NCBI GenBank assembly: GCA_002282015.1
Contig: NCIJ01000001.1
Location: 248,001-312,000 of the forward strand
From: Sulfuricurvum sp. 17-40-25
GTDB taxonomy: Bacteria; Campylobacterota; Campylobacteria; Campylobacterales; Sulfurimonadaceae
DNA: 64,000 nt
Direction: 5' to 3'
A model generated the notes under the pieces. The model made no database searches and was not told the origin of the DNA. It saw only the letters and a list, made by a program, of their open reading frames with translations. A program made the translations under genes and the position numbers. How positions within the stretch are numbered: position 1 is the stretch's first letter; every line of letters starts with the position of its first letter. This document shows positions 1-64,000 of the stretch, piece by piece.

Positions 1-531
1 ATAAAACCCGAAAACATCATCGTTACAAAGAAAAAGGGAGAAGCTGGAGTTGATTTCAAAATGGTCGATTTTGGTTCTATCGTTGAGATATTTTCACTCA
101 ACTCGCGTGCGGGAACCGCCAGTTATCTCTCTCCTGAGCGTTTTACAGGCGGTATTATCAATGAGGCAAGCGAAATTTTCTCGATAGGTATAACAATGTA
201 TTGGGCATTAACGGGGATACTGCCTTATGGCGAGATCGAACCGTTTCAAACACCGACGTTTAAATCTGCCAAACGCCCTGTCAAACTCAACAGCAATATC
301 CCCGCATGGCTAGACTCGATCATCATGCACGCCATCGCTATCAATCCTGATGAACGTTATGGCCACTACTCAGAGTTTGTCCATGAACTCAAGTCACCTG
401 AGAGAGTAAAACCGTTTTTTACCAAAGGGGTCCCGCTCATCGAACGCTCACCGCTTACCTTTTACAAAACTGCTTTTTTACTGTTACTGCTCACCCAAGC
501 TATAACACTTATTGCACTGCTGTCTAAATAA
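1..531 (+). CDS. Ser/Thr protein kinase, C-terminal part (5' end outside window)
   Basis: The open frame runs in from the left edge. It starts inside the catalytic loop: residues 1-7 read IKPENII (from HRDxKPEN), and DFG, which binds Mg-ATP, follows about 18 residues later. The APE-like motif is seen as SPERF, followed by the usual C-lobe. A single hydrophobic helix closes the protein (LLLLLTQAITLIALL), so the kinase is anchored in the inner membrane by its C-terminus. Family knowledge: similar kinases, sometimes fused to a PP2C phosphatase, sit in nitrate assimilation loci of several proteobacteria (for example next to nasA/nirB in Pseudomonas). The nitrate genes about 6 kb away make that role plausible here, but this is inference. 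The gene is convergent with tex, with only 5 bases between the stop codons. Confidence 0.9.
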   Translation: MKPENIIVTKKKGEAGVDFKMVDFGSIVEIFSLNSRAGTASYLSPERFTGGIINEASEIFSIGITMYWALTGILPYGEIEPFQTPTFKSAKRPVKLNSNIPAWLDSIIMHAIAINPDERYGHYSEFVHELKSPERVKPFFTKGVPLIERSPLTFYKTAFLLLLLTQAITLIALLSK

Positions 532-536
532 TAGAA

Positions 537-2651
537 TTACGCTTCTTTTAGACTCAGTGCCACTTTGCCTTTTGACACATCCACTTCAACTACGCGTATA
601 CGGCTCAACTGCTGATTGACACTCAATACTTCCAGAGGATGCGCAATACGCTTCTCACTCATCTGTGAGATATGGATCAATCCGTCATTTTTAAGACCAA
701 TATCCACAAATGCCCCAAAATCAGCGATGTTACGTACCACGCCTGAGACAATCGACCCCTCTTTGAGCTCTTTGATATCGGTTAGATCAGATCGAAACAT
801 GATCGGAGGCAGTGTCTCTCTGGGGTCAAATCCAGGTTTACGTAGTTCAGTGATAATATCACTCAGTGTCGCTTCCCCTACCCCTAGTTTTTGAGCGATC
901 TCATTCATCTGAGCTTTTGTTATTGAGGGCAAATCGTATTCTTTGAGAAGTGTTTGTGCCGCACCGTAGCTCTCAGGATGCACTCCGGTGTTGTCAAGGA
1001 TGCTTTTTCCTTCGCGTATGCGAAAGAATCCTGCACACTGTTCATACGCCTTTGCACCTAAGCCTTTGACTTTGAGTAATTCGCTTTTACTTTTAAACAC
1101 GCCGTTACTTTCACGGTGTTCTACTATTGAGCGTGCAATCTTTGAGCCTACCCCTGCTACATACGATAGAAGAGACACTGACGCACTGTTAGGATCAACA
1201 CCGATGCGGTTAACCAAATCTTCGGTCACCTCAGTGAGCTTCTTTTCCAAAAGTTTTTGATCGACATCATGCTGATACTGACCGATTCCTAGCGATTTTG
1301 GATCGATTTTAACCAATGCCGCCATGGGGTCACGCAAACGCTGTGCAATCGAGATAGCACCGCGTATCGTCACATCCAGATTGGGATATTCTTCTTGAGC
1401 GATTTTAGAGGCGGAATAGACCGATGCCCCTGCTTCCGAGACGACCGTATAGGAGAGATTGAGTCCCTCATCACGATTGACTTGAGCAAAAAATTCCTGT
1501 GTCTCTCTGGATGCTGTGCCGTTTCCGATAGCGACACCTGTGATATTGTATTTTTGCGCCAGCTCTTTGATCACTTTTGCCGATGCGGCATAATCACTCA
1601 CTGGAGGCGTTGGATAGATAACCCTGTGAGCGAGATAGGTTCCGTGCTCATCTACCACCGCGAGTTTACATCCTGTACGGTACGCAGGGTCTGCCCCCAA
1701 TATCACCCGTTTGGTAACAGGCGGTGAGCCTAACAGCTGTGTGAGATTTTTGCCAAACGTCGTAATGGCTTGAATATCGGCACGTTCTTTGATAACACCA
1801 TGTATCTCCCGCTCCAAAGAGGGGAATAACAGCCGTTTGAATCCATCCATATACGCTTCGAGTAAAAGTTCACCACTGCTTGCAGCATGTTTGGGGATAC
1901 GATACTGTTTGATCGCATTTTCGACCCGATCCATATCGTGTGTTATCTTGACGGTCAGCTCTTTTTCTGAGACTCCGCGCATAATAGCGAGATACCGATG
2001 TGAGGGAATAGAGCCAATGCGTTCTTGCTTTGAGGCAAGTTTGGCAAACAATCCATCCTCTTTAAGCCCCTTAGCCGCTTTGATCTCAAACGAAGAGTAC
2101 CCTTCCAGTTGCTTGCGCCAATAGTCACGTTCTTTTGGATCATCACTGTAGCGCTCTGCTACTATGTCTTGTGCCCCCTTGATTGCCTCATCAATGCTTT
2201 TAACCGAATTTTTAACAAACTCCTGTGCTTTGCGTCTAAATTCTGCCATCTCTAATCGACCGCTCTCTAGAACATTAGCCAGTGGCTCCAATCCCGCAGC
2301 GATCGCCGATGCCGCACGAGTGTTTTTCTTTTCCTTGAACGGGCGATAGATATCCTCCAGCACTTGAAGCGTTTGAGCCGCCTCAATACTCGTTTTAAGC
2401 TCGTGAGTCAATGTCCCACGCTCAGAGATGAGGCGCATGATCTCTTCTTTACGCTCCAGCAATTTTTTCGAATAAGCATACAGTGTTTCAAACGCACGCA
2501 GCTGCTCATCGGTCGCACCCCCCGTCATCTCTTTACGATAACGGGCGATAAAAGGGATGGTTGACCCCTCTTCGAGGAGTTTTAGTATGGATTCGATATT
2601 GGTTTTTGAAATGCCGGTTTTTTCATGCAATAAAGTAATAAGTGGATTCAT
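537..2651 (-). CDS. tex: Tex-family transcription accessory protein (S1 RNA-binding)
   Basis: 704 residues, close to the usual length for bacterial Tex. The order is an N-terminal helical domain, a YqgF/RuvX-like RNase H fold (about residues 320-450, with ILGADPAYRTGCKLAVV), tandem helix-hairpin-helix motifs (about 490-560, VAGVGSKIARSIVEHR and VKGLGAKAYEQ), and a C-terminal S1 domain (about 630-700, GVVRNIADFGAFVDIG). Tex is a conserved nucleic-acid-binding protein linked to transcription and RNA metabolism. Its precise molecular role is not settled. The ATG start gives a full N-terminus. It appears to be transcribed with the NYN gene just upstream (17-base gap). Confidence 0.95.
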   Translation of the reverse strand: MNPLITLLHEKTGISKTNIESILKLLEEGSTIPFIARYRKEMTGGATDEQLRAFETLYAYSKKLLERKEEIMRLISERGTLTHELKTSIEAAQTLQVLEDIYRPFKEKKNTRAASAIAAGLEPLANVLESGRLEMAEFRRKAQEFVKNSVKSIDEAIKGAQDIVAERYSDDPKERDYWRKQLEGYSSFEIKAAKGLKEDGLFAKLASKQERIGSIPSHRYLAIMRGVSEKELTVKITHDMDRVENAIKQYRIPKHAASSGELLLEAYMDGFKRLLFPSLEREIHGVIKERADIQAITTFGKNLTQLLGSPPVTKRVILGADPAYRTGCKLAVVDEHGTYLAHRVIYPTPPVSDYAASAKVIKELAQKYNITGVAIGNGTASRETQEFFAQVNRDEGLNLSYTVVSEAGASVYSASKIAQEEYPNLDVTIRGAISIAQRLRDPMAALVKIDPKSLGIGQYQHDVDQKLLEKKLTEVTEDLVNRIGVDPNSASVSLLSYVAGVGSKIARSIVEHRESNGVFKSKSELLKVKGLGAKAYEQCAGFFRIREGKSILDNTGVHPESYGAAQTLLKEYDLPSITKAQMNEIAQKLGVGEATLSDIITELRKPGFDPRETLPPIMFRSDLTDIKELKEGSIVSGVVRNIADFGAFVDIGLKNDGLIHISQMSEKRIAHPLEVLSVNQQLSRIRVVEVDVSKGKVALSLKEA

Positions 2652-2668
2652 TTGATGCCTAAAAGAAT

Positions 2669-3394
2669 TTATTTTTCGAGTATAAAGAGGTTATTAGTGA
2701 CATCTGTAGCCTCGGTGAAACGCTCTTTAAGCTCACGATCAAACGTCATCAAATAGACATTGGCATTGCGTAATGTTAGCCCTTTGAAACTCGCCAGCAG
2801 TACATCATCAGCTACATTTTTTCCATGATCGCATTTTGTGAAATTAAACGAATTGAGCGTTTTTTTGTAGTCGTACAAATCCGCTTCCCACTCCGCTTTA
2901 AAGAGATACAAAGAGTCAGGATTAGCAACCACATAGATGCGATTATCAGGGATGTCATATTTTTCAATCACATCGTTAAACATTGATCCAATATTCGAGA
3001 AGTTTTCAATGTCCCAAAACAAATAATGTTCTTTGGACGGTGTCATTTTTGGCTTGTTGATCAAGGTCAGTCGCTTAGTGATATTGTAGTGATTATGGGC
3101 AATATCATTCGTAAGCTCGATAGAGTTTTTGAGCTTCACTGCATCGGTAACATCAAATTTCAGGAGGGTTCCCAACTGAATGTACAGTTCAATGTCTTCT
3201 AGTTCCTGCCGTGCACTCCCTTTTTGATAGCTCGTCAGCGCTTTGAGTTTGTAATGGGGAAAAAGAAGGCCGATTTCCATCACTTTACCAGCGCCAAGAG
3301 CGCTCTTTACTTTTGAAAAAACACGCGCCGCTTCAGGTGTGTTTGCCAATTCTATTGAGCCATAATATTTTTGATAAATAATGATTTTTTGCAT
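2669..3394 (-). CDS. NYN/PIN-like domain protein, putative ribonuclease
   Basis: 241 residues. The C-terminal half (about residues 120-240) has the acidic pattern of NYN/LabA-type PIN-like nucleases: Asp128 in FWDIENF, Asp196/Asp197 in ADDVLLASF, and Asp219 in LMTFDREL. These would form a metal-dependent active site. The N-terminal half (about 1-110) is helical and I do not recognise it; it may bind substrate. The gene lies 17 bases upstream of tex on the same strand, so the two may be co-expressed in RNA metabolism (inference). No signal peptide, so cytoplasmic. The substrate is unknown. Confidence 0.6.
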   Translation of the reverse strand: MQKIIIYQKYYGSIELANTPEAARVFSKVKSALGAGKVMEIGLLFPHYKLKALTSYQKGSARQELEDIELYIQLGTLLKFDVTDAVKLKNSIELTNDIAHNHYNITKRLTLINKPKMTPSKEHYLFWDIENFSNIGSMFNDVIEKYDIPDNRIYVVANPDSLYLFKAEWEADLYDYKKTLNSFNFTKCDHGKNVADDVLLASFKGLTLRNANVYLMTFDRELKERFTEATDVTNNLFILEK

Positions 3395-3588
3395 GTACGC
3401 ATTTTAGCGTTTAAAACTTTGGGGACACTTCAAAAATTCTTCTCATTCATTATCCCCTTAAAGACCTTGTTTACTTACATTACCTTACACTTCTTTCTTT
3501 GAGATAATTAAGAGAATTTTATATTACTTTAAAGATATAGAGCATATGATGTTCTCCCAAAACGATGTTTCTATAAGGTTTGTGTTGA

Positions 3589-5220
3589 ATGAATACCTAT
3601 AATCTCGAAAACACCCAACTGCATGAACTTCTTGAACACTCTCCAGATGGTATTTTTACCATCGATACTAACGGCTACATTCAGTATGTCAACCCTGCAT
3701 TTTGCAGACTACTAGGCTATAGTGCAGAGGAACTGCACGCAACACCTATAGGCAATTATTTGGGTGATATCACCATCTTCGCAACCTGTATGCAAAGTAT
3801 CGAAGCCGTTGGCTACTGCAATGACCAAGAAACCATTTTTACTCGCAGAGACGGCTCTGTCGTTCATATCTCTAAAAATGTTCAAGCATTACATGACAAA
3901 GATGGAAATATATACAGCATTCTCATTAACGTCCGTGATATGACCGCTGTGCATAAACTGAACAAAGAGCTGATGGAAGCGAAGTACGATGTTCTCACAC
4001 AACTTCCAAATCGAACCAAACTCTTAAATGATATTGACGCACTAGATAGTTCTTTTAACCTTGTTTTGATCAATATTGACAGCTTCAAAGAGGTCAATAC
4101 CTTTTATGGACATACGATTGCAGATCAACTTCTACACTCTTTTGCTGTTGAATTGGTTAACTATGCTAAAGAGATGAAAAATGCAACCGTCTATAAACTC
4201 CCCGTAGATGAATATGTCATTCTCGTTCAAAGCAACTGCAGTAAAGTTGAAATTCATGAGTGTATTACTGATTTATCTCATGCTTTAAACAATAAAGTTT
4301 ATACCATCGATGATCATGAAATCAGTTTAAACGTCACTATCGGTATTGCAGGATCAGACATTGGAAGCCTCTATCGTATCGATAAAAAAGAGGTTATGGC
4401 ACACTCAGACATGGCACTTAAGTTGGCTAAAAAAAGACGTAAAAACTACCTTTATTATGACGAGTCTTTGCATATCAAAGAGGACTATAAAAATAATGTT
4501 TTATGGATTAAAAGACTACGGGATACCATTTATGACAACAGAGTCGTCCCCTTTTACCAACCCATTGTCAATGCTAAAACACTCAAAATAGAAAAATACG
4601 AGGCATTGGTGCGTATCATTGAAAAAGACGGTACGATCATCCCTCCCATAGAGTTTTTAGAAATCTCTAAAAAAGTCAGACTTTACCATTACATAACCAC
4701 CATTATGTTGGACAAAGTGATTGAAGAAATGGCGCATCACCCACAGTTGCAATGCTCAGTCAACCTATCAATTGAAGACATTAATGATCCCTATGTAAAT
4801 GCCTATATCATCGATAAGATAAAAGAGTGTACCTATAGCGATCGTATCATTTTTGAGATCCTTGAATCCGAGGGAATCGAAAATTATGAGATCATCAGCG
4901 ATTTTATTACTCAGGTAAAACACTACGGTGTCCAAATCGCGATCGATGATTTTGGTGCAGGGTATTCTAATTTTGTCTACATCACTAAATTGGATATTGA
5001 CTACATCAAAATAGACGGCTCCATCATCTATAATATCGATACCGACACAACCTCACAAATCATTACCAAAACAATCATCGATTTTGCAAACCAACTCAAT
5101 ATCAAAACCGTTGCCGAATTTGTTCACAATGAGAGTGTCAATAACTATCTAAAAAATCTTTCCTTAAGCCATTTACAAGGCTACTTTTATGGAGAGCCTA
5201 CCCCTTTAATTAAAGATTGA
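3589..5220 (+). CDS. PAS-GGDEF(degenerate)-EAL protein, probable c-di-GMP phosphodiesterase
   Basis: 543 residues with no membrane segment. A PAS/PAC sensor (about 8-125, HSPDGIFTIDTNGYIQYVNP) is followed by a GGDEF domain (about 130-290) whose signature is replaced by PVDEY at 205-209, so it should not make c-di-GMP. It may still bind GTP as a regulatory site. The EAL domain (about 300-540) keeps EALVR at 338 and IDDFGAGYSNF near 452, so hydrolysis of c-di-GMP is likely. The start is ATG at 3589, after an AAGG-like site. The upstream gap (3395-3588) is AT-rich with no clear promoter. It stands alone between the tex pair and the exported SOD-like gene. Confidence 0.88.
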   Translation: MNTYNLENTQLHELLEHSPDGIFTIDTNGYIQYVNPAFCRLLGYSAEELHATPIGNYLGDITIFATCMQSIEAVGYCNDQETIFTRRDGSVVHISKNVQALHDKDGNIYSILINVRDMTAVHKLNKELMEAKYDVLTQLPNRTKLLNDIDALDSSFNLVLINIDSFKEVNTFYGHTIADQLLHSFAVELVNYAKEMKNATVYKLPVDEYVILVQSNCSKVEIHECITDLSHALNNKVYTIDDHEISLNVTIGIAGSDIGSLYRIDKKEVMAHSDMALKLAKKRRKNYLYYDESLHIKEDYKNNVLWIKRLRDTIYDNRVVPFYQPIVNAKTLKIEKYEALVRIIEKDGTIIPPIEFLEISKKVRLYHYITTIMLDKVIEEMAHHPQLQCSVNLSIEDINDPYVNAYIIDKIKECTYSDRIIFEILESEGIENYEIISDFITQVKHYGVQIAIDDFGAGYSNFVYITKLDIDYIKIDGSIIYNIDTDTTSQIITKTIIDFANQLNIKTVAEFVHNESVNNYLKNLSLSHLQGYFYGEPTPLIKD

Positions 5221-5299
5221 CTTTTTTAAAGTTAAGTTTTTTTTATAGTATCTACTGCTATAAAGCATGCAATGTATTAATTAACCCAAGGATTACACG

Positions 5300-5995
5300 A
5301 TGGAAAGAAGAGATTTTATGGCATTAAGCGCTGCTACTTTAGCAAGCGGATTAACAGCTGCCACTGCAGCCGATACGGTATCCACACCTGCACCTAGAGC
5401 AGTTCAAGGCGAGTTATTGGTTGCGAAACCACTCCCGTTTGACCCAAAAAGTCTCGACGGGATCTCCAAGAAAATGATCGTATCCCACCATGACAACAAT
5501 TATGCGGGAGCCGTCAAACGTTCACGCGCTATTGAAGAAAAAATCGTAGCTCTTAGCAGTTCTGCTAACCCGTTTGAATTTGGTGCACTCAAGCGTGAGC
5601 AAATGGTTGCACTTAACTCGATGATCTTGCATGAATACTATTTTGATGCTCTTGGAGCTGCTGGAACGATGAACAGTAAACTAAAAAGCATGCTTGAATC
5701 CTCGTTTCGTACCGTAGGCGAATGGGAAAATGAGTTTAAAAAAATCGCACTCTCCCTAAGTGGCGGATCGGGATGGGTATTTTTGGTTTACAATGAGCGA
5801 CTTAAACGCCTTGAAAACGTTTGGTCATGGGATCATATGCACAGTCTATGGGATTCTAAGATCATTTTGGCATTGGATATGTACGAGCACTCGTATCAAA
5901 TGGATTTTGGTTCCAATGCAAAAGGATACCTAGATGCGTTTTTCAAAAATATTAACTGGAATGTAGTAAACACCCGAATAGGTGCTATAGCTTAA
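5300..5995 (+). CDS. Exported Fe/Mn superoxide dismutase-like protein
   Basis: 231 residues. It begins with a twin-arginine-like leader (MERRDFMALSAATLASG) ending near an Ala-rich cleavage region about residue 24, so the product is probably exported to the periplasm. The SOD fold follows, with all four expected metal ligands by alignment from memory: His63, His111 (ILHEYYFD), Asp193 and His197 (LDMYEHSYQMDFG), plus GSGWVFLV. The canonical second-shell residues just after the first ligand are changed (HHDNNYAGA, where SodB has HYGKHHQTY). The gateway His30 and Tyr34 equivalents appear to be Asn67 and Ala71. It has an AAGGA ribosome site and overlaps the siroheme gene tail to tail by 11 bases. 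Confidence 0.85.
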   Translation: MERRDFMALSAATLASGLTAATAADTVSTPAPRAVQGELLVAKPLPFDPKSLDGISKKMIVSHHDNNYAGAVKRSRAIEEKIVALSSSANPFEFGALKREQMVALNSMILHEYYFDALGAAGTMNSKLKSMLESSFRTVGEWENEFKKIALSLSGGSGWVFLVYNERLKRLENVWSWDHMHSLWDSKIILALDMYEHSYQMDFGSNAKGYLDAFFKNINWNVVNTRIGAIA

Positions 5996-6542
5996 AAAAA
6001 TCACGGCATATGCCGATGATTTTCTCCTGTCTCTCTTTTCCTACACTCTCAGTTTGACGAATTTTATGGACACGTTCTATTAGATCATGAACACCTTGCG
6101 GAATGAGCTTGGTCAAAAACTGCCGCAATGCAGAACTAACAGCAGGGGCTTTACCCGATGTATTGATTCCAATACATAAATCCCCCTCAACAATCAGCGC
6201 TGGGAAGATAAACGAACACAAAAGCGGTGAATCAACACAGTTGACCGGTGTTTTGGTTTTTATACATGCTGTGTATATCTTCTCTTGTTCTCCTATATCG
6301 TCCAATGCCCCTATGACCAAAAAACGATTATCACAATCCTCAATCTTGTACTCACGCTCTAGCAAAACAATCTTGTGTACATCACTCAATGTTCTGATCT
6401 CATCGTGAATAACGGGTGCGATAACCGTTAGTTTTGGTATAAATTTAACCAACTGCTCAAGCTTTCGTAAAGCAACTTCACCTGCACCAATCACAACAAT
6501 ATCTTGTTCTTTCAAATCCACAAACATGGGAAAAAGTGCCAT
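5985..6542 (-). CDS. Precorrin-2 dehydrogenase / sirohydrochlorin ferrochelatase-like (CysG-N/Met8 family)
   Basis: 185 residues, the usual size for stand-alone CysG-N/Met8 proteins. An N-terminal Rossmann motif (VVIGAGEVALRKLEQL, about 15-30) binds NAD. The middle has VNCVDSPLLCSFIFPALI and INTSGKAPAVSSALRQF, both typical of the family. It oxidises precorrin-2 to sirohydrochlorin and may insert iron, giving siroheme for NirA encoded nearby. I chose ATG at 6542, preceded by AAGGG, over the TTG one codon earlier. The partner cobA is on the other strand, about 0.8 kb away, with a toxin-antitoxin-like pair in between. Confidence 0.9.
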   Translation of the reverse strand: MALFPMFVDLKEQDIVVIGAGEVALRKLEQLVKFIPKLTVIAPVIHDEIRTLSDVHKIVLLEREYKIEDCDNRFLVIGALDDIGEQEKIYTACIKTKTPVNCVDSPLLCSFIFPALIVEGDLCIGINTSGKAPAVSSALRQFLTKLIPQGVHDLIERVHKIRQTESVGKERQEKIIGICRDFFKL

Positions 6543-6559
6543 CAAAAACCCTTTTTAAG

Positions 6560-6895
6560 CTAACCTATAATCTCAATAATGCCTATTTCATTAGCTTTTA
6601 TTATCGCTTTAATTCGAACGGCATGTTTTAATAATGTCTCACCATTTTTTTCGACCGAACTGTTCCCAGTCCGAAGCCAGATGATATGTGGAGGAAATCC
6701 ATGATACGTAGTCAGTTCATTGAAATCAGAATCTTTACTGACAATAACATAACCATTCTCTTTAGCATACTTCCACACATCAAAATCCGATGCAGTATCT
6801 AAGTGTAATGCAGCAATATGTATTGACTGGGGAAACTCTTCAATGACTTTTTGGATTAAACGATATGAGAGATTTTGGTCGAAAAGAAGCTTCAT
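6560..6895 (-). CDS. DUF5615 family PIN-like protein, putative toxin
   Basis: 111 residues. The opening KLLFDQNLSYRL and the later VIVSKDSDFNEL carry the acidic residues of DUF5615 (Mut7-C/PIN-like), a family normally found beside DUF433 proteins. The ATG at 6895 overlaps the stop of the upstream DUF433 gene in ATGA, so translation is probably coupled. By analogy with VapC it may be an RNase toxin, but that has not been shown generally for this family. It sits between the two siroheme genes and is unrelated to nitrate metabolism by sequence. Confidence 0.8.
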   Translation of the reverse strand: MKLLFDQNLSYRLIQKVIEEFPQSIHIAALHLDTASDFDVWKYAKENGYVIVSKDSDFNELTTYHGFPPHIIWLRTGNSSVEKNGETLLKHAVRIKAIIKANEIGIIEIIG

Positions 6896-7116
6896 GCACA
6901 AACCGAAAGTTTATGCTCTTTGTCTGCTGCATAAGACAATGTAGCCAAAATATCCTCTTCTGTAAGTTCAGGAAAATCTTCGATAATTTGAGCGAAGTTC
7001 ATTTTGTTTGCAAGCATGTCGAGAATATCATACACGCTAATACGCATACCACGAATTGTAGGCTTTCCCGAACGAATCCGAGCATCAATAGTGATGATAG
7101 TGTGATAGTCCTTCAT
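6892..7116 (-). CDS. DUF433 domain protein, putative antitoxin
   Basis: 74 residues. The motif GKPTIRGMRISVYDILDML followed by an acidic stretch (DFPELTEEDI) is diagnostic of DUF433, which is predicted to be a small helix-turn-helix protein. It is the first gene of the pair with DUF5615 and probably represses its own promoter (inference). ATG at 7116 is preceded by an AAAGGG site. A TATAAT element on this strand lies at 7148-7153, about 32 bases upstream of the start. Confidence 0.82.
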   Translation of the reverse strand: MKDYHTIITIDARIRSGKPTIRGMRISVYDILDMLANKMNFAQIIEDFPELTEEDILATLSYAADKEHKLSVCA

Positions 7117-7147
7117 GACATGCCCTTTTTATTAATGAATTATAAAT

Positions 7148-7153
7148 ATTATA
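7148..7153 (-). promoter_or_regulatory. Probable -10 element (TATAAT) for the DUF433/DUF5615 pair
   Basis: An exact TATAAT on the minus strand, 32 bases before the DUF433 start. A TTGCGT lies too close upstream to be a well-spaced -35 box. Campylobacterota sigma70 promoters often lack a good -35, so the call rests on the -10 alone. Confidence 0.4.
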
Positions 7154-7306
7154 CTACATAAATAACGCAAAAGCTTCTAAGGAAATTACACAATCCCTTT
7201 TTCTTTAAATAAAGTAAAAATATGCTTAAAAATTAATCACTGTATTGCAATATGCTTCCACATTTTACACTATCATTTCCATATAAAAAAGTCCTAAAAG
7301 GAAAAA

Positions 7307-8086
7307 ATGATGAATGGCTCTCTTTACTTGATCGGATGCGGACCCGGTGATGCCGATTTACTCACCATCAAAGCACTGAAGACCATCCAAAAGCTCGATG
7401 TCGCTCTCATCGATCATTTACTCACCCAAGAGATCATTGATTTGATTCCGACATCGACCAAAGTGGTATTCGTCGGAAAAGAAAAAGGAGCTCACAGCTC
7501 AACCCAAGATGAGATCAACATCATCATAGCATCGTATGCTCTGCAAGGCTTACGTGTCGGACGTCTCAAATGCGGTGATCCCTATATCTTCGGTCGAGGA
7601 ACCGAAGAAGCCATCTATGCTATGGAACGTAACATTCACACTGAAGTGATTCCAGGTATTTCTTCTGCCCTCAGCGGTCCCTTAAGCGCAGGTATCGCTC
7701 CAACCGCGCGAGGTTATGCAACAGGGATGTCGGTCGTATCTGCACATCTGGCAGGAGATCGTGTAAACTTAGGCTGGATACCGCTTTTGGGTATGCCCAG
7801 TCATACTACGATCTTATTGATGGGACTAAGCCGTGCCGAACAAATCACCACAGAAGCACTGCAACAGGGGATCAACCCCTCTATGAGCGTTGCCATCGTT
7901 TCCAATGCGACCAGTGCAAACCAAAGTACGATTATCACCACCCTAAACGATCTGGCAAGTGCCGCTAAAAAAGCGCCCAAACCTGCTATTATGATTTTTG
8001 GCGATGTGGTCGCACTCGAATCTAAACTTCCAAAATACATCCATGAGATCAAGGAGACTACCCATGACATCGCTAATGCAGGCTAA
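7307..8086 (+). CDS. cobA: Uroporphyrinogen-III C-methyltransferase
   Basis: 259 residues, the size of a single-domain SUMT. It has LIGCGPGDADLLTIKA at the N-terminus (SAM site), GRLKCGDPYIFGRGTEE near 85-100, and PGISSALSGPLSAGI near 120. It methylates uroporphyrinogen III twice to precorrin-2, which the CysG-N-like protein at 5985-6542 converts onward to siroheme for NirA. ATG at 7307 follows AGGAAAAA; a second ATG is the next codon. It is the first gene of the plus-strand nitrate operon, and nirA begins 23 bases before its stop. Confidence 0.93.
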   Translation: MMNGSLYLIGCGPGDADLLTIKALKTIQKLDVALIDHLLTQEIIDLIPTSTKVVFVGKEKGAHSSTQDEINIIIASYALQGLRVGRLKCGDPYIFGRGTEEAIYAMERNIHTEVIPGISSALSGPLSAGIAPTARGYATGMSVVSAHLAGDRVNLGWIPLLGMPSHTTILLMGLSRAEQITTEALQQGINPSMSVAIVSNATSANQSTIITTLNDLASAAKKAPKPAIMIFGDVVALESKLPKYIHEIKETTHDIANAG

Positions 8087-9962
8087 TGAAGCACGTAGCG
8101 CCAAGCGCCATAAAATCGAGACGATCAAAGATTCTTTTAGCGCTTCCGAAGCATGGGATCGACTGATCGGTTATTCCAAAACAGGATACGACTCCATCAC
8201 CGAGGAAGACAAAGATTTCGTCCTCAAAAGCTTCGGCGTCTTTGACCGTCCTGCTACTCCTGGACGATTTATGATCCGCGTACGTGTGCCAGGCGGAATT
8301 TTAAGCGTTGAACAAGCCCGTGTTTTAGCCGATGTCGCAAAACGCTTTGGAAAAGACTACATCGACATCACCACCCGCATGCAAATCGAACTGCGCTACG
8401 TCACCATCGAAGAGTTGCCCGAAGCACTGGCTCTTTTAGAAAGTGTAGGTCTCACCAGCTATCAAACAGGTGTCGATAATTTTCGCAATATCATCATCGA
8501 TCCGCTCGATGGTTTGGCGATGGACAACATAATCCCATGTGTACCGATTATGAACGAGATCCAAGCCGTATTTTTGAAAAACGAAGACTGGATCACCACC
8601 ATGCCGCGCAAGTTCAATATCGGACTCAGCGGTTCTCTCACCAACCGCTGTAATATCTTCGGTCAAGATTTTGCCCTAGCCCTCGCACAAAAAGACGGTG
8701 TGTATGGGTTTAACCTCTTTTTAGGAGGTCGTGTCGGATTTTTGGCACAGGATGCCAATATGTTTGTCACTCCTTCACAAGCCAAAGACGTATTTGTGGC
8801 CGTTGCAAGTCTCTTTAAGACCTATGGATTCCGTGATAACCGTAACAAAAACCGTCTCAAATTTCTTATAGACGCCGTAGGGATGGATGAGTTTCGCGAT
8901 GCGATTGAAAAACAGCTTGGTTTCGCGATGCATTCTAGCGGCGAAACCCTTTGTGCGGCAGAGGGTGGAGACTATTACGGTAAAATTGCTCTAAAAGACG
9001 GAAGCTTTGCTCTGTACGCAGCCGTTCCTAGCGGTGTGTTCAGCGGAAGCGATTTAGCCGATGCCGCAGAGGTTGCCGCTGCGCAAGATGGAGCATTGCG
9101 TTTTACCATCGAGCAAAACCTCATCATCACAGGTATTCGTGATGAGTCAGCAGCTCTTGAGTCCCCATTGTTTGTCAAATACCCTAACCGACCATCCCCG
9201 TATATGGCAAACCTCATCGCGTGTGCCGGAACGGAGCATTGCCCCTTTGGTGTTATCCCCAACAAGCCTGACGCCATTGAGATGGGGGAGTATCTAGCGC
9301 GTGAAGTGCCTATTACGGATGCCAAAATGCGTCTGTACTGGTCTGCGTGTATTAAAGGATGCGGAATCCACGGTGCAGGCGATTTAGGCTTTGTAGGGTG
9401 CAAGACCCCGCATAACGGTGTCACCGTACTGGGTGTTGACATCTTCATCGGCGGAACGCTTAGCGGTGAGGGAGGAGAGGGACATCTGCTCCTAAAAGGA
9501 ATCGTACTTGAACATGCTCGTGAATACGTAGCCGAACTCATGCGCCAATATCGCGATCAGCGTATCGGAAAAGAGAGTTTAGAAAAGTTTATCGCCCGTT
9601 TGCAAGTACGCTACAGCAATCACGCGATCGGTTTTTTGATGCGTTGGAATCGTTTGATGCGTTTGCAAAACACTCCCGATGGTATGTTTTCCTTTAATCT
9701 CAAGAAACACGGCGGTTCACACCGTGAGATCGATGAGATATTTGAGTTTGGAACCAAAATTATTCACGGTATCACCGGTACAAATCCCTACGATACCGAC
9801 GAACCGTTGGCCGAAGAGAAAAAAAGCTACCGTCACAAAGCACCAGAGCTTTCAGAGTATGCTCATATTTTAGAAAAAATGGTCGAACCAAGCCCTCTCA
9901 AACGCTCTGAGGTCTTTACCCAAATCGTCGTCGAACTCAAAAATCTAAGCAGTGACCAGTAA
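8064..9962 (+). CDS. nirA: Ferredoxin-dependent assimilatory nitrite reductase (siroheme, [4Fe-4S])
   Basis: 632 residues. Two nitrite/sulfite reductase half-domains are visible. The cluster/siroheme cysteines are Cys387, Cys393 (CAGTEHC), Cys429 and Cys433 (CIKGC). It reduces nitrite to ammonium in the cytoplasm with six electrons from ferredoxin. I chose ATG at 8064 over a longer open frame from 7998, because AAGGAG at 8051-8056 is ideally spaced and the earlier part would overlap cobA by 89 bases. About 70 residues beyond the usual C-terminus (from about 560) are unassigned. It is translationally linked to cobA and followed at once by the DmsBC-like gene. Confidence 0.93.
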   Translation: MTSLMQANEARSAKRHKIETIKDSFSASEAWDRLIGYSKTGYDSITEEDKDFVLKSFGVFDRPATPGRFMIRVRVPGGILSVEQARVLADVAKRFGKDYIDITTRMQIELRYVTIEELPEALALLESVGLTSYQTGVDNFRNIIIDPLDGLAMDNIIPCVPIMNEIQAVFLKNEDWITTMPRKFNIGLSGSLTNRCNIFGQDFALALAQKDGVYGFNLFLGGRVGFLAQDANMFVTPSQAKDVFVAVASLFKTYGFRDNRNKNRLKFLIDAVGMDEFRDAIEKQLGFAMHSSGETLCAAEGGDYYGKIALKDGSFALYAAVPSGVFSGSDLADAAEVAAAQDGALRFTIEQNLIITGIRDESAALESPLFVKYPNRPSPYMANLIACAGTEHCPFGVIPNKPDAIEMGEYLAREVPITDAKMRLYWSACIKGCGIHGAGDLGFVGCKTPHNGVTVLGVDIFIGGTLSGEGGEGHLLLKGIVLEHAREYVAELMRQYRDQRIGKESLEKFIARLQVRYSNHAIGFLMRWNRLMRLQNTPDGMFSFNLKKHGGSHREIDEIFEFGTKIIHGITGTNPYDTDEPLAEEKKSYRHKAPELSEYAHILEKMVEPSPLKRSEVFTQIVVELKNLSSDQ

Positions 9963-9963
9963 T

Positions 9964-11535
9964 ATGAGCGATACCCCGACACCGCTGGAATCGTTCATCG
10001 GCTACAAAGCCGATACCGGGATGCAATGCGGAAACTACTCCATCGACGTTCCACCCCTCAAAGAGGGAGAACAGTACCGATTTCATTTTGATGCAACCAA
10101 ATGCGTCGGATGCCGCTGTTGTGAAGTCGCGTGCAATGAACAAAACAACAATCCAGCCGATATAAAATGGCGCCGTGTAGGAGAGATGGAGGGGGGAAGT
10201 TTCCCAGACACCCTGCTGCTGTTTAACTCCATGAGCTGTAACCACTGTGTCGATCCTGCCTGCCTCATCGGGTGTCCTACCAACAGCTACATCAAATTCG
10301 ACAACGGCATCGTCTTCCACGATGATCCCAGCTGTATCGGATGTCAATACTGTACCTGGAACTGCCCATACGGTGTACCCACCTACCACGAAGAGCGTCA
10401 CATCGTCACCAAGTGCCATATGTGCCACGAACGTCTCGCAGTAGATCAAAGCCCGGCGTGTGTTCAAGCATGCCCATCAGGTGCTATCGAGATCGAAGCG
10501 GTGAACATTCAAGAATGGATGGAAAAAGATATTGATGATTTAGGAAACATGCCTCATCTAGCCGACGCACGTTTAACCAACTCCACTACCCGTTTTACCT
10601 TGCCAGAAAATATGCCCCTGGAGATGCTAAAAGCCGATGAACATCATCTCAAACCCGCTCACGGTGAACTGCCACTGGTCTTTATGACGGTATTGACTCA
10701 GATGTCACTGGGTGCTTTTGGTGCACTGTTTATCGGCGATATCCTCTCACTGTTTGGATTTTTTAAACCCAACTGGATGTTAGCACTACTGGCTCTTATT
10801 CCTGCCGCTCTTGGATTGCCTTTATCCGCACTGCATCTTGGGCGTCCTCTCAAAGCTCTGAATGCAATGAAAAATCTCAAAACCAGCTGGCTGAGCCGTG
10901 AAGCCGCTGCACTGGGTGCGTTTGCAGGACTGATGAGTATTAATGTCGCTTTGTATTTTTTCGATATCTCGACAGTGTTCCGTTTGGGTTTTGAGCTCTT
11001 GACGCTCTTGGTCGGCATCTACGGCATCCATGCCCAAGCGATGATCTACCGTATCCCTGCCCGTCCTTCATGGGATCGGTTTTCGACCAATCAAAAGTTC
11101 TTTACGACAGCCTACAGCGGACTGTTTCTGATCTCATTGGCATTGATTATTGCTGGTTCCAGTGATTCGGCTACGCCGCTTTTGAGCAGTGCGATGATAC
11201 TTGCAGTTATCCATGGCTTTTTTACCCTCGGCGGATACAATGAACTCAAATCATCACCAACACCGCAATTGCAAAAGACGTTACGTCTCTACCGTGAGCA
11301 TTTTCCTGTTATTCATAGCTTGCGCTGGATCATGTTTAGCATAGGGGCATTGGTCTTGCCATTATTGGCAACTTTGTTTATCGCATCTGATCTTACAATC
11401 CCAGCGATTATCACATTGGGCATTGGCTTTGTGCTATTGGTCTGCAGTGAACTCATGGATCGATTCTTATTCTACACCACAACCGTTCCTCTACAAATGG
11501 CAGGCGGATTTTTTGTCGGTGCACAAAGGAATTAA
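9964..11535 (+). CDS. Fused DmsB-like four-cluster ferredoxin and DmsC-like membrane anchor
   Basis: 523 residues from ATG at 9964; a GTG four codons earlier (9952) is an alternative that overlaps nirA. Residues about 40-190 hold four [4Fe-4S] cysteine groups: CVGCRCCEVAC, CNHCVDPACLIGC, CIGCQYCTWNC, and CHMC with CVQAC. Residues about 230-520 form eight or so hydrophobic helices of DmsC/YnfH type. DmsB and DmsC are usually separate genes; here they are one chain. It is placed between nirA and narB with two bases to narB, so it likely passes electrons from membrane quinol through the clusters to NarB on the cytoplasmic side (inference). Confidence 0.85.
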   Translation: MSDTPTPLESFIGYKADTGMQCGNYSIDVPPLKEGEQYRFHFDATKCVGCRCCEVACNEQNNNPADIKWRRVGEMEGGSFPDTLLLFNSMSCNHCVDPACLIGCPTNSYIKFDNGIVFHDDPSCIGCQYCTWNCPYGVPTYHEERHIVTKCHMCHERLAVDQSPACVQACPSGAIEIEAVNIQEWMEKDIDDLGNMPHLADARLTNSTTRFTLPENMPLEMLKADEHHLKPAHGELPLVFMTVLTQMSLGAFGALFIGDILSLFGFFKPNWMLALLALIPAALGLPLSALHLGRPLKALNAMKNLKTSWLSREAAALGAFAGLMSINVALYFFDISTVFRLGFELLTLLVGIYGIHAQAMIYRIPARPSWDRFSTNQKFFTTAYSGLFLISLALIIAGSSDSATPLLSSAMILAVIHGFFTLGGYNELKSSPTPQLQKTLRLYREHFPVIHSLRWIMFSIGALVLPLLATLFIASDLTIPAIITLGIGFVLLVCSELMDRFLFYTTTVPLQMAGGFFVGAQRN

Positions 11536-11536
11536 T

Positions 11537-13831
11537 ATGTTCAATAGCATCAAAAACTTTCTAGGTCTGGACATCAAAACCGCTAAGTATGCCATGAGCG
11601 ATGATCCGATGTTTGGCCGTATCAGCGATGCCAAAAAACCGGACAAATGGGTCTTTTCTACGTGCGGATACTGCGGGGTTGGATGCGGATTGTACATCGG
11701 GGTAAAAGATGGACGTGCCGTCTATACCAAAGGCAACTCGGCTCACAGTGTCAACATGGGAACCCTGTGTCCCAAGGGATTGAGCGAACACGAGATGATC
11801 ACCTCCTCCAATCGTATCTTGGCTCCGATGAACCGTAAAAATGGAAAACTGCAAAACACCACGTGGGACGATGCCTTCACCCAAGTCTCTGTAAAATTCA
11901 AAGAGATCACAAACACCTACGGTGCCCAAGCCATCGGGGTCATCTCAACGGGACAACTGCTCACCGAAGAGTTCTATACGCTGGGTAAACTCGTCCAGCT
12001 TGGTCTGCGTACCAACAACTACGATGGTAACACGACGCTGTGTATGGCATCGGCTGTTATGGGGTACAAACAATCTCTGGGTTCGGATGGTCCAACGGGG
12101 TCGTATGAGGATTTCGAGCATGCCAATGTCATCGTCTTGGTCGGCGCTAACATCTCCGATAACCACCCTATCCTCAAACTGCACATCGAGAAAAATCCCA
12201 ACAAACCCAAGATCATCGTTATCGATCCGCGTAAATCCAAAACCGCTCAGATGGCCGATATGTTTATCCCACTCAAACCGCGTACCGATTTGGCGCTTTT
12301 TAATGGTCTAGCCTACATCATCCTCGAGCAAGGATGGGAAAACAGTGAGTATCTCAAAGCCAATGTAACAGGCTTAGGTGATCTACGCAAACATCTCGAA
12401 AACTATCCTCCCCAAGAGGTCGCCAACATCACGGGTATCGATGTCAAGACTCTCTATGAGATCGCACGCTCTTACGCATCCTCCGACGCGGTACTGAGCG
12501 CATGGACGATGGGGGTCAATCAATCGTACATGGGAACCGATACCGTCAGTGCCATCGTCAACTTACATCTGCTCACGGGACAAATCGGTCGTCCGGGAGC
12601 CGCACCGTTTTCCATCACGGGACAGTGCAATGCGATGGGAACACGCGAGACAGGGTTTACCTCCTCACTACCGGGATACCGCAACTATGGCGATGAAAAA
12701 GCGGCGCAAGAATACGCCAACATCATCAATGTACCACTGGATATCATCCCTCGTCAGCGTGGCTACAAATACGGTGAGATCATCGAAGCCATCGAGCGTG
12801 GCGAGATAAAAGCACTGTGGGTAGTCGCTACCAACCCACTGGTGAGTTTCGTCAACCAAGACCGCCTGCGCAAAGCACTGGCCAAACTTGAGTTACTGGT
12901 CGTCCAAGACGCGTTTATGTCCGATACGGCACAACTCGCCGACGTCATCTTCGCTGCGGGGACGTGGGGCGAAAAAGAGGGAAGCTATACCAACAGTGAG
13001 CGCCGATGCAACCGTACGAACAAAGCGGTCAATCCTCCGGGAACCGCTAAAAGTGATTTTGATATCTTCCTGGAGTTCAGCAGTTATTTTCAAGGGGTTC
13101 AAGAGATGCTGTATCCCAACTGGCAATCCCCCGCCGATGCGTTTGAAGAGTGGAAGCGTGTCAGCCGTGGGCAGCTGTGTGATTATTCAGGGATTACCTA
13201 TGAGATGCTCGAAACGCATGGTGGGATTCAATGGCCGTGTAATGAACAGTTCCCCCTAGGCTCCCCGCGTCTGTACACTCCCGACATCGCATTTCGCACC
13301 ACCGATGGCAAAGCCAAATTATTGCCTCTGGAATGGATACCACTTCAAGAACCAACAGGTGAGAAATTCCCGATCATCCTCAACACAGGACGCACCGTAG
13401 AGCAGTGGCACACCCGTACCAAAACGGGCGACATCGGTATACTCAACGATTTAGCACCCGAAGCGTGGGTCGATATCAATCCCGCGGACGCATTGGCGCT
13501 GGAAGTCAAAAGCGGTGATCGCCTCAGTATCAGTTCAGCACGGGGACGTGTGGATGACATCGTGGTTCGTGTAACCCAAACGGTACGTGAGGGAGATGTG
13601 TTTGTTCCCTTTCATTTTAACACCCAGCTTATCAACCAACTCACCGCCAGCAGTTTTTGCCCAAAATCAGGAGAGCCAAACTACAAACAAACCGCTGTAC
13701 AGTTACACTCAGTCAAAGTTCCATCAGGTATCGTGATGAAATCCCCTGAAATAAGCGGGACACTGTCGTGTGAGAACAATCAGTCACCAACTCACCATAC
13801 GCTAAATGTTACTAATATGCACACCAAGTAA
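11537..13831 (+). CDS. Assimilatory nitrate reductase catalytic subunit (NarB/NasA-type molybdoenzyme)
   Basis: 764 residues starting at ATG 11537, with AAAGGA just before. The N-terminal [4Fe-4S] site is Cys43, Cys46, Cys50 and Cys78 (CGYCGVGC, then LCPKG). Cys169 (TLCMASAV) is the expected Mo ligand of the bis-MGD cofactor. GRTVEQWHTRTKTG near residue 615 is typical of this subfamily's C-terminal cofactor domain. There is no twin-arginine leader, so it is cytoplasmic, and no C-terminal [2Fe-2S] domain as in Klebsiella NasA. It reduces nitrate to nitrite for NirA. The likely electron donor is the neighbouring DmsBC-like fusion rather than a NasB flavoprotein, for which no gene is seen. Confidence 0.92.
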   Translation: MFNSIKNFLGLDIKTAKYAMSDDPMFGRISDAKKPDKWVFSTCGYCGVGCGLYIGVKDGRAVYTKGNSAHSVNMGTLCPKGLSEHEMITSSNRILAPMNRKNGKLQNTTWDDAFTQVSVKFKEITNTYGAQAIGVISTGQLLTEEFYTLGKLVQLGLRTNNYDGNTTLCMASAVMGYKQSLGSDGPTGSYEDFEHANVIVLVGANISDNHPILKLHIEKNPNKPKIIVIDPRKSKTAQMADMFIPLKPRTDLALFNGLAYIILEQGWENSEYLKANVTGLGDLRKHLENYPPQEVANITGIDVKTLYEIARSYASSDAVLSAWTMGVNQSYMGTDTVSAIVNLHLLTGQIGRPGAAPFSITGQCNAMGTRETGFTSSLPGYRNYGDEKAAQEYANIINVPLDIIPRQRGYKYGEIIEAIERGEIKALWVVATNPLVSFVNQDRLRKALAKLELLVVQDAFMSDTAQLADVIFAAGTWGEKEGSYTNSERRCNRTNKAVNPPGTAKSDFDIFLEFSSYFQGVQEMLYPNWQSPADAFEEWKRVSRGQLCDYSGITYEMLETHGGIQWPCNEQFPLGSPRLYTPDIAFRTTDGKAKLLPLEWIPLQEPTGEKFPIILNTGRTVEQWHTRTKTGDIGILNDLAPEAWVDINPADALALEVKSGDRLSISSARGRVDDIVVRVTQTVREGDVFVPFHFNTQLINQLTASSFCPKSGEPNYKQTAVQLHSVKVPSGIVMKSPEISGTLSCENNQSPTHHTLNVTNMHTK

Positions 13832-13881
13832 CATTATTGTCACATTTAAGATTGCATTTCATTAAACTACACTAAGATATA

Positions 13882-13906
13882 AATATTATAAAAATCTTAT
13901 AATATT
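13882..13906. promoter_or_regulatory. Perfect 10-bp inverted repeat overlapping a -10 element before the haem-domain sensor gene
   Basis: AATATTATAA and TTATAATATT are separated by AAATC, giving a 25-base palindrome 14 bases before the ATG at 13921. A TATAAT lies inside the right arm (13898-13903). It could be an operator for a dimeric regulator or an AT-rich hairpin near the ribosome site. No T-run follows, so it does not look like a terminator for narB. Confidence 0.55.
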
Positions 13907-13920
13907 GTGGTTGGATATAA

Positions 13921-16338
13921 ATGAATAGTAAAAGTCAGTCAACTCTTTTATCCCGCTACTTTACCTTCATCCTCCTTTTTTTCACACTTCTGGTTCTGGT
14001 TTCAGCAATCTGGAATATGCAACATATCCAAAACCACATAGAAGAACTTGCCAAAATTGAAGCAACAACCCATCTTAATCGAGATAAAGCATTTCGTTTG
14101 TGGGCGACTCGTCATGGCGGAGCGTATTTCATCGTTGATAAAAACACCCAGCCAAGTCCCTTTATGGCTATGGTCGAAGATCGCGATGTAACCACCTCAA
14201 GCGGTAAGACACTCACTCTCTATAATCCTGCCACCATGCTACGCGACATTATGCACGACTATTCAAACCTCTACGATATCAAAACACGCATTACAGCCAA
14301 ACTCTATATGAATCCCCAAAATGCCCCGGATGCATGGGAATCCAACGCATTGGAGAAACTCCAAAACGGTGAGACACAAGTCGAAGAATTTACCATGATG
14401 AAGGGGAAAAAACACCTGCGGCTTATGCAACCTATGTACATGGAACAAGGGTGTATAAAATGCCATGCATGGACCGGGATCAAGGTCGGTGAGGTTCGTG
14501 GGGCAATCGATGTTGCTATTCCTCTGGATAAATACGACCCGATAAAAAAGGAACACTTTCAACAGCTGATCATCACCCATCTCCTCCTTTGGCTCATCGG
14601 AATGGGAGGTATCTTGTTTCTAGGACGCCGACTGCTCTCGAGTGTTCGCGAAAACGATAAAAATCAAAAAGACTTAGACATACGCACCCAGGCACTCGAG
14701 CAAAGCAATAATGCTGTTCTCATAACCAACCCAAAAGGCGTTATTGAATACGCCAACCAAGCCTTCGTTCAGCTTAATGGATATGAGCTTATTGAACTCT
14801 TGGGGAAAACACCAAAAGTAGTGAAATCTCACCTCAATACTCCTGCTTTATACCGCGAGATGTGGTCTACTATTTCGGATGGAAGAACCTGGAAAGGTGA
14901 GTTCAAAAATCGAAAGAAAAACGGTGCCATCTACTGGTGTTACGAAACCATATCCCCAGTCATGGACACCGATGGAAAAATCACCCATTACATCGCGGTG
15001 ATCGAAGATATCGAAAAACGTAAAACTACCGAGGAGCATATTAAACAGCTGGTCCACTATGATGCTCTCACCAACCTACCAAACCGTCATTATTTCAAAG
15101 AAAAATTGGATGCCCATATCATTCAAGCCTGCAAAGAAAATAAGGTATTTGGGCTTATCTACATTGATTTGGACCGCTTTAAAATGGTCAACGACTCTTT
15201 AGGGCATACCGTAGGTGACACTCTGCTGCAAACCTTAGCGGAACGTTTACTTTTAATTGATGGACATAAAACCTTTGTCTCCCGTTTTGGCGGTGATGAA
15301 TTTGCAATTATTACCGATTTTACTGATACACAACACCCCATAGAGATGTTTATCGAAAGGATTCATGACGCTATTAAAGAGCCGTTTTTTATCGCAGGTG
15401 ACGACATTTTCATGACGGCTAGCATGGGAGTATCACTCTATCCACAACACGGTGATGATGCCGAATCACTGATCAAAGCATCGGACATCGCTATGTACGG
15501 TGCAAAACTTCAGGGGAAAAATACCCATCTGTTTTTTGAACCCATACACGGCGATTTTGCGAATGAAACCCTTATGATCGAAAATGGTTTACGAAAAGCC
15601 ATGATCAACAATGAGCTGTTCCTCGTCTACCAACCAAAATGGGACAGCAAAGCAAATAAATTCCTAGGCTTGGAAGTGTTAGTACGATGGAAAAGCCCGA
15701 CATTGGGATTCATGAATCCGATGCGATTTATCACCATTGCCGAAGAGACTGATCTTATCATCGTCTTGGGTGAATGGATATTAAAAGAATCTTTGATAAC
15801 GATGATGGAAATCTCAAAAATCATCGGTTTTGTCCCAAAAACATCGGTCAACCTTTCTCCTGTACAATTCCGTCATAACAACTTGAACTCTATGGTCATA
15901 GAGCTGCTGGAACAAACAGGGTTTCCTCCGCAGCAGTTGGAGCTTGAGATCACCGAAGGTGCCCTTGTCAACGATCCTGCCATGGCGATTGAGAAAATGA
16001 CAGACTTATGTTCCCATGGCGTCACCTTCTCCATTGACGATTTTGGTACTGGCTACTCTTCTATGTCGTATCTCAAAAAATTCCCGGTCTCGACACTGAA
16101 AATCGACAAGTCTTTTGTCGATGACATCATCGATGATCCGCATGACAGAGCGATCATCCAAGCGATTATTACACTGGCAGAATCCTTTGGCATTAACACG
16201 ATTGCTGAGGGAACCGAAACGCGCGAGCAAGTTGATGCGCTCAATTCCCTCGGCTGTTATGCTGTCCAAGGCTATTGGCACAGCCGCCCTATTGACTATG
16301 AAGCATTGCTTCTTTATTTCCAAAATATACAGCAGTAA
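13921..16338 (+). CDS. Haem-binding (Tll0287-like/DUF3365) sensor with PAS, GGDEF and EAL domains
   Basis: 805 residues. Two membrane helices (about 13-33 and 218-238) frame a periplasmic Tll0287-like domain that contains one c-type haem motif, CIKCH, at 178-182. Then come a PAS/PAC (about 255-375), a GGDEF domain with an intact signature at 457-461, and an EAL domain (about 545-805). In the EAL domain the signature is EVL rather than EAL, while IDDFGTGYSSM and IAEGTETRE are kept. Synthase activity looks possible; phosphodiesterase activity is likely but less certain. It is the first gene of a signalling operon with Hpt, receiver and hybrid-kinase genes, directly after narB. Confidence 0.88.
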   Translation: MNSKSQSTLLSRYFTFILLFFTLLVLVSAIWNMQHIQNHIEELAKIEATTHLNRDKAFRLWATRHGGAYFIVDKNTQPSPFMAMVEDRDVTTSSGKTLTLYNPATMLRDIMHDYSNLYDIKTRITAKLYMNPQNAPDAWESNALEKLQNGETQVEEFTMMKGKKHLRLMQPMYMEQGCIKCHAWTGIKVGEVRGAIDVAIPLDKYDPIKKEHFQQLIITHLLLWLIGMGGILFLGRRLLSSVRENDKNQKDLDIRTQALEQSNNAVLITNPKGVIEYANQAFVQLNGYELIELLGKTPKVVKSHLNTPALYREMWSTISDGRTWKGEFKNRKKNGAIYWCYETISPVMDTDGKITHYIAVIEDIEKRKTTEEHIKQLVHYDALTNLPNRHYFKEKLDAHIIQACKENKVFGLIYIDLDRFKMVNDSLGHTVGDTLLQTLAERLLLIDGHKTFVSRFGGDEFAIITDFTDTQHPIEMFIERIHDAIKEPFFIAGDDIFMTASMGVSLYPQHGDDAESLIKASDIAMYGAKLQGKNTHLFFEPIHGDFANETLMIENGLRKAMINNELFLVYQPKWDSKANKFLGLEVLVRWKSPTLGFMNPMRFITIAEETDLIIVLGEWILKESLITMMEISKIIGFVPKTSVNLSPVQFRHNNLNSMVIELLEQTGFPPQQLELEITEGALVNDPAMAIEKMTDLCSHGVTFSIDDFGTGYSSMSYLKKFPVSTLKIDKSFVDDIIDDPHDRAIIQAIITLAESFGINTIAEGTETREQVDALNSLGCYAVQGYWHSRPIDYEALLLYFQNIQQ

Positions 16339-16686
16339 TTGAAAACGCAACCTTCCGCACAATCCCTTAACGCCTATGTCGCATCCAAGATCGACTTGCC
16401 ACAAGAAATTGTGTTTGAACTTTTTAAAAAATTCATTGCCAATACATATATCCTATTACCTCAATTTGATGGCTATAATGATGATCCAGAAACACTTAAA
16501 ATGACAATTCATTCTCTCAAAGGAATTGCTAAAAACCTTTTTCTAGATACCTTGGGTACTATGTGCGAAGCCTTTGAAACAGATTTGAATACGCTCACTT
16601 TTGAGCAAAAGACTCAACGCCTTTATGAACTAAAAAAAGAAACACTTAGGACAGTCGACAAGATGCGAGGAGAACTTCCTGAATAA
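16339..16686 (+). CDS. Hpt phosphotransfer domain protein (same frame as the preceding gene, TTG start)
   Basis: 115 residues. HSLKGIAKNL near residue 57 is the Hpt signature with the phospho-accepting His. It would relay phosphate between the hybrid kinase (17990-19837) and the response regulator that follows. The frame has no ATG before the Hpt core. The only usable start is TTG at 16339, directly after the TAA of the GGDEF-EAL gene and in the same reading frame, with no Shine-Dalgarno site in view. It may be translated by reinitiation, or it may be a former C-terminal Hpt domain of the upstream protein cut off by a stop codon. Confidence 0.75.
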   Translation: MKTQPSAQSLNAYVASKIDLPQEIVFELFKKFIANTYILLPQFDGYNDDPETLKMTIHSLKGIAKNLFLDTLGTMCEAFETDLNTLTFEQKTQRLYELKKETLRTVDKMRGELPE

Positions 16687-17980
16687 AAAGATACTTATAG
16701 TAGATGATCAAAGTCTCAACCAGACACTTATAGCCGCCTATATCAATCAGTATTGCGAGCAAAATGGTGACATCCTAGAAATTCAAACTGCCAATGACGG
16801 CATCCAAGCAGTTACTTTGTGTCAAGAGCAGCCATTTGACCTGATTTTTATGGATATTTTAATGCCAAAAATGAATGGGATTGATGCAACTAAACATATT
16901 ATTTCCATACTCCCCAATGCTCTCATCATCATAGTTTCTACCCAGGGGGATGAAGAGAATCAGATACAGGCACTTCGAAACGGTGCAAAAGACTATTTTC
17001 TTAAACCGATACAGCCCGATGTTTTCAAACGCCGTCTTCAGCTTTATATGAATATGATGAAAAATGATACAAGCCCTGTATCTTCTAGTAAAAGTATTAA
17101 TCCTTTTACTAATGCTACCTTTTGTTATAAAACTACCTACCTCATTGAAAACGAAGAGGACCTAACGCAGCTATGGGAATCAATGCTCAGCATCAAAAAT
17201 AGCGTTAGAAGCAATTTTTTGAGTGATCTCATCCGATTTATGTATCAACTGGGACAAGTGATGCTCTCGCGCCAAGTTCAGCCCCAAATCATTATGGAAG
17301 AAAACGAAGAGTACTATTTTTTCTCCATCACCAATATCAATATTCTCCCAAAAGCTAAGATTTCCCAACTCATAGAAAGTTATCTCAAAAATTCAACATA
17401 CGAATTTTCTGCCAATCTTCTCTCATTCAAAATTGCCAAAGAGTCTAGCCAAATACTCGCTCCAGAAATTCAAAATGTTGCTAAAGATGCAATACCATCC
17501 GTAAAGGCCACTTACCATAAAGAAAACGAAGCACTTCAAAAGTTTACTTTTATGGAAGAAGAAGACATCACTTCCCTTGAACTTAGGCTCAATGAACTCG
17601 CAACGCAATTTATGTGGATGGGCAGTAATGAACTAAACCGCGACGACGTTGATCAGATCATAAGCGCTTTTGAACGTACCTCTAGTATCCTGATGCTTTA
17701 CAGCGAAACTCAAACCCTTGGAATAGCGATTCGTGATTTAATTTCCATTATCCAAAGAGATGAAAAAGTATTTATAGACATGGCGGCTCAAATGTCAACC
17801 CTGTGCAAAAGTTTTAATAACGATCTGATAATCTGGTTTAAAAGCATCTTTTATGAAGGGGCTCCTTCTATCAACTTTATGGATGCATCCATTATCTCCA
17901 ACATCCAGATGGTGCAATCTTTTCTCTTGCCAGCCGAAGAGATCCCTTTAGATGATGCGGATGGATTTGAATTTTTTTAA
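16679..17980 (+). CDS. Response regulator, receiver domain plus unrecognised helical output; apparent CTG start
   Basis: 433 residues if begun at CTG 16679. The receiver domain (about 4-120) has Asp9/Asp10 (ILIVDDQ), phospho-acceptor Asp59 (FMDILMPKMNG), Ser/Thr87-88 and Lys109 (YFLKP). The open frame upstream back to a stop at 16631 has no ATG, GTG or TTG before these residues. An AGGAG at 16668-16672 lies 6 bases before the CTG, so I take CTG as the start. The next TTG (16817) would remove half the receiver. The remaining 300 residues are mostly helical and I do not recognise them; no DNA-binding domain is evident. It overlaps the Hpt gene by 8 bases. Confidence 0.8.
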   Translation: MNKKILIVDDQSLNQTLIAAYINQYCEQNGDILEIQTANDGIQAVTLCQEQPFDLIFMDILMPKMNGIDATKHIISILPNALIIIVSTQGDEENQIQALRNGAKDYFLKPIQPDVFKRRLQLYMNMMKNDTSPVSSSKSINPFTNATFCYKTTYLIENEEDLTQLWESMLSIKNSVRSNFLSDLIRFMYQLGQVMLSRQVQPQIIMEENEEYYFFSITNINILPKAKISQLIESYLKNSTYEFSANLLSFKIAKESSQILAPEIQNVAKDAIPSVKATYHKENEALQKFTFMEEEDITSLELRLNELATQFMWMGSNELNRDDVDQIISAFERTSSILMLYSETQTLGIAIRDLISIIQRDEKVFIDMAAQMSTLCKSFNNDLIIWFKSIFYEGAPSINFMDASIISNIQMVQSFLLPAEEIPLDDADGFEFF

Positions 17981-17989
17981 GGAGTATAC

Positions 17990-19837
17990 GTGTTAAATTT
18001 TAAACCGTTCAATGGTTCTTGTATTCTCTTAGAGCTCTTAAACAAACCCGTTATAATAGGGTTGTTTATCCTTGCCATGTACATCACCTTATTCAATTAT
18101 TTTGTTCACCCTTCTCTTATTATTTTAGTAAGCAGTGCCCTTTTCAACCTATTTTTTCTGATAGTTCTTTTATCGTTTTACAGCAATCGTAAAGTTCTGG
18201 AGCTCAAAAATCAGGAACTGGATAAAGCGTATCAAGAGAATGAAGCTTATACTCAAGACATGGCCACAATCACCCAGCGCCTCAACGAAGCACAACAAAT
18301 TGCCAAGTTAGGGAGCTGGAATCTGAATCTGGAAACCGGAGATCTGAAGTGGTCAGACGAAATCTATGAGCTATTTGAAATTGATTCAGCCGTTCATGAC
18401 CCGTCTTATGAGGGATTTTTAAATGCTATTCACCCAGAGGACCGTGAGCTCGTCAATACCGCCTATCAAAATTCAGTCAAACATAATACGGTCTATAACT
18501 ATGTTCATCGGCTCTTGATGACAGATGGTCGAATCAAGTACGTCCGTGAACAGGGAAAAAACTTTTACCATCCTGATGGAACACCCTCACAATCCCGCGG
18601 TACCGTTCATGATATCACACAACATGTCCTCCTCCAAGAACGTCTAAAGAATCAAAATATCGCATTAACCAAAACAGCCACTCAGCTCAATATTGCCAAA
18701 GAAGCCGCTGAAAATGCAAACAAAATAAAAAGTGACTTTCTAGCCAATATGTCCCATGAAATCCGTACCCCGCTTAATGGAGTTATCGGATTAACCGACT
18801 TAGTTCTAGAAACTGATTTGCAGCCGATGCAACGAGACTATCTCACCAAAGCACAAACCGCTTCCAAAGCACTGCTTGGTATTCTCAACAGTATTTTGGA
18901 TTACTCCAAAATCGAAGCACACATGTTAGCCCTCGAATCAACCTCATTGAGCCTTAGTGATGTTTTGGATAATGTCCGTGCCTTGTTCACCTATAAAGCG
19001 CAAAAAAAGCAACTCTCTTTTGAAATACACATCGACAATAACGTTCCAAAAGAGATTATAGGAGATTCATTACGCCTACAGCAGATTTTGAACAACCTGG
19101 TTGGAAATGCTCTGAAGTTTACCGAATCGGGATACGTTCGTGTTTCGATAAGCGCAATACCACAAGGAGATCGTCATACAGTAACCTTCAGTATATCTGA
19201 CAGCGGAATCGGAATATCTGATGATCAACAAAAAAAGCTCTTTGCCCCCTTTACACAAGCAGATAGCTCCTTTACCCGAAGATTTGGGGGGACTGGGCTG
19301 GGCCTCATGATCAGTAAAGAGCTCGTCGAACTCATGGGAGGAACAATCACTCTCGTAAGTAAACCAAATCAGGGAAGTACTTTTAGCTTTAACCTCGTAG
19401 TTGACTCCTCTACTAAAAGCACCCATACGACAGCAGTGAATGATCAGGCCAATACCCTCTCAAGTGAAAAAACTATTCACCTCTTGCTAGTCGAAGACAA
19501 CGACCTCAACCAGCTCGTAGCCTCTGAACGACTCAAACAAATGGGAATTACCTGCAGCATTGCTAATAATGGCCAAGAAGCAGTCGAAATGGTTCAAAAA
19601 GAGGTATTTGATGCAGTATTGATGGATCTACAGATGCCTGTAATGGATGGATTTGAAGCAACACGAGAAATCCGTAAACTGGAAGGCTTTGCAAGTCTCC
19701 CGATCATCGCCCTAAGTGCCGCTGTACTACAAGATGATCTTAAAATGGCAACGGATGCCGGTATGAACGATCACATTGCGAAACCCATCGATAAAATCGT
19801 ATTGCAAAATATCCTCTCTAAATGGCTGAGCGTTTAA
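17990..19837 (+). CDS. Hybrid histidine kinase (2 TM, PAS, HisKA, HATPase, receiver)
   Basis: 615 residues. Two N-terminal membrane helices (about 18-60) with almost no periplasmic loop are followed by a short coiled coil, a PAS fold (about 100-215, [18 protein letters not shown]), HisKA with [13 protein letters not shown] near 255, and HATPase with the N box [21 protein letters not shown] and [15 protein letters not shown]-terminal receiver (about 495-612, [19 protein letters not shown]) completes it. GTG at 17990 has AAGGAG 5 bases upstream. It probably starts the phosphorelay with the Hpt and response regulator genes just upstream. The signal is unknown. Confidence 0.92.
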
Positions 19838-19875
19838 AAATAGGGTTAAAGCTCACGTCAGCTATAATCACAGAC

Positions 19876-20199
19876 ATGAATACAGAGCCTTTTACCTTTC
19901 ATATCGATCCCACCCCTACGCTCCCAACACGTAAATGCCGTTTACTGGCACGCATGTTAGGATGGGGTCTAAGCTATGGAACCTATGTAATTGCGTTGTT
20001 CGTATGGTGGGTGAGCGATTGGTTCATTGCTATTGGGATATTATTGTTAGGCTATATCCTCTTTGGGATACTGCGTTCAAAGCTACGCAATGACTCTATC
20101 CCCGTTTCCCAACGCGAGTATGAATACACCGATTATGCCATTGCGACATGGTATCTCTCACGCACCACCTGTTTTACCATCCCAGAACCTACGGAATAA
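19876..20199 (+). CDS. Small membrane protein of unknown function
   Basis: 107 residues from ATG 19876; an in-frame ATG at 19822 that overlaps the hybrid kinase is possible but adds no recognisable sequence. Two hydrophobic helices lie near residues 33-70, between a basic N-terminal region (TRKCRLLARML) and a hydrophilic C-terminal tail. I do not recognise a family. It lies 3 bases before the ABC-F gene, so it is probably co-transcribed with it. TATAAT at 19863-19868 could be a -10 element with a very short leader. Confidence 0.55.
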   Translation: MNTEPFTFHIDPTPTLPTRKCRLLARMLGWGLSYGTYVIALFVWWVSDWFIAIGILLLGYILFGILRSKLRNDSIPVSQREYEYTDYAIATWYLSRTTCFTIPEPTE

Positions 20200-20202
20200 C
20201 CC

Positions 20203-22158
20203 ATGGCATTAGTCGATCTACTCAACGTCAGTAAACACTACGAAGCGCAGAAAATTTTAGAAAACATCAACTTTCACATCGATGAGGGTGAGCGTGTCGT
20301 TATCGTCGGAAAAAACGGCAGTGGAAAATCGACGCTGATGAAGTTGGTCAACAACTCTCTGGATGCCGATGGCGGTGAGCGTATCACCCGTCAGGGCATC
20401 GAGATCAAAATGCTCTCACAAGTGCCGAAATTTGATCCATCCCACACCGTCCGCCAAGCCGTTGAAGCGGGGCTGGGCGAGCTGCGTACCTCCAAGATCC
20501 GTTTTGATGAGATTTCCGTCCTATTAGCTACCCAATACGACAATACCGCTCTCTTAGATGAGCAAGCCCGTATAACGAGCTATCTCGATCATCACAATGC
20601 ATGGAATCTCGACGATAAAATTGAACGCATTATGCACCACTTTATGCTCACCGAATACGAATCTAAAAACGTCGATCTTCTAAGCGGTGGCGAACAGCGT
20701 CGTGTCGCACTGGCTTCCCTACTCTTACTCAAGCCCGATATACTCCTGCTCGACGAACCTACTAATCATCTCGACGTCTACATGGTCGAGTTTCTCGAGG
20801 AACTGATTCTCAAAGAGCGTTTTACCCTGCTGTTTATCTCCCATGACCGTTATTTTATCGATCAAATCGCGACTAAAACCATCGAGGTCGAAGACTGCGC
20901 CCTGCGAGAATTCACAGGTGGGTATACCAACTATTTGGAGCAAAAACAAGAGCTGCTGCGAACCATGGCGCAACAGCATGACAATATGCTCAAACTTCTT
21001 AAAACCGAAAACGAGTGGCTGCGACGCGGTGTAAAAGCACGACTCAAACGTAATGAAGGACGTAAACAGCGCGTATTGGCACTGCGTGAAGATGCCAAGA
21101 ATAACCCCAGTAAAATCCATAAGATGCGTTTAGAGCTGGAACGTGAAGCCAAACACTTCAACCGATCCGACAGTATCAATCGCCAAAAGATGCTGTTTGA
21201 AGTAGAAAAACTGGGGCTGACGCTTGGGGATAAAGTACTGATCAAAGATTTCTCCACCCGTATTTTGCAAAAAGACGTCATCGCAGTAGTGGGACCAAAT
21301 GGAAGTGGAAAATCAACCCTCCTCAAAGCCCTGTTAGGACGTCTAAAACCGACATCGGGCATCATCAAGATGGGTGAGATCACCATCGGTTATTTTGATC
21401 AGCACCGTGAGATGCTGGACGATTCTCTCAACCTCATCGAGACATTCTGTCCCAACGGCGGCGACCGTGTCGATGCACAGGGTACAGATTACCATGTCTA
21501 CGGCTATCTCAAAAACTTCCTATTCCCACGAGAATTTCTCGATAAAAAAGTTGGAACCCTCAGCGGCGGTGAAAAAAACCGCGTTGCTCTGGCACTACTG
21601 TTTACCAAAAAAGTGGACTGCCTCATCCTCGATGAGCCGACCAATGACCTCGATATCCCTACGATCAATATCCTCGAAGAAAAACTCCAAAACTTCCCGG
21701 GTGCCGTTATCCTAGTAAGCCATGACCGTTATTTTGTAGACAAAATCGCTAAAAAACTCTTTATTTTCAAAGGGGATGGAACCATCGAAGAGAGCTATAA
21801 ACCTTACAGTGAATACCTCGAAGATGAAAAAGAGTTTCAAGAGATGGAGGCTATGGAAGCCGAGTTTTCTAAAGTAGCAACCCCAACGGTAGTGCAAACA
21901 CAAAAGTCAAAAGTATTCAAACTCAGTTTTAACGAACAAAAAGCACTCGAGAAACTGCCCCTAGAAATCGATGCCCTCGAAAAACAAATCGATGAGATCA
22001 ACACCTGTTTAGCGGATCCAAAATGTTATGAGAAAAAAGGGATTACGGTTCTTGCAGATGAATTGGAAAAGACCAAAGCACTTTACGAGGAAAAAGTGGA
22101 AGAACTACTGACCATACAGGAAAAAGAAGAAGCCATCGAAGCGCTTAAAAACGCTTAG
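20203..22158 (+). CDS. ABC-F family ATPase (Uup-like)
   Basis: 651 residues, two ABC domains and no membrane segments. The first has Walker A GKNGSGKST (about 36-44), signature LSGGEQRRVAL and Walker B LLLDEPTNHLD. The linker (about 240-310) is helical and rich in Lys/Arg. The second has GPNGSGKST, LSGGEKNRVAL and LILDEPTNDLD. The last 80 residues form a Uup-type coiled coil. ABC-F proteins act on ribosomes or, for Uup, in DNA/ribosome maintenance rather than transport. It converges with the Dabb gene, the two overlapping by 4 bases. Confidence 0.9.
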   Translation: MALVDLLNVSKHYEAQKILENINFHIDEGERVVIVGKNGSGKSTLMKLVNNSLDADGGERITRQGIEIKMLSQVPKFDPSHTVRQAVEAGLGELRTSKIRFDEISVLLATQYDNTALLDEQARITSYLDHHNAWNLDDKIERIMHHFMLTEYESKNVDLLSGGEQRRVALASLLLLKPDILLLDEPTNHLDVYMVEFLEELILKERFTLLFISHDRYFIDQIATKTIEVEDCALREFTGGYTNYLEQKQELLRTMAQQHDNMLKLLKTENEWLRRGVKARLKRNEGRKQRVLALREDAKNNPSKIHKMRLELEREAKHFNRSDSINRQKMLFEVEKLGLTLGDKVLIKDFSTRILQKDVIAVVGPNGSGKSTLLKALLGRLKPTSGIIKMGEITIGYFDQHREMLDDSLNLIETFCPNGGDRVDAQGTDYHVYGYLKNFLFPREFLDKKVGTLSGGEKNRVALALLFTKKVDCLILDEPTNDLDIPTINILEEKLQNFPGAVILVSHDRYFVDKIAKKLFIFKGDGTIEESYKPYSEYLEDEKEFQEMEAMEAEFSKVATPTVVQTQKSKVFKLSFNEQKALEKLPLEIDALEKQIDEINTCLADPKCYEKKGITVLADELEKTKALYEEKVEELLTIQEKEEAIEALKNA

Positions 22159-22445
22159 ACGATATAATCAACAACTTTTGATACAGTCGTTACCTCTTTG
22201 ATCACACTCACTACTTCTTGGTGAGCACTGTGTGGTGCATACGCATCCAAACCTGCCTGATCATCAAACTTTGAGACCAATACCATATCAAACGAACGTT
22301 CGCTACGACTCACGTCTATGCCCACTTCCATAGATCTTAAACTCTCGATTTTACTTGGAAGTGTCTCTAACATCGTTTTGACACGGTCTAAATTTGCCTC
22401 TTTGTTTTCGTCTTTAAATCCAAACATAACAATGTGTACTAACAT
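22155..22445 (-). CDS. Dabb (stress-responsive alpha/beta barrel) family protein
   Basis: 96 residues matching the Dabb fold: the opening HIVMFGFKDE, the centre FDMVLVSKFDD, and AYAPHSAHQEVVSVIKE near the C-terminus. Dabb proteins form dimeric ferredoxin-like barrels. Their bacterial role is mostly unknown. ATG at 22445 follows TTAGGAG. It is the last gene of the minus-strand run that includes the SLC13 carrier and gpsA. Confidence 0.85.
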   Translation of the reverse strand: MLVHIVMFGFKDENKEANLDRVKTMLETLPSKIESLRSMEVGIDVSRSERSFDMVLVSKFDDQAGLDAYAPHSAHQEVVSVIKEVTTVSKVVDYIV

Positions 22446-22461
22446 TTTTTCTCCTAATTTT

Positions 22462-23817
22462 TTAGATAACGTAACGCCAATAAAAGGTTGCGAATAGTAC
22501 GATTAACACAATACCAACAATATTTAAAATAAACCCATAACGTGCCATCTCTTTTACATTCATAATCCCACTGCTCATCACAATGGCATTGGGTGGCGTC
22601 GCAATAGGCAGCATAAATGCATAACTCGATGCAATCGTTGCCACCATCATAAACAGTATCGGATCAAGATGATTTTGAATCGTAAAGGAATAAATAACCG
22701 GCAACATAACCGAAATAAGCGCGGTATTGGAGGTGATCTCTGTGGTAAAAGTGATCAATGCCGCTACTGCTAACAAGATTAGCCAAGGCGAAAGCGATCC
22801 TAACGATCCTAGACTATGTGCAGTCAAATCTGCCAATCCCGTATCTGAAAATGCTCGCGCAATTGCAAATCCTGCCCCGAATAAAAACATAATGCGAAAA
22901 GGGATCTTTGCTCTGTCCTCTTCCCAATCCAATAGATTCATCTTGGGTGCAAACAGTATCAAGCCAAAGCCCAGCATTACACCCTCCTCAGCCAACCCTA
23001 ACCCATCCCAATAAGGTTGTATTGGAGCATTCAACAACAATACACTCATCAATCCAACCAATAAAATCAATACTTTCTTTTGCGGTACACTCAGAGGAGG
23101 GTATGATTCAGTTGCCTGTGAAGGCTCATTTTCCAATCCAAATCCTAAAATCCAACTCATGATAATCAACATCAGTAACGCCATAGGAGCTACAAGCATA
23201 ATCCATTCGACAAAAGGGATTGCAGGCAGTGAATGCTCACTCAACAATCCCAGTAAAATCAGATTCGGAGCCGTTCCAATAGGGGTAATAACCCCACCAA
23301 CACTCGCACCATAAGCAATTGCCAGTAAATAACGAACTTGTATTTTAGGGATGTCGGATAAAAAAAGTCCCATTGAAATCATTAAAAGCGTCGTGGTGGT
23401 GTTTGAAAGAACCGAGCTTAACAATGCCGATGTCAATGCAAGCGCAAATATAACCCCTTTGGCATTACTGGGAAACAGCTCTAAGAGATGATGGGCCATC
23501 CATCGATGCAGTCCGCTTTTCTCAACCGCAATGGCCAGCATAAAACCACCTAAAAATAAGAAGACAATCGGATTCGCATATCCAAAAGCAGTTGTTTTAG
23601 TATCGATTATCCCAAATCCCGGAAACATGATAATAGGGAGTAACGAAACAGCACCCATGGGTAGCGCTTCATTCGTCCACAAAGCAACCAACAGTGTAAT
23701 CGATCCCACTAGCAAGGCCTGCGTCATAGTAAGCCATACCCATGCCATACTAAATGCACCTACGGCTATGATACATGCGATCAGAAAACGACTCATTTGA
23801 CTGCTCATGTCCATCAT
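22462..23817 (-). CDS. SLC13 (DASS) family anion:sodium symporter
   Basis: 451 residues with 11-12 membrane helices. MPIATPPNAIVMSSG near residue 405 and ITPIGTAPNLILLGLL near 185 are the paired hairpin-loop motifs of divalent anion:Na+ symporters. The substrate could be a dicarboxylate, sulfate or phosphate; the sequence does not settle this. ATG at 23817 shares one base with the gpsA stop (TAATG), so the genes are probably co-translated. An alternative ATG is the next codon. Confidence 0.88.
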   Translation of the reverse strand: MMDMSSQMSRFLIACIIAVGAFSMAWVWLTMTQALLVGSITLLVALWTNEALPMGAVSLLPIIMFPGFGIIDTKTTAFGYANPIVFLFLGGFMLAIAVEKSGLHRWMAHHLLELFPSNAKGVIFALALTSALLSSVLSNTTTTLLMISMGLFLSDIPKIQVRYLLAIAYGASVGGVITPIGTAPNLILLGLLSEHSLPAIPFVEWIMLVAPMALLMLIIMSWILGFGLENEPSQATESYPPLSVPQKKVLILLVGLMSVLLLNAPIQPYWDGLGLAEEGVMLGFGLILFAPKMNLLDWEEDRAKIPFRIMFLFGAGFAIARAFSDTGLADLTAHSLGSLGSLSPWLILLAVAALITFTTEITSNTALISVMLPVIYSFTIQNHLDPILFMMVATIASSYAFMLPIATPPNAIVMSSGIMNVKEMARYGFILNIVGIVLIVLFATFYWRYVI

Positions 23818-24707
23818 TAACGCTCTAACAGATCTTTTAGACTTTGTTGCGGTGATTTACCCTCTAAAATGGCATATACTTCTGAGGCAATCGGTAGATA
23901 GATCGACTTTTGCGTGGCAATCTCATGCAGTGCGTACGCTGTCCCGATCCCCTCGCTCACTTCACCTATCTCATCACAAACGGCCTCTTTTGCTTTACCA
24001 CTTGCTAATCCAAGACCAACGCGGTAATTACGCGACATCGATGAACTCGCTGTCAAAAACAGATCTCCCGCACCGCTTAGACCCAAAAAGGTCTCATTTT
24101 TTGCTCCGTATACTGTACCAAAACGCTGCATCTCAACCAATCCTCTAGAGATGAGTGATGCCGCCGCATTTTTACCAAGACCAAGCCCCTCGCAAATACC
24201 TGCGGCAATTGCAATGACATTTTTATACGCACCTGTAATCTCAGCACCGATAACATCATCACTGATATACGTACGAATAAACTTTGGAAACAATGACGCC
24301 AATACCTCTGCCGTCTCTTGGCTCTGTGAGTTGACTACTAATGCCGTAGGAAGTGATTGAAGCACTTCGGATGCGAACGAAGGACCCGACAAAAATGCCA
24401 GATTTTCTGAGGGAACATACTGCGTATAGATCTCATTGAGAAACTTTCCACTGGAAGCTTCGATCCCTTTGGCCGCAACCAAGATCTTTTGCCCCGAAAA
24501 GACAAAATGCTCTTTGAGCCATCCAGAAACCTGTTGAGCCGGTACCGTGATGATGAGATATTCACAGGCCAAAACTTCATCAAGAGGACGAAAGTTTTTC
24601 CAATCTCTGTGAGTGCGTGAGGTGATGATCACCTCATTTTTTTCACTCAGTGCAAATGCCAGAGCCTCACCCCATTTTCCTGCACCGATGACTCCTACTT
24701 CAGACAT
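23817..24707 (-). CDS. gpsA: Glycerol-3-phosphate dehydrogenase [NAD(P)+]
   Basis: 296 residues, slightly short for the family but with complete motifs: GAGKWGEALAFAL (NAD(P) binding, about 7-19), ILVAAKGIEASSGKF near 95, and GAYKNVIAIAAGICEGLGLG near 180 with the catalytic Lys. It reduces dihydroxyacetone phosphate to sn-glycerol 3-phosphate for phospholipid synthesis in the cytoplasm. It overlaps the RCK gene by 8 bases upstream and touches the SLC13 gene downstream. Confidence 0.95.
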   Translation of the reverse strand: MSEVGVIGAGKWGEALAFALSEKNEVIITSRTHRDWKNFRPLDEVLACEYLIITVPAQQVSGWLKEHFVFSGQKILVAAKGIEASSGKFLNEIYTQYVPSENLAFLSGPSFASEVLQSLPTALVVNSQSQETAEVLASLFPKFIRTYISDDVIGAEITGAYKNVIAIAAGICEGLGLGKNAAASLISRGLVEMQRFGTVYGAKNETFLGLSGAGDLFLTASSSMSRNYRVGLGLASGKAKEAVCDEIGEVSEGIGTAYALHEIATQKSIYLPIASEVYAILEGKSPQQSLKDLLER

Positions 24708-25404
24708 GTCGTCTCCTTACTGCATCTATTAATGTATTCAGTTTATCTTGATAACCGATCACCACCAAAACATCTCCCGCATCAATGTGATGATTGTGCC
24801 CTTTGGATGCAAAACTAAAGGTGGTTCCCATCTCATGATCTACGATCGCCAACAAAATGACATCGTATTGGCTTTTAAAATGGATCTCATGCAGACGTTT
24901 TCCTACAAATGAAGAATGACGTGTCACTTCTATCTCAACGACATTAAGTGAACTGTCTTCAAACAATACATCATGCAGTACTTTGGTCACCACAGGCTTT
25001 TCTAGCATGTCTGAGATAACATTGGCGGCGAGCTGTAAACTTGGCAATACTTTGTTGGCTCCCGCGCTTTTCATCTTGATGGCACTTTCATTATCCTGAG
25101 CCAATGCTACAATATTGAGCTTGTCAAAAGTAGCCCGCAATGAAATCGTCAAAAACACATTTTCGGCATCATTGGGCAATGCACAAAAGACAATCAGATT
25201 TTTAACATCAAACTTCTGCTCAATTCCATGCCAATCCTCACTTAGATCAAACATCTCGACTAAAAAACCTGCTTGTATCGCTGCTTTTTTTTCTTCTTCA
25301 CTTATGACGAAAAGGGCGAAGTCTTGATAAATATTACGCACTTGATAGGCAATTTGGCGTGAATACTCATTAAACCCAAAAACAGCGGCACTACGGTACA
25401 TCAT
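24700..25404 (-). CDS. RCK (TrkA-N/TrkA-C) regulatory protein
   Basis: 234 residues. A TrkA-N-like fold with a degenerate nucleotide loop (AVFGFNEYSRQIAY, about 7-20; the usual GxGxxG is incomplete) is followed by a TrkA-C domain (about 150-230, FVGKRLHEIHFK, DVLVVIGYQDKL). Soluble. It overlaps the upstream K+ channel gene in ATGA, so it probably acts as an extra gating subunit for that channel (inference). The weak GxGxxG leaves nucleotide binding uncertain. Confidence 0.82.
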   Translation of the reverse strand: MMYRSAAVFGFNEYSRQIAYQVRNIYQDFALFVISEEEKKAAIQAGFLVEMFDLSEDWHGIEQKFDVKNLIVFCALPNDAENVFLTISLRATFDKLNIVALAQDNESAIKMKSAGANKVLPSLQLAANVISDMLEKPVVTKVLHDVLFEDSSLNVVEIEVTRHSSFVGKRLHEIHFKSQYDVILLAIVDHEMGTTFSFASKGHNHHIDAGDVLVVIGYQDKLNTLIDAVRRRHV

Positions 25405-26960
25405 TTCATCGTCTTTCGATGTAAAAGATTGCGAAACTCTTCGACCAGTGAACGATTGGCCACAATAATAGCGATATCCCCCGATTGAATCTCAAAAGAA
25501 GGTTGTGGGTTAAAGGCAAATGTCTCAGACGCTCTTTGATAGATCCCCAACATACTGAGACGCTGATGGAACAAGGGATGAAGCAATAATTCAAAAAATC
25601 GCTTTGACATCGCACTATCAAGAACCATCTCTTCAATAACCGTTCCTCCCCGTTCAGAACGTAAGGCATGAATCACTTCAAATGCTACTGGCTGATTGCT
25701 GATCATCTTACTCATAAACCCAACCAGTTCATGAGGGTTTACCATCTCATGAATACCTGCCATAGAGAGTTTTTTACGATTCTCAGGCTTATGTAAAATC
25801 GAGTGCAATGGGACTTTTTTATCCAGTTCACGAATCGTCAATGCCGTATAGATATTTGCCACATCGCTGTCTTGAAGCAATATGACTGCTATAACTTGAC
25901 GCTCAAAATGGATACGGATAGTGCTGTACGTATGCAGTGAAGCAGAATCAAAATTCAGAACATACATTCCATCGTCCTGAGCCTCTTTGGCTTTTTTCCC
26001 ATCAGCCTCCAAAACAACAATTTGTTTGGATTCTTTTCGAAGTCGATGAACCACTTCGTTTGTTAATGCTCCATAACCGCAAACCAGATAAAAACGGCCC
26101 AGCTTACTCACGTCATCAATCATCTTTTCTTCTTTGATCTCATCGAGCTTTTCCGTAAATGCACTGACAATAATCGATGTTGCAAACGATATAACTGCAA
26201 TACCCGAAATAATGATGATCATCGCCACTGTTCGCCCCTCAGGAGTCACTGGAACCATATCTCCATACCCAACGGTGAATATCGTAACGACCGACCAATA
26301 CAGCGCTTCAAAAAGGGTATTGATAGGAGAATCAGGATTATTAGCCTCCATGACGTAGATTAGCACCGAGGAGACCATGATCATGATCAGCGCAAACAAA
26401 GCAAGCGTCAACAACTCAAATTTTTTAGACGCAAGAATTGAAATAAGCCGGCGCAAACTATTGGCATACCGAAACAGCTTCAAAACACGAAAGAGAATAA
26501 AAATACGCAACATACGCAATTCATGAAAGAATGGCATGATAGCCAGCAGATCAATAACAGCGGGAGGTGAAACAACAAACTCTAATTTTTGTTTAAAAAT
26601 CGTTTTAAACGCCTGTGACGGAGAAAATGGACGATGCAAGAAAAGGTCATTCTCATATTGATCAATCACCACTTGGGAGTTATCGCTATGTACCCATAAA
26701 CGCATCAGATACTCAACCAAAAAGATAAGTGAAATGATGTAATTATTAAAAAAAAGCCATTCAACGGACATCTCATGTTTAACTTGACGAATCAAAATAT
26801 AAACACTGAGAAAAATCAATGCGATCATCCCATAATCAAAGTATTTTTTATAGGATGAGTGAGCGTTTTCTAAAAGATTATAGGCAAAATTTTTAGCATG
26901 TCGGTAAAGAGGATACGAATGGAGGAAAAAGGCAAACGCAACAATCCACCGACCCACCAT
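25401..26960 (-). CDS. Voltage-gated-like potassium channel with RCK domains
   Basis: 519 residues. Six membrane segments lie in the first 265 residues. The fourth is arginine-rich (RMLRIFILFRVLKLFRY), like a voltage sensor. The pore has the K+ selectivity filter TVGYGD at 229-234. The cytoplasmic half holds a TrkA-N domain (about 290-410, YLVCGYGALTNEVVHRL) and a TrkA-C domain (about 430-515). This is a Kch/Kv-type channel gated by voltage and/or ligand binding to the RCK ring. It shares ATGA with the second RCK gene downstream. AAGGA precedes the ATG. Confidence 0.9.
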   Translation of the reverse strand: MVGRWIVAFAFFLHSYPLYRHAKNFAYNLLENAHSSYKKYFDYGMIALIFLSVYILIRQVKHEMSVEWLFFNNYIISLIFLVEYLMRLWVHSDNSQVVIDQYENDLFLHRPFSPSQAFKTIFKQKLEFVVSPPAVIDLLAIMPFFHELRMLRIFILFRVLKLFRYANSLRRLISILASKKFELLTLALFALIMIMVSSVLIYVMEANNPDSPINTLFEALYWSVVTIFTVGYGDMVPVTPEGRTVAMIIIISGIAVISFATSIIVSAFTEKLDEIKEEKMIDDVSKLGRFYLVCGYGALTNEVVHRLRKESKQIVVLEADGKKAKEAQDDGMYVLNFDSASLHTYSTIRIHFERQVIAVILLQDSDVANIYTALTIRELDKKVPLHSILHKPENRKKLSMAGIHEMVNPHELVGFMSKMISNQPVAFEVIHALRSERGGTVIEEMVLDSAMSKRFFELLLHPLFHQRLSMLGIYQRASETFAFNPQPSFEIQSGDIAIIVANRSLVEEFRNLLHRKTMK

Positions 26961-26968
26961 GGTAATCC

Positions 26969-28399
26969 TTATTGTGCCAGTTTGGCTTGAAGTATCTCGT
27001 TGAGGGTATTAGGATTTGCAGAACCTTTGGATGCCTTCATCGCTTGACCCACAAAAAAGCCAAACAATTTCTCTTTGCCGGATTTATACTCAGCAACCTT
27101 TTCAGGATTCGCATTTAAAATCTCATCGATAAGCGTTTCAAGCGCACCCGTATCACTCACTTGTTTTAGACCAAGCTTTTCGATGATCTCATCAACATTG
27201 CCGCCCTCATGGGCCAATAAGTAATCCAAGATTTCTTTGGCCGCTTTACCGCTTATAATATTTTCTTCGATGCGCTTGACCAATGTTCCAAGCGTCACAG
27301 CATCCACAACGCTGTCAACAGCATTCATCCCGCCGCTTAGACGTCCTTGTAACTCAACCGTGAGCCACGAGATTGCATTACGTGCTGTAATACCGCATGC
27401 CAACATCGCTTCAAAATAATGAGCACTTTCCAATGTTGCCGTAACCACCGCCGCATCGTATGGACGTACCCCAAACTCGCTCACAAAGCGCTCTTTTTTC
27501 GCATCCGGAAGTTCTGGGATATTACGCATCGTCATATACATGCTATCATCTACCACGACTTTGAGCAAATCAGGTTCAGGGAAATAACGGTAATCCGCCG
27601 CTCCTTCTTTACCGCGCATAGAACGTGTTTCTTGCTTGGTCTGATCAAAAAGACGGGTTTCTTGAACGATCTCCTGATCATACAATCCGTCCTCCCATGC
27701 CTCACGCTGACGTGCAACTTCGAGTTCAATCGCTTTTTGGATGAAACGGAAGCTGTTGATGTTTTTGATCTCTACGCGAGTATAAAGCTTCTCATCACCC
27801 TTTGGACGAATCGAGACATTGACGTCTACACGAAACGATCCTTCTTGCATATTCGCATCACTGATATCCAAATAGCGAACAATCGAGTGCAATTTTTTGA
27901 GATACAAAATCGCTTCTTCTGCCGAACGCATATCGGGCTCTGAAACGATCTCTACGAGTGGTGTTCCCGCACGGTTCAAATCGACTTTGGAAATAGGTCC
28001 CTCATGGATATTTTTTCCTGCATCGGATTCGATATGCGCACGATTGATACGGATCGTTTTTTGACTGCCATCTTCAAAATCAACGGTCAGTTTACCATGT
28101 TCAACGATAGGGGTATAAAGCTGTGTGATTTGATACGCTGTCGGACTGTCAGGGTAAAAATAGCTCTTACGGTCAAAAAAACTAGTACGGTTGATCGTAG
28201 CGTCCACCGCCGTACCGAACATTCCCGCTTTTCGCAGTGCTTCTTTATTCAATACAGGCAATGCCCCAGGAAGCGCCAAACACGTAGGACAGGTGTTGGT
28301 ATTTTGCTCATGGTTAAAGCTCGTAGGACATGAACAAAAAAGTTTAGATTCGGTGTTAAGCTGGACGTGTACTTCTAGTCCGATGACTGTTTCAAACAT
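26969..28399 (-). CDS. gatB: Aspartyl/glutamyl-tRNA(Asn/Gln) amidotransferase subunit B
   Basis: 476 residues, full length. It has the GatB opening [12 protein letters not shown], the zinc-binding cysteines CSCP and [32 protein letters not shown] near 140, and a C-terminal YqeY-like domain. With GatA (53346-54686) and GatC (not in this window) it amidates Glu-tRNA(Gln) and Asp-tRNA(Asn). It sits apart from gatA, which is usual in many bacteria. It is 8 bases from the K+ channel gene. Confidence 0.97.
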
Positions 28400-28414
28400 A
28401 CTAATAGTTCCTCG

Positions 28415-28966
28415 TTATACAAAATATCTTATTGAAGCAAATCCATAGGCACCGGCTGCTTCAACTTGGGTTATGTGCTCTTGGGAAAGTATTCCCCCCA
28501 ATGCAAAAATAGGTATACTTATTTTATCCACTATTTGTTTTAAATCCTCTAAACCCTTAGGTTCTCCCTTATCCGGAGAAGGAAAAATAGGGCTGTAGGT
28601 TATCGCATCCGCTCCAAGTTCTTGGGCCTTTAATGCTTCTTCATGACTGTGAGTACTTACAATGACATACAAACTTAAATCTTTTGCCTTAGCAATAAGA
28701 TCAAATTCTGTTGAGGTTAAATGTACGCCATGTGCTCTAAGTTCGTGAGCAAGAATATAATCACTGTGGATAAGTATTTTTGAAATTTTATACGCGATAC
28801 ATGTCTGAACAAATATGGATGCTAACGATGCATAATGGGTAGTTTGTTTATCTCTAAACAAGACAAAATCGGGCAGAAAATGGGACAAAATAACATCAAA
28901 AGCAGATTCCAAAGAATTGGCATCACTGCCATAAAACGTTGGATCGGTAATTAAATACGATTTCAC
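28415..28966 (-). CDS. ThiE/TenI-family thiamine phosphate synthase-like protein
   Basis: 183 residues, about 20-30 shorter than typical ThiE. It has FVLFRDKQT (for the phosphate-binding RDK motif), GVHLTS, ADAITYSPIFPSPDKGEPKG and IFALGGI, the TIM-barrel landmarks of TMP synthase. It may join HMP-PP and thiazole phosphate, or act like TenI. No other thiamine gene is adjacent, so the function is uncertain. GTG at 28966 overlaps the previous stop (GTGA). Confidence 0.75.
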   Translation of the reverse strand: MKSYLITDPTFYGSDANSLESAFDVILSHFLPDFVLFRDKQTTHYASLASIFVQTCIAYKISKILIHSDYILAHELRAHGVHLTSTEFDLIAKAKDLSLYVIVSTHSHEEALKAQELGADAITYSPIFPSPDKGEPKGLEDLKQIVDKISIPIFALGGILSQEHITQVEAAGAYGFASIRYFV

Positions 28967-29250
28967 TCTTGAGGTTGAGACGCGTCCACAGTAAGTGCAT
29001 CACTGATCTTGGTAAGCAATGCGGTCTGTTTCAACAACTCATTATGACGATCTCGAGATAATGAGAGATTTTCTAAAATGACAACTGCAAACAAAGCGAT
29101 AAATAGGAAAAGAAAAGCGAATAATGACGCAGTAATAACGCCCAAGAAGATAAAAGATTGGAAGGTTACCCAAGTGCCTGCAATAGCAAATGCCCACGAA
29201 GCCCCTCCGAGGAAGCTTAGAAGTGAATCATGTGTGTTGCGGGTTTTCAT
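28963..29250 (-). CDS. Small membrane protein downstream of atpB
   Basis: 95 residues from ATG 29250, 10 bases after the atpB stop. Two membrane helices (about 17-36 and 41-64) form a tight hairpin, followed by a cytoplasmic tail with a coiled-coil look. I do not recognise the family. The size and position next to atpB recall AtpI-like accessory proteins, but there is no AtpI signature, so this is only a suggestion. A longer open frame from 29295 would overlap atpB and is less likely. Confidence 0.65.
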   Translation of the reverse strand: MKTRNTHDSLLSFLGGASWAFAIAGTWVTFQSFIFLGVITASLFAFLFLFIALFAVVILENLSLSRDRHNELLKQTALLTKISDALTVDASQPQE

Positions 29251-29260
29251 GAGAAGCCGC

Positions 29261-29938
29261 TTAGTGATCGTCGCTAAGAAGCACTGCACCACCAAGGTAA
29301 ACGTATGTAAGCATCATAAAGATAAACGCTTGCAAGAATGCCATAAATGTCAGAAGTGCAAAAGGTACGATTGGAAGGATCCAAGGTGCGAGCATCAACA
29401 ATACCATCAAGAACATATCGTCCCCTTTGACGTTACCGAATAATCGGAAGCTCAATGAGATGATACGAGAGATATGAGATACGATCTCAATCGGGAACAT
29501 CAACCACGCCAACCACCATACAGGACCCATAAAGTGCTTGAAATACGTGATCAATCCATTACGACGAATACCCTCGAAGTTGTAATACGTAAAAACAACC
29601 AATGCAAGAGCAAGAGTAAAGTCGAGGAAAGCACTTGGTGCTTCAAAACCAGGAATAACCCCGATAACGTTAGCAATACCAACAAAAAGACCGATAGTAG
29701 CAACGAGTGGAAGATAACGACGTGCTTCTGTCTTACCCATAACGTCTGTACCCATGGCCAAAACGCCGTTAAGATACGCTTCCAAAACATTTTGTGTCCC
29801 TGTTGGAACCAAACGAAGATTAGCCGTTGCCATACGTGCAAGGATGATCACGATCGCTGCTGTAAACAACATGTGTGTTAGAAAAATAAAAGCATGATGG
29901 TCGTTATAAAGACCAAAGAAAGTAAACAATTCGCCCAT
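29261..29938 (-). CDS. atpB: ATP synthase F0 subunit a
   Basis: 225 residues with five to six membrane helices. The essential Arg lies in [15 protein letters not shown] near residue 160, and the last helix has [21 protein letters not shown]. Subunit a forms the proton half-channels against the c ring. No other ATP synthase genes are in the window, as expected for Campylobacterota, where atpB is separate. A good AAGGAA site lies before the ATG, and a -10 element at 29973-29978 suggests its own promoter. Confidence 0.96.
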
Positions 29939-29972
29939 GAGTTAGCGTTCCTTTGCGGGTAATATTGGCGTG

Positions 29973-29978
29973 ATTATA
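29973..29978 (-). promoter_or_regulatory. Probable -10 element (TATAAT) for atpB
   Basis: An exact TATAAT on the minus strand, 34 bases before the atpB start and within the 60-base gap after ribF. No convincing -35 box. Confidence 0.4.
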
Positions 29979-29998
29979 GTGACTTTGAGTTTAAATTC

Positions 29999-30826
29999 CT
30001 ATAAACTCAAATGACAAAGTTCATTTTTAGCGTTTAAAATATCCCCTTGGATCGCCTCTTTAAGCAGTTCTAAGGTTTCAAACTTTTGATTTTTACGTAT
30101 AAAACGGGTAAAACAGATGGTGGCACGGTGGGTATGTTCAATATCTCTATTTAGTATGTGACTCTCTATCGCATACGATCCATCCGTACTAATACGATGT
30201 CCTAGAAAAACCACAGATGGGGAAAAGTGCTCTTCATCATTGATACGGGTCAACGCCGCATAGACCCCTTCTTCAGGGAGTAAAAAACCTTTACAATCCA
30301 AATTTAGAGTAGGAACCAGCTCTTTTTTACCGATTCCCTGCCCTTTTATAACCATTCCACTAATGCAATAATTGTGTCCCAAGAATCGATTCGCCCCGCG
30401 TATGTCACCGATTTGCAGTTTCGCTCTGATTTTATGAGAGTGCACCGAGTCATTATCAATCGTCACTTGATCGACCACGCAGACTTCACCTGTAAAAAAG
30501 TTCTTTAAATCCTGATGCGAATAACGGCGATCTTTTCCAAAATGAAAATCATATCCGACCACTATTTTTTGTAAATGTTGAAACTGTACGAGCAGGTGTT
30601 CAACAAACTCAGCGCCTTCCAAATGACGAATATCATCCAAAGGATAATAAAAGATTGGATAGTGTGTATGTTTTTCTCGCTCGCATCCCGGTGTCAGATT
30701 GGCATATCCTGTTTCGATTACGACAATGGCTCCGTGCTCACCCAACTGATCAAACAGGGCTTTATGCCCTACATGCATTCCATCAAATCCGCCAATGGCA
30801 ATGGCTTCAACCTTTGATAAAGCCAT
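29999..30826 (-). CDS. ribF: Bifunctional riboflavin kinase / FAD synthetase
   Basis: 275 residues from ATG 30826, a little short for RibF. The N-terminal nucleotidyltransferase part has GGFDGMHVGHKAL (about 10-22, HxGH motif) and VVGYDFHFGKDR. The C-terminal flavokinase part has FLGHNYCISGMVIKGQGIG and LVPTLNLDCKG. It makes FMN and FAD from riboflavin. The start overlaps the tlyA end by 20 bases; I prefer it over a longer open frame from 30868, because AGGAAA precedes it and the N-terminus then matches the family. Confidence 0.92.
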   Translation of the reverse strand: MALSKVEAIAIGGFDGMHVGHKALFDQLGEHGAIVVIETGYANLTPGCEREKHTHYPIFYYPLDDIRHLEGAEFVEHLLVQFQHLQKIVVGYDFHFGKDRRYSHQDLKNFFTGEVCVVDQVTIDNDSVHSHKIRAKLQIGDIRGANRFLGHNYCISGMVIKGQGIGKKELVPTLNLDCKGFLLPEEGVYAALTRINDEEHFSPSVVFLGHRISTDGSYAIESHILNRDIEHTHRATICFTRFIRKNQKFETLELLKEAIQGDILNAKNELCHLSL

Positions 30827-31517
30827 AACACGTTTCCTGATTACCTTCTTTGCCCGCGATGTGCGCAATCTCTTTGGCGATCAGCTTCCATCCCAAAAGT
30901 GAGCAGGTATCTTCAAATTTAATCATCGCCTTTCCGATAGCACTGTTATCTTTGACAACCCCGTTTTTATCCCGTTTTACATCGCGGCCCACTTGAAACT
31001 GCGGCTTGAACAAGATAATAATATTGCGAGAACTCAAGCGGTCAATCGATTCAAGCACCAATTCCAAAGGGATGAAAGCAACATCACACGTGACCATATC
31101 ATAGGTTTTTTCAGGGGCAAAAGTACGTATATCGGTATTTTCAAAAACACTGACACGACTGTCACTGCGTAAACTGGGATGGAGCTGATCACTTCCGACA
31201 TCAACACAGGTCACATGCGCAATGCCCTCTTCCAACAGCACTTGCGTAAATCCTCCCGTACTGGAGCCGATATCCAGAGCATTTAACCCCGTCAACTCCC
31301 ACTGCGTAAACGGTAAAATTCCTTTGAGTTTGATAGCGGCACGACTGACATATTGCGCGTTATTCGCCATCGTGACGGTCATCGTCTCATCCGCTTCAAA
31401 CGAGACTTTATCGATGATTTTTCCATCCACACTTACTGCGTGGTCTTTTATCAACTGTTGCGCTTTATTGCGACTTTCTACTAATCCCAACTCTACCAAA
31501 TAACTGTCTAGTCTCAT
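30807..31517 (-). CDS. tlyA: TlyA family rRNA (cytidine-2'-O)-methyltransferase
   Basis: 236 residues. An S4 RNA-binding domain (about 1-60, MRLDSYLVELGLVESRNKA) is followed by an FtsJ-like methyltransferase with SAM motif ALDIGSSTGGFTQVLL near 85 and CDVAFIPLELVL near 145. TlyA methylates ribosomal RNA in the capreomycin-sensitivity sites and was once called haemolysin A. It precedes ribF with a 20-base overlap, an arrangement I recall as common in Campylobacterota. Confidence 0.93.
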   Translation of the reverse strand: MRLDSYLVELGLVESRNKAQQLIKDHAVSVDGKIIDKVSFEADETMTVTMANNAQYVSRAAIKLKGILPFTQWELTGLNALDIGSSTGGFTQVLLEEGIAHVTCVDVGSDQLHPSLRSDSRVSVFENTDIRTFAPEKTYDMVTCDVAFIPLELVLESIDRLSSRNIIILFKPQFQVGRDVKRDKNGVVKDNSAIGKAMIKFEDTCSLLGWKLIAKEIAHIAGKEGNQETCYGFIKG

Positions 31518-31535
31518 CTATATTCCTTATTAAAC

Positions 31536-31559
31536 GCCAAAGGAATTCATCCCTTTGGC
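31536..31559. terminator. Possible hairpin between ligA and tlyA
   Basis: GCCAAAGG and CCTTTGGC form an 8-bp perfect stem around an 8-base loop. On the minus strand only a weak T-rich stretch follows (GTTTAATAA), so it is a poor intrinsic terminator. It may instead pause transcription or shape the mRNA between ligA and tlyA. Confidence 0.4.
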
Positions 31560-31591
31560 TACGCTAACCGCTGTGGCACTAAAGCTTGCCT

Positions 31592-33823
<2,232 letters not shown>

Positions 33824-33834
<11 letters not shown>

Positions 33835-34129
33835 GTGATTCTATCACCCGTTGCAAATACGCATCTACCTCTTCAATCGTAAAGCTCCGCGACTTCTCGC
33901 TACTTTCCAATGCTTTTTGGAGGTACTCTTTCTCGCTCAAAGTATTCCAATATCGGTAATCACTAAGCTGTTCGTATTCGAGTGCACTGAGTACTACTGC
34001 TTCGGGTTTATTGTTTCGCAATACACAAATCTTATCGACTTCGTGATTTGAGAGTTTTGAAAGTACCGCTCCGAAGTTTTTCGCTACGTCAGTTGAACTC
34101 ATCATCTCATTTGATTTATAGGCTACCAT
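33824..34129 (-). CDS. Type II antitoxin, Phd/YefM family
   Basis: 101 residues from ATG 34129 (GGGAG just before; a longer open frame from 34168 crosses the promoter). The N-terminal YefM/Phd DNA-binding fold reads MMSSTDVAKNFGAVLSKL, followed by ICVLRNNKPEAVVLSALEYEQL. The C-terminal tail would neutralise the toxin. It probably represses its own promoter through the palindrome at 34142-34163. Confidence 0.85.
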
Positions 34130-34141
34130 CGTAATCTCCCG

Positions 34142-34163
34142 TATAATCTTACGGAATATTATA
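34142..34163. promoter_or_regulatory. Imperfect 22-bp palindrome over the -10 of the YefM/RelE operon
   Basis: TATAATCTTAC faces GGAATATTATA. Read on the minus strand, the outer TATAAT (34158-34163) fits a -10 element about 28 bases before the antitoxin start. A palindrome over the -10 is the usual place for autorepression by the antitoxin-toxin complex. Confidence 0.55.
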
Positions 34164-34203
34164 CACAAGTATTATTGAATTATTACATCAATAAAATACT
34201 ACC

Positions 34204-34902
34204 TCATTCATTTTCATCTAGAAACGTCTCTATATCCGCCTCGATCTTCGATGCGGCAGTCGTCGCTTTCTCAATATAATGCGTCTTAAAATGGCGCTCC
34301 AACATCGGGTCAGCATCGTAGTTGTTCAAAATCGAATAATCAAACCATTGTGCTATTGCAGCCACATTGATGACTTGACCGCTTGTTCCGATCACCACAA
34401 GCAGGTCACACTCCTCAACCGATTCTTGGAGCTTTTCATACATCGGTGCCGCTTCTCCGAACATCACGACATTGTGACGGATGCGGTCACTTTCACATCC
34501 AGGACACACGACTCCTATTTGAGACTCATATCCTATGCTAAAAACTCGCCCGCAATCCTCACAACGCAGTTGTGTCAATGTCCCATGCAGATGCAATACC
34601 TCATCACAACCGGCACGTTCAAACAGATCGTCAACATTTTGGGTTAATACATCGATTTGGTGAGAGTATTTAGCCTTGATTCGTGCCACCATCTCATGCG
34701 CAGCGTTTGGAGATTTTGACTCCAGGTCATGTCGTCGTGCATCGTAAAAATCGGCGACCAGTTTTGGATTACGCGCGTAGCCTTGAACTGAACACACATC
34801 CATGACATTGTATTCTTCCCACAGACCATCCGCATCACGAAAGGTACGAATACCGCTTTCGGCACTGATCCCTGCACCGCTTAGAATAAGAACTTTTTTC
34901 AT
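34204..34902 (-). CDS. Sir2-family NAD-dependent protein deacylase
   Basis: 232 residues of CobB type: GAGISAESGIRTFRD (NAD binding, about 9-23), LTQNVDDLFERAG near 90, LHGTL with the catalytic His, and zinc cysteines CEDC and CPGC. VVIGTSGQV closes the Rossmann core. It removes acetyl or succinyl groups from lysines using NAD+. Single gene between the YefM/RelE pair and a divergent small gene. Confidence 0.93.
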   Translation of the reverse strand: MKKVLILSGAGISAESGIRTFRDADGLWEEYNVMDVCSVQGYARNPKLVADFYDARRHDLESKSPNAAHEMVARIKAKYSHQIDVLTQNVDDLFERAGCDEVLHLHGTLTQLRCEDCGRVFSIGYESQIGVVCPGCESDRIRHNVVMFGEAAPMYEKLQESVEECDLLVVIGTSGQVINVAAIAQWFDYSILNNYDADPMLERHFKTHYIEKATTAASKIEADIETFLDENE

Positions 34903-34978
34903 TAATTCTCCTATATAAGGAATTATACTGCTACTAGATTAATTGGAGGAAATATATAATACGACAAAGGATCAGACC

Positions 34979-35311
34979 ATGGCACTCGACAATTCATCGT
35001 ATGACGCAATTCAGGATATCTATTTCAAAATCACGACCTATCTAGAACATACCAAACTAGGAGCGGAACATTCACCCGTTATCATTAAACATGAAGAGCT
35101 AGCAACTTTATTAGAGAACTTTGATGTTGAAGCACTCGAAGAGCAGACTAAAGATGTACACGCATTGCATGTCCAGCTTGATACGATCACCGAGGTTGCA
35201 AAGCAAATCATCGAAGACTTAACAAACACTTCGGACTCTGTTACGACCGCCACTAAAGTAGCCCATGGACTCGATTCTATCTTTGAAAAAATCGAATGTA
35301 TCGTCTTATAG
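34979..35311 (+). CDS. Small acidic helical protein of unknown function
   Basis: 110 residues from ATG 34979 with AAAGGA upstream; a TTG at 34943 is a weaker start. The protein is acidic and strongly helical, with heptad-like spacing in the second half (LDTITEVAKQIIEDLTN), so a coiled coil is likely. No signal peptide or family recognised. Its stop codon is immediately followed by the ATG of the membrane protein gene, so the two are probably co-translated. Confidence 0.65.
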   Translation: MALDNSSYDAIQDIYFKITTYLEHTKLGAEHSPVIIKHEELATLLENFDVEALEEQTKDVHALHVQLDTITEVAKQIIEDLTNTSDSVTTATKVAHGLDSIFEKIECIVL

Positions 35312-35920
35312 ATGCTTGAACCCTATTACTTTGGTCTCTTAGCCCAATTCATTCTAGCTGCCTCCATTGTCCCTTATACAATCAGTATCTTTAGAGGTAC
35401 CGTCAAGCCCAACCGTATTTCGTGGTTTATCTGGAGTGTGATCGGTTTTGCCTTTTGGCTGATCACCCCCGACACCGCCGATCAGGTCACCCGGATGCTC
35501 ACCGTTATTTTTTGGATCAATCCGACGCTGATTTTCATATTGACCCTCTTTAAGGGTGAGTATTTCAAACCAGACATACTTGAAAAGTTCTCACTACTTG
35601 TGGGACTCTTCGCCATCGTGGTCTGGCTCATCTTTAGAGACAGTTCGGGAGTCTTACCCACGGTCATCGCCATAGCCGCAGATTTTTGCGCCCTCTTGCC
35701 GACACTGCGTTTTGTTATAAGAGCTCCCGAAGAAGAAGCACCTCTGGCATGGATATTTTTCTTTCTGGGATCATTCATCGCTGTTTTCGGGATCGAACAC
35801 TATACACTGGAGAGTCTGTTACTGCCCGTCTACATGACCATCGGGACCTCTTTTGTCGTCTTTCCGCTGATACGCTATCGTATCAGGATGAGAATTCCAA
35901 TCAGACATTGGATCGTCTGA
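35312..35920 (+). CDS. Six-helix membrane protein with an internal repeat, PQ-loop/SemiSWEET-like
   Basis: 202 residues with six to seven hydrophobic helices. The N-terminal half (AASIVPYTISIFRG, then NRISWFIWSVIG) and the second half (ADFCALLPTLRFVIRAP, then LAWIFFFLGS) show the same helix pattern: a Pro in the helix, a basic turn, then a Trp-rich helix. This resembles PQ-loop/SemiSWEET three-helix units. A transporter role is inferred only from that. It directly abuts the preceding gene and ends before a hairpin terminator. Confidence 0.6.
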   Translation: MLEPYYFGLLAQFILAASIVPYTISIFRGTVKPNRISWFIWSVIGFAFWLITPDTADQVTRMLTVIFWINPTLIFILTLFKGEYFKPDILEKFSLLVGLFAIVVWLIFRDSSGVLPTVIAIAADFCALLPTLRFVIRAPEEEAPLAWIFFFLGSFIAVFGIEHYTLESLLLPVYMTIGTSFVVFPLIRYRIRMRIPIRHWIV

Positions 35921-35934
35921 TCATAAGGATTTCC

Positions 35935-35965
35935 CTAATCTTGCACAAAAAGATTAGATTCTTTT
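35935..35965 (+). terminator. Rho-independent terminator after the PQ-loop-like gene
   Basis: CTAATCTT and AAGATTAG form a perfect 8-bp stem around GCACAAA, followed by ATTCTTTT. It lies 14 bases after the stop at 35920 and ends the two-gene unit before selO. Confidence 0.65.
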
Positions 35966-36037
35966 GCTATCTCTTGTTTGACCTTCCCTATATATAATTC
36001 CTCTAATTACACAAAGAATACACATCAAGGACGATAT

Positions 36038-37747
36038 ATGAACGCCATGAATGACACTTCAGCACCTGTAAAAACACTGGATGATCTAGCACGCTTGGCA
36101 GATTATTCGCTTCTAAATACCCTCACCCCGGACCCTGAGGCAAGAGCAAACGGAGTCGATCACTCTCCACGACAGGTCTTCTCAGGCCACTATGTCCCCG
36201 TGAATCCTACCCCCATCAAAGAGCCGCAGTATATAGCGCACAGTCAGACATTTTTTAAAGAACTGGGATTTGATGACTCACTAGCTACAGATGAGGATTT
36301 CATGCGAATGTTCTCCGGCGATACATCCAATGTACCTCAACCGCTTCGAACGGCAGGTTGGGCGACAGGATATGCTCTCTCCATCTATGGGACCGAATAC
36401 TATAATCAGTGCCCCTTCCAAACAGGGAACGGCTATGGTGACGGTCGTGCTGTTTCCATCCTTGAGGCCAATATCAACGGTAAACGGTGGGAAATGCAGC
36501 TCAAAGGGGGCGGTAGAACGCCTTACTGCCGCGGAGCCGATGGGCGTGCAGTATTGCGTTCAAGTATACGAGAGTTTTTAGCACAAGAGCATATGCATGC
36601 ATTGGATATACCTACTTCACGTTCATTGACTCTGTACACCTCTAAAACAGAAAAGGTCAAACGTCCGTGGTTTAACCAAGGATCGTATTCCAGAGACCCC
36701 GAAGTGATGATCGAAGAGGACGTCGCGATCACCACACGGGTAGCTCCTTCGTTTCTACGAGTGGGTCAGCTCGAACTTTTTGGCCGTCGTGCGCGTAAAA
36801 ATGAGCACTCAAAAGCTCACAAAGAGCTCGAGCAGATCGTATTACATTTGATTGAGCGTGAATACAGCGACGCCATCGATGCGCAGTTACCTCTTGAGGA
36901 AAAGGTACTCATGCTGGCAACCCAGTTTCGCAGCCGCCTCACCTCTCTGGTGGCAAACTGGATTCGTGTAGGCTACTGCCAAGGAAACTTCAACGGCGAC
37001 AACACGGCCGCAGGAGGGTTTACCCTCGATTACGGTCCATTTGGATTTATCGATATGTTTGATCCAAAATATCAGCCATGGACAGGTGGGGGAGTCCACT
37101 TCTCATTTTTCAATCAGCCTCAGGCAGCCCAACGTAACTTTCACATGTTTTGCTCGGCACTCAAACCGCTTATAGAGTCAAATCCGGAGGTTCTAAGCCG
37201 CCTGGATGAGATCGACCATGGTTTTTCCAAGATCATGCTGGAGCAAATGGAAACAATGTTGGCTTCAAAACTGGGTCTCTCCACCTATGATGCCGCACTG
37301 GTCCAAGAACTCTTTAGTCTCATGGTCCAGACTCACGTTGATTATACGATCTTCTTTCGTGAGCTCTCATCGGTACCTGAGGAGATCAGTCCACTGCTGA
37401 GAAGCTTTTACGATGAGACGTTTCTTGATAAAAAACTACTAGAGAGCTGGTCAGCATGGCTGGAAAAATGGAAATCACTCATCAATGCCACTACCACAGA
37501 GTCTCGCGAGAAGCTCTCGCAGCAGATGAAACGTATTAACCCAAAATACACGTTGCGAGAATGGTTTTTAGTACCCGCTTATCAACAAGCCACTACCGGA
37601 GACTATACGCTTATCAGAGAGTTGCAAGAGGTTATGACAAACCCATACGATGAGCAATCTGCTGAGATAGAAGAGAAATATTATCGGGAAAAACCTTCCC
37701 ACTTCTTTGACATCGCAGGCATATCTCATGTCAGCTGTTCGTCGTAA
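36038..37747 (+). CDS. selO: Protein adenylyltransferase SelO
   Basis: 569 residues from ATG 36038 (AAGGA upstream). The pseudokinase-fold core has [18 protein letters not shown] (about 153-170), [15 protein letters not shown], and the metal-binding [19 protein letters not shown] near 330. The C-terminus ends HVSCSS, so a Cys stands where eukaryotic SelO has selenocysteine. SelO transfers AMP to Ser/Thr/Tyr of partner proteins in redox stress responses. Longer than E. coli SelO, matching the longer family branch. It converges with the next gene at a small hairpin. Confidence 0.93.
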
Positions 37748-37758
37748 TCAACCCTCTA

Positions 37759-37776
37759 GGGCTCAGTATCACCTGA
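37759..37776. terminator. Small hairpin between convergent genes
   Basis: GCTCAG and CTGAGC pair around TATCAC, extended by two G-U pairs. It sits between the stops of selO and the minus-strand gene at 37779. There is no clean T-run on either side, so terminator function is weakly supported. Confidence 0.35.
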
Positions 37777-37778
37777 GC

Positions 37779-38234
37779 TTAAAACTCCATTGGAGCTTCT
37801 TTTGATCTTTGGATGTAGAGCAAGACATTCGTAAAAGCATATTGATCCATCACTTCGATCCCCTCTTCTTCGTATTCCAACAAATAGTCCAATCCATCCA
37901 ACTCGATGTTTTTGACTTTTTTTAGATAAACAACGTGGAGCAATAGATCGGCTAGATCGCTAACAGGGATAAATTTCCTAAAATCTTTTTTGAACTCTCT
38001 TATGTATTTACTGCCTATTGTTTCATTGGACATCAGAAGTATCCACAAAATGATCTTGTCTATCTTTTCAGGTGCATTCACTTTTTTTAAAAAACTGTCA
38101 TAGAGCTCTTTGTTTTGAGCCATTTCTTCGAGCTGTTCATTGGCTTGTGCTATTAAAAAGTTGATTCTAACATCGCTTAATTTGTCATTTTTAAAATTCT
38201 CTAACAGTGACTCTGAAATTTGAAATGTGTGCAT
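37779..38234 (-). CDS. Hypothetical cytoplasmic protein
   Basis: 151 residues, charged and helical, with no membrane helix or signal peptide. Motifs such as KIDKIILWILLMSNETIGSK and LDYLLEYEEEGIEVMDQYAF do not bring a family to mind. It lies between selO and the second toxin-antitoxin pair on the toxin's strand but 61 bases away, so it may be separate. Codon use looks like its neighbours. Confidence 0.6.
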   Translation of the reverse strand: MHTFQISESLLENFKNDKLSDVRINFLIAQANEQLEEMAQNKELYDSFLKKVNAPEKIDKIILWILLMSNETIGSKYIREFKKDFRKFIPVSDLADLLLHVVYLKKVKNIELDGLDYLLEYEEEGIEVMDQYAFTNVLLYIQRSKEAPMEF

Positions 38235-38295
38235 TATTTCTCTTTTTGTTTAAATTATCTAATTAATGACTTTGGGGATCACTTGACCCTACTCT

Positions 38296-38604
38296 TCATT
38301 TTTTTTCTTTTAATCGTTTCAATGCCGTTTTATACACCGCCATATCGTCTCGTTCACCGATCGCCATGATATGGATCAAAATTTCCTCTTCGACCACTTC
38401 ATAGACGATCCGAATCTTCTTTTTTTCGGCATACATCTTTCGATACCCAGAGAGATCAATTCCGCTTCTATTTCCTAACTTCTCTCCTAACTCAGGAGAA
38501 ATAGAAATTTTCACAAGCTGTTTAGCAACGCGTTCACGAACTCCATTATCCAACTCTAGAAACTCTTTTTCGGCTTCTGGATGAAATTTGAGCGTGTATG
38601 CCAT
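38296..38604 (-). CDS. Type II toxin, RelE family
   Basis: 102 residues. YTLKFHPEAEKEFLELD, LSGYRKMYAEKKKIRIVYEV and IHIMAIGERDDMAVYKTA follow the RelE mRNA-interferase pattern, ending in a Lys-rich tail. ATG 38604 shares a base with the antitoxin stop (TAATG), so they are co-translated. It is not close in sequence to the other RelE-like toxin at 33544, so the two pairs look independent in origin. Confidence 0.88.
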   Translation of the reverse strand: MAYTLKFHPEAEKEFLELDNGVRERVAKQLVKISISPELGEKLGNRSGIDLSGYRKMYAEKKKIRIVYEVVEEEILIHIMAIGERDDMAVYKTALKRLKEKK

Positions 38605-38894
38605 TAGAGGACAATGCCCGCTTTTGCCATTACATCATCAAATGGGATATAGGACTCTTTTGGAGTTTCTTTACGCTCACGGATCAGTTCTGCCAAACCG
38701 ATATGTTCTGCCATATCTGCTAATTCTTTTATACGCTCGTATTCATCGATGCTCAGCATGACCGCTTCAGGGCGGTTATTTTTCATCACGGCAATCTTTT
38801 CGACACTGTGATGGGAAATTTTATCCAATGTTTGACGCAGTGTTTTGAGCAGATCAGTAACCGATACCATCTCTTCACGACTGTATGCAATCAT
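38604..38894 (-). CDS. Type II antitoxin, Phd/YefM-like (RelB role)
   Basis: 96 residues: MVSVTDLLKTLRQTLDKIS, then EKIAVMKNNRPEAVMLSIDEYERI, a YefM-like DNA-binding fold. The C-terminal half (TPKESYIPFDDVMAKAG) would wrap the toxin. AAAGGA precedes the ATG. It shares the KNNRPEAVMLS-type core with the antitoxin at 33824 but differs elsewhere. The palindrome at 38912-38925 is a likely operator. Confidence 0.87.
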   Translation of the reverse strand: MIAYSREEMVSVTDLLKTLRQTLDKISHHSVEKIAVMKNNRPEAVMLSIDEYERIKELADMAEHIGLAELIRERKETPKESYIPFDDVMAKAGIVL

Positions 38895-38911
38895 AATTAA
38901 TCCTTTATACT

Positions 38912-38925
38912 ATTCTTTAAAGAAT
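38912..38925. promoter_or_regulatory. Perfect 14-bp palindrome before the second toxin-antitoxin operon
   Basis: ATTCTTTAAAGAAT is its own reverse complement, flanked by near-symmetric TATA steps. It begins 18 bases before the antitoxin start. TATAAT on the minus strand at 38925-38930 touches its edge, so binding here could block the promoter. Confidence 0.5.
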
Positions 38926-38949
38926 TATACAATGTTTTTAGGAAATCTT

Positions 38950-39264
38950 TTATAATCCGCTTTTAATTGCTTCTTTGATTATCGGGGCAACTGTTTCTGG
39001 CTTAATGCCGCGTTCTTGACAATATGGTGTTTGCAACTAGATAGAAAGTTGTTTTTGCCCTTTGCTGGCATTACATCCACAACAGCATAGCGCAATATTT
39101 TCTTTCGTAATAATTTTTGCGTCATTAATAATATGTTCCCAGCTGGCAGCTGTTTTTTTAGAAACTTTTACAGATGTAAATTCAACACCACAATAAACAC
39201 ATCGTTTATCACGTTCACGCACCTCTTTTTCAAGCCATGATGGGATATTCCAATTATTCGCCAC
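38950..39264 (-). pseudogene. HNH endonuclease gene interrupted by an in-frame TAG
   Basis: The first 75 codons (39037-39264) encode an HNH-type protein: RCVYCGV, ASWEHIINDAKI and CCCGCNASKG carry the zinc cysteines and HNH residues. A TAG at 39037-39039 then stops the frame. The same frame continues without a shift for 28 codons (LQTPYCQERGIKPETV, APIIKEAIKSGL) to TAA at 38950. This is the expected tail of small HNH proteins, which in my recollection have Trp at the stop position, so TGG to TAG is the simplest change. It is either a recent pseudogene or a read-through product. The HNH core itself is intact. Confidence 0.8.
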
Positions 39265-39286
39265 TATCTATCCTTAGTCCACTTTT

Positions 39287-41506
39287 TTATAGCCGTACGA
39301 TCTTCGCCCCAAATCCCCCAAGATGCTGAGGGGCATCGGTGAAACTTAGTACGCTTGGATGGACTTTTAAGAACTCTTTGACCGCATAGGAAAGTTTCCC
39401 CGTCCCGATACCGTGATAGATGATCACCTCATCGAAACCTTGAAGCAGTGCATCCGAGAGAAACTTGTCCATGCGCTCGCATGCTTCTTCGCCTCTCAGA
39501 CCATGCAGGTCAAGCTTGAGCCCGCTTTTTTGCTCGATGTTGGCAGTATGAGTCGTCTTTAGCTTTTTAGGAAGATTGCCTGAGGGTTTAAGATCGAAGA
39601 GCTTAACACGCAAACGCATTCCCTCAACCTCGATCATCGCATCTTTGCTTCCAATACTCACAATCGTTGCGCGTTGATTTCGATATTTCACCGTTTGCCC
39701 TACCGTAAAGACGATTGGCTCAGGCTCAGCAATTTTTAGAGGCTGATCTTTGGGGATCATTGCGGCTGCTTTGTTGAGCTGTCGATGGATGGCTGCCATG
39801 TCCATGCCCCGTGCTGCCTCTTTGGCCTCATTGGTCGCCGCATCATACAGTGCACGCAGACGGTTTTTCTCAGTATCGAGTTCACTGCGAAGCGTTTCGC
39901 GTGCCTCTTTGAGCGCGAGTTCTTGACTCTTGAGTAAGTCCAATCGCTCATCGACCTCTTTGTTCTTGAGTTTAAGAGCACGTTCGAGTTCGCTTCCGCG
40001 TTCGATGAGGATATTGAGCTTCTCATGATTCTCACCATACAGCACTTTGGCACGGCTGATAATGTTTTGATTGATACCGTAGCGTGAAGCCGTCTCGAAT
40101 GCATAACTCTTTCCGATCACGCCGTTTAGAAACTCATAGGTCGGAACGCGGTGTTCTTCATCATAGATGGCCGCTAACAGCTCCACATCATCACGATCCG
40201 CCATCAATGCCGCAAGACGTTTATGGTGGGTGGTTACGATGATCTTCTGACCCCGCTTTATCAGATCATCCAACACGACAGCAAACAAAGCCGCCGCTTC
40301 GTCACTGTCCGTACCCAACTCGATCTCGTCCACTCCTACAAGGGCATTTTTATGCTCAAACAGATGACTGAACTGCACCATCCGTCCTGCAAAGGTCGAG
40401 ATATCGTTACTGACACTTTGCGGATCGTCGATAACCGCTTCGATACGTTTGAATCCGCCGATGTGGGATTTGTGTGCATTGAGTTTCATCGGGATGAGAT
40501 ATTTTGCCATCGCGCAGGCACTGAGGATCGATTTGAGCAACATCGTCTTACCACCGGCATTGACCCCGGTGATCATCAGCAGATTTCCTTTGAACTCTAC
40601 GCTGACCGGTTTGGGTTTATGCAATGCAGGATGAGAGAACTCTTCGAGTATGATCTTGTTGTCACTTTGCGGTTTGAGGATCGCATACCCTTTAGACCTC
40701 GCAAACAAAACACGCGCCTGATAGTGATCAAACCGCTCAAACTCACGGTCGATAAAACCTATAAACGGTGTCAATGGCTGGAGTTTGGTTGAAAAGCGCT
40801 TGGCATATTCATAGAGCTTTGCTTCACGGTCTTGCATCACATGGCGCAGCTGTTCTTTGGAGCGTAGGATTGCATCAGGAGCTACGTAGAAAAACCCCCC
40901 CGCCGTACGACCGATGACCGCCCCTTTGAACACATGATTAAATCCACCACGCAACAGCAGACACTCTTCGTCATTGATATAGTGCACTTGGGTATCCACG
41001 AGGTAGGGAGCCAGTTTTTGGGTGTATACAAGCCGTTTCATCGACTCATTGATCTCGGTCTTGATCGCTTTGATCCGTTGAGCAATTTTAAACAGCTCTT
41101 CATCACGCGATTCGATAAATTTGCCCGTCTCATCAAAATAGTCGTCGATCTCATTGAACGGCTCAGGGATTTGGATTGTCTCCATCCACTCACCGATAAG
41201 ACCTGCAAACTCTTTATTACGAAGGGTGCGAAAATAGCGGACTACTTTGATAAGCTCATACATATCTTCAAAACGCAAAACTCCCTGCTTTTTGAGATGG
41301 TTGATGATGGTCTCAAATGCGATGCTTTTGGAAGGTGCTTTAAATTCTAATAGATCAAGTGCCTGAATATAGCGAAAGTGGCGTTCCTGATCTCCTGGGA
41401 TAGCAACGTTTTGAGGACGTGCAAAAAACTGCTCAAGCTCCCAGAGATGAGCTATGAGGTCGAGCTTGCCGAAAAGCTCGGAGAGATTGGCAGAGAGATG
41501 ACTCAT
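39287..41506 (-). CDS. mutS2: MutS2 family endonuclease/ATPase with Smr domain
   Basis: 739 residues from ATG 41506, which overlaps the upstream stop in ATGA; the GTG two codons earlier is less likely. The ATPase core has Walker A ITGVNAGGKTMLLKS (about 313) and Walker B LVGVDEIELGTDSDEAAA. A coiled coil follows (about 480-580), then a C-terminal Smr nuclease domain (about 665-739, LDLHGLRGEEA, YHGIGTGKL). MutS2 acts on recombination intermediates and, in some species, on collided ribosomes. The murC-membrane protein-mutS2 order is as I recall it in Campylobacter and Helicobacter. Confidence 0.94.
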   Translation of the reverse strand: MSHLSANLSELFGKLDLIAHLWELEQFFARPQNVAIPGDQERHFRYIQALDLLEFKAPSKSIAFETIINHLKKQGVLRFEDMYELIKVVRYFRTLRNKEFAGLIGEWMETIQIPEPFNEIDDYFDETGKFIESRDEELFKIAQRIKAIKTEINESMKRLVYTQKLAPYLVDTQVHYINDEECLLLRGGFNHVFKGAVIGRTAGGFFYVAPDAILRSKEQLRHVMQDREAKLYEYAKRFSTKLQPLTPFIGFIDREFERFDHYQARVLFARSKGYAILKPQSDNKIILEEFSHPALHKPKPVSVEFKGNLLMITGVNAGGKTMLLKSILSACAMAKYLIPMKLNAHKSHIGGFKRIEAVIDDPQSVSNDISTFAGRMVQFSHLFEHKNALVGVDEIELGTDSDEAAALFAVVLDDLIKRGQKIIVTTHHKRLAALMADRDDVELLAAIYDEEHRVPTYEFLNGVIGKSYAFETASRYGINQNIISRAKVLYGENHEKLNILIERGSELERALKLKNKEVDERLDLLKSQELALKEARETLRSELDTEKNRLRALYDAATNEAKEAARGMDMAAIHRQLNKAAAMIPKDQPLKIAEPEPIVFTVGQTVKYRNQRATIVSIGSKDAMIEVEGMRLRVKLFDLKPSGNLPKKLKTTHTANIEQKSGLKLDLHGLRGEEACERMDKFLSDALLQGFDEVIIYHGIGTGKLSYAVKEFLKVHPSVLSFTDAPQHLGGFGAKIVRL

Positions 41507-41832
41507 CGACACTCAGCAGCACTAAAGATCTGATTAGGATAACGGGTTCCCTGATTACCGATAAAACTTTGCGTTCCGACACTGTAACCAAACGTTTCAC
41601 GATTCACATTCACTCCATTACAGCGCAGTGTTTCACCATTGGTGTATTTGAGCTGCATCTCATTGATGTGTTTGCTTTCCAAGTCTTTCATAATATTATA
41701 AAGAATCGCATTGGCAATAATCAGAGTCAATAGCAGAAGAGTGATCCATTTTTGACGAAAGCTCAATGAAGTAAAGAAGTGCATCCACATAAAAGCGATG
41801 ACAACGATACCAAACCAGAGTAAGTATCCCAT
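41503..41832 (-). CDS. Small membrane protein between murC and mutS2
   Basis: 109 residues, two N-terminal membrane helices (about 3-20 and 28-46) and a polar tail with two cysteines (LRCNGVN and AECR). No family recognised. It begins 3 bases after the murC stop and overlaps mutS2 by 4 bases. A membrane protein in this slot is conserved in position in Campylobacter as I remember it, suggesting an envelope role tied to MurC. That is inference. Confidence 0.75.
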   Translation of the reverse strand: MGYLLWFGIVVIAFMWMHFFTSLSFRQKWITLLLLTLIIANAILYNIMKDLESKHINEMQLKYTNGETLRCNGVNVNRETFGYSVGTQSFIGNQGTRYPNQIFSAAECR

Positions 41833-41835
41833 CGT

Positions 41836-43146
41836 TTACTTAATCCCCCGCAATTGATACGTCAAATCCCCTGCCCCAAAACCGACGATCAGATCTTTAT
41901 CATACGTCTTGAGAACCTCATCGCCAACGATCACTTGGATGGTATCTCCCTCTCGCTCAAGTTTATCTGCGAGGATAAGGTTATAGCGTGAAAAATGACC
42001 TGCGAAATCGATATCCTGATGTTCTTCACTCGCTGCCCATACCGGGAGAATCACGAGTTCATCCACACCTTCAAAACACTCTATAAACGCTTGCAAATTA
42101 TCCATCGTACGAGAATACTTGTGCGGCTGCCATATAGCCGTAACACGTTCAAAGCCTTTGAGCTGTGCATAGGTTAGGAGTGATTGCATTGTTGCTTTGA
42201 TCTCGGTTGGGTGATGCGCGTAATCATCGATTATGACACAGTCTAATCCTTTGAAAACAACATCAAAACGTTTTTTGATTCCGCGGAAATTGAGCAGATG
42301 AACACGGATCGATGCGATACTCATCGTCTGTGCCGCCGCCATGATGGCCAGTGACGCATCCATCGCGATGTGTTCCCCAAAGCCCCATACTTCAAACTCA
42401 CCAAAACCTTTGAGATGAAAACGGGTATACGGCTCATCATCGATGAGTGTATAGGTGATGTTGGTGATATCCGTACTTGGATAGAGTCGAAGCGCATCGC
42501 ACGTCAATGTTGCCATAAACGGATCTTCCGCATTGATAACGCGTACGCTTCCCATCTCGATAAAACGGCGATAGGCATTGTGAAAATCGTCCATATTATA
42601 GTTATAGTACTCCATATGCTCAGGTTCTGCGTTGGTAACGATGGAACAATATGGATTGGAATTGAGAAAACTGCCATCAGACTCGTCTGCTTCAAACAGC
42701 AAAACATCCGTACTACCATCATAGCGGACATTGGAACCAAACCCTTTGGATTCCGCTCCGATGATCGCACTACCGTCCATGATAGCTGCCAAAATAGCCG
42801 TCGTCGTACTCTTACCGTGAGCACCGCACACTGCATACACTTTTTTCTCATTCAAAATACGCAACAATGCGTCACGACGGTGCAATACTTCAATCCCGCG
42901 GCGCTGTGCTTCGACCACTTCCGAGTTTGTAGGCTTGATGATCGCTGAGTGGATAACCAGCTCACATCCATCAGGAATATTGTTGGTATCATGTCCGATC
43001 ATCACACTGATGTCACGATCACGCAAACGTTCTGTAATATGGGTCTCTTTCATATCCGATCCGCTAACATCATGGCCGCCAAAACGCATGTATTTTGCCA
43101 ATCCGGAGATTCCGATTCCGCCAATACCGATAAAATGTACTTTCAT
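41836..43146 (-). CDS. murC: UDP-N-acetylmuramate--L-alanine ligase
   Basis: 436 residues. The N-terminal UDP-binding fold has FIGIGGIGISGLAKYM. The ATP site reads CGAHGKSTTTAIL near 108, with EADESDGSFL near 155. DDYAHHPTEIKATM near 290 marks the central-to-C-terminal region. It adds the first amino acid of the peptidoglycan stem peptide in the cytoplasm. ATG overlaps the previous stop by 4 bases. Confidence 0.96.
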   Translation of the reverse strand: MKVHFIGIGGIGISGLAKYMRFGGHDVSGSDMKETHITERLRDRDISVMIGHDTNNIPDGCELVIHSAIIKPTNSEVVEAQRRGIEVLHRRDALLRILNEKKVYAVCGAHGKSTTTAILAAIMDGSAIIGAESKGFGSNVRYDGSTDVLLFEADESDGSFLNSNPYCSIVTNAEPEHMEYYNYNMDDFHNAYRRFIEMGSVRVINAEDPFMATLTCDALRLYPSTDITNITYTLIDDEPYTRFHLKGFGEFEVWGFGEHIAMDASLAIMAAAQTMSIASIRVHLLNFRGIKKRFDVVFKGLDCVIIDDYAHHPTEIKATMQSLLTYAQLKGFERVTAIWQPHKYSRTMDNLQAFIECFEGVDELVILPVWAASEEHQDIDFAGHFSRYNLILADKLEREGDTIQVIVGDEVLKTYDKDLIVGFGAGDLTYQLRGIK

Positions 43147-43622
43147 TCTGTCTCCCCCGTTGTTTCAATGCATTTTTTGAACTCACTGATGTAAAACTTT
43201 CCACCCTCTTGCGTCGCCTTCATGTCCACATACTCATCGATAAAATCATCGAACGGGATTTTCGCGTCACACGCTGCACGGTGTAACTTCATCGCTTCAT
43301 TAAACGGCTCATCTTTGCTTAATCCGCCGATAACTTCAAACAAAGCACTCGCATCGCTAGCCGACCCTGCACTGTAATGCTCAATAGCATACTCGTACAA
43401 AGCACGAAGTGTTGCGAAGTCCTGGACTTCATTCATGTCCAGACGCTCTAAGTTCTCTAGCGCATTGGTCATACGCTCCAGTGCAAGATCCAGGATATTG
43501 GCATAATACGCCATCAATGTATCATCATCAAACACTTCATGCGCCTGTGCTTCGAGAACATACAGTGCCGCTATATCACCTGCTTCTTGTGCCTTATAAA
43601 TCTTTTCCTTGAGTTCATCCAT
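43143..43622 (-). CDS. Hypothetical helical protein upstream of murC
   Basis: 159 residues, acidic and all-helical (EKIYKAQEAGDIAALYVLE opening), with no signal or membrane segment. I do not recognise the family. It overlaps the aminotransferase gene by 8 bases and murC by 4, so it is firmly within the peptidoglycan-related operon. A role there is plausible but not shown by sequence. Confidence 0.75.
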   Translation of the reverse strand: MDELKEKIYKAQEAGDIAALYVLEAQAHEVFDDDTLMAYYANILDLALERMTNALENLERLDMNEVQDFATLRALYEYAIEHYSAGSASDASALFEVIGGLSKDEPFNEAMKLHRAACDAKIPFDDFIDEYVDMKATQEGGKFYISEFKKCIETTGETE

Positions 43623-44754
43623 TGAGTGCCTCCTTGACTCGCATAAGCGCTTGTATTGTTTTGGTGGTTTCTTCGACTAATGCAATACGGATATAACCGA
43701 TACCCGGATTTTCGCCTCTTTGATCCGCGCGGGCCAAAAACTCTCCCGGTAACACTTTTACGTTGTAATCACGATAAAGTCGTTGGGTAAATTCCAGAGC
43801 ATTAGGGACTTGGAGCCACAGATAAAATGTCGCATCCGAGGTCTCAACTCCCAGTATCTCACGTGCCGCTTTAAAGTTCTGTGCATACACTTCACGTGCC
43901 ACTTGGACATGTTTATCATCCGCCCACGCCATTGCCGCAGCTGCCTGAAGAGGTAATGGAGACGCACACCCCACATAAGTACGGTATTGTGCATATCCTT
44001 TTAAGATCGTCGCATCCCCAGCGATAAATCCACTGCGTAATCCCGGAGCCGAAGAACGTTTAGAAATCGAATTGATCACAAGTACATTTTTAAAACTGAC
44101 ATTCCCGACATGCACTGATGCTTCTAGCAGTGATGGGACTTTTTGAGCCGTATAAATCTCGCTGTAACACTCATCGTTAATAAGACAAAAATCATGCTTG
44201 AGCGCAAGTTTGACCCACTCTCCCAACTCATCAATCGACAATACCGAAGCCGTCGGATTATTAGGGAAATTCAAAATGACTAAATCACACTTTGCCAGCT
44301 CCTCTTCATTGATTAATGGCTTAAAAGCATTTTGCTGGGTCAAGTTCAGATGAATCACTTTCGCACGTGACGCAACCGCCGCCCCCTCATAGATCTGATA
44401 AAACGGATTGGTATACGCCATCACTGCATTAGGCTTATCAAACAGATAATACTGAGGAAAATTAAAGAGCACTTCACGTGTTCCAAAACTGCTGATAAGT
44501 TCATTGGCTTTTAGTTCGACACCAAAACGGCTTTTGACAAAGTTGCGCATAGACTCATTAAGAACTGCTTCTCCAGCAGTCTTTGGATAACGACGTAGAT
44601 CTTCAGAGTGTTTTGCTAGGGATTTTTGGATAAAAGAAGGCGTTTCAAACTGCGGCTCACCGATAGTCAGTGCGACAGGAGAATACGCTGGATTGGGAGT
44701 GATCCCCTCAAGCAGAGAAGTTAGTTTTTCAAATGGATAAGGTTCAAAATGCAA
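43615..44754 (-). CDS. PLP-dependent class I/II aminotransferase (DapC-like)
   Basis: 379 residues. The PLP lysine lies in INSISKRSSAPGLRSGF near 240; NFPNNPTASV near 165 and INDECYSEIY near 190 are the usual cofactor-binding segments. Helicobacter has a similar gene beside murC that I recall as N-succinyldiaminopimelate aminotransferase, which would feed lysine and peptidoglycan synthesis. The start appears to be TTG at 44754, as no nearby ATG exists and the protein is then full length. The ribosome site is weak, so an upstream ATT cannot be excluded. Confidence 0.88.
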   Translation of the reverse strand: MHFEPYPFEKLTSLLEGITPNPAYSPVALTIGEPQFETPSFIQKSLAKHSEDLRRYPKTAGEAVLNESMRNFVKSRFGVELKANELISSFGTREVLFNFPQYYLFDKPNAVMAYTNPFYQIYEGAAVASRAKVIHLNLTQQNAFKPLINEEELAKCDLVILNFPNNPTASVLSIDELGEWVKLALKHDFCLINDECYSEIYTAQKVPSLLEASVHVGNVSFKNVLVINSISKRSSAPGLRSGFIAGDATILKGYAQYRTYVGCASPLPLQAAAAMAWADDKHVQVAREVYAQNFKAAREILGVETSDATFYLWLQVPNALEFTQRLYRDYNVKVLPGEFLARADQRGENPGIGYIRIALVEETTKTIQALMRVKEALNG

Positions 44755-44802
44755 AGGACGATCTTTAATATGAGATATTTAATCCTATATTATAGCGATT
44801 TT

Positions 44803-45576
44803 TTACTTATCCTCTTTCCCGCTGCTGATCGATTCCAATCGTTTCAAGTTATAGCCGTCAATAATCATATAACGCGGTTGTGCCATGTTATCAAGACCTG
44901 CTTTCATATGATGGTTGTCGATCGAAAAAGCCATATCGTATCCCGCCTCTTTTGCTTTGATTAACAGATCTTTATCGTAAATACCAAACGGCCATGCCAA
45001 ATATTTGATACCGTGACCCATTTTTTTCTCCAAAGTCGCTTTAGATTTATACAATTGCGTATGCACTGATTTTGCGTATTCTTCAGGTGAAAGTGATTTT
45101 TTCTCTCGTTTAAAATTAGGATGCCAATACGTATGTGACTCTACATGAAACAGTTTTGTGGCTTCCAGCTCTCGTAACTGATCCCATGTCATCGCGTATT
45201 TGGCATTGGAAATAGCACTTGGATAGATGAACAAAGTGACAGGAACTTTGTATTTTTTGATAATAGGAGCCATATCGCTGTAAACACTTTTATGGCCATC
45301 ATCCGCAGTGATAACGATTGATTTTGCGGGGATCGATTTAATCTCCCCTTTGATATAACGCGCCGCAGTGTCCAAGGTAATCACTGTATAACCGTTTTTA
45401 ATAAGCCACTCCAGCTGAGAAGCGAAATCTTTGGTTTTGATTGTCATCGAGTCTTTGACTTCGGCACCGCAGCGGTGATAACACAAGACAGGGATACTTT
45501 GAACCGCATATGAGGGGATACATAAAAATACGGTTGTCAGTAAGATTAAGAGAAACTTGGATGATTTAAACGCCAT
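44803..45576 (-). CDS. Secreted polysaccharide deacetylase family protein
   Basis: 257 residues with a signal peptide (about 1-25). The NodB-type domain shows IPVLCYHRCG, IVITADDGHKSV (motif 1, Asp pair), SHTYWHPNF (motif 2, metal His residues) and YLAWPFGIYDKDLL. It likely removes acetyl groups from a cell-wall or surface polysaccharide in the periplasm. A perfect 20-bp palindrome lies 26 bases before the ATG. Downstream is the aminotransferase on the same strand, 48 bases away. Confidence 0.88.
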   Translation of the reverse strand: MAFKSSKFLLILLTTVFLCIPSYAVQSIPVLCYHRCGAEVKDSMTIKTKDFASQLEWLIKNGYTVITLDTAARYIKGEIKSIPAKSIVITADDGHKSVYSDMAPIIKKYKVPVTLFIYPSAISNAKYAMTWDQLRELEATKLFHVESHTYWHPNFKREKKSLSPEEYAKSVHTQLYKSKATLEKKMGHGIKYLAWPFGIYDKDLLIKAKEAGYDMAFSIDNHHMKAGLDNMAQPRYMIIDGYNLKRLESISSGKEDK

Positions 45577-45601
45577 AATAAATAACTCGATTCATTTGAT
45601 T

Positions 45602-45621
45602 TATATAATCATGATTATATA
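45602..45621. promoter_or_regulatory. Perfect 20-bp palindrome in the divergent deacetylase/cyclase gap
   Basis: TATATAATCATGATTATATA is fully self-complementary and centred 35 bases before the deacetylase start. It could be an operator for a dimeric repressor. It resembles a Fur-type AT-rich site only loosely. It contains TATAAT on both strands. Confidence 0.5.
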
Positions 45622-45745
45622 CAAAAGATTTGAGGATACAAATTGAAATAATAACTTGATTAAAAAAAATACAAAAGATCTTTAATAAAGCTCAAGGTGA
45701 TAATACGTATACTATAATAAAATAATATAATACCATGAGGGGAAA

Positions 45746-46729
45746 ATGAATTTATTTAGAAAGCTTATGCTCTTTTTATTGGTCCAAGCACTCATCATTG
45801 GTATCACTATAACATCCTTTATTTATTATGATATTTATCCTACCTATAATGCTTTAGAAAAAACAATCGCAGACAATACAATAACACCCGCAAGTCAAAT
45901 ATTGACGCAAGAAATTCAGATTAGTAAAATGTTAAAAGAGAGCCTGCGAAATTTTTTATTTACCTGTATAGGCCTAGGAGTATTTTTTGCTATAGGCGCT
46001 TTTTCATTTATGCATTTCATTATTTTGAAACCAATTTATAGACTTCGTAAACAAATGCACTGGATCATACGTAACAAAAAATTCAGACCTATTCATCAAC
46101 AATCCAAAACAAGCGATGAGTTTGCAGATCTGACCAAACATTTTAATTCACTTATTCAACATGTCATCAAACAAAATAAATCCCTAGAAAGTCTTTCATT
46201 AACCGATCCACTCACCATGTTGCAGAATAGACGTTCTTTGGATCAGTTTATAACAACCTTGGGCGGATTGCTTAAACGAGAAGAAAAAAACATATCCATC
46301 ATTATGATTGACATTGATCACTTTAAACTCTATAACGACACTTACGGCCACGTACAAGGTGATGATGTCATTAAAAAAGTCGCACAGTCAATCATACATA
46401 ACGCAAGTCGATTGTCCGATTTTGTTGCACGATATGGAGGAGAAGAGTTTGTTGTCATCTTTCCAGATACTTCCATGGAAGGTGCGTATGCGATTGCACA
46501 AAGTATACGTCAGGACATAGAAAATTTTAAAATGCCCCATAAATCATCACCTACGTCTGAAAACATAACGGTCAGTATTGGTGTTTCAAGCGCATTAGTC
46601 GGTAATAAAGATCAAATATTAAAGGTTCTTGCAGATGCTGATGATGCACTTTATCATGCAAAATCCGATGGACGAAATAAAGTCGCTACTAATATAGAGA
46701 AGAATAATGCATCAAAAGCAGACCTCTAA
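45746..46729 (+). CDS. Membrane diguanylate cyclase (2 TM, HAMP-like, GGEEF)
   Basis: 327 residues. Two membrane helices (about 8-28 and 73-95) flank a short periplasmic loop, then a HAMP-like segment (about 95-145). The GGDEF domain (about 155-320) has LTDPLTMLQNRRSLD, the metal-binding IDIDHFKLYNDTYGH and an intact GGEEF in RYGGEEFVVIF. An active c-di-GMP synthase is likely. GAGGGG precedes the ATG. Single gene, AT-rich upstream. Confidence 0.9.
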   Translation: MNLFRKLMLFLLVQALIIGITITSFIYYDIYPTYNALEKTIADNTITPASQILTQEIQISKMLKESLRNFLFTCIGLGVFFAIGAFSFMHFIILKPIYRLRKQMHWIIRNKKFRPIHQQSKTSDEFADLTKHFNSLIQHVIKQNKSLESLSLTDPLTMLQNRRSLDQFITTLGGLLKREEKNISIIMIDIDHFKLYNDTYGHVQGDDVIKKVAQSIIHNASRLSDFVARYGGEEFVVIFPDTSMEGAYAIAQSIRQDIENFKMPHKSSPTSENITVSIGVSSALVGNKDQILKVLADADDALYHAKSDGRNKVATNIEKNNASKADL

Positions 46730-46889
46730 AAAGACAACAGCAGGTAAACAATTCAAAAAACCTCTCAAATCTATCCTCAAAATAGCTTTTCAATACCCTT
46801 TTTTACACGTTTTAACCAAAAAAATAACATTCTAAAACCCCCTAAAACAGGACTTTGCTCTAAAATGATGCAAAATATTGAAAAAACTC

Positions 46890-46918
46890 TTGACAAAGAG
46901 TTGGAGTGAGTGTATACT
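46890..46918 (+). promoter_or_regulatory. Consensus-like sigma70 promoter for the Ala/Pro/Glu-rich lipoprotein
   Basis: TTGACA at 46890-46895, a 17-base spacer, then TATACT at 46913-46918. The -35 is perfect and the -10 differs by one base. Transcription would start near 46925, giving a leader of about 20 bases to the ATG at 46946. Strong expression is expected. Confidence 0.8.
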
Positions 46919-46945
46919 TCCAGCATATTTTTTAAGGAGTCACAC

Positions 46946-47155
46946 ATGATGAAAATCGTTTCTGCTATGCTTTTAGCTGCTATGTTTATCGGATGCAGCA
47001 ATGAGTCTGCAACTACTGAGGCAGCACCTGCTGCAACTGAGGAAGTAGCACCTGCTGCTGAAGCTATGCCTGCTGCTGAAGAAGCTGCTGCACCTGCTGC
47101 TGATGCTGCAATGCCTGCTGAAGAAGCTGCTGCGCCTGTAGAAGCTGCTAAGTAA
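46946..47155 (+). CDS. Short Ala/Pro/Glu-rich lipoprotein
   Basis: 69 residues. A lipoprotein signal ends at MFIGCSNES, with the lipidated Cys at about residue 15. The mature part is a low-complexity, acidic run of Ala, Glu and Pro with near-repeats such as APAAEAMPAAEEAAAPAAD. It has no enzymatic fold. It has a strong promoter, AAGGAG six bases before the ATG and a strong terminator, so it may be an abundant envelope lipoprotein or spacer. The family is unknown. A second ATG is the next codon. Confidence 0.8.
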   Translation: MMKIVSAMLLAAMFIGCSNESATTEAAPAATEEVAPAAEAMPAAEEAAAPAADAAMPAEEAAAPVEAAK

Positions 47156-47166
47156 TTAGCTTTCCT

Positions 47167-47203
47167 AACTCGCTCTGCACTTCGGTGTAAAGCGAGTTTT
47201 TTT
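47167..47203 (+). terminator. Strong rho-independent terminator with UUCG loop
   Basis: AACTCGCT pairs with AGCGAGTT, continued inward by TGCAC/GTGTA around the very stable TTCG tetraloop, and followed by seven T residues (47197-47203). It lies 12 bases after the lipoprotein stop. Confidence 0.9.
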
Positions 47204-47288
47204 CCTCCTATTAACCTCTCCAATAAAAAACATCAACTTAAAAACTAAATTTATAGTGTACAATTTTCCTAAATTATTAGGAGCCACC

Positions 47289-47843
47289 ATGAAAATCATC
47301 ATTCCCTTACTTTGTACACTATTCTTACTTGGATGTAATGATACTGCACCTACACAAGAGTCCCCTTCTGCTCAAACCAGCGACGTAATAGCTGAGGATG
47401 CAGTAACAACACCTAAAGAAGAACCACAAGCTGTTATTCCAGAAGTTGCAGAAGAGCCTTCTCCCCAAGCCAAAGTAGATTCAGTACCAGCTGAGACTAA
47501 ACCTGTAAATGAGGTCAAAACAGAAGCTAAAAAACCTGTTACGCCAAAAGTAGTAAAAGAAGCTAAAAAGCCAGCTCAAGAGCAAGCAAAACATGCAGGA
47601 GTAGATGCGAGCGCTTTGTATGGTACAAAATGTGCCTCATGTCATGGAGCGAAAGCAGAGAAGCCGGCACTTGGAAAATCACAGGTGATTGCAGGATGGT
47701 CTGCTTCAAAGGTTGAAGAAGCTTTACACGGGTATCAAGCAGGTACGTATGGAAAAGAGATGAAAGGCCTAATGGCAGGACAGGCTAAATCATTGAGTTC
47801 TGACGAGATCAAAGCCCTCGCAAAGCACATTTCAGCACTGTAG
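47289..47843 (+). CDS. Lipoprotein class I cytochrome c with Pro/Lys/Ala-rich linker
   Basis: 184 residues from ATG 47289 (TAGGAG upstream). A lipoprotein signal ends with LFLLGC. A flexible linker (about 20-105) rich in Pro, Glu, Lys and Ala leads to a cytochrome c domain (about 105-184) with a single CASCH haem motif near 119 and Met ligand candidates (EMKGLMAGQ). It likely shuttles electrons while tethered to a membrane. It follows the Ala/Pro lipoprotein but is separated from it by the strong terminator. Confidence 0.88.
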   Translation: MKIIIPLLCTLFLLGCNDTAPTQESPSAQTSDVIAEDAVTTPKEEPQAVIPEVAEEPSPQAKVDSVPAETKPVNEVKTEAKKPVTPKVVKEAKKPAQEQAKHAGVDASALYGTKCASCHGAKAEKPALGKSQVIAGWSASKVEEALHGYQAGTYGKEMKGLMAGQAKSLSSDEIKALAKHISAL

Positions 47844-47844
47844 T

Positions 47845-48522
47845 TTATTCATTTGATTGAGGGAGCATGAACTTTTGAGTTATTAACTCTCCCTCTTCAT
47901 TGAAAAACAAATACGACAACTGATCTTTTTTAACCGACAGTCCCGCCAAGTAGCGTAGTACCAAATTCGCTTGTAACGAGGCAATGTGCATGACAATAGG
48001 AGCCGCAATCCCTGCCGGTGTCTTTTGAGTGATCTTGAATACATCCGTAAATGAAGCTTTCTCAAAAAAACAGACCTGACCGTTAAACGCTTCTACTGAG
48101 CCATAGACCCACGGTTTGTGTATCTCTTTGGCATAGGTGTTGATAGCAGCACGGGTAGGAAGATTATCCGTTGCATCAATGATAAGATCGACCTCGATGC
48201 CTTTGAGAACAAACTCTTCGAAACTGCAAACATGCGCATGACTTTTAACATACGGGCAACGCTCTTCAATCAGCTGCGCTGTAATATCTGCTTTGAACTT
48301 ATTCTCATCGCCCATCTTAAAGGCTATTTGACGATGAATATTATGCAGACTTACCGTATCAAAATCAATCATATGAATTTCGCCGATTCCCGTAGCCCCT
48401 AGTGCAAAGGCTAACGAAGAGCCCAATCCACCACTACCGATAATAGCAATACGCTTGCTTTGTAAAAGCAGTTGTGTCTCTTCACCCCATAGCTGGACTT
48501 GTCTGTGAAAATAATGCATCAT
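47845..48522 (-). CDS. ThiF/MoeB/HesA family E1-like adenylyltransferase
   Basis: 225 residues from ATG 48522, overlapping the nitrilase-like stop in ATGA. IAIIGSGGLGSSLAFALG binds ATP; MIDFDTVSLHNIHRQ and IDATDNLPTRAAIN are E1 motifs. It lacks the zinc CxxC pairs and rhodanese domain of full MoeB, so it is a short ThiF-like enzyme that adenylates a sulfur-carrier protein or similar. The partner is not in the window. Confidence 0.88.
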   Translation of the reverse strand: MMHYFHRQVQLWGEETQLLLQSKRIAIIGSGGLGSSLAFALGATGIGEIHMIDFDTVSLHNIHRQIAFKMGDENKFKADITAQLIEERCPYVKSHAHVCSFEEFVLKGIEVDLIIDATDNLPTRAAINTYAKEIHKPWVYGSVEAFNGQVCFFEKASFTDVFKITQKTPAGIAAPIVMHIASLQANLVLRYLAGLSVKKDQLSYLFFNEEGELITQKFMLPQSNE

Positions 48523-49319
48523 GAGAGGATTCTCCTTTTTTTGAGTGCTTCTTTGAACTTCCACCCTCTTCGAGCTTCAGTAATCATTTTACGCTCTAGC
48601 TCCACAATCAAAAGCTCTTCTGTGTTGCCCAAGTCACTCTCAACATCTCCATCAGGAGTCACAAACATCGAATCGCCATAAAACTTCCATGCATGTGCCT
48701 CATCGTGGTATTCACCCACACGATTAGCACGAAGAATATAACAGTTATGCGTAAAAGCTCTGGTTTTAATGAGCTCACGCCATCGATTGTGAGAGTCAAA
48801 CGTGGAGGCGCTTGGTAACAATACAGCATCAATTCCTTTAGTGCTGATTGCATCCCACATTGGATCAAAGTGTGTTTCAAATCCACTCATAACTGCAAAT
48901 TTAAAGCCATCAATCGAAAACATCATGGGCGGCTTAACCGGTTCAATAGGGTTAACAAAAAATGCCTCTTCATTCCAATGAGGATAATTGATCAAAAATT
49001 GCTGTGGATAGTATGCGATACTGCGTGCACTGATCTTAGCGATCATTTTCGTACACTCTTTTTTCTTAACGGTTACAATAGGTGCTATAAACACCATATC
49101 ATATTTAGCCGCAAGTACTTTTAAGGTTTCAATCTGATGAGCGCTTTGTTCGGCAATCATTGAAATTGGAGTAGTGATCAATTCTTTAAAAAATGGATTG
49201 AGGAGGTATTCTCCCAACAGCATCAGCTTAACCCCTTTTTGGTGGGCTGCTTTGGTGTAGTTTTCCAGCGTCTTACTGCCCATACCAATAGAAGGAAGCT
49301 GTAAAATAGCGCAACGCAT
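48519..49319 (-). CDS. Carbon-nitrogen hydrolase (nitrilase) family protein, probably lacking the catalytic Cys and Lys
   Basis: 266 residues with the nitrilase fold: LLGEYLLNPFF (Glu), WNEEAFF, LLPSAS and FYGDSMFVTPDGDV. By alignment from memory, the nucleophile region that normally reads ICYD is MSGF here, so the Cys is replaced by Ser. The Lys region normally reading KIHLF appears as NYPHW. It may be inactive, or use another chemistry. It overlaps xseB by one base and the ThiF gene by four. Confidence 0.82.
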   Translation of the reverse strand: MRCAILQLPSIGMGSKTLENYTKAAHQKGVKLMLLGEYLLNPFFKELITTPISMIAEQSAHQIETLKVLAAKYDMVFIAPIVTVKKKECTKMIAKISARSIAYYPQQFLINYPHWNEEAFFVNPIEPVKPPMMFSIDGFKFAVMSGFETHFDPMWDAISTKGIDAVLLPSASTFDSHNRWRELIKTRAFTHNCYILRANRVGEYHDEAHAWKFYGDSMFVTPDGDVESDLGNTEELLIVELERKMITEARRGWKFKEALKKRRILS

Positions 49320-49513
49320 TATTGATCCTGATTTTTGATAACTTGGATTTGAAGTTGTGCTTGTTCTAACATCTTTTCAGCAATTTTAAGCTCATTCATT
49401 CCGGCTTCGTATGCCTTCACGCTTTCATTCATTGGCAAGGCAGGATCCATGAGTTTTTCTAGGATTGCTTTGGCATTCGTGATTTTATCTTCAAAACTTT
49501 CTTCTTCTAACAT
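49319..49513 (-). CDS. xseB: Exodeoxyribonuclease VII small subunit
   Basis: 64 residues, typical length. FEDKITNAKAILEKL and ESVKAYEAGMNELKIAEKML match XseB, a small helical protein that assembles on XseA (not in this window) to form the nuclease. It overlaps metX by 7 bases and touches the nitrilase-like gene. Confidence 0.9.
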   Translation of the reverse strand: MLEEESFEDKITNAKAILEKLMDPALPMNESVKAYEAGMNELKIAEKMLEQAQLQIQVIKNQDQ

Positions 49514-50607
49514 AGTGCATCCCTTACATACTGATCAAATTTCTCAATTTCAACTAAAAAAGCATCATGTCCATAGTCACTTTGGATCTCAATGTAATCT
49601 ACATTCTCTTTGCCACATGCTCTCATGGTTGTGGCAATATGTTCCATTTCGGAGGGTAAAAAGAGAATATCGTTCTCAAATCCGATCAAATACAGCTCAC
49701 ACACTATTTTATCCAAAGCTTCTTCGAGTGAATCAAACCCTCGGGAAAGATCATGGATATTAATGGCTTTGGTAATGTACAAATACGACAAGGGGTCAAA
49801 CCACTTTGTAAAGTTATACCCATTGTACTCCAAATACGATTCAACTTGAAATTTTCCAAACAGCTCATACAATCCATCCGTTCGTTTGTACTGGCGTCCA
49901 AACTTTCGTTCCATCGATTGTGGCGACAAAAAGCTAATATGACCTGCCATACGTCCAATCGCCATTCCGCTTAGACCATTTTCCTGGATTACCTTAGGGT
50001 CATAATAGCCATGTTTAAACTCGGGGTCTTTTAAAATCGCTTCTTGCGCTACTTTATTAAAAGCAATCGCCCAAGCTTGCGTCGCATGCGTTGTAGCCAT
50101 TGCAATAATTTTTTTCGCAAAATTAGGGAAAAGGATACCAAAAGCAAGCGCCTGCATTCCCCCCATCGATCCACCGATGATGGCATGCACTTCATGAATT
50201 CCGAGTCGATCAAACAAAATACGCTGTGCTTTTACCATGTCTAAAATAGTGACCACCGGGAATTTATATCGGTAAGGTTCATTGTACGGATAACGCAGTG
50301 ACATAGGCCCTGTTGAACCAAAACAACTGCCGATGACGTTGGGGCAGATCACGAAAAAATGGTCGGTGTCGACCGCTTTTCCCGAACCTATCAGACCATC
50401 CCACCATCCCGGCCGGTTGTCACCCTCATACGTCCCTGCCGCATGATGCGATCCCGTCAGTGCATGACAGATAACAATGACATTATCTTTGGCCTCATTA
50501 AGCGTGCCATACGTTTCAAAAACGATGTCATACGGTTCTAAAATACGACCACTCTCTAAATACAGAGGGTTCGTAAAATGTTCCGTTTTCGTTTTCAGAT
50601 TTAACAT
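49507..50607 (-). CDS. metX: Homoserine O-acetyltransferase
   Basis: 366 residues, alpha/beta hydrolase fold. VICHALTGSHHAAG near 47, nucleophile Ser in IGGSMGGMQALAF near 145, and DYGHDAFL with the catalytic His near the C-terminus. It acetylates homoserine with acetyl-CoA, giving the substrate for MetY just upstream. No Met-box or riboswitch is seen before the pair. Confidence 0.94.
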   Translation of the reverse strand: MLNLKTKTEHFTNPLYLESGRILEPYDIVFETYGTLNEAKDNVIVICHALTGSHHAAGTYEGDNRPGWWDGLIGSGKAVDTDHFFVICPNVIGSCFGSTGPMSLRYPYNEPYRYKFPVVTILDMVKAQRILFDRLGIHEVHAIIGGSMGGMQALAFGILFPNFAKKIIAMATTHATQAWAIAFNKVAQEAILKDPEFKHGYYDPKVIQENGLSGMAIGRMAGHISFLSPQSMERKFGRQYKRTDGLYELFGKFQVESYLEYNGYNFTKWFDPLSYLYITKAINIHDLSRGFDSLEEALDKIVCELYLIGFENDILFLPSEMEHIATTMRACGKENVDYIEIQSDYGHDAFLVEIEKFDQYVRDALC

Positions 50608-50615
50608 AAGGCTCT

Positions 50616-51881
50616 TTACGCGTCTAATGCTTGTTTAAGATCATTGATCAAATCAACACTGGATTCCAATCCGATACTAAGGCGAATAAGCCCTGGAAGT
50701 ACACCACATGCGATTAACTCTTCACCGCTAAGCTGTTGGTGTGTCGTGGATGCTGGATGGGTAATAATCGATTTAGAATCTCCTATATTAACGACCAATG
50801 AAAAGAGGTTTGTAGCATCAACTATCTGTTTAGCTTCTTCCAAGCTCCCTACGACAAAACTCAATAATCCGCTGGACATACCGTCTTGAAAATAACGTTG
50901 CGCATTGGCATAATTACTGTTACTTTTTAGTCCTGGATAATTGACTTTTTGCACTTTTGGATGCGCTTCTAAAAACTCTGCAACCGCTTGTGCATTGCGG
51001 GAATGTTCACGCATACGTAATGACAAGGTTTCAATCCCTTGGATAAACAACCATGAGTTAAACGGAGAAACCACCGCACCCAAGTCACGCAAAAGAGACA
51101 AACGCGCACGAAGGGTATACAATGGAAGGGGTACATCAACATAGACTAATCCGTGATAACTCTCATCGCCTTCATTAAATTGTGGATAACGAGCGTTAGA
51201 ACGGATAAAATCTACTAAATCATGGCGTTCAACCAAGATCCCGCCAATCGCTAGGCCCTGTCCTGTTGTGTATTTACTCGCACTGTGTACGACGATGTCA
51301 ACACCATGTTCAAATGGTCGGCACAGTACAGGAGTTGCAACCGTATTATCAACGATGGTTAAAATACCGTGTTTTTTTGCAATAGCCGTAATCGCACTGA
51401 TATCGGCAACATCAATACTCGGATTAGTCAAACTCTCAAAAAAGATCACTTTGGTTTTAGCGTCCACCAAACCTTCGATTTCACTAGGGTTTTGCACATC
51501 AAAATAACGTGCTTCGATTCCAAAACGTTTTAGTGTGTACGATGCTTGTGTCAACGATCCGCCGTACATCTGTCGAGCACAGATTATATTATCGCCAGCT
51601 TCTGCGGCATTGGCAATCGCGTAAAAAATAGCCGCCATACCGCTGGCAGTAGCAAGACCTGCAACGCCACCTTCCAAGGTAGCAAAACGCTTTTCAAAAA
51701 CATCCGTTGTCGGATTGTTCAAACGTGTGTAAATATTACCAAGCTCTTTGAGTGCAAACAGATTGGCAGCATGTTCTACATCTCGAAATTCATAAGCAGT
51801 TGTTTGGTAGATGGGTACTGCCATCGTTCTTTGTCCATCTTTTTCATAACCCGCGTGAAGTGCTTCTGTTTGCAATTGCAT
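50616..51881 (-). CDS. metY: O-acetylhomoserine sulfhydrylase (aminocarboxypropyltransferase)
   Basis: 421 residues, Cys/Met metabolism PLP family. The PLP lysine lies in VHSASKYTTGQGLAIGG near 205; YTRLNNPTTDVFEKR near 52 and GTPVLCRPFE-like VATPVLCRPFEHG near 185 are conserved. It replaces the acetyl group of O-acetylhomoserine with sulfide to make homocysteine. It forms a direct-sulfhydrylation pair with metX, 8 bases apart. Confidence 0.93.
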   Translation of the reverse strand: MQLQTEALHAGYEKDGQRTMAVPIYQTTAYEFRDVEHAANLFALKELGNIYTRLNNPTTDVFEKRFATLEGGVAGLATASGMAAIFYAIANAAEAGDNIICARQMYGGSLTQASYTLKRFGIEARYFDVQNPSEIEGLVDAKTKVIFFESLTNPSIDVADISAITAIAKKHGILTIVDNTVATPVLCRPFEHGVDIVVHSASKYTTGQGLAIGGILVERHDLVDFIRSNARYPQFNEGDESYHGLVYVDVPLPLYTLRARLSLLRDLGAVVSPFNSWLFIQGIETLSLRMREHSRNAQAVAEFLEAHPKVQKVNYPGLKSNSNYANAQRYFQDGMSSGLLSFVVGSLEEAKQIVDATNLFSLVVNIGDSKSIITHPASTTHQQLSGEELIACGVLPGLIRLSIGLESSVDLINDLKQALDA

Positions 51882-51896
51882 GTTTACCCTTTTTTA

Positions 51897-53345
<1,449 letters not shown>

Positions 53346-54686
53346 TTATCCTTTCAGGTGTTGTTCGAGACTCAATGCCCCGTTAAATAATGTTTGTTCT
53401 GCATACGCAGCACCGATAAGCTGAAGCCCTACAGGCATACCGTTTTCTGCCGTATCGACAGGTAAAGAGATCGCAGGAAGACCCGCAAGATTGACCGAAA
53501 TCGTATAAATATCGCTCAAATACATCTCAAGCGGATCATTCAGTGCACCAAATTCGTACGCCGTTCTCGGAGCTACCGGAGTCAAAATAAGATCCACTTC
53601 TTCAAAGATCTTATTATACTCTTCTTGGATCAAAGAGCGTACTTTTTGTGCCTTGACATAATACGCATCATAATATCCTGATGAAAGGACAAAGTTCCCT
53701 AACATGATACGACGCTGTACTTCAGGACCAAACCCTAGTGAGCGAGTCTGTAAAAACGTATCTTTTAAAGTTTCACCCTCAACACGATTACCGTAACGAA
53801 TACCGTCATAACGGGCAAGGTTTGTCGTAGCTTCCGCCGTTGCGGTGACATAATAGGCGGATATATCGTATTTTGGATCCATCAGTGTTTTTTCGATGAT
53901 CGTATGTCCCGCATTCTTGAGAGCTTCTACCGCTTTTGTGTAGGCCTTGCGCACATCTAACGAAGCATCTTTGACATAGTCAGGGACAATAGCGATTTTC
54001 AGTTTAACATTGGCATCCAATTTATCACTGACTTTACCATCATTACGATCGGCACTCGTGGAGTCTCGTGGATCATGTCCTTGGATCATGTCGTATAAAA
54101 TCGCGGCATCTTCGACATTTTGGGTCATCGGTCCGATTTGATCGAGTGAACTTGCATACGCACCCAATCCATAACGGCTAACACGGCCATAGGTAGGTTT
54201 CATCCCAACAATGCCGCAAAACGCTGCAGGCTGACGAATCGATCCGCCCGTATCACTGCCCAATGCCGCAATCGCCAATCCTGCTGCAACGACAGCAGCT
54301 GATCCACCCGAACTTCCACCTGGGACGCAGTTGTGGTTACGAGGGTTAAGCGTTTTGCCATAACAGCTGCTCTCCGTCGTAGAACCCATCGCAAATTCGT
54401 CCATGTTAGTACGTCCAAATGGGCTAAAACCCTGCTCTATGAGCTTTTCGATCACGGTTGCATTGTACGGAGCGATGTAGCCTTTGAGAATATTGGATCC
54501 TGAAGTTACCGACCAGCCTTGCACTTGGATGTTGTCTTTGATAGCAATAGGAATCCCCTCACCGATGTTTTCAACATCGATGTAGCCATTGAGCTCAGGA
54601 TACGCAGTAATCTTGGCTTTAAGTTCTTCCTTAAGAGCAGCGATCTCCTCTTTGGAGAGCTTTAACGCTTCTTTTAGGGTAATCAT
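53346..54686 (-). CDS. gatA: Aspartyl/glutamyl-tRNA(Asn/Gln) amidotransferase subunit A
   Basis: 446 residues, amidase-signature fold. Catalytic Lys in PIAIKDNI near 52, cis-Ser in [11 protein letters not shown] near 130, and Ser in [11 protein letters not shown] near 150. It releases ammonia from glutamine for transamidation with GatB (26969-28399). Its ATG overlaps the stop of the 41-residue peptide gene (ATGA). Confidence 0.97.
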
Positions 54687-54808
54687 CCGTTCTCCTTTGT
54701 TCGTTTAGCTTTTCTAACCATTAAAATACCCACTGCGATCATCGCAAAAATAACACCAATGGTCTCAATAATAAAACTCATCGGGACACTTTGGGTTACG
54801 TCTATCAT
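54683..54808 (-). CDS. 41-residue single-helix membrane peptide between ileS and gatA
   Basis: A short open frame begins with ATG 54808, overlapping the ileS stop in ATGA, and ends in TGA 54683-54685, overlapping the gatA start in ATGA. It begins [15 protein letters not shown], has one hydrophobic helix (about 11-31, ending [14 protein letters not shown]), and a basic tail [10 protein letters not shown]. The double overlap fits a translated gene. I recall a small open frame (Cj1060c) in the same slot in Campylobacter jejuni. Its function is unknown. Confidence 0.75.
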
Positions 54809-57564
54809 GCGCCAACTACCGAAGCACAACGTTCACATGCTGTCTCTTCATCAACGCTATGATATTTCCAACAACGTGGACATTTCGCTTTGGTAGCGCG
54901 GGCAATGTTAAATGTATCCCCTTCGATTTCAAAGGTTCCTAGAATATCCTTAAGTTCACAAGCACACCATTTAGAGATGACCAAAAACTCTTCGATATCT
55001 GCTTTTTTAGCAGATGCTGCACACGTTGACTTCGTAGAGATCACTAATTCGAGCGTATTTTTAATTATTTTCTCTTTTTTCAATCCATCAACGACTTCAT
55101 TGAACTTTTCACGAATCACATTCATCGTTGTATAGTCCCAATCGCTTTGCACAGGGTCGATAGAGCTGTACGTGATATCAAAAATATCACTGGCATCCCC
55201 GCGTAAGATTGCAGGAGCATTCTCAAAAATCTCATCCGCTGTGTAGGTCAAAATAGGTGCAATCAAGCCCAGCATAGAGCGAGCAATAATCGCCATCGCA
55301 CTCTGAGATGAACGACGTTCAATCGAATCTTTAGCATCACAGTACATACGATCTTTGGTGATATCGATGTAGACACCGCTTAGTTCATTTACAATGAAAT
55401 AGTTCAAACCGCTCATACCATGAACGAAGTTGTACTCACCGAAAAGACGATGCGTTTCATCAAATACTTCTTTAGCTTTAGAAACGATCCATTTATCGAT
55501 CTCACCCATCTCACTGTAGGGGATAATGCTCTCCAGTCCGTCAATATTTGCCAACATAATACGAAAGGTATTACGTAATTTACGGTATTGCTCGGAGGTT
55601 TGTTTGAGAATATTACCTGAGATCTTCAGATCGCCTTGGTAGTCGCTCATTGCAACCCACAGACGCAAGATCTCTGAACCGTATTCTTTGAGTACCGAAT
55701 CAGGAGCAACAACATTCCCTTTTGATTTGGACATCTTCTCGCCCTTCTCATCCACAGTAAACCCGTGAGTCAGAAGTGCTTTATACGGTGCGATATGCTC
55801 TACTGCCGTACTGAGGAAAAGGGATGACTGGAACCATCCGCGGTGCTGATCGCTTCCCTCGATGTACAAATCAGCCTGATACGTTCCCGCATCGTAGTTA
55901 CGTGATTTTAGTACCGCATTCCAGGTCGAACCGCTGTCAAACCATACGTCCAAAATGTCGGTTACTTTTTCCAACTCATCCGCTTTATGAGGACATCCCG
56001 GATAGAGCAACTCAGGGATACTCATCGAGTACCATGCATCACTGCCGTGCATCTCAAAGATCATGGCTGTGAAGTTGAGGACTTTCTCGTCCAAAATCAC
56101 TTCACCCGTTTCTTTGACACGGAACAATGCGATAGGAACACCCCAGTCACGTTGACGAGAGATACACCAATCAGGACGATTTTCAACCATAGCATTAAGA
56201 CGGTTACGGCCTGTCTCAGGATAAAAAGCAGTTTTTGCCACTTCATCCAGAGCGATTTCACGCAATGTTTTTGTCTCACCCTCAGGCGTTCCATCGACAC
56301 TGATAAACCATTGCTTCGTCGCACGGAAGATCAATGGAGTGTGTGAGCGCCAACAGTGCGGATACGAGTGACGGAACTTCGAGACTTTAAGAACACTTGC
56401 CCCCAATAGCTCAATAATCGGCTCATTGGCTTTGAAAATATGCGTGCCGACAAACTCTTGCGGATTTGGAAGGAGTTTTTCCGTGACAACGGTATTGTCA
56501 TAACATCCCGTCTCATCGACTGGCATCACGACTTCGAGATTGTACACAAGCCCTATACGGTAGTCATCCTCACCATGTCCCGGTGCCGTGTGAACACAAC
56601 CCGAACCATTTTCCATTAAAACGTGCTCGCCCAGTACCAGATGAGAACCACGTCCATTGAGCGGATTGATGGCATACAGGTTTTCCAGTTTTTTCGCTTC
56701 GAATTTTTGGACGACGGCGCCCGTTACGACACCCTCTTCCAACATCGCTTCGTACCGTTTTTGCGCGACAATGTACCCATCAGCTGTACGTACATAGACC
56801 TCTTCTGGATGAAGTGAAATACCCGTATTTGCAGGCAGTGTCCACGGTGTCGTCGTCCAGATGACCATTGCGGCTTTGCCTTCGATTCCTGCACGTATTT
56901 TTGCTTCATCCGAAAGTTCAAACGCGACATAGATCGAATAGTCTTCTTTGTCTTCGTACTCAACTTCAGCTTCGGCAAGAGCCGTACGCTCAGCCCAGCT
57001 CCAATACACCGGCTTTGATCGCTCTATCAAAAGCCCTTTTTTCGCTACAGAACACAAAGTTCGGTAAATATTGGCTTCAAATCTATAATCCATCGTCAAA
57101 TACGGATTATCCCAATCCGCGATAACACCCAGTTTTTTGAATTCTTCACGCTGTATGTTCACGAATTCAGCTGCGTGAGCACGGCAAAGCTTACGGACTT
57201 CGGCCTTACTTAAAAGCTCTTTTTTTTGCTTTCCGCCCAGTTTTTTCTCAACTTGCTGCTCAATTGGAAGACCATGACAATCCCAGCCCGGAGTAAAACG
57301 GACTGATTTGCCGTTAAAATAGTTGTATTTGACGATAATGTCTTTGAGAATCTTGTTAAGTGCATGCCCGATGTGCGTATGCCCATTTGCATACGGAGGA
57401 CCATCATGCAGAGTAAAGGTAGGTGCACCTTTACGATTTTTTTTCATTTTGCCATAAATATCTTTGGCAATCCACGCAGCATAACGTTGTGGCTCATTGT
57501 TCACTAGATTTCCGCGCATCGGAAATTGTGTTTGAGGTAGTAGGAGGGTATCTTTGTAATCCAT
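54805..57564 (-). CDS. ileS: Isoleucyl-tRNA synthetase
   Basis: 919 residues from ATG 57564, where AAGGGATAAG fits; a longer open frame to 57633 would overlap the divergent gene's leader. HIGH motif as GHTHIGHALN near 60, editing domain (about 200-390), KMSKS in GEKMSKSKGN near 597, and C-terminal zinc cysteines CPRCWKY and CERC. It charges tRNA(Ile) and edits valine. First gene of a nine-gene minus-strand run. Confidence 0.96.
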   Translation of the reverse strand: MDYKDTLLLPQTQFPMRGNLVNNEPQRYAAWIAKDIYGKMKKNRKGAPTFTLHDGPPYANGHTHIGHALNKILKDIIVKYNYFNGKSVRFTPGWDCHGLPIEQQVEKKLGGKQKKELLSKAEVRKLCRAHAAEFVNIQREEFKKLGVIADWDNPYLTMDYRFEANIYRTLCSVAKKGLLIERSKPVYWSWAERTALAEAEVEYEDKEDYSIYVAFELSDEAKIRAGIEGKAAMVIWTTTPWTLPANTGISLHPEEVYVRTADGYIVAQKRYEAMLEEGVVTGAVVQKFEAKKLENLYAINPLNGRGSHLVLGEHVLMENGSGCVHTAPGHGEDDYRIGLVYNLEVVMPVDETGCYDNTVVTEKLLPNPQEFVGTHIFKANEPIIELLGASVLKVSKFRHSYPHCWRSHTPLIFRATKQWFISVDGTPEGETKTLREIALDEVAKTAFYPETGRNRLNAMVENRPDWCISRQRDWGVPIALFRVKETGEVILDEKVLNFTAMIFEMHGSDAWYSMSIPELLYPGCPHKADELEKVTDILDVWFDSGSTWNAVLKSRNYDAGTYQADLYIEGSDQHRGWFQSSLFLSTAVEHIAPYKALLTHGFTVDEKGEKMSKSKGNVVAPDSVLKEYGSEILRLWVAMSDYQGDLKISGNILKQTSEQYRKLRNTFRIMLANIDGLESIIPYSEMGEIDKWIVSKAKEVFDETHRLFGEYNFVHGMSGLNYFIVNELSGVYIDITKDRMYCDAKDSIERRSSQSAMAIIARSMLGLIAPILTYTADEIFENAPAILRGDASDIFDITYSSIDPVQSDWDYTTMNVIREKFNEVVDGLKKEKIIKNTLELVISTKSTCAASAKKADIEEFLVISKWCACELKDILGTFEIEGDTFNIARATKAKCPRCWKYHSVDEETACERCASVVGA

Positions 57565-57679
57565 CTTATCCCTTAAAATATGCGTATAAAAGTGGCGAAT
57601 TATAGCTGTTTTGGGATTAATTTTTGCTGTCATATGGACAGCTATGCTATACTATCCTAAATTCATTATTGGGAAATAC

Positions 57680-58774
57680 ATGAAACGGGATATCATTTTT
57701 GTCGGCAATCGACTCACCCTCAATGAAGCGTACGAACGTTACATCTTACGAACACTCAAATCAACCCTGGCTACGATTGATTCTATTTCGTATTTTGATG
57801 AATCCGACAAGGGGTTGTTCCTCCATCTCGAAGAGCTCTTAAAGCACGAATCAAAAGTCGTTATTATCACTACAAAAAGTACTTTTACCATCGTTGGTAA
57901 ACTGCTCAGTACTGTAACGGCTGATAATCAAATTCTCAAAGAACAAATGCTCATCCCCTCTCGTGCGAGCATCATAGAAAACGGGAGTTATCTCCTTAAC
58001 TATAACGCTTCGGATATCAACGTTATTCAAGCACATGAAGGTAAACCCCTTCCGCAAATACTCATCGAAGATGAGCATCGTAATGCCGTCATTCATATTT
58101 TTAACGAAGACATTTCCAGTGCACAGACTCTTTTAGAACCCTTATCCCAAACATTTGATGTACGATTAGAATTCAGTGAGCTCATTGATGGGTGGCTGAA
58201 ACTCAAAATATACACACGCAAACATGGAAACCTCGCTCAATTCATCGCTTCTACCAAGGGGCTTATGAGTCATAAAGTTATCACAGCCGGTAATATCGCC
58301 GCCTTTATCATCGAACGCCTCCATAAAAGTAATAAGAAAATTTCCTTTGCTGAGAGTTGCAGTGGTGGTTTACTCGCCTATTATTTTACTGCTCACAGTG
58401 GTGCTTCATCGATGTATGAAGGTTCTCTTATCACGTATGATAATATTCTCAAAGCCAATTGGCTGGCCGTTGACGATGAATCGATTGAAATTCATGGTGC
58501 GGTGAGTGCTGATGTGGTCAACCAGATGTCTGAGGGAGCTATGAACGTCAGTTATGCCGATTATACACTTGCCATTAGCGGAATAGCAGGTCCAACAGGG
58601 GGGACAGAGACAAAACCCGTAGGAACCGTATACATCAGTGCACGTACCAAGACACAGGTCCATACAGAGCGATTTATGTTCCATGGAGACCGTCGATACA
58701 TTCAGGAACAAAGTGTTTTGATGGCCGTAAAAATGCTCATAAATAGCGATAAAGAATTGTTTTTTGCCCATTAA
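57680..58774 (+). CDS. CinA-family protein (nicotinamide-nucleotide amidohydrolase-like)
   Basis: 364 residues from ATG 57680 (GGGA upstream). The C-terminal part (about 220-360) is a clear CinA/PncC domain: FAESCSGGLLAYYFTAHSGAS, SGIAGPTGGTETKPVGTVY. The N-terminal part should be the MoCF-like (COG1058) half. Here it is poorly conserved, lacking clear nucleotide-binding motifs. PncC-type domains deamidate NMN. It is divergent from ileS, with 115 bases between the starts. Confidence 0.85.
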   Translation: MKRDIIFVGNRLTLNEAYERYILRTLKSTLATIDSISYFDESDKGLFLHLEELLKHESKVVIITTKSTFTIVGKLLSTVTADNQILKEQMLIPSRASIIENGSYLLNYNASDINVIQAHEGKPLPQILIEDEHRNAVIHIFNEDISSAQTLLEPLSQTFDVRLEFSELIDGWLKLKIYTRKHGNLAQFIASTKGLMSHKVITAGNIAAFIIERLHKSNKKISFAESCSGGLLAYYFTAHSGASSMYEGSLITYDNILKANWLAVDDESIEIHGAVSADVVNQMSEGAMNVSYADYTLAISGIAGPTGGTETKPVGTVYISARTKTQVHTERFMFHGDRRYIQEQSVLMAVKMLINSDKELFFAH

Positions 58775-58784
58775 CAAATTTAGC

Positions 58785-58813
58785 TTGACAATACAGCTCT
58801 TTTAGCCTATAAT
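58785..58813 (+). promoter_or_regulatory. Perfect sigma70 promoter for the tRNA operon
   Basis: TTGACA (58785-58790), a 17-base spacer and TATAAT (58808-58813), both exact consensus. Start of transcription would be near 58820, about 30 bases before tRNA-Lys. Typical of strongly expressed stable RNA. Confidence 0.85.
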
Positions 58814-58851
58814 TTCGCCCTCACAATCACCGCTTTTGGAGATTGATCGAG

Positions 58852-58927
58852 GTCCCGTTAGCTCAGCTGGTAGAGCATTTCACTTTTAATGAAGGGGTCG
58901 ATGGTTCGAATCCATCACGGGACACCA
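58852..58927 (+). tRNA. tRNA-Lys (anticodon TTT)
   Basis: 76 bases including encoded CCA. Acceptor GTCCCGT pairs with ACGGGAC, D-arm AGCTCAGCTGGTAGAGC, anticodon loop CTTTTAA with TTT, T-arm GGTTCGAATCC. First tRNA of the six-gene operon. Confidence 0.95.
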
Positions 58928-58945
58928 TGGTATATAGTTTTAAGT

Positions 58946-59021
58946 GACCCTTTCGTCTAGTGGCCAAGGACATTATCACTTCATGGTAAGAACAGAGGTT
59001 CAAATCCTTTAGGGGTCGCCA
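58946..59021 (+). tRNA. tRNA-Glu (anticodon TTC)
   Basis: 76 bases with CCA. Acceptor GACCCTT pairs with AGGGGTC (one G-U), anticodon stem TTATC/GGTAA around ACTTCAT with TTC. T-loop TTCAAAT. The D-arm CGTCTAGTGGCCAAGGACA is typical of bacterial tRNA-Glu. Confidence 0.93.
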
Positions 59022-59038
59022 CTTGTTCAAAAAGACAT

Positions 59039-59114
59039 GGGAGTTTAGCTCAGTTGGTAGAGCGCTACCCTTACAAGGTAGATGTCACAAGTTCGAGTCT
59101 TGTAATTCCCACCA
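59039..59114 (+). tRNA. tRNA-Val (anticodon TAC), copy 1
   Basis: 76 bases with CCA. Acceptor GGGAGTT/AATTCCC (one G-U), anticodon stem CTACC/GGTAG around CTTACAA, T-arm ACAAGTTCGAGTCTTGT. Identical to the copy at 59227. Confidence 0.95.
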
Positions 59115-59127
59115 TTAGTCAAAATGT

Positions 59128-59204
59128 GCAGCCGTAGTTCAGTTGGTTAGAACGCCTGCCTGTCACGCAGGAGGTCGCGAGTTCGAGTCTCGTCGGCTGC
59201 GCCA
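59128..59204 (+). tRNA. tRNA-Asp (anticodon GTC), copy 1
   Basis: 77 bases with CCA. Acceptor GCAGCCG/CGGCTGC, anticodon stem CCTGC/GCAGG around CTGTCAC with GTC, T-arm GCGAGTTCGAGTCTCGT. Identical to the copy at 59316. Confidence 0.95.
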
Positions 59205-59226
59205 TTTTAGTTTCTTATTACTCTTC

Positions 59227-59302
59227 GGGAGTTTAGCTCAGTTGGTAGAGCGCTACCCTTACAAGGTAGATGTCACAAGTTCGAGTCTTGTAATTCCCAC
59301 CA
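59227..59302 (+). tRNA. tRNA-Val (anticodon TAC), copy 2
   Basis: 76 bases, identical in every position to the copy at 59039-59114, 22 bases after tRNA-Asp copy 1. Confidence 0.95.
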
Positions 59303-59315
59303 TATACATAGTTGT

Positions 59316-59392
59316 GCAGCCGTAGTTCAGTTGGTTAGAACGCCTGCCTGTCACGCAGGAGGTCGCGAGTTCGAGTCTCGTCGGCTGCGCCA
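59316..59392 (+). tRNA. tRNA-Asp (anticodon GTC), copy 2
   Basis: 77 bases, identical to the copy at 59128-59204. Last tRNA of the operon. No clear terminator follows in 59393-59467. Confidence 0.95.
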
Positions 59393-59467
59393 CATCATCT
59401 CTCACTCATATCGTTATCAACATATCATTTCACTCTTTATTCATATATGCTCAGTAATCAATCCCAT

Positions 59468-59656
59468 TCAATGAGTTGCTATATTGCCTCTAGGATATGT
59501 TTTTGGCTTAAAACGAACCTCTTTTTTCTTTACCTCTTTTGTATCAGCCTTTACAACTTCTTTTATCACTTTTTTTTCTTTGTTACTTTTATCTTTGATC
59601 CCGTCAGCTGCAAATACTGCTGTGACCAACAATGCTAATACGATTATTTTACTCAC
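59468..59656 (-). CDS. Small Lys-rich secreted protein
   Basis: 62 residues. Signal peptide SKIIVLALLVTAVFA, with cleavage likely before ADG. The mature 45 residues are very basic (KDKSNKEKKVIKEVV, KEVKKKEVRFK) with no Cys and one His at the end. GTG at 59656 is preceded by GGAGG at ideal spacing, which supports real translation. It is downstream of the metal permease and may be part of that operon. The function is unknown. Confidence 0.7.
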   Translation of the reverse strand: MSKIIVLALLVTAVFAADGIKDKSNKEKKVIKEVVKADTKEVKKKEVRFKPKTYPRGNIATH

Positions 59657-59690
59657 TTTATACCTCCAATTTTAATCTGCATGTAAAAAT

Positions 59691-60761
59691 TTACGAACAA
59701 CAGGAACCACCACCACAGCTTTTATCCGTTTTTTGAAACCATCCGCTCATAAAGTTCCATCCTATAAGTCCCAGCATCATCACCGCAGCACTTTCTTGAA
59801 GCAGACCATGATTCTCATTCATATCCACATTCATCCCGACACTTAGAGAATCAAATCCTATATCTATCAATGCCCCAAACACAATACTTCCCCCAAGAAT
59901 AACGCCCAGATAGACGATTAGCGCTCGCATGCCTAGCATCGACTTGACCACTCCCATCGTAACGGTATTCGTCGCAGGCCCTGCGCTTAAAAAGATAAAA
60001 GCAGCTCCAGGAGATACACCTGCTAAAATTAACGATGCGGCAATCGGTAAAGATGCCGTTGCGCACACATACATCGGTGCTGCAATCGCTACTGCAATAA
60101 TATATCCAAGAAGACGATTATCCCCAAAAAATTGCTGTAAATTTGTAGGCATCGCAGCTGTGATAAATGCGCCAATAAGAAGACCCCAAAAAAGGGGTTT
60201 ACTAAAACTTCCTAAAAGGGTACCAAAACCATAATGAAATACATCATACAAGGAAAATTTATTTTGTTTTTTATCCGTATTTTCAAAAGAAACTTTTGGA
60301 GAAGAAGCAGGTGCAGTTGCACTAAACGAAAAAGCTTTTTTGGGTTTTATAAGCTCTTTAGGCTCAAAAATATTCATCAGTAATCCTGCTGCAATAGCGA
60401 TAATCACTGAACTGACAACACGGTAGAGGGTAAATACTCCTCCAAACATACCAAAGGTTGCCAAAATCGAATCTACTCCAGTGATGGGTGTGGATATCAA
60501 AAAAGAAAGAGTCGCCCCTTTGGAAGCACCGTTGCGTTGAAGTGTTGCGGCAAAAGGGATAACACTGCATGAGCACAATGGCAAAGGCGCTCCATAGAGT
60601 GCCGCTTTATAGACACTGCCTTGCGTATTCTTCCCTAGATGTTTTTGTATCCATTCTTCACGAATAAACTGATGTAAAACACCTGCGGCTAATAAACCAA
60701 ACAAGATGTAAATACCCATATCAACACTTAATCCCCAAAATGCTTCTAGGAGAGCTTCCAT
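59691..60761 (-). CDS. SO_0444-type Cu/Zn efflux permease (DUF318/ArsP-like)
   Basis: 356 residues from ATG 60761 (AAAGG upstream). Eight to ten membrane helices; PLPLCSCSVIPFAATLQRNG near 60 and FLISTPITGVDSIL near 90 are the family motifs, with Cys residues that may carry metal or thiol chemistry. The C-terminus ends in a Cys-rich CGGGSCCS. Family annotation suggests copper/zinc export from the cytoplasm. It is 67 bases after the multicopper oxidase on the same strand, giving a metal-resistance context. Confidence 0.85.
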   Translation of the reverse strand: MEALLEAFWGLSVDMGIYILFGLLAAGVLHQFIREEWIQKHLGKNTQGSVYKAALYGAPLPLCSCSVIPFAATLQRNGASKGATLSFLISTPITGVDSILATFGMFGGVFTLYRVVSSVIIAIAAGLLMNIFEPKELIKPKKAFSFSATAPASSPKVSFENTDKKQNKFSLYDVFHYGFGTLLGSFSKPLFWGLLIGAFITAAMPTNLQQFFGDNRLLGYIIAVAIAAPMYVCATASLPIAASLILAGVSPGAAFIFLSAGPATNTVTMGVVKSMLGMRALIVYLGVILGGSIVFGALIDIGFDSLSVGMNVDMNENHGLLQESAAVMMLGLIGWNFMSGWFQKTDKSCGGGSCCS

Positions 60762-60828
60762 TTTATAACCTTTAGATAAAAACAATAACCATTATCGAAT
60801 TATCCTTTTTTACCCTTAACTAGCCCTT

Positions 60829-62172
60829 TTATCTTTTTTCTGCCACAGTCCCTGAAGGATGTTGATACCAGCCTGGATCGGAGTAATCTCCTTTTGGCTG
60901 ATTTTTACGCACCTTTACCAACGTAAACATTCCCCCCATCTCGATAGGACCAAATGGGCCCTGACCACTCATCATCGGCAACGTATTTTCAGGCAAGGCC
61001 ATTCCCATCTCTGCCATGTCACTCATCTCTGCCATGCCGTTTTTGCCCATGGGCATATACATATAGTCAGGCAGTAAATCACTGATCTTTTCCGCCAAAT
61101 CATCTTGTTTTACTCCGATCATATTGGGAACTTGATGTCCCATAGGTCCCATCGTGTGATGCGATTTATGGCAATGAATAGACCAATCCCCCTCGTGCTT
61201 CGCTACAAATTCTATTGCTCTCATCTGTCCTACCGCCACATCGGTGGTCACTTCAGGCCAACGTGCACTTTTGGGTACCCATCCGCCATCGGTACAGGTC
61301 ACCTCAAACGTATGCCCATGCATGTGAATAGGATGATTTGTCATGGTGAGGTTTCCCACACGGATACGTACCCGATCCCCAACACGTACATTCATCGAAT
61401 CAATTCCCGGAAAGACACGAGAGTTAAACGTCCAGAGGTTAAACTCGGTCATGGTCGAGGGATTTGGGGTATAGGTACCCGGAGCAATGTCGTAACTCGC
61501 CAGCATAAAACAAAAATCCCGATCGACGCGGTGTTCTTTTGGATTTTTAGGATGGATCACAAACATACCCATCGCCCCCATCGCCATTTGCACCATCTCA
61601 TCAGCATGAGGATGATACATAAACGTACCGCTTTGCACTAAGGTAAACTCATACACGAACGTCTCACCAGGCGCAATCTGAGGCTGAGTCAGTCCCCCTA
61701 CCCCATCCATACCATTAGGCAGTATCAACCCATGCCAATGGATCGTTGTGTGTTCAGGCAATTTATTCGTGACGATAAGACGGACACGATCCCCCTCAAC
61801 CGCTTCAATAGTAGGTCCGGGTGACGTACCGTTATATCCCCAGCAATTCACGACCATCCCAGGTGAGAACTCACGCACCACTGGCTCGGCGATCAGATGA
61901 AACTCTTTAACCCCCTCTTTCATCTCATAAGGCAATGTCCAGCCATTGAGTGTCACAACAGGATTATAGTTTTTCCCCTCATGCGGTGTAATAACGGTAG
62001 CAGGTGAAAGAACACGCTTGGGATCTTCGACCATTGTCAGCTGTCGTTTTGGTGAGGAGTGTTCACCATGTCCTCCATGATCGTGTTCTTGTGCTTTGAG
62101 TGAAGCTCCCAAACCAGCAGATGCCAGTAATGTCGCACCAAGCCCTAAAAAATCTCGTCTATTTTGTCCCAT
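60829..62172 (-). CDS. Tat-exported multicopper oxidase (CopA/CueO-like)
   Basis: 447 residues from ATG 62172. Twin-arginine leader QNRRDFLGLGATLLASAG, then a His-rich stretch (EHDHGGHGEHSS). Copper ligands: TTIHWHGLILP, GTFMYHPHADE, HPIHMHGHTFEV and SIHCHKSHHTMGPMGHQ with the type-1 Cys. A Met-rich loop near 360-420 (MYMPMGKNGMAEMSDMAE) could bind Cu(I). It likely oxidises Cu(I) in the periplasm. It overlaps the TolC-like gene by 14 bases. Confidence 0.92.
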   Translation of the reverse strand: MGQNRRDFLGLGATLLASAGLGASLKAQEHDHGGHGEHSSPKRQLTMVEDPKRVLSPATVITPHEGKNYNPVVTLNGWTLPYEMKEGVKEFHLIAEPVVREFSPGMVVNCWGYNGTSPGPTIEAVEGDRVRLIVTNKLPEHTTIHWHGLILPNGMDGVGGLTQPQIAPGETFVYEFTLVQSGTFMYHPHADEMVQMAMGAMGMFVIHPKNPKEHRVDRDFCFMLASYDIAPGTYTPNPSTMTEFNLWTFNSRVFPGIDSMNVRVGDRVRIRVGNLTMTNHPIHMHGHTFEVTCTDGGWVPKSARWPEVTTDVAVGQMRAIEFVAKHEGDWSIHCHKSHHTMGPMGHQVPNMIGVKQDDLAEKISDLLPDYMYMPMGKNGMAEMSDMAEMGMALPENTLPMMSGQGPFGPIEMGGMFTLVKVRKNQPKGDYSDPGWYQHPSGTVAEKR

Positions 62173-63499
62173 TACTATCACCACCCAATACATATTCTAA
62201 ATCGGCTTGCGCCTTGTTATATTCCCCTGCAAAGACGAGCGATTGCATTTTAGCTTCGCTGTAACGACGTTGATCTTCTAAAAGTTCATACACCCCATCG
62301 AGCATACCGTTATAAAACAACTTTGTTTCCTCTAATATTTGTTGATTCACGGGGACAATTACGTCACTTGCTTCAACCGCTTTATCATGAGTATAACGTG
62401 ACGCTGCATACGATTCTCGTACTTGCGATCGAATGTTTACTGCCATTTCATAGAGATGATGTACTTTTTGATTATACGTTGCTTGCGCTTTTGCTACACG
62501 TCCCTGCCCAAAATCAAAGATAGGAATCGGAATTTTTATCCCAAAAGTGTTGAATCTCTGGCTATCCGTCTCTTTTTCACTTTCAGCCGATAATTCAATC
62601 TCATTCAGTAATCGGGTATTTTGGGTGTACCCAGCATCTCGTGCGGCATAATCTACCGCTTTTATGGCAGCATTCATGTCTAAACGCTTCTTAATAGCTC
62701 TTGTCTCCAACCCTTTGTCATCCGATGTCGGGGTTCCAAGTCCTAGAGGTGTGTTATCTAAGGTGTAGTTTGTTTGATTACCATAGAGACCCAAAATTCG
62801 GTTCAACATTTCACGCGCCATCACATTTTCACGATTGAGATCCATTGCTTCAAGCCGTGCATGAGCATAGGTATCTTGTATTTTGAGTAAGTTCCGTTTT
62901 GAGAGATTCCCCGCCGTATACTGACGAATCGCTAACTGGATAGAGGCTTCATGTGATTTCAACAAGTTAGTATATAAAGCCAACTTTTCTTGCGCTACAA
63001 AAGCATCAATGTAGGCTTTTTTAACCTCTCTTACCGTTCGTAAGACTTCATCCCCTACGCTAAATCGGGTCTCTTCCAACGCCACACCGCTAAGGTCTCT
63101 GCGAAGCGGTATCCAAAGAAGGTCCAAGAGTGCAACATCCAGACTTAACGTCGATCGTGTTACACCACCGGCATGTCCAATTGAGTAGCCTAATAACGGA
63201 TTACTCATCAGCCCAGCTTGTACCAGTTCACTTTGAGCCAGCCCGATTTGCGCATAGGTTTGCTGTAACGAGCGGTTATTGATCAGTGCTATGTGTACTG
63301 CAGTGTCTTGGCTTAGAGGTTTTACGAGAAGATCATTCACACTTTCACGTACTATCGCAGCTTCTTGGGGTGTTTTGATCCATTGAAGCTCTTTGGAGGT
63401 CTCTTTTTTGACACCGTTAAATACATCGTTTTGAGAAATCGTTGAACAGCCTGAAAGAACTAAAAGAGCTATAACCGAATATAAAATTTCTTTCTTCAT
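62159..63499 (-). CDS. TolC-family outer membrane lipoprotein
   Basis: 446 residues. Lipoprotein signal ending VLSGCSTIS, then the two TolC repeats: SELVQAGLMSNPLLGYSIG near 90 and long amphipathic helices (about 120-240 and 300-440). It would form an outer-membrane channel. No RND pump or periplasmic adaptor is in the window, so its partner is unclear; its neighbours are copper genes. It overlaps both flanking genes. Confidence 0.9.
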   Translation of the reverse strand: MKKEILYSVIALLVLSGCSTISQNDVFNGVKKETSKELQWIKTPQEAAIVRESVNDLLVKPLSQDTAVHIALINNRSLQQTYAQIGLAQSELVQAGLMSNPLLGYSIGHAGGVTRSTLSLDVALLDLLWIPLRRDLSGVALEETRFSVGDEVLRTVREVKKAYIDAFVAQEKLALYTNLLKSHEASIQLAIRQYTAGNLSKRNLLKIQDTYAHARLEAMDLNRENVMAREMLNRILGLYGNQTNYTLDNTPLGLGTPTSDDKGLETRAIKKRLDMNAAIKAVDYAARDAGYTQNTRLLNEIELSAESEKETDSQRFNTFGIKIPIPIFDFGQGRVAKAQATYNQKVHHLYEMAVNIRSQVRESYAASRYTHDKAVEASDVIVPVNQQILEETKLFYNGMLDGVYELLEDQRRYSEAKMQSLVFAGEYNKAQADLEYVLGGDSNGTK

Positions 63500-63705
63500 C
63501 TCGCTTGTCCAAGTCCTGTAGTATTTTGATCTTCTTGCTGAATTTTTGACTCATCAATGAGATTTACAGTAGGTGATATGGGAATATAAACTACTTTTCC
63601 GTCTTGTGCTTTTAGCGATGAGGGTTCATGAACTTCATTTCCTGTTGCAAAAGCAGTAAATACACCTAAAGTCATTAGGAGCAGTGTAAAAAACAGCCGA
63701 TACAT
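63496..63705 (-). CDS. Small secreted protein at the head of the copper cluster
   Basis: 69 residues from ATG 63705 with AAGGA upstream. Signal peptide (MYRLFFTLLLMTLGVFTAFA), then a short polar region (VVYIPISPTVNLIDESKIQQ) with no Cys and one His. It shares ATGA with the TolC-like gene, so it is part of the operon. Function unknown. A longer open frame from 63771 has no ribosome site. Confidence 0.72.
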   Translation of the reverse strand: MYRLFFTLLLMTLGVFTAFATGNEVHEPSSLKAQDGKVVYIPISPTVNLIDESKIQQEDQNTTGLGQAR

Positions 63706-63762
63706 AGTAATCCTTTTTACATCAAATATAGGCAAAGTGTAACATGAAACGCTCCATTTGTT

Positions 63763-63779
63763 GTTAATCAAAAATTAAC
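63763..63779. promoter_or_regulatory. Short inverted repeat in the copper cluster/lemA divergent gap
   Basis: GTTAAT and ATTAAC are separated by CAAAA in the 135-base gap between divergent genes. It could be an operator. The half-sites are short, so chance is possible. Confidence 0.3.
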
Positions 63780-63840
63780 GCATTATTCCTTCTTTAGGAA
63801 AACTTTCTTAAAATAGAGGAATATTTCACAAGGAACTCAT

Positions 63841-64000
63841 ATGAATACAATTTCAATCATTTTTGCCCTGATCGCTGTGATCGCAGTTTTGATGTACAAC
63901 TCTCTTATCAGTAAAAAGAATCAAGTCGATAACATCTTCGGTGGTGTTGACGCAGTTTTAAAAAAACGCTTTGACCTCATCCCAAATCTCGTGGCCTCCG
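63841..64000 (+). CDS. LemA family protein, N-terminal part (3' end outside window)
   Basis: The frame is open to the right edge: 53 residues. One N-terminal membrane helix (IIFALIAVIAVLMYNSL) is followed by the LemA signature VDNIFGGVDAVLKKRFD, then LIPNLVAS. AAGGA precedes the ATG. LemA proteins are membrane-anchored, with the helical part outside the cytoplasm. Their role is not well defined, often linked to an M48 peptidase or TPM-domain gene next door, which is beyond the window. Confidence 0.88.
   Translation, partial: MNTISIIFALIAVIAVLMYNSLISKKNQVDNIFGGVDAVLKKRFDLIPNLVAS

Follow-up and report, generated by a model that had tools for sequence, protein, structure and literature searches.

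Introduction

Textbook nitrate assimilation takes its electrons from ferredoxin or NAD(P)H. The enzymes concerned, cyanobacterial-type NarB (ferredoxin) and NasA/NasC (NADH via NasB or Fer2_BFD), are cytoplasmic, carry one [4Fe-4S] cluster and a Cys-ligated Mo, and are encoded in clusters with nirA or nirBD, narK and a kinase gene. NarGHI is known to reduce nitrate with quinol at the cytoplasmic face; it is an electrogenic respiratory enzyme with an Asp-ligated Mo and a b-haem anchor unrelated to the one described below. In E. coli DmsABC and other CISM enzymes (PsrABC, TtrABC), a Mo-bisPGD subunit with one [4Fe-4S] cluster is combined with a four-cluster B subunit and an 8-helix DmsC/NrfD-like anchor that has conserved quinol His and Glu residues; the redox face of DmsABC is periplasmic, by Tat export. 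A survey found that the branch formed by Nas, Nap and cytoplasmic formate dehydrogenase has neither four-cluster nor anchor subunits (PMC7331816).

Here we describe a locus in which a nitrate-reductase-type Mo enzyme of that branch is encoded next to both, fused in one chain. The pairing is not described in the open-licence papers that our literature search covered.

A DmsB-DmsC fusion gene lies between nirA and narB

The 64,000 bp of Sulfuricurvum sp. 17-40-25 DNA analysed here (the window) contain the following features; type II NarB is the stand-alone enzyme of other Campylobacterota.

61..531, + strand: PP2C-phosphatase/Ser-Thr-kinase gene, 3' part; follows narK
5985..6545, − strand: CysG N-terminal-type precorrin-2 dehydrogenase, sirohaem pathway (TIGR01470, over cut-off)
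7307..8086, + strand: cobA/sumT, uroporphyrinogen-III C-methyltransferase, sirohaem for NirA (profile match over cut-off)
8064..9962, + strand: nirA, ferredoxin-type sirohaem nitrite reductase (NIR_SIR and NIR_SIR_ferr domains)
9964..11535, + strand: DmsB-DmsC fusion gene (ATG 9964, TAA 11535; 523 aa), four-cluster ferredoxin domain and 8-helix DmsC/NrfD-type anchor
10072..10503, + strand: DmsB-like domain, four [4Fe-4S] motifs, 16 Cys (profile match and alignment of relatives)
10666..11475, + strand: DmsC anchor domain, 8 TM helices (PF04976, alignment to E. coli DmsC, AF2)
11537..13831, + strand: type I NarB gene (ATG 11537, stop 13831; 764 aa)
11537..11644, + strand: type I NarB residues 1-36, an N-terminal extension with conserved IKDFLGxDIK...DDPxFG, missing in type II NarB

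The fusion gene is separated from nirA and from narB by 1 bp each. The greater part of the narK and PP2C/kinase genes precedes the window (contig positions 245591-248532), in an arrangement resembling that of a nirBD-nasA plasmid locus. The best model for NirA is ferredoxin--nitrite reductase, with a score below the cut-off. No flavoprotein donor gene was found near narB, as the original prediction had said of a NasB-type gene, and the only Fer2_BFD proteins of the whole genome are a hydrogenase-fused flavoprotein (read in sequence) and two frame-level matches, one NifU-like (356 aa) and one Bfd-like (74 aa).

It had also been predicted that a single gene here joins four [4Fe-4S] sites to a DmsC-like anchor, and this holds: DMSO_dmsB (E 1.6e-44) and Pfam DmsC PF04976 (E 8.7e-22, residues 239-508) both match one chain. 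The 16 cluster cysteines (C51/54/57/61, C96/99/104/108, C128/131/134/138 and C155/158/170/174, numbered from an alternative upstream GTG start at 9952 that would give 527 aa) are all invariant among the relatives whose sequences extend over them (94-95 of 95), and two further cysteines, C26 (at 10027, upstream of the DmsB-like domain) and C56, are invariant as well. The anchor helices are modelled by AF2 with high pLDDT and the DmsB half poorly (pLDDT <50); fold comparison of the anchor gave weak matches, with E 2e-3 to 6e-3, for ACIII subunit C and PsrC. The fusion thus has two features of the CISM/DmsABC type, a four-cluster, 16-Cys ferredoxin subunit and an 8-TM NrfD/DmsC-type anchor with quinol residues, but here B and C are one chain.

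A chance artefact can be considered excluded for the fusion gene, since 336 contig stretches encode relatives of it and the best 80 of these 336 are near-complete Campylobacterota fusion genes (two are cut by contig ends). On plasmids of other phyla no match exceeded 60% identity, only three records cover 80% of the query, and NarB pairing was seen in none.

Type I NarB is predicted to form a separate lineage

NarB has Fe4S4, molybdopterin and dinucleotide-binding domains and a nitrate-type active site, LCMASAV with Mo-ligand Cys169, with the nitrate-type motifs CMASAV and GVNQS...SITGQCNAMG. Its C-M Mo-ligand motif is that of NasA and NapA, whereas the compared formate dehydrogenases have C-H or C-Q. 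Its best PDB and fold matches, and its closest solved structures, are nitrate reductase Nap, which shares the Cys-ligated Mo but is Tat-exported and receives electrons from periplasmic partners. The catalytic subunit belongs to the Nap/Nas/Fdh branch and is not of the DmsA type; in E. coli DmsA the ligand position is not a Cys. None of 74 NarB relatives has a twin-Arg motif ahead of the Cys motif, in agreement with the predicted lack of a Tat leader.

NarB had further been said to lack the C-terminal [2Fe-2S] domain. A Fer2_BFD or [2Fe-2S] domain is indeed absent (a control conventional NasA was positive at residues 899-950), but the protein does not appear to be an ordinary NarB after domain loss: in a tree of a small taxon set that contains no cyanobacterial sequence, type II NarB joins NasA with a 99/99 split and type I NarB lies across that branch from them, which places it as a separate lineage outside the classical NasA/NarB clade. 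The two types are about 29-35% identical. Compared with type II, type I also has extra segments at its N- and C-termini, and its N-terminal extension is a candidate docking element. The idea that this extension is unique to type I was weakened by Deinococcus- and actinomycete-type enzymes, which also have a long N-terminus.

The fusion gene co-occurs with type I NarB

The fusion was found in 27 of 249 Campylobacterota genomes. Type I NarB is encoded in 26, each of which also has the fusion (Fisher p 2e-34, or 1.6e-10 within the 42 nirA-positive genomes, values that ignore shared ancestry). The one genome with the fusion in which type I NarB was not found has it ~1 kb from a contig end. Among 80 named loci, NarB is immediately downstream at 48 and further downstream at 13, and the association persists where the two genes are not linked (separated by 50 kb in G015, located on different contigs in G003 and G047). 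In the mixed genera (g1, g2, g9, g16, g32 and g49) the genomes without the fusion are also without type I NarB.

The fusion is missing from all 15 genomes whose sole NarB is of the stand-alone kind. This type II NarB is shorter, about 660-670 aa (G217, G143 and others), and presumably carries out the same reaction; in the narK/kinase/cobA/nirA cluster it takes the place of the pair where the fusion is missing, even within the same genus, and the two types occur together in only one genome. From this co-occurrence and exchange it follows that the presence of the fusion is tied to type I NarB and not to NirA or to the assimilation of nitrate in general. A conclusion from a strict-threshold search, that every NarB of the phylum has the fusion, was overturned by type II NarB. 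The original prediction likewise needs a correction, because the phylum also contains a second, conventional NarB that is not accompanied by the fusion. An inter-protein covariation scan of 60 fusion-NarB pairs gave no interface signal.

Predicted membrane orientation and quinol site

The K+R count of the fusion averages 12.7 on the iron-sulfur face and 0.43 on the opposite face, with the same sign in 95 of 95 sequences; E. coli DmsC has 4 and 8, in the reverse direction. Because of this one-sided distribution, the positive-inside rule predicts that the iron-sulfur face is cytoplasmic, opposite to E. coli DmsC, which bears out the earlier placement of the pair on that face. The pair is predicted to differ from E. 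coli DmsABC in having neither Tat export nor a periplasmic redox face, and would show a DmsC-type anchor in reversed orientation. H295 and E317 of the fusion align with H65 and E87 of E. coli DmsC and are invariant in all 95 fusion sequences; mutation of His65 in E. coli DmsC stops quinol oxidation (PMC8076601).

A putative menaquinol:nitrate oxidoreductase

What, then, does the pair do? Direct feeding of assimilatory nitrate reduction from the quinol pool, proposed originally as a departure from the ferredoxin- and NADH-linked enzymes, is supported by the co-occurrence of fusion and NarB, the predicted cytoplasmic iron-sulfur face, the retained quinol-site residues and the finding of no other donor. 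We consider it quite probable that the two polypeptides form a membrane complex that acts as an electroneutral menaquinol:nitrate oxidoreductase for assimilation, although NirA is still ferredoxin-type in appearance, so that ferredoxin is present and could also reduce NarB. Nitrate would be imported by the NarK-type transporter and reduced inside, and the nitrite passed to NirA. Menaquinol would bind the DmsC half at a site beside His295 and Glu317, and the four [4Fe-4S] clusters of the DmsB half, followed by the N-terminal NarB [4Fe-4S] cluster, would relay electrons to Mo-bisPGD, with the iron-sulfur and Mo side wholly cytoplasmic. In this anchor family the quinone site is situated towards the iron-sulfur side, so protons should be released and consumed on one side and the reaction should be electroneutral. 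Such a biosynthetic drain on the quinone pool would spare ferredoxin and NADPH in a sulfur- or hydrogen-oxidising autotroph.

That type I NarB is instead an ordinary soluble ferredoxin-dependent enzyme, the fusion serving another partner such as NirA, seems very unlikely. Although nirA is directly upstream of the fusion and stand-alone NarBs without it exist in the phylum, 15 of 42 strict-nirA genomes lack the fusion and no type I NarB genome does. NirA as the partner was rejected on account of its frequent presence without the fusion; NirA of the fusion-free genomes is of the same family and functions without it. The extra terminal segments of type I also speak against this reading, and in other systems DmsB-type subunits work with Mo enzymes like DmsA and PsrA (PMC8076601).

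Respiratory enzymes typically have quinol-linked anchors, and the NrfD-like anchors reviewed are in energy-transducing complexes (PMC8076601), which would fit a cytoplasm-facing dissimilatory nitrate reductase. Against this, the cluster holds nirA, sirohaem genes, narK and PP2C/kinase, the enzyme swaps there with stand-alone NarB, the same genome encodes a NapA-type enzyme of its own with a Tat leader, and with the quinol site where it is expected the reaction would be non-electrogenic; we regard a respiratory role as very unlikely. Also very unlikely is a misnamed NarB acting on formate or another oxyanion. Its best NCBIfam match is Fdh-alpha, below cut-off, its 493 and 477 bits are under the cut-offs for NasC (1100) and haloarchaeal NasA (1000), and it lies outside the classical NasA clade; the C-M motif, the Nap matches and the way in which type I and type II NarB almost exclude each other in nitrate-assimilation clusters nevertheless favour nitrate, the active-site motif and the gene context agreeing.

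The menaquinol-driven reading would, with somewhat more reserve but still probably, define a third class of assimilatory nitrate reductase, electroneutral and cytoplasm-facing, in which a separate nitrate-reductase lineage with an inverted one-chain DmsBC replaces soluble NarB in the same cluster across Sulfuricurvum, Sulfurimonas, Sulfurovum and relatives. Many sulfur-oxidising Campylobacterota appear to begin nitrate assimilation in this way. The complex would contradict the published view that CISM partners are absent from the Nas/Nap/cytoplasmic-formate-dehydrogenase branch (PMC7331816). If true, a quinol-fed enzyme would avoid uphill electron transport for 2 of the 8 electrons per nitrate in chemolithoautotrophs that take up their electrons at the level of quinone. 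Relatives of one genus that have either NarB type in the same cluster provide a ready natural comparison.

Gene cluster and fusion protein

The window comes from a Campylobacterota genome (G000:C1:248001-312000, G000 being Sulfuricurvum sp. 17-40-25), and the nearest named relatives, 86-90% identical over the fusion protein among the best 80 of 336 matches, are Sulfuricurvum MAGs. The genes concerned are as follows:

Genes of the nitrate cluster (window positions unless marked)
7307-8086, + strand, cobA
8064-9962, + strand, nirA
9964-11535 (from ATG), + strand, DmsB-DmsC fusion
11537-13831, + strand, narB (type I)
5985-6545, strand opposite to cobA-narB, precorrin-2 dehydrogenase
G000:C1:245591-248532, NarK-type MFS transporter and PP2C-phosphatase/Ser-Thr-kinase; the latter gene extends into the window as far as 531

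As originally predicted, a single fusion gene lies between nirA and narB, with gaps of 1 bp on either side. A beta-proteobacterial plasmid carries a cluster in which nirBD, nasA and cobA are grouped with an MFS transporter and a kinase/phosphatase, and this speaks for a role of the window cluster in nitrate assimilation. Directly 3' of narB (13921-16338) is a gene for a GGDEF-EAL protein with PAS and Tll0287-like domains. In Pfam the product of 5300-5995 matches the C-terminal Fe/Mn superoxide dismutase domain and no other; together with a Tat-like N-terminus (MERRDFMALSAATLASG), this suggests an exported SOD-like protein.

The one fusion chain matches both DMSO_dmsB and Pfam DmsC, and its 16 cluster cysteines are invariant in a 95-sequence set (94-95 of 95 in each column; one row lacks its start), in agreement with the earlier reading of four [4Fe-4S] sites joined to a DmsC-like anchor. 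AlphaFold2 gave an anchor of eight well-predicted helices and modelled the iron-sulfur half poorly. E. coli quinol oxidation requires DmsC His65, and the quinone site includes both His65 and Glu87 according to a review (PMC8076601); these align with fusion His295 and Glu317, both invariant in the 95 sequences. Two extra cysteines outside the four cluster motifs, C26 and C56 (numbered from the upstream GTG), are kept in 94 of the 95 fusions, the remaining one being start-cut.

Co-occurrence of the fusion and type I NarB

A search of 249 Campylobacterota genomes, one of the checks proposed with the original prediction, gave 27 with the fusion; 26 of these, and no other genome, have type I NarB. 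The exception is G208, in which the contig ends ~1 kb from the fusion; type I NarB was not found there at E 1e-10. The association survives separation of the two genes (by 50 kb in G015 and ~4 kb in G221) and their placement on different contigs (G003 and G047), and in G238 NarB is broken across two contig ends, one of them close to the fusion. Among the 80 named loci (the best 80 of 336), NarB lies ≤400 bp downstream of the fusion in 48 and further downstream in 13, 10 reach contig ends, and nine have room downstream yet no NarB; NarK-like genes occur at 52 and the kinase at 34 within flanks of ≤6 kb. A covariation scan of 60 fusion-NarB pairs gave no interface signal.

Genomes with a shorter, stand-alone NarB (type II) serve as a natural control. 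Of the 42 genomes with strict NirA, 27 have the fusion, and 13 of the remaining 15 have type II NarB, ~660-670 aa long where the frame is complete and usually next to nirA or a few kb away. In the other two, G126 and G199, NarB of neither type was found, and these may assimilate nitrite only. Type II NarB occurs in 16 genomes in total, including G203 and G122, both without strict NirA, and only G234 has both types (G203, G122 and G234, like G044, G224 and G004, were typed from the search table alone). The two G234 genes are ~10 kb apart (type II at G234:C49:99444-101420, type I at 111526-113799), possibly a snapshot of NarB replacement. In the type II loci read, NarB is again accompanied by transporter, kinase, cobA and nirA genes, and the fusion is absent. 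Type II NarBs begin right at the Cys motif and have neither the N-terminal extension nor the C-terminal tail that type I has. Fisher p values are 2e-34 overall and 1.6e-10 among nirA-positive genomes, which are descriptive only and ignore shared ancestry. Since six genera hold both pair-bearing and pair-free genomes, the pair has been gained or lost repeatedly and concordantly.

The molybdenum subunit

Type I NarB has Fe4S4, molybdopterin and dinucleotide-binding domains; Fer2_BFD was not found in it and was found in a control conventional NasA, so that the predicted lack of the C-terminal [2Fe-2S] domain holds. Its Mo-ligand motif, LCMASAV, and its GVNQS...PFSITGQCNAMG segment match those of NasA/NapA and set it apart from formate dehydrogenases, and its best solved relative by sequence and by fold is Desulfovibrio Nap. 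It scores under the NCBIfam cut-offs for NasC and NasA. In a 29-row tree a 99/99 branch parts type I NarB from classical NasA plus type II NarB, and an initial tree that left type II out groups the 16 type I members in one clade (100/100); the taxon set is small, with the non-Campylobacterota rows drawn from plasmids and E. coli. On the tests made, motifs, cut-offs and tree together point to an enzyme that functions like an assimilatory nitrate reductase and falls outside the classical clade. In plasmid "nitrate reductases" of Rhodococcus and Streptomyces (L147:3881-6346 and L148:3893-6358) the N-terminal [4Fe-4S] motif no longer has its Cys residues (SATILHSNGD); close Deinococcus, Hymenobacter and Halomonas relatives retain them.

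Predicted orientation and electron path

Loop charges were counted as Lys+Arg in the 95 sequences, with helices taken from the AlphaFold2 model. The DmsB-side loops average 12.7 and never fall below 9, against a mean of 0.43 and at most 2 for the opposite loops; the bias is toward the DmsB side in 95/95. In E. coli DmsC, whose partner DmsA is Tat-exported, the bias is reversed (4 vs 8) with its own hydropathy helices, and is 2 vs 2 when mapped onto the fusion alignment. Both fusion and NarB are without a Tat leader, and no twin-Arg motif was found upstream of the Cys motif in any of 74 NarBs, as had been claimed for this NarB. By this sequence rule, the loop bias and missing leader predict a cytoplasmic iron-sulfur face, the side to which the pair had been assigned.

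Most likely, menaquinol would be oxidised in the DmsC half, electrons would reach Mo via five [4Fe-4S] clusters, and nitrate would be reduced in the cytoplasm and the product handed to NirA. The reaction should be electroneutral, because the quinone site of the anchor family lies near the iron-sulfur side. From known physiology we infer a gain for a sulfur or hydrogen oxidiser, with electrons entering at the quinone level.

In a phylogenetic study, the clade that unites assimilatory and periplasmic nitrate reductases, arsenite oxidase and cytoplasmic formate dehydrogenases is said to contain no enzyme accompanied by four-cluster or anchor subunits (PMC7331816). A later study still treats NasC/NasA/NarB as cytoplasmic enzymes (PMC10100899). 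In the portions consulted of Campylobacterota genome papers, NarB is a ferredoxin-nitrate reductase or plain assimilatory nitrate reductase and no partner is named (PMC5401914, PMC4288042). We found no description of the fusion-NarB pair in the open-licence literature.

Elsewhere in the source genome (G000:C34), an 807-aa protein (L168:4243-6666) appears to join an FAD/NAD(P)-type reductase with Fer2_BFD to a domain like the small subunit of [NiFe]-hydrogenase; genes for a large hydrogenase subunit and for a maturation protease lie next to it, and Fer2_BFD frames of like length occur in many same-genus genomes.
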